Positions 1 through 16,041 of a stretch of DNA of 16,041 bases are shown one piece after another (position 1 is the first letter of the stretch; each line of letters begins with the position of its first letter). A program made the translations under genes and the position numbers. The stretch comes from an uncultured Roseburia sp. (GTDB lineage Bacteria; Bacillota; Clostridia; Lachnospirales; Lachnospiraceae), in the NCBI GenBank assembly GCA_945928585.1, contig CAMENQ010000011.1:1-16041 (forward strand), written 5' to 3'. The notes beneath the pieces are model-generated. The model had not been told where the DNA came from. It did no database searches and worked only from the letters and a program-made list of their open reading frames with translations.

Positions 1-42
1 CCTAAACATTGTTTATCTTTATGACAATAAAATAGCCTGTTG

Positions 43-1413
43 CTATTCACTTTTCCTTGCACAAACAATAAATTGAAATTCTATCATTAACTTTTCATCT
101 ATTTCCGGAAAAGCAGTTTTTAATTTATTTATGGCATCCAACTGTATATTAGTTATAGGCTGCCTTATGCCCTCTAAATGCTCTATTCTATAACCTGCCT
201 GCGAGAACATTTGCTGTATTTCATATAATGTAAATAAATGTATATGGGTTTTATCCAGCAATCCTGTATCTGTATATGTAAACCGTCCATATATTAACGG
301 AAGCAAAACTGATATATGCTGTACGTTCGGTATACTACTTACTATGCATCCATCATCATTAAGATGCGCCTTGCACATTTTAATAATATCTTCCGGGTTT
401 CTTAAATGTTCCAATACATCACCAAATATTATCACATCGAACTTTATGTCATTAAATGGTATTCCATCTGTTTCGATGTTACATTGTCTGGCATTAGCAA
501 AAAATTGAGCTATTTTAACAGCACTTTCATTTAATTCCAATCCATAAACGTTTGCATTTGAGAATACATTTTTTATTCCTAATAAGGTTGCACCTAAGTC
601 GCAGCCTATCTCTAATACATTTATTGTTTTTTTATCAGCTTTTGCTTTCGCAACTGTCTTTACGAGATCATTATTTGGCAATGTGTTGAAATAGTGCATT
701 CCCCACATATTTTCCATTTCCTTCATATCACTGTCATAAGTAGCACCGTCAACTATCAGCACTGATACTTTATTGTCGGTATGAAGATATGAATTTAGCA
801 TAATAGTGTTTTTTAATCCATTTTTCAATGCTTTAAGCTGAAAGTCCATCATTACCACATAAGAATTATATAGTTTTTCACAAAATCCTCCCGTTTTTTT
901 CCATAATTCATAGCTTATATATATTGCATATGGCTGTGTTGTCATAACATTGTGTAAATTTGAAGAGCTAAATTCATATTCCTCTGCCAAATGTTCATCT
1001 ATTGACATTTTAAATAAAAATTCATAAAGTTCGCATGCAAAAAGTGGTGATACCGTTCCAATATTATCATTTTGATGGACAGCATTATTTATTTTACTAA
1101 TAATGTCTTCCTTCATAAAAAATGTACTGTCTAATATTATAAAATCATTGCAGATGTTAAGTTCTCTTATTGTGTCATTAATTCTTTTTGCAAAGGACGC
1201 TTCCCCTTCTTCAAAATAAACATATGTAAGATAATCCTGACTTTTTGTCCATTCTCTCTCAGCATCATTTGAATGATTGTCAATTACAACAATTTCAAGC
1301 ATATCAAGATTACAATATGTTAATATTGATTCAATACACCTCTTATTTTGAACAGACTGATTTTCCATAGTTATAATAATCGTAACTTTTTTCTGGTTAT
1401 TTTCTTTTTCCAT
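43..1413 (-). CDS. Glycosyltransferase-methyltransferase fusion protein (GT2-like + class I SAM methyltransferase)
   Basis: A 456-residue soluble protein in two halves. Residues 10-210 look like a family 2 (GT-A) glycosyltransferase: a beta strand at 10-15 (VTIIIT), then IVVIDNHSND at 41-50, the usual nucleotide-sugar-binding start. The spot where a DxD metal motif is expected reads LDST (94-97), so the GT half may be weak or inactive. Residues 262-412 are a class I SAM-dependent methyltransferase: motif I VLEIGCDLG (266-274), an acidic residue after the second strand (LELNES, 292-297), and GDVLEHLRNP (331-340). No signal peptide or membrane segment. The ATG has a good AGGAG site 7 nt upstream. 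It is the last gene of the minus-strand block downstream of flagellin, so modification of flagellin or a surface glycan is plausible but inferred. Fold assignment is confident; the substrate is unknown. Confidence 0.85.
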   Translation of the reverse strand: MEKENNQKKVTIIITMENQSVQNKRCIESILTYCNLDMLEIVVIDNHSNDAEREWTKSQDYLTYVYFEEGEASFAKRINDTIRELNICNDFIILDSTFFMKEDIISKINNAVHQNDNIGTVSPLFACELYEFLFKMSIDEHLAEEYEFSSSNLHNVMTTQPYAIYISYELWKKTGGFCEKLYNSYVVMMDFQLKALKNGLKNTIMLNSYLHTDNKVSVLIVDGATYDSDMKEMENMWGMHYFNTLPNNDLVKTVAKAKADKKTINVLEIGCDLGATLLGIKNVFSNANVYGLELNESAVKIAQFFANARQCNIETDGIPFNDIKFDVIIFGDVLEHLRNPEDIIKMCKAHLNDDGCIVSSIPNVQHISVLLPLIYGRFTYTDTGLLDKTHIHLFTLYEIQQMFSQAGYRIEHLEGIRQPITNIQLDAINKLKTAFPEIDEKLMIEFQFIVCARKSE

Positions 1414-1460
1414 TTAGCTTCTCCTCATACACTTTATAGTTGCAGGCGCCTATAAAACGC

Positions 1461-1482
1461 CAAAAACCGTATAAAAACGGTA
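1461..1482 (-). terminator. Weak possible terminator between the two glycosyltransferase genes
   Basis: On the minus strand ACCGT, a six-base loop and ACGGT form a 5-bp stem followed by a short T run. The stem is short, so this is only a candidate for ending or pausing transcription between the 973-aa and 456-aa genes. Confidence 0.3.
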
Positions 1483-1503
1483 TCCTTTTGTTACTATAAT
1501 AAA

Positions 1504-1574
1504 ATATCTCCTTAAGGTTTATGGTGTTATAGAGTTGTCCAAAAACTATAAACCATCTGCCCGAAAGGAGATAT
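1504..1574. repeat. Imperfect inverted repeat in the 189-bp gap between glycosyltransferase genes
   Basis: The outer arms ATATCTCCTT (1504-1513) and AAGGAGATAT (1565-1574) are perfect 10-bp complements. Inside them TTATAG (1527-1532) pairs with CTATAA (1546-1551) around a 13-base loop. It begins 28 nt after the stop codon of the 973-aa gene in the direction of transcription, so it could be a 3' stabilising or processing structure. The right arm also reads as a Shine-Dalgarno sequence on the plus strand, ahead of an ATG at 1580, but that frame only runs antisense into the 973-aa gene. Confidence 0.5.
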
Positions 1575-1602
1575 ACTTAATGGACTTACAATCAATGTAT
1601 GA

Positions 1603-4524
1603 TTACATTGTTGATTTGATAGTATCTAATATCAATGATATCTCTTTCTTAAATCCCGGAAAGCTTTTCAACGCATGTCTTAATCTGCCGACTATCTGTC
1701 CAATTATCTGTCCGGAAGTACTGTCGTCCATATACTTCATAGCTGTATATATATCATATGCTGCTCTTATTTCTCCCGACACTGCCATGTCAGAATCATC
1801 ATTTAACACATTTATACTATAATATCTTTCAGCAAAGATTCCTGTTTTTTGAACATATTTGAAAAATACATCCATATGTACATCCATATCACTTTTATCC
1901 GAAAGACATTTCCTGATAACAGCGTTTTCAAAATATAATGTCTGCAGACCTTTATCCATAGTGCTGTCATCTAAGATACTTTTCTTAAGTTTTTCCGCTG
2001 TTCCTGTCTGAAGCTTTTCCCAGAGCCTTTCAACAAAAGTATCTGTGCTTTTAATGCTTAACTTCTGCAAATATAATGATATTCTTTCTTTGCACAATTC
2101 AAACATATTTTCTTCTAAAAGAATCTTTGAAAATTGATAAACAAACTCATTCATCCACATTTCACATTGTATGGCTGAAATCATATCAAAAACCTTTTCA
2201 AACAGTTCATCATCAGCTCTCAATACACCCTCAACAAAGAAGTATGTTTCATTAAACACTTCGTCCGGCTTTATGTAATTCAGTTCAGCTATTGCCCCCT
2301 CCATATCCCCCAGCTTACAATATGCACAAAAAGCTATAACGTGACCATCTGTTATCGCTGCCGGATTTTTACATACATGCGTTCCTGTAAATGCCTTCAT
2401 TTCATTTCCAATAGGATTTTTATCATATTTATTTTTATACTCCACATACTTTTTGTAGTTTTCAAGTACTTCTTCAGGAGCATGACTGCATCTTAATCCT
2501 ACATCTGCAAGATTATAGTAAAAATATGCCATTTCAACATCTGTAAATTTATATTTGCTCATGAGCATTTTAGACATAGAAAACAAACGCTCACTTGTAG
2601 CATGATAAAATGTAGATAAAATACTTGTGGCATGCTGTCTTCCAAAATATGCATCAGGATACTCCATATCTATGGCAATTCCTCTAAAAAAATATCCCAA
2701 TGCTTCATTGAAATATCCTATGTTTGCCATTTCATTAGCAAGCTGATAATTATAACGTGGATGTGCTGGATATTCGTATACATCATATAACAAAATACTG
2801 GTATTTCTTCTGTATTTCTTATTCAGCTTTTTTTCATCCTCTCTCATAAAGCCTTCGTGATTTGCCACTGCATTCAGAGGAAGTACTATAGGATTTCCTT
2901 CAATTGTAAGACAGTCATGTATCCTTCCTTCAAAGTGCAGATCCGGTGTGATTTTTGCTACTCTGATGGCAAAATTTTCTGTAAATACATCTGCTGATTT
3001 ATAAAGTCTGTTTTTTTGTGTATAACCTGCTGCATCACATTTTTTATATAAACCTTTTTTGAAAAAATCTATTATGCCATCTACATTTTCAAACCATTCG
3101 TCATCATCTATGGACATATACCATAAACCTTTTGCATTATATATGCCTGTATTTCTTGCAGCTGACATATTATCGCACCACGGAAATTCTACTATTCTGG
3201 CTCCATATTTTTTACATACTTCTATAGTTCCGTCTGTACTTCCTGTGTCTACCACTACAAGTTCTGCATCCAGATTGTCTAAAAGAGGCTTTATACCGGA
3301 AAGACATCTGTCTATGGTTTCTATTTGATTACTTACCGGTACACCTATAGTAAGCACATATTCTCTTCCTTCATATTTTCCTCCTGTATATACAGGATTT
3401 TTCTTATATACATACTCACCCTTTTCATTTTTTGTAGGAACAAGCTTGCTTAAATCAAATTTGACGTTTGGCAGCTTATCCAAAGGAAGCACATCTATCA
3501 TAGGCGGATATTCATTTTCTTTTTCAAATATCTTTTCTACTATAATCTGATTTGGCTTTATTTCATAAACCTTATCATAGTCTGAAAGAATATTTTTAAT
3601 TGTTTCATTTTCTTCAGGCTTTTCATTATCCAAATTTTCTATATATTTGATTTTCCAGTAATGTGAAAAAACATCTTTCATGTCTGTAAAACAGATATAA
3701 TCTGTGTTTTCTTCTTTGAATACAGGCGGATATGGAAAGTTTAACAAACTGCTTCCGTTTGTAAATATCTGATAAACAGCTTTCTTCATATTTGACACAT
3801 CTACATTGTTTTGGTCATTTTTTCCATTATCCGTCCATTTATAATATATATTTTCATATTCCTGTCTGAAAACACTATGCCACTTTTTGTAATTTACCAT
3901 ATTCAAAATATCATTATCATGAAGACACCATGGCTTTTCCATATAAGGCACAACCACCTTATAACCTGCCTTTATAAATTCCAATGATTGCGAACAGTCG
4001 TAAAAATCCCAGCCTTTAAACAAATCTTCTCTCCAAGGCAGGTCATACTGTGTAGCCATAAGCAGGCCATCTATTACCACTACGTCCTCATATGGTTTTT
4101 CTGCCTTCGAAAAAAGAGAATAGCAGTTTTGTTTAATTATATCAGCATATACTTCTCCCACACGTCTGTGCATCCCGTCAGACCATGGGCATCCGTCCGC
4201 TGCTATTGTTCTATTTCCTACCATACCCAACATACCAATATTTTTGTTACTGTTAAAAATATCTAATATTTTGCCGATAAAATCTTTTTCTATTATCAAA
4301 ACATCCTGATGGAGATATACTTTGTACTTTGCGTCACTCATTTTCATGGCGCTGTTATATCCCGATGTCATACTGTCTGCGTCTTTTATGGAAAGTATCT
4401 CTGTTTCGTAACCGCAAGGTACTTCCAATTGGTTTATGTACAGTATACATTCCTTCAAAAGTGTTTCATCATTTGTACATATAATAAAACAGATTTTTTT
4501 ATTATTTACATTCATTGTCATCAC
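1603..4524 (-). CDS. Large multi-domain glycosyltransferase (two GT-A-like domains, DUF616-like linker, helical-repeat C-terminus)
   Basis: A 973-residue cytoplasmic protein. Residues 8-215 resemble the Glyco_tranf_2_5 type of glycosyltransferase (strand ICFIIC, then YLHQDV at 70-75, where a metal motif sits). Residues 249-298 (VYQIFTNG, TDYICFTD, YWKIKYIEN) resemble a fragment of the TOD1/DUF616 family. Residues 389-560 are a classic family 2 glycosyltransferase with VVDTGSTDGT (424-433), SAARNTG (454-460) and the metal site DDDEW (473-477). From about 570 to the end the protein is helical and TPR-like. The start is GTG at 4524, 7 nt after GGGAG; ATG codons at 4521 and 4515 are alternatives. 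The gene overlaps the upstream 159-aa gene by 23 nt, so the two are probably translationally coupled. Its place near flagellin suggests a protein- or flagellin-glycosylating enzyme; this is inference. The GT2 domain is certain, the other parts less so. Confidence 0.85.
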   Translation of the reverse strand: MMTMNVNNKKICFIICTNDETLLKECILYINQLEVPCGYETEILSIKDADSMTSGYNSAMKMSDAKYKVYLHQDVLIIEKDFIGKILDIFNSNKNIGMLGMVGNRTIAADGCPWSDGMHRRVGEVYADIIKQNCYSLFSKAEKPYEDVVVIDGLLMATQYDLPWREDLFKGWDFYDCSQSLEFIKAGYKVVVPYMEKPWCLHDNDILNMVNYKKWHSVFRQEYENIYYKWTDNGKNDQNNVDVSNMKKAVYQIFTNGSSLLNFPYPPVFKEENTDYICFTDMKDVFSHYWKIKYIENLDNEKPEENETIKNILSDYDKVYEIKPNQIIVEKIFEKENEYPPMIDVLPLDKLPNVKFDLSKLVPTKNEKGEYVYKKNPVYTGGKYEGREYVLTIGVPVSNQIETIDRCLSGIKPLLDNLDAELVVVDTGSTDGTIEVCKKYGARIVEFPWCDNMSAARNTGIYNAKGLWYMSIDDDEWFENVDGIIDFFKKGLYKKCDAAGYTQKNRLYKSADVFTENFAIRVAKITPDLHFEGRIHDCLTIEGNPIVLPLNAVANHEGFMREDEKKLNKKYRRNTSILLYDVYEYPAHPRYNYQLANEMANIGYFNEALGYFFRGIAIDMEYPDAYFGRQHATSILSTFYHATSERLFSMSKMLMSKYKFTDVEMAYFYYNLADVGLRCSHAPEEVLENYKKYVEYKNKYDKNPIGNEMKAFTGTHVCKNPAAITDGHVIAFCAYCKLGDMEGAIAELNYIKPDEVFNETYFFVEGVLRADDELFEKVFDMISAIQCEMWMNEFVYQFSKILLEENMFELCKERISLYLQKLSIKSTDTFVERLWEKLQTGTAEKLKKSILDDSTMDKGLQTLYFENAVIRKCLSDKSDMDVHMDVFFKYVQKTGIFAERYYSINVLNDDSDMAVSGEIRAAYDIYTAMKYMDDSTSGQIIGQIVGRLRHALKSFPGFKKEISLILDTIKSTM

Positions 4525-4981
4525 TTTTCTTCTCCCTGATATATTTCAACAGGTTGGCAAAATACTCTGCTTCCCCTGACTTTTGTCCTTTTTTTTCTTT
4601 ATATAAGTCAATAAGTCCTTTACATACCTTTTCCTTATAAAAAGTATTTATAAGAACCATTGATGCCAGCATATAAACTGATACCTTGTTTTTTTCGCAA
4701 TAATCATAAAATTCATTTATTGCTTCCTTAGGCATATCAAATTCTATTCTTCTAAGCATAAGCTTTACTTTTGTAAAATGCTCAGCCAGTACGTCCATAT
4801 TTACCGAATAATCAAACACCGTATACTCTGACCCGCTTTCCACCTCTGTGTGGAAAATCTTTACAAGCCTGTTTAATATAATAAGTTTTTCATTCCATGC
4901 CTGCACTGAAGCCAACGCTTCTTCAACTTTTATTATTTCTCCCTGCTTTAACAGTTCATATATATTTTCTTCTGTCTGCAT
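4502..4981 (-). CDS. Uncharacterised helical protein, 159 aa
   Basis: I do not recognise this family. The protein is charged, soluble and predicted mostly alpha-helical, with no signal peptide, membrane segment or metal motif. It could be a small helical-repeat or chaperone-like partner, but it does not resemble FliS or FlgN. ATG at 4981 has AGGAG 4-5 nt upstream. Its 3' end overlaps the start of the 973-aa glycosyltransferase by 23 nt, which strongly supports it as a real gene and links it to that enzyme. A strong terminator separates it from the upstream flagellin gene, so it needs readthrough or its own promoter; no convincing promoter is visible in the 47-nt gap. Confidence 0.7.
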   Translation of the reverse strand: MQTEENIYELLKQGEIIKVEEALASVQAWNEKLIILNRLVKIFHTEVESGSEYTVFDYSVNMDVLAEHFTKVKLMLRRIEFDMPKEAINEFYDYCEKNKVSVYMLASMVLINTFYKEKVCKGLIDLYKEKKGQKSGEAEYFANLLKYIREKKSDDNECK

Positions 4982-5028
4982 AATCTCCTGCCCCTGTCTG
5001 CATATGTAATGTTTCTTATTTTAAAACA

Positions 5029-5059
5029 AGGGCATCCCAACCCAAGTTTGGGACGCCCT
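5029..5059. terminator. Bidirectional intrinsic terminator after flagellin
   Basis: A 12-bp stem (AGGGCATCCCAA at 5029-5040 with TTGGGACGCCCT at 5048-5059, one G-U pair) encloses a 7-base loop. T-rich tracts follow on both strands. It begins 28 nt after the flagellin stop codon and should end the abundant flagellin transcript. Confidence 0.85.
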
Positions 5060-5087
5060 GTGTTTTTTAATATTTTGGTTTTCTTTA

Positions 5088-6728
5088 TTAGCCGAGTAAT
5101 GAAAGAACTCCCTGTGTTGACTGATTAGCCTGTGCAAGCATAGACTGACCTGCCTGTGCAAGAATATTATTCTTTGAGTACTCAACCATTTCTTCAGCCA
5201 TATCTGTGTCACGAAGTCTTGACTCTGCTGTCTGAGTATTCTCAGCTGCTGTGTCAAGGTTAGAGATTGTATGCTCAAGTCTGTTCTGAACAGCACCCAT
5301 CTCTCCTCTTGCCTTTGATACTTTCTTAATAGCTGCATCGATAGTACTTGTTGCCTTCTGTGCACCTTCCTGTGTACTTAAGTCAACTTTATTTCCATCT
5401 ACACCAAGTGCTCTTGCACTCATATCGCCGATAGAGAATGTCATAGTCTGACCTTCATTTGCACCTATCTGGAGTGTAATACCGCCACCAGCTGTAGCTG
5501 TGTCGTAACCATCCTGTCCATATAATGCATCTGCATCGCCTACGCCTGCTCCGCCTGTAAGAGTCATAGCTGCTGTAATTGAAGCTGCACCGTTTGTTGC
5601 CATAAAAGTCTTAGGATCATCAGGTGTAGCTCCGCTAAGTGTAACATCAAGATCAAGTCCTGCTTCCTTAAGTAAGTCTTCAAGATCTTCCTCTGTATAT
5701 TCCTTACCTGCTGCAAGATGAAGTGTGTATGAACCAGCTGCTGTTGTAGAGTTTGCTGAATTATAAGCGTGCTCTGTCTTAGTCTCTACTTCTTCTTTTC
5801 CATCAGCCTTATCAAATGCGATATGGATAGAAACAGAGTTCATATCTGAACCGTATTTATTAGCTGTGAGCTGAATTGTCTGTGCTCCAACAAAGTTACC
5901 ATCTGCTAAACTCTGAGCTGCTGATGTTGCCTTTTTACCACCTACTGTTACTCCTGTATTTGAAGTAGTACCATTAGATCCTGCACTTAATGTACCATTC
6001 TTAAGTGTAAGTGTTAAATCAGCAGGTGTACCTGTAGCTGAACTGTCTTCCTGTTTAGCATTTGCTATTAACTCATCAATCTCATCCTGGGTATATACTC
6101 TGTTTGCTGCAAGATTTAATGTAAGTGTCTGTCCGTTATTGCTCCAGATAGCTGTCTCGCTTCCAGCCTTTGTCAAGCTTGATGCTGATGTAGAAACCTG
6201 TACACTTGCTACACTTGATGTAAGAATAGCACCTGCAAGCTGTGAAGCTGTATCTGTCTGAATTACACCAAACTTAGGACCGGCACTTGTTGTTCCCTTA
6301 CCACCAGCCTGTGAGCCGTCAAGAAGCTTCATAGTATTGAATTCAGTAGTTTCAGAAATTCTTGTAAGTTCATCCTGAAGCTGGCTGATTTCATCGTTTA
6401 CAGCCTCTCTATCATCATCTGTCTCTGTACCGTTAGCTGCCTGTACAGATAACTCTCTCATTCTCTGAAGGATAGAATGTGTCTCGTTTAAAGCACCTTC
6501 TGCTGTCTGGATAAGTGAAATACCATCCTGTGCGTTGTCAGAAGCTTTGTTTAAGCCTCTTATCTGGCTTCTCATCTTCTCTGAAATAGAAAGTCCTGCT
6601 GCGTCATCTGCTGCTCTGTTAATCTTGTAGCCTGATGATAACTTCTCTGTAGACTTTGACTGTGCACTTGTTGTGATTCCTAATAATCTGTTGGCGTTAA
6701 GAGCCGCCATATTGTGTTGTACTACCAT
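5088..6728 (-). CDS. hag: Flagellin, major flagellar filament protein
   Basis: A 546-residue flagellin, exported through the flagellar type III system and polymerised into the filament. The N-terminal D0/D1 region (1-140) has hallmark segments such as [20 protein letters not shown] (30-49). Residues 87-96 ([10 protein letters not shown]) match the TLR5-recognised stretch of enteric flagellins at the same numbering. The C-terminal D1/D0 region (about 418-546) ends in [16 protein letters not shown], normal for the family. The middle (141-417) is the variable, surface-exposed part: rich in Ser, Thr, Ala and Gly and holding two similar segments, about 199-242 and 332-374, each with TLxLAA, then YT and a short acidic helix, like Flagellin_IN repeats. 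The start has GGAGG 9 nt upstream. It is transcribed alone from a sigma-28-type promoter and ends at a strong terminator. The Ser/Thr-rich middle would suit O-glycosylation by the neighbouring enzymes, but this is inferred. Confidence 0.97.
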
Positions 6729-6736
6729 AATTTTGT

Positions 6737-6746
6737 ACCTCCATGT
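6737..6746 (-). promoter_or_regulatory. Flagellin Shine-Dalgarno sequence inside a CsrA-type site
   Basis: The minus strand reads ACATGGAGGT, an exact match to the CsrA consensus ACANGGANGU, and it contains the ribosome-binding site 9 nt before the flagellin ATG. In Bacillus, CsrA represses hag translation by binding a site that covers the Shine-Dalgarno sequence. The match here is seen in the sequence; the regulation is inferred. Confidence 0.55.
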
Positions 6747-6809
6747 AATAAATTTTTATTTTTTTAATATTTTAGTCCCGTTTCAGTTCCGTCTTCCGCG
6801 GGTTATGTA

Positions 6810-6845
6810 TAATAAGCTGACGCTCCATGGCACGCCGCATTATTA
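6810..6845 (-). promoter_or_regulatory. Hairpin in flagellin leader presenting a GGA loop (second CsrA-like site)
   Basis: The leader RNA can fold as UAAUAA, GC and GGCGU paired with GCGUC, GC and UUAUUA, with two single-base bulges. This gives a 13-bp stem with an eight-base loop GCCAUGGA. The loop and its 3' edge read CAUGGAGC, seven of eight bases of CANGGANG, with GGA exposed as CsrA prefers. It lies about 80 nt upstream of the Shine-Dalgarno site, the spacing type expected for dual-site repression. Confidence 0.5.
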
Positions 6846-6874
6846 TCTGTAAGTGTGAATTTTATGGTTACGAT

Positions 6875-6898
6875 GTAACATAATATATATTGTGTTAC
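6875..6898. repeat. Inverted repeat at the 5' end of the flagellin leader
   Basis: The arms GTAACA and TGTTAC, continued by an AT-rich core, make a 24-bp near-perfect palindrome with one mismatched pair. It would start about 10 nt after the predicted transcription start, so it could be a 5' stabilising hairpin, or an operator in DNA form. Confidence 0.45.
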
Positions 6899-6914
6899 CT
6901 TACTTACATTTTAT

Positions 6915-6941
6915 ATATCGTCTAAAAAAAGATAAACTTAA
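6915..6941 (-). promoter_or_regulatory. Sigma-28 (SigD/FliA-type) flagellin promoter
   Basis: On the minus strand TTAAGTTT (-35, 6934-6941), an 11-nt spacer, then GACGATAT (-10, 6915-6922). This is 7 of 8 bases in each half compared with TAAAGTTT-N11-GCCGATAT, at the exact spacing of flagellar sigma factors. The predicted start near 6908 leaves a leader of about 180 nt before the flagellin ATG. Confidence 0.85.
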
Positions 6942-7084
6942 CACTTTATATAAAAAAATTTTTAAAAATTCCAAAAAATATTATTTTTGATGAAATCCTT
7001 ATAATTTGAGAACGATTGATAATTAGTCTGTCAGAACATATCAGTCTGAATCCGTACTTTCGGTTTAAGACTTAAAGAATTTAA
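6942..7084. other. Non-coding AT-rich spacer between the flagellin and cca promoters
   Basis: No plausible open frame on either strand. The only structure I see is a short TCAGA/TCTGA inverted repeat near 7035. No tRNA, small RNA or terminator can be supported. It simply separates two divergent promoters. Confidence 0.5.
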
Positions 7085-7113
7085 TTGTAAATAAACTCAA
7101 TTTCCCGTATAAT
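7085..7113 (+). promoter_or_regulatory. Sigma-A promoter for cca
   Basis: TTGTAA (7085-7090), a 17-nt spacer, then a perfect TATAAT (7108-7113). Transcription would start near 7120, about 50 nt before the cca ATG. A small hairpin (ATACAGA/TCTGTAT, 7118-7136) lies at the transcript's 5' end. Confidence 0.75.
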
Positions 7114-7169
7114 TAAAATACAGATATTTTCTGTATATATTATTTATTATTAATGAAAGAAAAAAAATT

Positions 7170-8438
7170 ATGAACGAAATTTATTACCGGAAAAACATAA
7201 AAATAAAGCTTCCCGAAGCTGTCACCATTATACTTAAAACTCTGCGTGATGCCGGGTATGAGGCTTATGCCGTAGGCGGCTGTGTGCGTGACAGCATTCT
7301 TGGTAAAGAACCGAAGGACTGGGACATTACCACATCTGCCAAACCTCTTGAAACAAAAGCATTGTTCAAGCGCACTATTGACACAGGCATACAACATGGA
7401 ACCGTAACTGTTATGATTAAAGGAGAGGGCTATGAAGTTACCACCTACAGAGTTGACGGAGAATATACTGACGGCAGGCATCCAAAGGGGGTAACCTTTA
7501 CTGCCAGTCTTATAGAGGATTTAAAGCGTCGAGATTTTACGATAAATGCTATGGCGTATAATGAGCAACATGGTGTTGTTGACTGCTTTAATGGAATAGA
7601 CGATTTAAAAAACGGCATTATTCGATGTGTAGGAAATGCTAAGGAGCGATTTACCGAGGATGCCCTTAGAATGTTACGCGCCGTAAGATTCAGCGGTGTT
7701 TTGGGATTTGATATATGTAAGGATACACATACTGCCATAAAGGTTCTGGCTTCAACCATTTCCAAAATCAGCAGAGAGCGTATACAGGCAGAACTTGAAA
7801 AGCTTATTATGTCATCACATCCCGACAGGATTAGCGTTCTATATGATACAGAGCTTATGAAGTACATTTTTCCCGAAATGCTCCCTATGCCAAATAACTA
7901 TTCCTGCAGTCTGCTTACAGATAAGCTTAATGAAGCACCACATAATCATTATATAAGATGGGCACTGTTTATTACCTATGCAAATGGAAATACAAATGAA
8001 TATGATCTTTTGCGCTCCTTAAAATTTGACAATGCTACAATAAAGATTTGCAATCAGCTGTTAAAATATAAAGATGAAGCTTTAAGTCTGAACCAGTCAG
8101 ATTTAAGACATATCATTGTAAAAATCGGAAAGGATATTTTTGGAAATTATTATATTCCATATAGGAAAATACTTATTTCTTATGATGAGGATGCCTTAAA
8201 TTTCCTTAAGCAGATTGAAGCTGTGTATGAAAACATAAAAGCCCGCGGCGACTGTCTGTCCATCGGCGAACTTGCAGTTAACGGAAATGATATAAGAAGC
8301 TTGGGAATTACAGAAGGAAAACAGATAGGAGCCATCCTGAATATGCTTTTTGAGCTTGTTCTTAATGATTACTCATTAAATTCAAAAGATTATCTTTTGG
8401 AATATTCCAAAGAATATATTCATAAAAACAAACCATAG
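7170..8438 (+). CDS. cca: CCA tRNA nucleotidyltransferase (tRNA CCA-adding enzyme)
   Basis: A 422-residue class II nucleotidyltransferase that adds or repairs the 3' CCA end of tRNAs using CTP and ATP. The head domain shows YAVGGCVRDSILG (33-45), the catalytic metal pair Asp50 and Asp52 in KDWDITT, then the neck motif RRDFTINAMAYN (120-131) and EDALRMLRAVRF (163-174). The rest is the helical tRNA-binding body; no HD phosphohydrolase motif is seen, and the length is normal for Firmicutes. The ribosome-binding site is poor (GAAAG followed by A's), but no better start exists in frame and the N-terminus aligns with the family. It is expressed from its own sigma-A promoter, divergent from flagellin, and ends at a hairpin that also holds the next gene's ribosome-binding site. 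Confidence 0.96.
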   Translation: MNEIYYRKNIKIKLPEAVTIILKTLRDAGYEAYAVGGCVRDSILGKEPKDWDITTSAKPLETKALFKRTIDTGIQHGTVTVMIKGEGYEVTTYRVDGEYTDGRHPKGVTFTASLIEDLKRRDFTINAMAYNEQHGVVDCFNGIDDLKNGIIRCVGNAKERFTEDALRMLRAVRFSGVLGFDICKDTHTAIKVLASTISKISRERIQAELEKLIMSSHPDRISVLYDTELMKYIFPEMLPMPNNYSCSLLTDKLNEAPHNHYIRWALFITYANGNTNEYDLLRSLKFDNATIKICNQLLKYKDEALSLNQSDLRHIIVKIGKDIFGNYYIPYRKILISYDEDALNFLKQIEAVYENIKARGDCLSIGELAVNGNDIRSLGITEGKQIGAILNMLFELVLNDYSLNSKDYLLEYSKEYIHKNKP

Positions 8439-8447
8439 AATTTTAAA

Positions 8448-8476
8448 TCATAAATCCTAATTCTCCCTCATAGTAT
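8448..8476 (+). promoter_or_regulatory. Possible sporulation (sigma-E-like) promoter for the CotS-family gene
   Basis: TCATAAA (8448-8454), a 14-nt spacer, then CATAGTAT (8469-8476) resembles the Bacillus sigma-E pattern (ATA core at -35, CATAnnnT at -10); the same -10 also fits sigma-K CATAnnnTA. Start would be near 8483, in the loop of the adjoining hairpin, so this transcript would lack the 5' stem arm. A kinase-fold coat-type gene downstream makes this plausible, but short matches occur by chance. Confidence 0.35.
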
Positions 8477-8511
8477 AGATTATCAATACACTATGAGGGA
8501 GGAATTTTTTT
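8460..8511 (+). terminator. cca terminator whose 3' arm carries the next gene's Shine-Dalgarno sequence
   Basis: An 11-bp perfect stem (TCCCTCATAGT 8464-8474 with ACTATGAGGGA 8490-8500) extends to 15 bp past one bulged base and is followed by seven T's (8505-8511). This is a good intrinsic terminator for cca. The right arm includes GGGAGG, the ribosome-binding site for the TTG start at 8510, which sits at the end of the T run. Confidence 0.8.
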
Positions 8512-9514
8512 GAGTGACTTGGGTTTAGGAGTCATTGACCAGTATGACATATCGGTTTTACGGACTCTCAAAGGGAGAGGTGCCATTATATTAGAGACTG
8601 AACAGGGCTATAAAAGGCTTATGGAATATAAAGGAACACCGGGCAGACTTGAATATATGGGAAGTCTTCTTGATTACATATACGGACACGGTCTTAAACA
8701 GGTTGATAATATATTAAAAAATAAGGAGGGTTCATTACTGTCAACAGATGAATGTGGCGATAAATATATTATTACCGACTGGTTCTATGGCAATGAATGT
8801 GACGTAAAATCAAAAAACAATGTAAAGGAGGGGGCTGCACTCCTTGCCAGACTGCATAATATAACAGCTGCAGGCTTTAAGGATTATTTTAATGAAAGCA
8901 GCAAAGCTCCCCCGATTTCCATACCTGCCACTAATAATCTGTTAGTTGAATATGAAAAGCACAATCACGAGCTTAAACGTGCCAGAGTATATATCAGAGG
9001 GAGGAAACACAAGTCTCAATTTGAGTATAATGTACTCAATAACCTTGATGAGTATTTAAGCTATGCAACTGAGGCAACGGCAAAGCTTCTTAATTCAGAC
9101 TACGAAACACTGGAAAGAGCAGCTATAGACAAAGGATGCATTTGTCATGGAAATTATAATTATCATAATATTATATTTTCAAAGAATAAGGTTGCCATAG
9201 TGAATTTTGAGAAAAGCGGCAGTGGTATTCTTATTAAGGATTTATATCTTTATTTCCGGAAGGTGATGGAAAAATATGACTGGGAAAGTACTATCGGTCA
9301 TGAGATAATAGATACATATAACAGCGTCCGCCCTATTCCTTCTAATGAATATGAGGTTTTAAAGATTATGCTTATGTATCCTGAAAAATTCTGGAAGCTG
9401 GTGAACCATTATTATAATAGTAATAAAGCATGGATACCTGATAAAAATCTTGAGAAAATAAACAAGGTCTGTTACCAGCAAAAACGTAAGGAAGAATTTA
9501 TAAGCCACATGTGA
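8510..9514 (+). CDS. CotS-family spore-coat-type protein, kinase (APH) fold, probably catalytically altered
   Basis: A 334-residue soluble protein with the aminoglycoside-phosphotransferase/CotS fold. The N-lobe has strands at 24-40, and LARLHN (112-117) is the usual pre-catalytic helix. The catalytic loop reads CHGNYNYHNIIF (212-223) where active members have HGDxxxxN. The metal-binding DFD/DFE position reads VNFE (231-234). Both key aspartates are thus asparagine, which suggests a pseudokinase or binding role. The start is TTG at 8510 with GGAGG 7 nt upstream; no ATG or GTG fits. CotS relatives in Bacillus are spore coat proteins made in the mother cell. Here that role is inferred from family resemblance and a possible sporulation promoter. 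The last codons and stop lie within a terminator stem. It is convergent with the lipoprotein gene. Confidence 0.75.
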   Translation: MSDLGLGVIDQYDISVLRTLKGRGAIILETEQGYKRLMEYKGTPGRLEYMGSLLDYIYGHGLKQVDNILKNKEGSLLSTDECGDKYIITDWFYGNECDVKSKNNVKEGAALLARLHNITAAGFKDYFNESSKAPPISIPATNNLLVEYEKHNHELKRARVYIRGRKHKSQFEYNVLNNLDEYLSYATEATAKLLNSDYETLERAAIDKGCICHGNYNYHNIIFSKNKVAIVNFEKSGSGILIKDLYLYFRKVMEKYDWESTIGHEIIDTYNSVRPIPSNEYEVLKIMLMYPEKFWKLVNHYYNSNKAWIPDKNLEKINKVCYQQKRKEEFISHM

Positions 9515-9529
9515 AAACATGTGGCTTAT
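9500..9529. terminator. Terminator between convergent genes, overlapping the CotS-like stop codon
   Basis: A perfect 13-bp stem (9500-9512 with 9517-9529) capped by a GAAA tetraloop, followed on the plus strand by ATTTATAGTTTTT-type T-rich sequence. The stop TGA (9512-9514) straddles stem and loop. The symmetry may let it also serve the minus-strand lipoprotein gene, though the T tract on that side is weaker. Confidence 0.85.
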
Positions 9530-9538
9530 TTATAGTTT

Positions 9539-11185
9539 TTATTCAGTTATCGTTATCGTAATAACATATATGGTACTTGAAATGCAGGCTGCCTCACCTG
9601 ATATGCGGAATCCTCCCGTTGCAGGATAATTACTATAATTTATTTCGCTGCTGTTAAGATAATTGTCTATGGTTACATTTCCCTCACATTTAACATATGC
9701 CGTTATGCTGCTGTTTCCTGCTGCAAGCTGGCTGTTTACATAGTTGCTGTAGTCAGATACTGTAGAATATATGGTGCCATACTCCTTAACCGCAAAGTAA
9801 TCATAATTGTACTTTGTTCCATTGCAGGCATTTCCATATGTGTATACATGATCCTGTCTCATCTGTGCATCTGTTATATTAAAATAGTTGTAGTATATGC
9901 TTCCACTGTCCTGTGGCTGTCCGTTTACTGAAACAAGAGGATCATCCCATGTACAGTCAATCTGATACCATTCATTATCGAGGCATACCGCATTCCATGC
10001 ATGAGCCTGTCCGTTTCCTGTTCCAGTCACTATGTCACATTTTATTCCAAGTAAATCCATACAAAGCTTAAAGCTTTCTGCATATCCCTGACATACTGCC
10101 TTTTTCTTTAAGAAAACTCCCTCAGGATGGAAATTGTATTCTTCCATTGCATTTAAATTTTCACATGCTTCTATGTTATATCTGCAGTTTGAAACAATAT
10201 AATCATGTACTGCCTTTTCTCTTTCAGGATCAGTGCTGTAATTTTTCATTACATCATCAATAAGAGGCTTTACTACCGCAAATATCTGTTTCTGTGTAGC
10301 ATCAAGTTTTGATGTATCTCCGTTGACATAGGCTAAGGCATAACCATAATTTGCACTGTCAGGCGATACATATATCTTTTTTGTTGAAGAATTGTTTGAT
10401 GTGTCTGTGTACTCTGTCTTATTGTCATTAACAATATCCTTATTCTGCTCAGATATCTGGGAATTTGCATTTCCTACGCTTACTGTTGCCGTAGTCTCTG
10501 TCTCCACTTTCACAGGTGCCTTGGTGGTACTTTGAGTAGTATTTCCTGTGTTTCCTGTTGATGTACCTGAACTTGAAGAGCTGCTGTTTCCTGTTGTTCC
10601 TGCATTTGAGGAACTGCTACCTGTTGTGCTTTGGTTCGAAGTACTGCTGCTACCTGTTGTACTTTGATTTGAAGTACTACTGCTTCCCGTTGTACTTTGA
10701 TTTGATGTACTGCTGCTTCCTGTTGTGCTTTGGTTTGAGGTACCACTACTTCCCGACGTACTTGAATTTGAGGCATTTCCATTTCCTGATGTATTTGGTT
10801 TTGAAGTGTTTCCGTTTCCTGAGCTGCCGGTACTTGTGTTATTTTTATTTCCCTGTGTTTCCTTATTATTGGTACTGCTTTCTGATGCATTATTTGTTGT
10901 ATTATTATTTTCCTTCTTATCAGCAGCATCACTCACCAAGGATGTGTTTTCCTCAGAATCGGTTTTATCTTCTTTTTCACCGGTTTCAGCAGTTTCCTTG
11001 TTTTTTGATGTATCCTTATTTTTATCATCATTGTCTGTTTCTTTGTTGTCATTCTCTGCAACTGCTTTTTTGTTTTCTTCGTAACTGCTTTTCTGCGTCG
11101 AAGATTCCTCATTACTGCCACATCCTGTTATTACAAATGCAGCTGCTGCCGCTGCAATAATAAATCTAATGTTTTTTCTTCTCAT
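9539..11185 (-). CDS. Secreted lipoprotein with low-complexity stalk and transglutaminase-like domain
   Basis: A 548-residue surface lipoprotein. It begins MRRKN, a hydrophobic stretch and lipobox VITGC, with the lipid-bearing Cys at 22. Residues 23-225 are a stalk rich in Ser, Thr, Asn, Gly, Lys and Glu, including four 11-residue repeats of GSSSTSNQSTT type (145-188). After a linker, about 300-440 is a transglutaminase-like (papain-fold) domain with catalytic Cys365 in KAVCQGYAESF, His395 in QAHAWNAV and Asp410 in YQIDCTWDD; the triad is intact. The C-terminal 100 residues look like a small beta domain. The start chosen is ATG 11185, because GGAG stands 6-7 nt before it; an ATG at 11197 adds four residues but has no ribosome-binding site. 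Such domains act as proteases, peptidases or crosslinkers at the cell wall; the substrate is unknown. It is transcribed alone with a structured leader. Confidence 0.88.
   Translation of the reverse strand: MRRKNIRFIIAAAAAAFVITGCGSNEESSTQKSSYEENKKAVAENDNKETDNDDKNKDTSKNKETAETGEKEDKTDSEENTSLVSDAADKKENNNTTNNASESSTNNKETQGNKNNTSTGSSGNGNTSKPNTSGNGNASNSSTSGSSGTSNQSTTGSSSTSNQSTTGSSSTSNQSTTGSSSTSNQSTTGSSSSNAGTTGNSSSSSSGTSTGNTGNTTQSTTKAPVKVETETTATVSVGNANSQISEQNKDIVNDNKTEYTDTSNNSSTKKIYVSPDSANYGYALAYVNGDTSKLDATQKQIFAVVKPLIDDVMKNYSTDPEREKAVHDYIVSNCRYNIEACENLNAMEEYNFHPEGVFLKKKAVCQGYAESFKLCMDLLGIKCDIVTGTGNGQAHAWNAVCLDNEWYQIDCTWDDPLVSVNGQPQDSGSIYYNYFNITDAQMRQDHVYTYGNACNGTKYNYDYFAVKEYGTIYSTVSDYSNYVNSQLAAGNSSITAYVKCEGNVTIDNYLNSSEINYSNYPATGGFRISGEAACISSTIYVITITITE
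10622..10753 (-). repeat. Four tandem 33-bp repeats in the lipoprotein stalk
   Basis: Four in-frame copies of a 33-bp unit encode GSSGTSNQSTT once and GSSSTSNQSTT three times; a fifth, degraded copy follows (GSSSSNAG). Units differ at synonymous third positions (for example AAC/AAT, GGA/GGT, TCA/TCG). The protein repeat is therefore conserved while the DNA has drifted, yet the units remain similar enough to change copy number by slippage. Confidence 0.9.
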
Positions 11186-11204
11186 GCTAATCTCCATTCT
11201 GAAG

Positions 11205-11292
11205 CGTTTTACAAAACGTGAATACCATCATGGCTATTTGTGACGCTCCTGCACAATCAGCCATGTAAAAATAAGCTATCAGGCTTATTTTT
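11205..11292 (-). promoter_or_regulatory. Three consecutive hairpins in the lipoprotein leader
   Basis: In transcript order: AAAAATAAGC/GCTTATTTTT (11267-11292), terminator-like with a T run. Then CATGGCT/AGCCATG with inner TTGTG/CACAA (11229-11265), presenting the nine-base loop CAGGAGCGT. Then CGTTTT/AAAACG (11205-11218), just before the ribosome-binding site. The first two are one base apart. The layout suggests attenuation or leader control, but matches no riboswitch class I know. Confidence 0.5.
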
Positions 11293-11348
11293 CGCACTAA
11301 TCCTCTTTTCTTATCCGAGAAACAACACTTTTTCATTTACTTTTTCAC

Positions 11349-11377
11349 ATTTTATCATAAAAGTGTATAAAACACAA
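11349..11377 (-). promoter_or_regulatory. Candidate sigma-A promoter for the lipoprotein gene
   Basis: On the minus strand TTGTGT (11372-11377), a 17-nt spacer and TAAAAT (11349-11354). The -10 is good and the -35 moderate. Transcription would start near 11342, giving a leader of about 155 nt containing all three hairpins. Confidence 0.5.
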
Positions 11378-11398
11378 TGATTATTGTCTGCCGAAACA

Positions 11399-11440
11399 TA
11401 CGCAAAAACGTACGCAAAACTTTATATACGCAAAACTTTA
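11399..11440. repeat. Direct repeats (TACGCAAAA...) between divergent promoters
   Basis: Three copies of TACGCAAAA begin at 11399, 11411 and 11427; the last two extend to the identical 14-mer TACGCAAAACTTTA. A partial inverted copy (TTTTGC, 11447-11452) abuts the -35 of the plus-strand promoter. Position just upstream of that promoter suggests binding sites for a regulator of the Panacea operon, of the lipoprotein gene, or of both. Confidence 0.6.
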
Positions 11441-11452
11441 GTGATATTTTGC

Positions 11453-11481
11453 TTGACGTAACTATACATTAAACATATACT
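11453..11481 (+). promoter_or_regulatory. Sigma-A promoter of the Panacea-domain operon
   Basis: TTGACG (11453-11458), a 17-nt spacer and TATACT (11476-11481), each 5 of 6 bases from consensus. Start would be near 11488, giving a leader of about 95 nt. That leader holds a 7-bp hairpin (TCACTTC/GAAGTGA, 11540-11558) followed by a T-rich stretch and then the AAGGAGG ribosome-binding site. Confidence 0.75.
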
Positions 11482-11582
11482 ATAATTAATGTATTAAATC
11501 AGTACATTATATTTTCAAAAAAGTGTATGGCATTTGGGGTCACTTCTATCGGAAGTGAAATTATTTTAAGGAGGGTGTCAAA

Positions 11583-12236
11583 ATGAGAGATGTATATGAT
11601 TTTGCTAAATTCTTCATAAAAAATGGCGCTGATTCTATGCCAAACACATATGACGGAAATATGAAATTACAAAAATTATTAGTTTTGGCAGATTTAGCTA
11701 ACATTGCAGAGTATGGAGAGCCCTTATTTGACGAGCAGGTCCTGGCTTTTAAAAATGGATGTGTTGTTGAAAAGGTTCGCTTAAGATATAAGAATGATTA
11801 TTTTGGATTTAAGCACGATAGCGATGCTTACCAACCGGATTTTTCTGAAAATGAATATATTATTCTTAATATGATTATGGAAATATTTGGAAATGCTTCT
11901 GCAAGAGAATTATCTGACATTAATCATACTTTTAATTTTTGGAAAGTTGCTTTTGATAATGGTACCAGTTGTACCGGATATCATAATAAAGAACTTTCGG
12001 TTGTTGATATGATGTCACAACAAGATGACATAAATCGAATGCGGGAAATTATTTCTGCATACAAAGAAACGTCTACTGATGTAACTGCAAGTGAAACTAT
12101 TAATGGAGTAACTTTTTATTATGATGGATTTACATTAACAGACGAACTGCTTGAACAGTTAGAAAACTTTTCATTATCGGCTGACGATGACACATATAGT
12201 GTTTACTTAGATAATGAAAGGCTGGTGATCTATTAA
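11583..12236 (+). CDS. Panacea-domain (DUF4065/SocA-like) protein, probable antitoxin
   Basis: A 217-residue soluble protein. Residues 1-160 match the Panacea/SocA-like fold: NMKLQKLLVLADLANIAEYG (26-45), then PLFDEQVLAFKNGCVVEKVR (47-66), the counterpart of the family's LFDE..AW.YGPVV signature, and a helical second half. Family members such as SocA and PanA neutralise varied toxins encoded beside them. Residues 165-217 (ETINGVTFYYDGFTLTDELL onward) form an extra beta-rich tail that is not part of the core domain as I know it. The start has AAGGAGG about 8-9 nt upstream. Its stop TAA shares one base with the ATG of the next gene (TAATG), so the two are translationally coupled. A strong promoter and upstream repeats suggest tight control. 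Family confident; toxin-antitoxin role inferred. Confidence 0.8.
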   Translation: MRDVYDFAKFFIKNGADSMPNTYDGNMKLQKLLVLADLANIAEYGEPLFDEQVLAFKNGCVVEKVRLRYKNDYFGFKHDSDAYQPDFSENEYIILNMIMEIFGNASARELSDINHTFNFWKVAFDNGTSCTGYHNKELSVVDMMSQQDDINRMREIISAYKETSTDVTASETINGVTFYYDGFTLTDELLEQLENFSLSADDDTYSVYLDNERLVIY

Positions 12237-12568
12237 TGAATTTTACTGAAGGTCACGGAGTTCTTGGCAGAGTGCGATTTGTCGATGGAGAAATCCCTGC
12301 TTATGATAGAACATATCTTGTAATAAATGTATCAACTGAGTATATAGAAGTATTAAATGTTTCCTCAATAATGGGCAAAGAAAGAAAACTGGCTTTCCCG
12401 ACAAATGAGAGACTGAGAACATATAATCCACCGTTTTTGAAACCATCTTTTGTAAAACTAGATTCACTTACCAAAGTTCCAAAAACTGACTGGAGTAACT
12501 TGACAGTACTTAATGGTGGTAAAACTCTGGATGCCAATGAACTGATGAGAATAAAAGGATTACTCTAA
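12236..12568 (+). CDS. MazF/PemK-like small protein, candidate toxin partner
   Basis: A 110-residue protein, mostly beta strand by appearance. GRVRFVD (11-17), YDRTYLVINVSTEYIEVLNV (23-42) and KPSFVKLDSLTKVP (69-82) resemble the barrel strands of MazF/PemK endoribonucleases, where a substrate strand is followed by a PS.V.LDQ..tV segment. The resemblance is distant and the usual N-terminal G-x-I/V-...-G-x-E-Q-xG loop is not preserved, so activity cannot be assumed. Immediate TAATG overlap with the Panacea gene supports a functional pair, as in PanAT modules. Its own stop overlaps the ATG of a 49-codon gene in the same way. Alternatives are an unrelated small beta-barrel adaptor, or an accessory to the membrane peptide that follows. 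Confidence 0.55.
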   Translation: MNFTEGHGVLGRVRFVDGEIPAYDRTYLVINVSTEYIEVLNVSSIMGKERKLAFPTNERLRTYNPPFLKPSFVKLDSLTKVPKTDWSNLTVLNGGKTLDANELMRIKGLL

Positions 12569-12717
12569 TGCGTAATGCTTTGTTAACAGTTACAAAATCA
12601 ATCAAAAAAGCAACCTTAACTTTGGTCGGTGCGGTTGCTTTTTTGATGTTTATTTTTATCGTTGCAATCGTCCTGTTAAAACTAATTAGAGGGGATTCAA
12701 AAACGAATTCCCTCTAA
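12568..12717 (+). CDS. Small single-pass membrane protein, 49 aa, third gene of the Panacea operon
   Basis: A short frame starting MRNALLTVTKSIKK, followed by an uninterrupted hydrophobic stretch of about 22-24 residues (16-39, LVGAVAFLMFIFIVAIVLL in its centre), then LIRGDSKTNSL and a TAA stop. The basic N-terminal flank and single helix fit a small inner-membrane protein. Its ATG overlaps the previous stop as TAATG, and AAAGGA lies 8 nt upstream. The same junction type occurs between the first two genes, which argues against chance. The frame also contains a terminator-like inverted repeat, so it could instead be a non-coding tail that happens to be open. In Panacea systems some toxins are small membrane proteins, so this may be the toxin or a membrane-acting helper; that is inference. 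Confidence 0.55.
   Translation: MRNALLTVTKSIKKATLTLVGAVAFLMFIFIVAIVLLKLIRGDSKTNSL
12601..12647 (+). terminator. Strong inverted repeat / terminator inside the 49-codon frame
   Basis: A perfect 15-bp stem, ATCAAAAAAGCAACC (12601-12615) with GGTTGCTTTTTTGAT (12633-12647), and a 17-nt loop. The T run within the right arm, and further T's after it, fit an intrinsic terminator. It falls inside the 49-aa frame, so full-length mRNA for that frame would need readthrough or a translating ribosome that melts the stem. Confidence 0.65.
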
Positions 12718-12719
12718 TT
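12684..12719. terminator. Bidirectional terminator between the Panacea operon and the response regulator
   Basis: A 15-bp stem (12684-12698 with 12705-12719, one G-U type pair) and the loop AAAAAC. It overlaps the stop codon of the 49-aa frame and lies 4 nt beyond the response-regulator stop on the other strand, where TTAGTTTT follows. It probably ends both converging transcripts. Confidence 0.7.
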
Positions 12720-12723
12720 GTCT

Positions 12724-13419
12724 CTATACCTTAAATCTGTACCCCACACCCCATATAGTTTCAATATACTGCGGCTTTGACGTATCAAACTCTATCTTTT
12801 CCCTAATCTTTTTTATATGCACTGTAACCGTTGCTATATCTCCTATAGAATCCATATCCCAGATTTTCTGGAACAGTTCCTCCTTTGAATAAACATGGTT
12901 TGGATTAGATGCTAAAAATGTAAGCAAATCAAATTCCTTTGCAGTAAGCAGCTTCTCCTCTCCGTTTACATACACACGCCTTGCTGTTTTATCTATGCGT
13001 ATGCCGCGTATTTCAATAACGTCATTTTTTGGAATATTGTTGCCTACAAGTCTTTCATATCTTGCAATATGTGCCTTTACTCTTGCCACAAGTTCACTTG
13101 GGCTGAAAGGCTTTGTAATGTAGTCATCTGCTCCCAGTCCAAGACCTTTTATTTTGTCTATATCATCTTTTTTTGCAGATACCACTAATATAGGAGTATT
13201 CTTTTTTTCCCTTATACCTTTGCATATCTCAAATCCATCTACATTTGGAAGCATTAAATCCAGTATAAATAAATCAAAATTCTTTTCTAATGCCTTTTTT
13301 AATCCTGTGTCACCTTTAGTCTCTATCTCCACCTGAAAGCCCGCCATCTCCAGATAGTCCTTCTCCAGTTCTGCTATACTTTCTTCGTCTTCTACTATCA
13401 GTATCCTTTTTTCTTCCAT
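12724..13419 (-). CDS. OmpR/PhoB-family two-component response regulator
   Basis: A 231-residue DNA-binding regulator. Receiver domain 4-118: acidic pocket Glu10-Asp11-Glu12, phospho-acceptor Asp54 in LFILDLMLPNVDG, Ser81 and Lys103 in ITKPFSPSEL. Winged-helix domain about 133-231 with LLTAKEFDLLTFLASNP, VTVHIKKIREKIE and the terminal wing IETIWGVGYRFKV. The start ATG has AGGAGG 8-9 nt upstream. That site, and the first 35 codons, lie inside the 3' end of the histidine-kinase gene, so the two are one operon with translational coupling and form a cognate pair. The signal and target genes are not evident. All key residues are intact. Confidence 0.95.
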   Translation of the reverse strand: MEEKRILIVEDEESIAELEKDYLEMAGFQVEIETKGDTGLKKALEKNFDLFILDLMLPNVDGFEICKGIREKKNTPILVVSAKKDDIDKIKGLGLGADDYITKPFSPSELVARVKAHIARYERLVGNNIPKNDVIEIRGIRIDKTARRVYVNGEEKLLTAKEFDLLTFLASNPNHVYSKEELFQKIWDMDSIGDIATVTVHIKKIREKIEFDTSKPQYIETIWGVGYRFKV

Positions 13420-14941
13420 TTTTCTTTACCTCCTGTGTATCTGTATACTCACTGTAATCGTCTGCCACATCCGGTTTTTTCAATATAAAGTGAAGGGACA
13501 GACCTGTATCTAACGTACTAAATGCCCAGATGGTTCCTCCATGAGCCTCTATAATTTTCTTCACTATGGAAAGTCCTATTCCGCTTCCGCCCTTCTTTGA
13601 ATTTCTTGATGCATCAGTTCTGTAAAATCTGTCAAAGATATATGGCAAATCCTCCGTAGAAACTCCCTTGCCATTATCCTCTATCTCAAAATGCACAAAA
13701 TCCTTTTGGTCTTTTATTCGTATGTTTATTATACCCTCAGGCTTGTCATTATATTTTAATGAATTACTTATTATATTATTTATGACTCGTTTTATCTGCT
13801 CCGGATCTGCCATAACGCAGGTATCCTTATCCGTGTAATTAAAATAATTCAGTTTAAATCCCCTGCTGTCAAGTTCGGTAGATATTTCCTCTATACAGTC
13901 TTCAAAATATTCCGCCACATTCAGTTTAACAAAATGATAAGGTATCCTGTTTGTGTCTATCTTGGAATATACCGTAAGCTCACCTATAAGCCTGTCCATA
14001 TCGTTGGCTTTATTATATATGGTTCTTATATATTTGTCCATCTTTTCCGGCGTATCTGCCACACCGTCCATTATGCCCTCAACATATCCCTTTATGGCCG
14101 TGATAGGCGTTTTTAAATCATGGGAAATATTGCTTATAAGCTCCTTGCTCTCTGTATCATTTTTAAGATTTTCCTCTATGGACTGCTTTAGGTGTATTCT
14201 CATTTCCTCATAAGCATCATAAAGCTTACCAAACTCATCATCCTTAGGATATGATAATGTAAAATCAAGATTACCGGCAGTTATATTCATAGTGGCGTCC
14301 TTCAGCTTATTTATCGGTCTCAATATACTTTTGTATATCCATACTGACAGACAGCAGCCTGTCATAACTATAAGCAGAACAGATATTATTACAAACTCAA
14401 CTATAAGGCTTTTTATCTCAGGAAGCATATGACCTGCAATGCCTGTTATATACACTGTTCCAAAGCTTCCGTCACCATATGTAAATGGCACAGGCTTTAC
14501 AAGGTATCTGCTTCGTCCTCCTATATAATAGGTAGCAACGGAAATATCCGATATGTTTTCATATTCGGGAAGCAGTGACACTATATCTGTTTCCTCACCA
14601 TACAGACCATTATATATAAACTTTCCTTCATAATTCACTATAATAGAGGTTATATCAATGCAGTTATTCGTGTCAAATTTTTCCCACATCTTTTCATCTG
14701 ACGGATTAAAATCCTCTTCTGATATCTTTTTATTTATCTTGTCTCTGACAGACTCTGTTATTAAATCCAGCATTGCTGTTTTATCAAAAATTTCACTTCT
14801 GCCATCAAGGCTTATATCATAATTTTCCTCCATTTCCTCAAGCTGGTATTTGCCTAAGGAAATTCCAAACATGCCAATCATAAGCACCGGCAGTATAATT
14901 ATAATGGCAAATGAAATCTTCACCTTTGTGGTAAGGCTCAT
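13316..14941 (-). CDS. Membrane sensor histidine kinase
   Basis: A 541-residue kinase counted from ATG 14941, which has AAGGA 9 nt upstream; a frame extension to 15016 lacks a ribosome-binding site and adds non-family sequence. Order: membrane helix about 9-29; an extracytoplasmic sensor region of about 150 residues resembling a Cache/PAS-type double strand region; membrane helix about 179-203; HAMP about 204-257; dimerisation domain with His274 in ISNISHDLKTPITAIKGY; ATPase domain with the N box NNIISNSLKYND, DNGKGVS (422-428), IFDRFYRTDASR and GGSGIGLSIVKK. After the domain ends near 490 an unusual charged tail of about 50 residues follows, the last 35 of them encoded by DNA that also encodes the response-regulator N-terminus (104-nt overlap). 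It phosphorylates the downstream regulator. The signal is unknown. Confidence 0.93.
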   Translation of the reverse strand: MSLTTKVKISFAIIIILPVLMIGMFGISLGKYQLEEMEENYDISLDGRSEIFDKTAMLDLITESVRDKINKKISEEDFNPSDEKMWEKFDTNNCIDITSIIVNYEGKFIYNGLYGEETDIVSLLPEYENISDISVATYYIGGRSRYLVKPVPFTYGDGSFGTVYITGIAGHMLPEIKSLIVEFVIISVLLIVMTGCCLSVWIYKSILRPINKLKDATMNITAGNLDFTLSYPKDDEFGKLYDAYEEMRIHLKQSIEENLKNDTESKELISNISHDLKTPITAIKGYVEGIMDGVADTPEKMDKYIRTIYNKANDMDRLIGELTVYSKIDTNRIPYHFVKLNVAEYFEDCIEEISTELDSRGFKLNYFNYTDKDTCVMADPEQIKRVINNIISNSLKYNDKPEGIINIRIKDQKDFVHFEIEDNGKGVSTEDLPYIFDRFYRTDASRNSKKGGSGIGLSIVKKIIEAHGGTIWAFSTLDTGLSLHFILKKPDVADDYSEYTDTQEVKKNGRKKDTDSRRRRKYSRTGEGLSGDGGLSGGDRD

Positions 14942-14965
14942 AACTTTTCTTCCTTTCCCGATTTT

Positions 14966-14994
14966 TAGAAATTCCAGTAATTGTAATATGTCAA
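14966..14994 (-). promoter_or_regulatory. Candidate promoter for the two-component operon
   Basis: On the minus strand a perfect TTGACA (14989-14994), a 17-nt spacer and a poor -10, TTTCTA (14966-14971). It lies in the 87-nt gap after the YtvI-like gene. A second -10-like TATACT lies further upstream. The genes could equally be read from an upstream promoter. Confidence 0.35.
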
Positions 14995-15028
14995 AAGAAG
15001 TATAGCATAATTCCACACATTTATATAA

Positions 15029-16041
15029 TTAAGTTTTTATAAATTTGATAAATATTGCAGTTGCATCTCTCACAAGTATATACACAAGCGGTGCCAGAAA
15101 CATTCCAACAAACCCCAACAGCTTAAAGCCTGCATATATGGATATAAGCGTCACAACAGGATGTACGCCTATTTTATTCCCTATAAGCTTCGGCTCCATA
15201 AATTCCCTCGTGAAATAACATACCATGAATATCGAGAAAATAATTGCTGCCTTAATAAAGTTTCCTGTTGCTACATATATAATAGTCCATGGTATCAGCA
15301 CCGTGCCTACGCCAAACAGTGGAAGTGCATCTAAAATGCCTATAACTATTCCCACAAGCAGCGCATATTTATTACCTAAAATCATAAAGCCTGCCACACA
15401 TTCAGCCGCCACCACCGACATAATGATAAATTGTGCTTTTATATATGCCTTTGTTATCGAAAGAGTCCTGGAAAATACAAATCTTATCTCTCTGCTGAAA
15501 TAACAGTTTTTAAGATAATTTCTTATTTCATCATTATCCTTCATAAACAAAAATAACGACACTATAACAAGAGCCACACCAATAATAAAATCTATCACTG
15601 CAACAATAGCCGGTATGGATGTTCCCATTATAATGGAAGTAATTTTTTTCTCCATATCCCCCATAAAGCTGTCAATATTTTTTGATACGGTCTTAAAAAG
15701 TGAATCTCCTTCCATTCCTACCGCATCCCCCACAGAATTACAGATATGGCATAAATAGTCATCCGCCTTATCCATATACATATCCATATTTTCCATAAGG
15801 GCACTTACCTGTGCCAGTATCCCCCGCACAAGCCACCCTGACAATATTACCATAACTCCGGTTACAATAATTATAACAATGGCTGTTCCCAGCATTTTAT
15901 TTATGTGGAGATATTTTTTCAAAAACATTACTATGGGCCTTATTATAAAAGCCAGTGCCAGTCCGATTATAAATGGCCATAAAAGGGGCAGCATATATTT
16001 TATAAACACTCCCCACCCCCAATGCCAGGGATCAGGAAGAG
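15029..16041 (-). CDS. ytvI: YtvI/AI-2E-family membrane protein, 5' end beyond the window
   Basis: A polytopic membrane protein with at least 326 residues here, counted from GTG 16009. The family hallmarks are all in the C-terminal half: GILDALPLFGVGTVLIPWTI, then FMEPKLIGNKIGVHPVVTLI, then YAGFKLLGFVGMFLAP. A soluble amphipathic region (about residues 65-125) lies between membrane helices, as in the family. The wording is nearer to the sporulation protein YtvI than to long AI-2E exporters. The reading frame stays open from GTG 16009 to the window edge, encoding a Trp-rich stretch (PWHWGWG). GTG lacks a well-spaced ribosome-binding site, and family members usually have about 20-30 more N-terminal residues, so I treat the gene as 5'-partial. 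The role is inferred; transport substrate unknown. Confidence 0.85.
   Translation of the reverse strand, partial: LPDPWHWGWGVFIKYMLPLLWPFIIGLALAFIIRPIVMFLKKYLHINKMLGTAIVIIIVTGVMVILSGWLVRGILAQVSALMENMDMYMDKADDYLCHICNSVGDAVGMEGDSLFKTVSKNIDSFMGDMEKKITSIIMGTSIPAIVAVIDFIIGVALVIVSLFLFMKDNDEIRNYLKNCYFSREIRFVFSRTLSITKAYIKAQFIIMSVVAAECVAGFMILGNKYALLVGIVIGILDALPLFGVGTVLIPWTIIYVATGNFIKAAIIFSIFMVCYFTREFMEPKLIGNKIGVHPVVTLISIYAGFKLLGFVGMFLAPLVYILVRDATAIFIKFIKT

Follow-up and report, generated by a model that had tools for sequence, protein, structure and literature searches.

A predicted PanAT-type toxin-antitoxin pair shared by gut Firmicutes and phages, and the relic terminator that probably mimics its third gene

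In the window, by which we mean the whole 16,041-nucleotide stretch of uncultured Roseburia sp. DNA analysed here, the genes panA and panT are predicted, with good probability, to form a type II toxin-antitoxin operon that moves horizontally and belongs to the PanAT kind. The first gene, panA (11583..12236, + strand), encodes a Panacea antitoxin-like protein of 217 aa, and the second, panT (gene 2; 12236..12568, + strand), a 110-aa protein of MazF/Kid fold, the predicted toxin; the two are joined by a stop-start overlap and have a promoter of their own. PanA would bind PanT and hold it inactive, either through its C-terminal domain or through the Panacea domain, the latter serving as sensor. 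Were PanA removed or altered (e.g., by phage infection or by loss of the element), PanT would attack RNA and stop translation, and the growth arrest that it causes would keep the cassette in place or block the phage. Transcription of panT is predicted to end at a hairpin (hairpin 1) inside a 49-aa frame, which the first-pass annotation had counted as a third gene of the module. Assigned in this way, a widespread, uncurated pair of genes from gut Firmicutes and their phages joins the PanAT class, its domains receive testable roles, and a false third component is removed from it.

Evidence for the pair comes from its conservation. Searches with gene 2 led to 24 loci, 19 in species genomes and five in viral contigs, and at every one a Panacea gene whose domain exceeds its cut-off stands immediately upstream, in most cases with its stop codon overlapping the start of gene 2 (checked in all 23 members of alignment A5, i.e., the window and 22 loci, and then in loci L020 and L026). 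In the reverse search, gene 2 follows the Panacea gene at all 19 viral loci that the Panacea alignment brought up, five of whose contigs overlap with the viral set found by gene 2. Given these two counts, the partnership of panA and gene 2 is close to obligatory in the subfamily, and the co-conservation of the two genes is far beyond chance. That Panacea homologues never sit beside the small genes, which the first-pass annotation named as a refutation of its proposal, is clearly not the case for the 110-aa gene, and is what we found for the 49-aa one. Three matches to gene 2 turned up in phage records, all in Mammaliicoccus phages, and phage phi6228 also carries the pair, its Panacea domain likewise over the cut-off (the upstream gene was read in phi6228 only, and in phi6223 the gene spans the start of the record). 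A possible third gene in phi6228, RNase R (annotated "nuclease"), was set aside as a host gene beside the prophage, which we presume from the look of its sequence. Gene 2 had no match in plasmids; the single gene 2 protein found no relative in viral contigs, where relatives appeared only when the alignment was used, and PADLOC detected no system.

Conserved as it is in its composition, the pair is rare in the family and sits in varied places. Gene 2 occurs at E <= 0.001 in two of 397 genomes of the family, namely the window's own and one with a fragment of 51 residues, and in one of 391 genomes of the class sample, again the window's own. This fragment (L063, G195:C11:39500-43700) is 59% identical, has no upstream panA frame in the ORF list, and is a decayed copy. 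Among eight chromosomal loci whose neighbours differ, as judged by eye, gene 2 is 66-75% identical. G218, the sister species, lacks the window's 3.2 kb: there the genes for the tRNA nucleotidyltransferase, the APH-like protein and the response regulator lie side by side, the missing stretch being a transglutaminase gene and the pair. The protein encoded by the former (9539-11197, - strand), which belongs to the same inserted stretch, has a transglutaminase core and a long Ser/Thr/Gly-rich repeat linker, and no match to it was obtained at E <= 1e-30 in the three other genomes of the genus. On the viral side, where PHROGs were run on 10 proteins in eight of the 19 loci, five of the eight loci tested have an endolysin gene no more than about 1.6 kb upstream (directly upstream in L131, L138 and L140), and an integrase gene lies downstream of the pair in L134. 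Taken by its sequence distribution, the pair is a mobile two-gene cassette common to gut bacteria and their phages.

The Panacea identity of the first gene, proposed in the first-pass annotation, holds (PF13274, 45.9 bits, the cut-off being 25.7). Its predicted structure (AF2 pLDDT 91.0) consists of the Panacea domain followed by a C-terminal domain of two strands, a helix and two strands (residues 169-216), for which no named domain was matched. Against the PDB, PanA retrieved nothing in the sequence search and nothing convincing in the profile search, and the profile comparison of panT with panA likewise gave nothing. Panacea matches of 29-35% identity were seen in seven further genomes (the panA alignment excludes L020 and L026). 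The window's own genome (G000 contigs C139 and C206) encodes two more Panacea proteins, 331 and 358 aa long, each after a small gene; they have N-terminal CxxC motifs and a helix-turn-helix-like part by eye, and we take them to be probably of MqsRA type.

As for the 110-aa protein, its MazF/PemK-like nature is borne out by structure prediction, which models a MazF/Kid fold, and its two matches at E <= 0.001 in the viral library are an endoribonuclease and a PemK/MazF toxin. By sequence it is far more elusive. The window protein has no Pfam or NCBIfam match, and with PF02452 there was no match at E <= 1, the cut-off not being reached, for which reason we call PanT MazF-fold and do not place it in PF02452; that model matches four of 33 members of the family, and exceeds its cut-off in L026 (28.7 against 23.1 bits). 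The best PHROG matches are phrog_1281 and phrog_13386, both marked as of unknown function, the latter being the match of gene 2, and 274 proteins of the protein collection, itself included, match gene 2. Against the PDB, the single PanT sequence found only capsid proteins (E 0.9-1.4), profile A2 found three MazF sequences at E 0.14-0.2, profile A4, built without the divergent phage row, found no chain by sequence, and L026 found MazF6 at E 0.06-0.07. The gene 2 alignments do not include L020 and L025, where the gene is broken. Elsewhere in the window's genome (G000 contigs C100 and C185) there is a MazF/EndoA-like protein of the ordinary sort, and another with a weaker likeness to PemK.

The Arg, Thr and Gln that are invariant in the MazF family have a catalytic role, and it is here that the most serious alternative arises, namely that PanT is no RNase, but keeps the MazF fold with a remodelled active site and either acts on another target or is a non-toxic partner that regulates PanA. 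In the profile-profile alignment with 16 MazF-family proteins, which is weak (probability 4%, p 0.0097), Arg25 is kept, but Met46, Asn57 and Ser77 stand where MazF has its invariant Thr, His and Gln. With these three unmatched, RNase activity of PanT is uncertain, and the family has other invariant residues instead (Ser43, Lys51, Asn57, Pro65, Pro66, Ser71, Lys74 and Asp76). Against this alternative, Arg25 and Ser43/Ser44 are kept in nearly all members, the alignment of MazF with PanT is so weak that a shift by two or three residues is possible, and the two MazF-like Panacea partners tested in print inhibit translation, according to PMC8832971. On balance we regard a non-RNase PanT as rather unlikely. 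A bolder version, to which we would give similarly little credence, adds to a remodelled MazF-fold PanT with a non-MazF target the suppositions that the PanA C-terminal domain would be a new neutraliser, that the Panacea domain would sense phage, and that the whole would be a prophage defence cassette near the endolysin.

The layout described in the first-pass annotation was partly confirmed. The three frames and the two TAATG overlaps are where it had put them (12234-12238 and 12566-12570), and so is the sigma-A-type promoter TTGACG-17-TATACT (11453..11481, + strand), a similar site being found in the closest loci. Judged from sequence comparison, this putative promoter is more than a consensus match, since TTGAC(A/G)-17-TATAAT recurs 119-138 nt 5' of the start codon in nine of the nine loci closest by gene 2 identity (L008-L016), and promoter-like matches lie within 250 nt upstream in 14 of 24 relatives. 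The upstream repeats are likewise real (three copies of ACGCAAAA at 11400..11435, equalled in 0 of 1000 shuffles); they are private to the window's locus, for ACGCAAA occurs within 300 nt upstream in 0 of 24 relatives. Just 5' of the ribosome-binding site, the leader forms a hairpin, TCACTTC/GAAGTGA (11540..11558, + strand), which is kept in close relatives: across 10 sequences the consensus stem has seven pairs, three of them with compensatory changes, and each of the seven is broken in one or two sequences. Either an RNA element or a palindromic operator would fit this hairpin. L030, where panA begins at the edge of the locus, was left out of the upstream comparison.

Could the pair instead be an inactive relic of a prophage or other mobile element? 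The locus does appear inserted, it adjoins the relic of a type I element (see below), and some relatives of the pair are broken. However, both frames are open in the window, the promoter, leader hairpin and ribosome-binding site resemble those of close relatives, and the window protein retains the conserved positions of its family, so that we hold this reading to be improbable. Where breakage does occur it is one-sided: gene 2 is broken beside an open panA in L020, L025 and G029, and no broken panA was met beside an intact gene 2 in the loci examined. In these three draft-assembly cases, which are few, the pattern is the one that a toxin and its antitoxin should leave. In G029 (L142), the open panA is 61% identical, gene 2 ends after nine residues, and it is followed by a hairpin-like stretch and a small type I-like peptide frame (MITYADLIQTG...).

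Downstream of panT the first-pass annotation fared less well, since it had set two terminators after the third frame. Hairpin 1, a predicted bidirectional terminator directly after panT (12601..12657; 15-bp stem, 12601-12615 / 12633-12647), lies within the 49-aa frame, and the terminator-like hairpin 2 (12683..12720, 16-bp stem) overlaps the end of that frame. Three bases separate hairpin 2 from the stop codon of the response-regulator gene, which runs convergently (12724-13419, - strand), and in G218, which is without the pair, a 16-bp hairpin is found at the same place; hairpin 2 is probably shared with the convergent response-regulator operon.

Hairpin 1 has a different history. Its DNA recurs at 79-98% identity in 17 other genomes of the 397 in the family, six of which have at least two matches. 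In copies from G029, G076, G111, G251, G318 and G334, the strand opposite the 49-aa frame encodes a hydrophobic, basic-tailed peptide some 40 residues long, and the strand of the frame has a promoter-like TTGACG site and a short conserved stretch that ends at the shared hairpin; the remaining copies have different peptides, or no clear peptide, opposite. The peptide frame is intact at, e.g., L060 and L076, and the peptide has six protein homologues and a weak match, below cut-off, to the NCBIfam model of a C. difficile type I toxin (E 0.0036). Rfam matched nothing in the window or in L060-L062. The type I-like element is seen at L060, L061, L062, L076, L077, L078, L080, L082, L093 and L094, with several copies in some genomes; its peptide reads MILELVGI..VISIIVTIISIRQT..NKKHQKSNR.DQS, the convergent strand carries the conserved stretch GGTGTTACCGTAAAGCAACGGTTCGCCTC with the TTGACG promoter-like site, and in L060 the peptide overlaps a short leader frame by ATGA. 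On its minus strand the window keeps the last 11 toxin codons in frame (KHQKSNRTDQS, stop); of a full element, with a toxin ORF opposite an RNA gene, only the hairpin and this toxin tail were found there. From these likenesses, hairpin 1 is the putative remnant of a type I toxin-antitoxin-like element that has decayed, and would have been its shared terminator.

The 49-aa frame (12568..12717, + strand) is the complement of this toxin tail together with hairpin 1 and the next terminator, and is most likely a chance ORF over a terminator and not a gene. A word-based search of 5.8 billion proteins, at the sensitivity of such searches, matched it to itself only; it was seen at none of the 24 loci to which gene 2 led, and tblastn over 44 related loci brought up no convincing relative (best E 0.032, within a frame of another kind in L013). 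Such a frame is easily come by, as in shuffles TG follows the A in 15% and the frame stays open for 48 codons in 6%, and the window has 39 ORFs of at least 49 aa outside its 12 likely genes, this one included. The membrane peptide of the first-pass annotation, and with it the idea of two possible effectors under one antitoxin, is therefore not supported, the three-gene module being rejected on the protein search, the locus comparison and the origin of hairpin 1. A second effector, namely a 49-aa membrane peptide under the control of PanA alongside PanT, is accordingly very improbable: TAATG coupling, an AGGA resembling a Shine-Dalgarno sequence 8 nt upstream, a segment of strong hydrophobicity (mean Kyte-Doolittle 3.2 across 19 residues) and the small membrane PanT proteins known from PMC8832971 speak for it, but the frame has no homologue in the protein collection and was seen at none of the 24 gene 2 loci, the terminator hairpin under it has relatives in a type I element, and the AGGA stems from panT's own Lys-Gly codons. 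The frame could still be translated via coupling, or be a newly born peptide. The leftover terminator of one toxin-antitoxin element can mimic a small membrane gene.

We found no paper on this particular pair in the open-licence literature, and its relation to known systems is best seen by comparison. The intact copies related to hairpin 1 resemble the convergent type I systems Fst/par, with its shared terminator (PMC7472228), and C. difficile CD2517.1-RCd8 (PMC6563280), in that a small hydrophobic basic-tailed peptide would face a promoter-like convergent stretch over a shared hairpin; unlike those systems, the window has no working locus, what it retains being the hairpin and the final 11 codons of the toxin. 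With the GepA-type ZBD-HTH-Panacea / MqsR systems (PMC2701414, PMC10440598), the pair shares a Panacea-domain antitoxin and its presence in phages of Firmicutes, but the window PanA has no N-terminal zinc-binding/HTH domain and its extra domain is C-terminal. MazEF and Kid-Kis are approached by PanT in predicted fold, in size and in an Arg at the MazF-invariant Arg position, whereas the antitoxin is of the Panacea and not the MazE/PemI kind and the MazF-invariant Thr, His and Gln are unmatched. The nearest likeness is to the RNase-type PanAT: in PMC8832971 the PanA antitoxins of Bifidobacterium ruminantium and Pseudomonas moraviensis have partners predicted to be EndoA/PemK/MazF-like, both of these PanT being toxic, rescued by PanA and translation-inhibiting in E. 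coli, and accessory third genes are given for small fractions of genomes only. As there, the locus has two genes, one for a Panacea antitoxin and one for a MazF/PemK-like partner, and the window differs in the unmatched C-terminal domain of its PanA, the PanT proteins being compared by description only. The pair is another member of the PanAT, among which MazF-like PanT proteins were already known.
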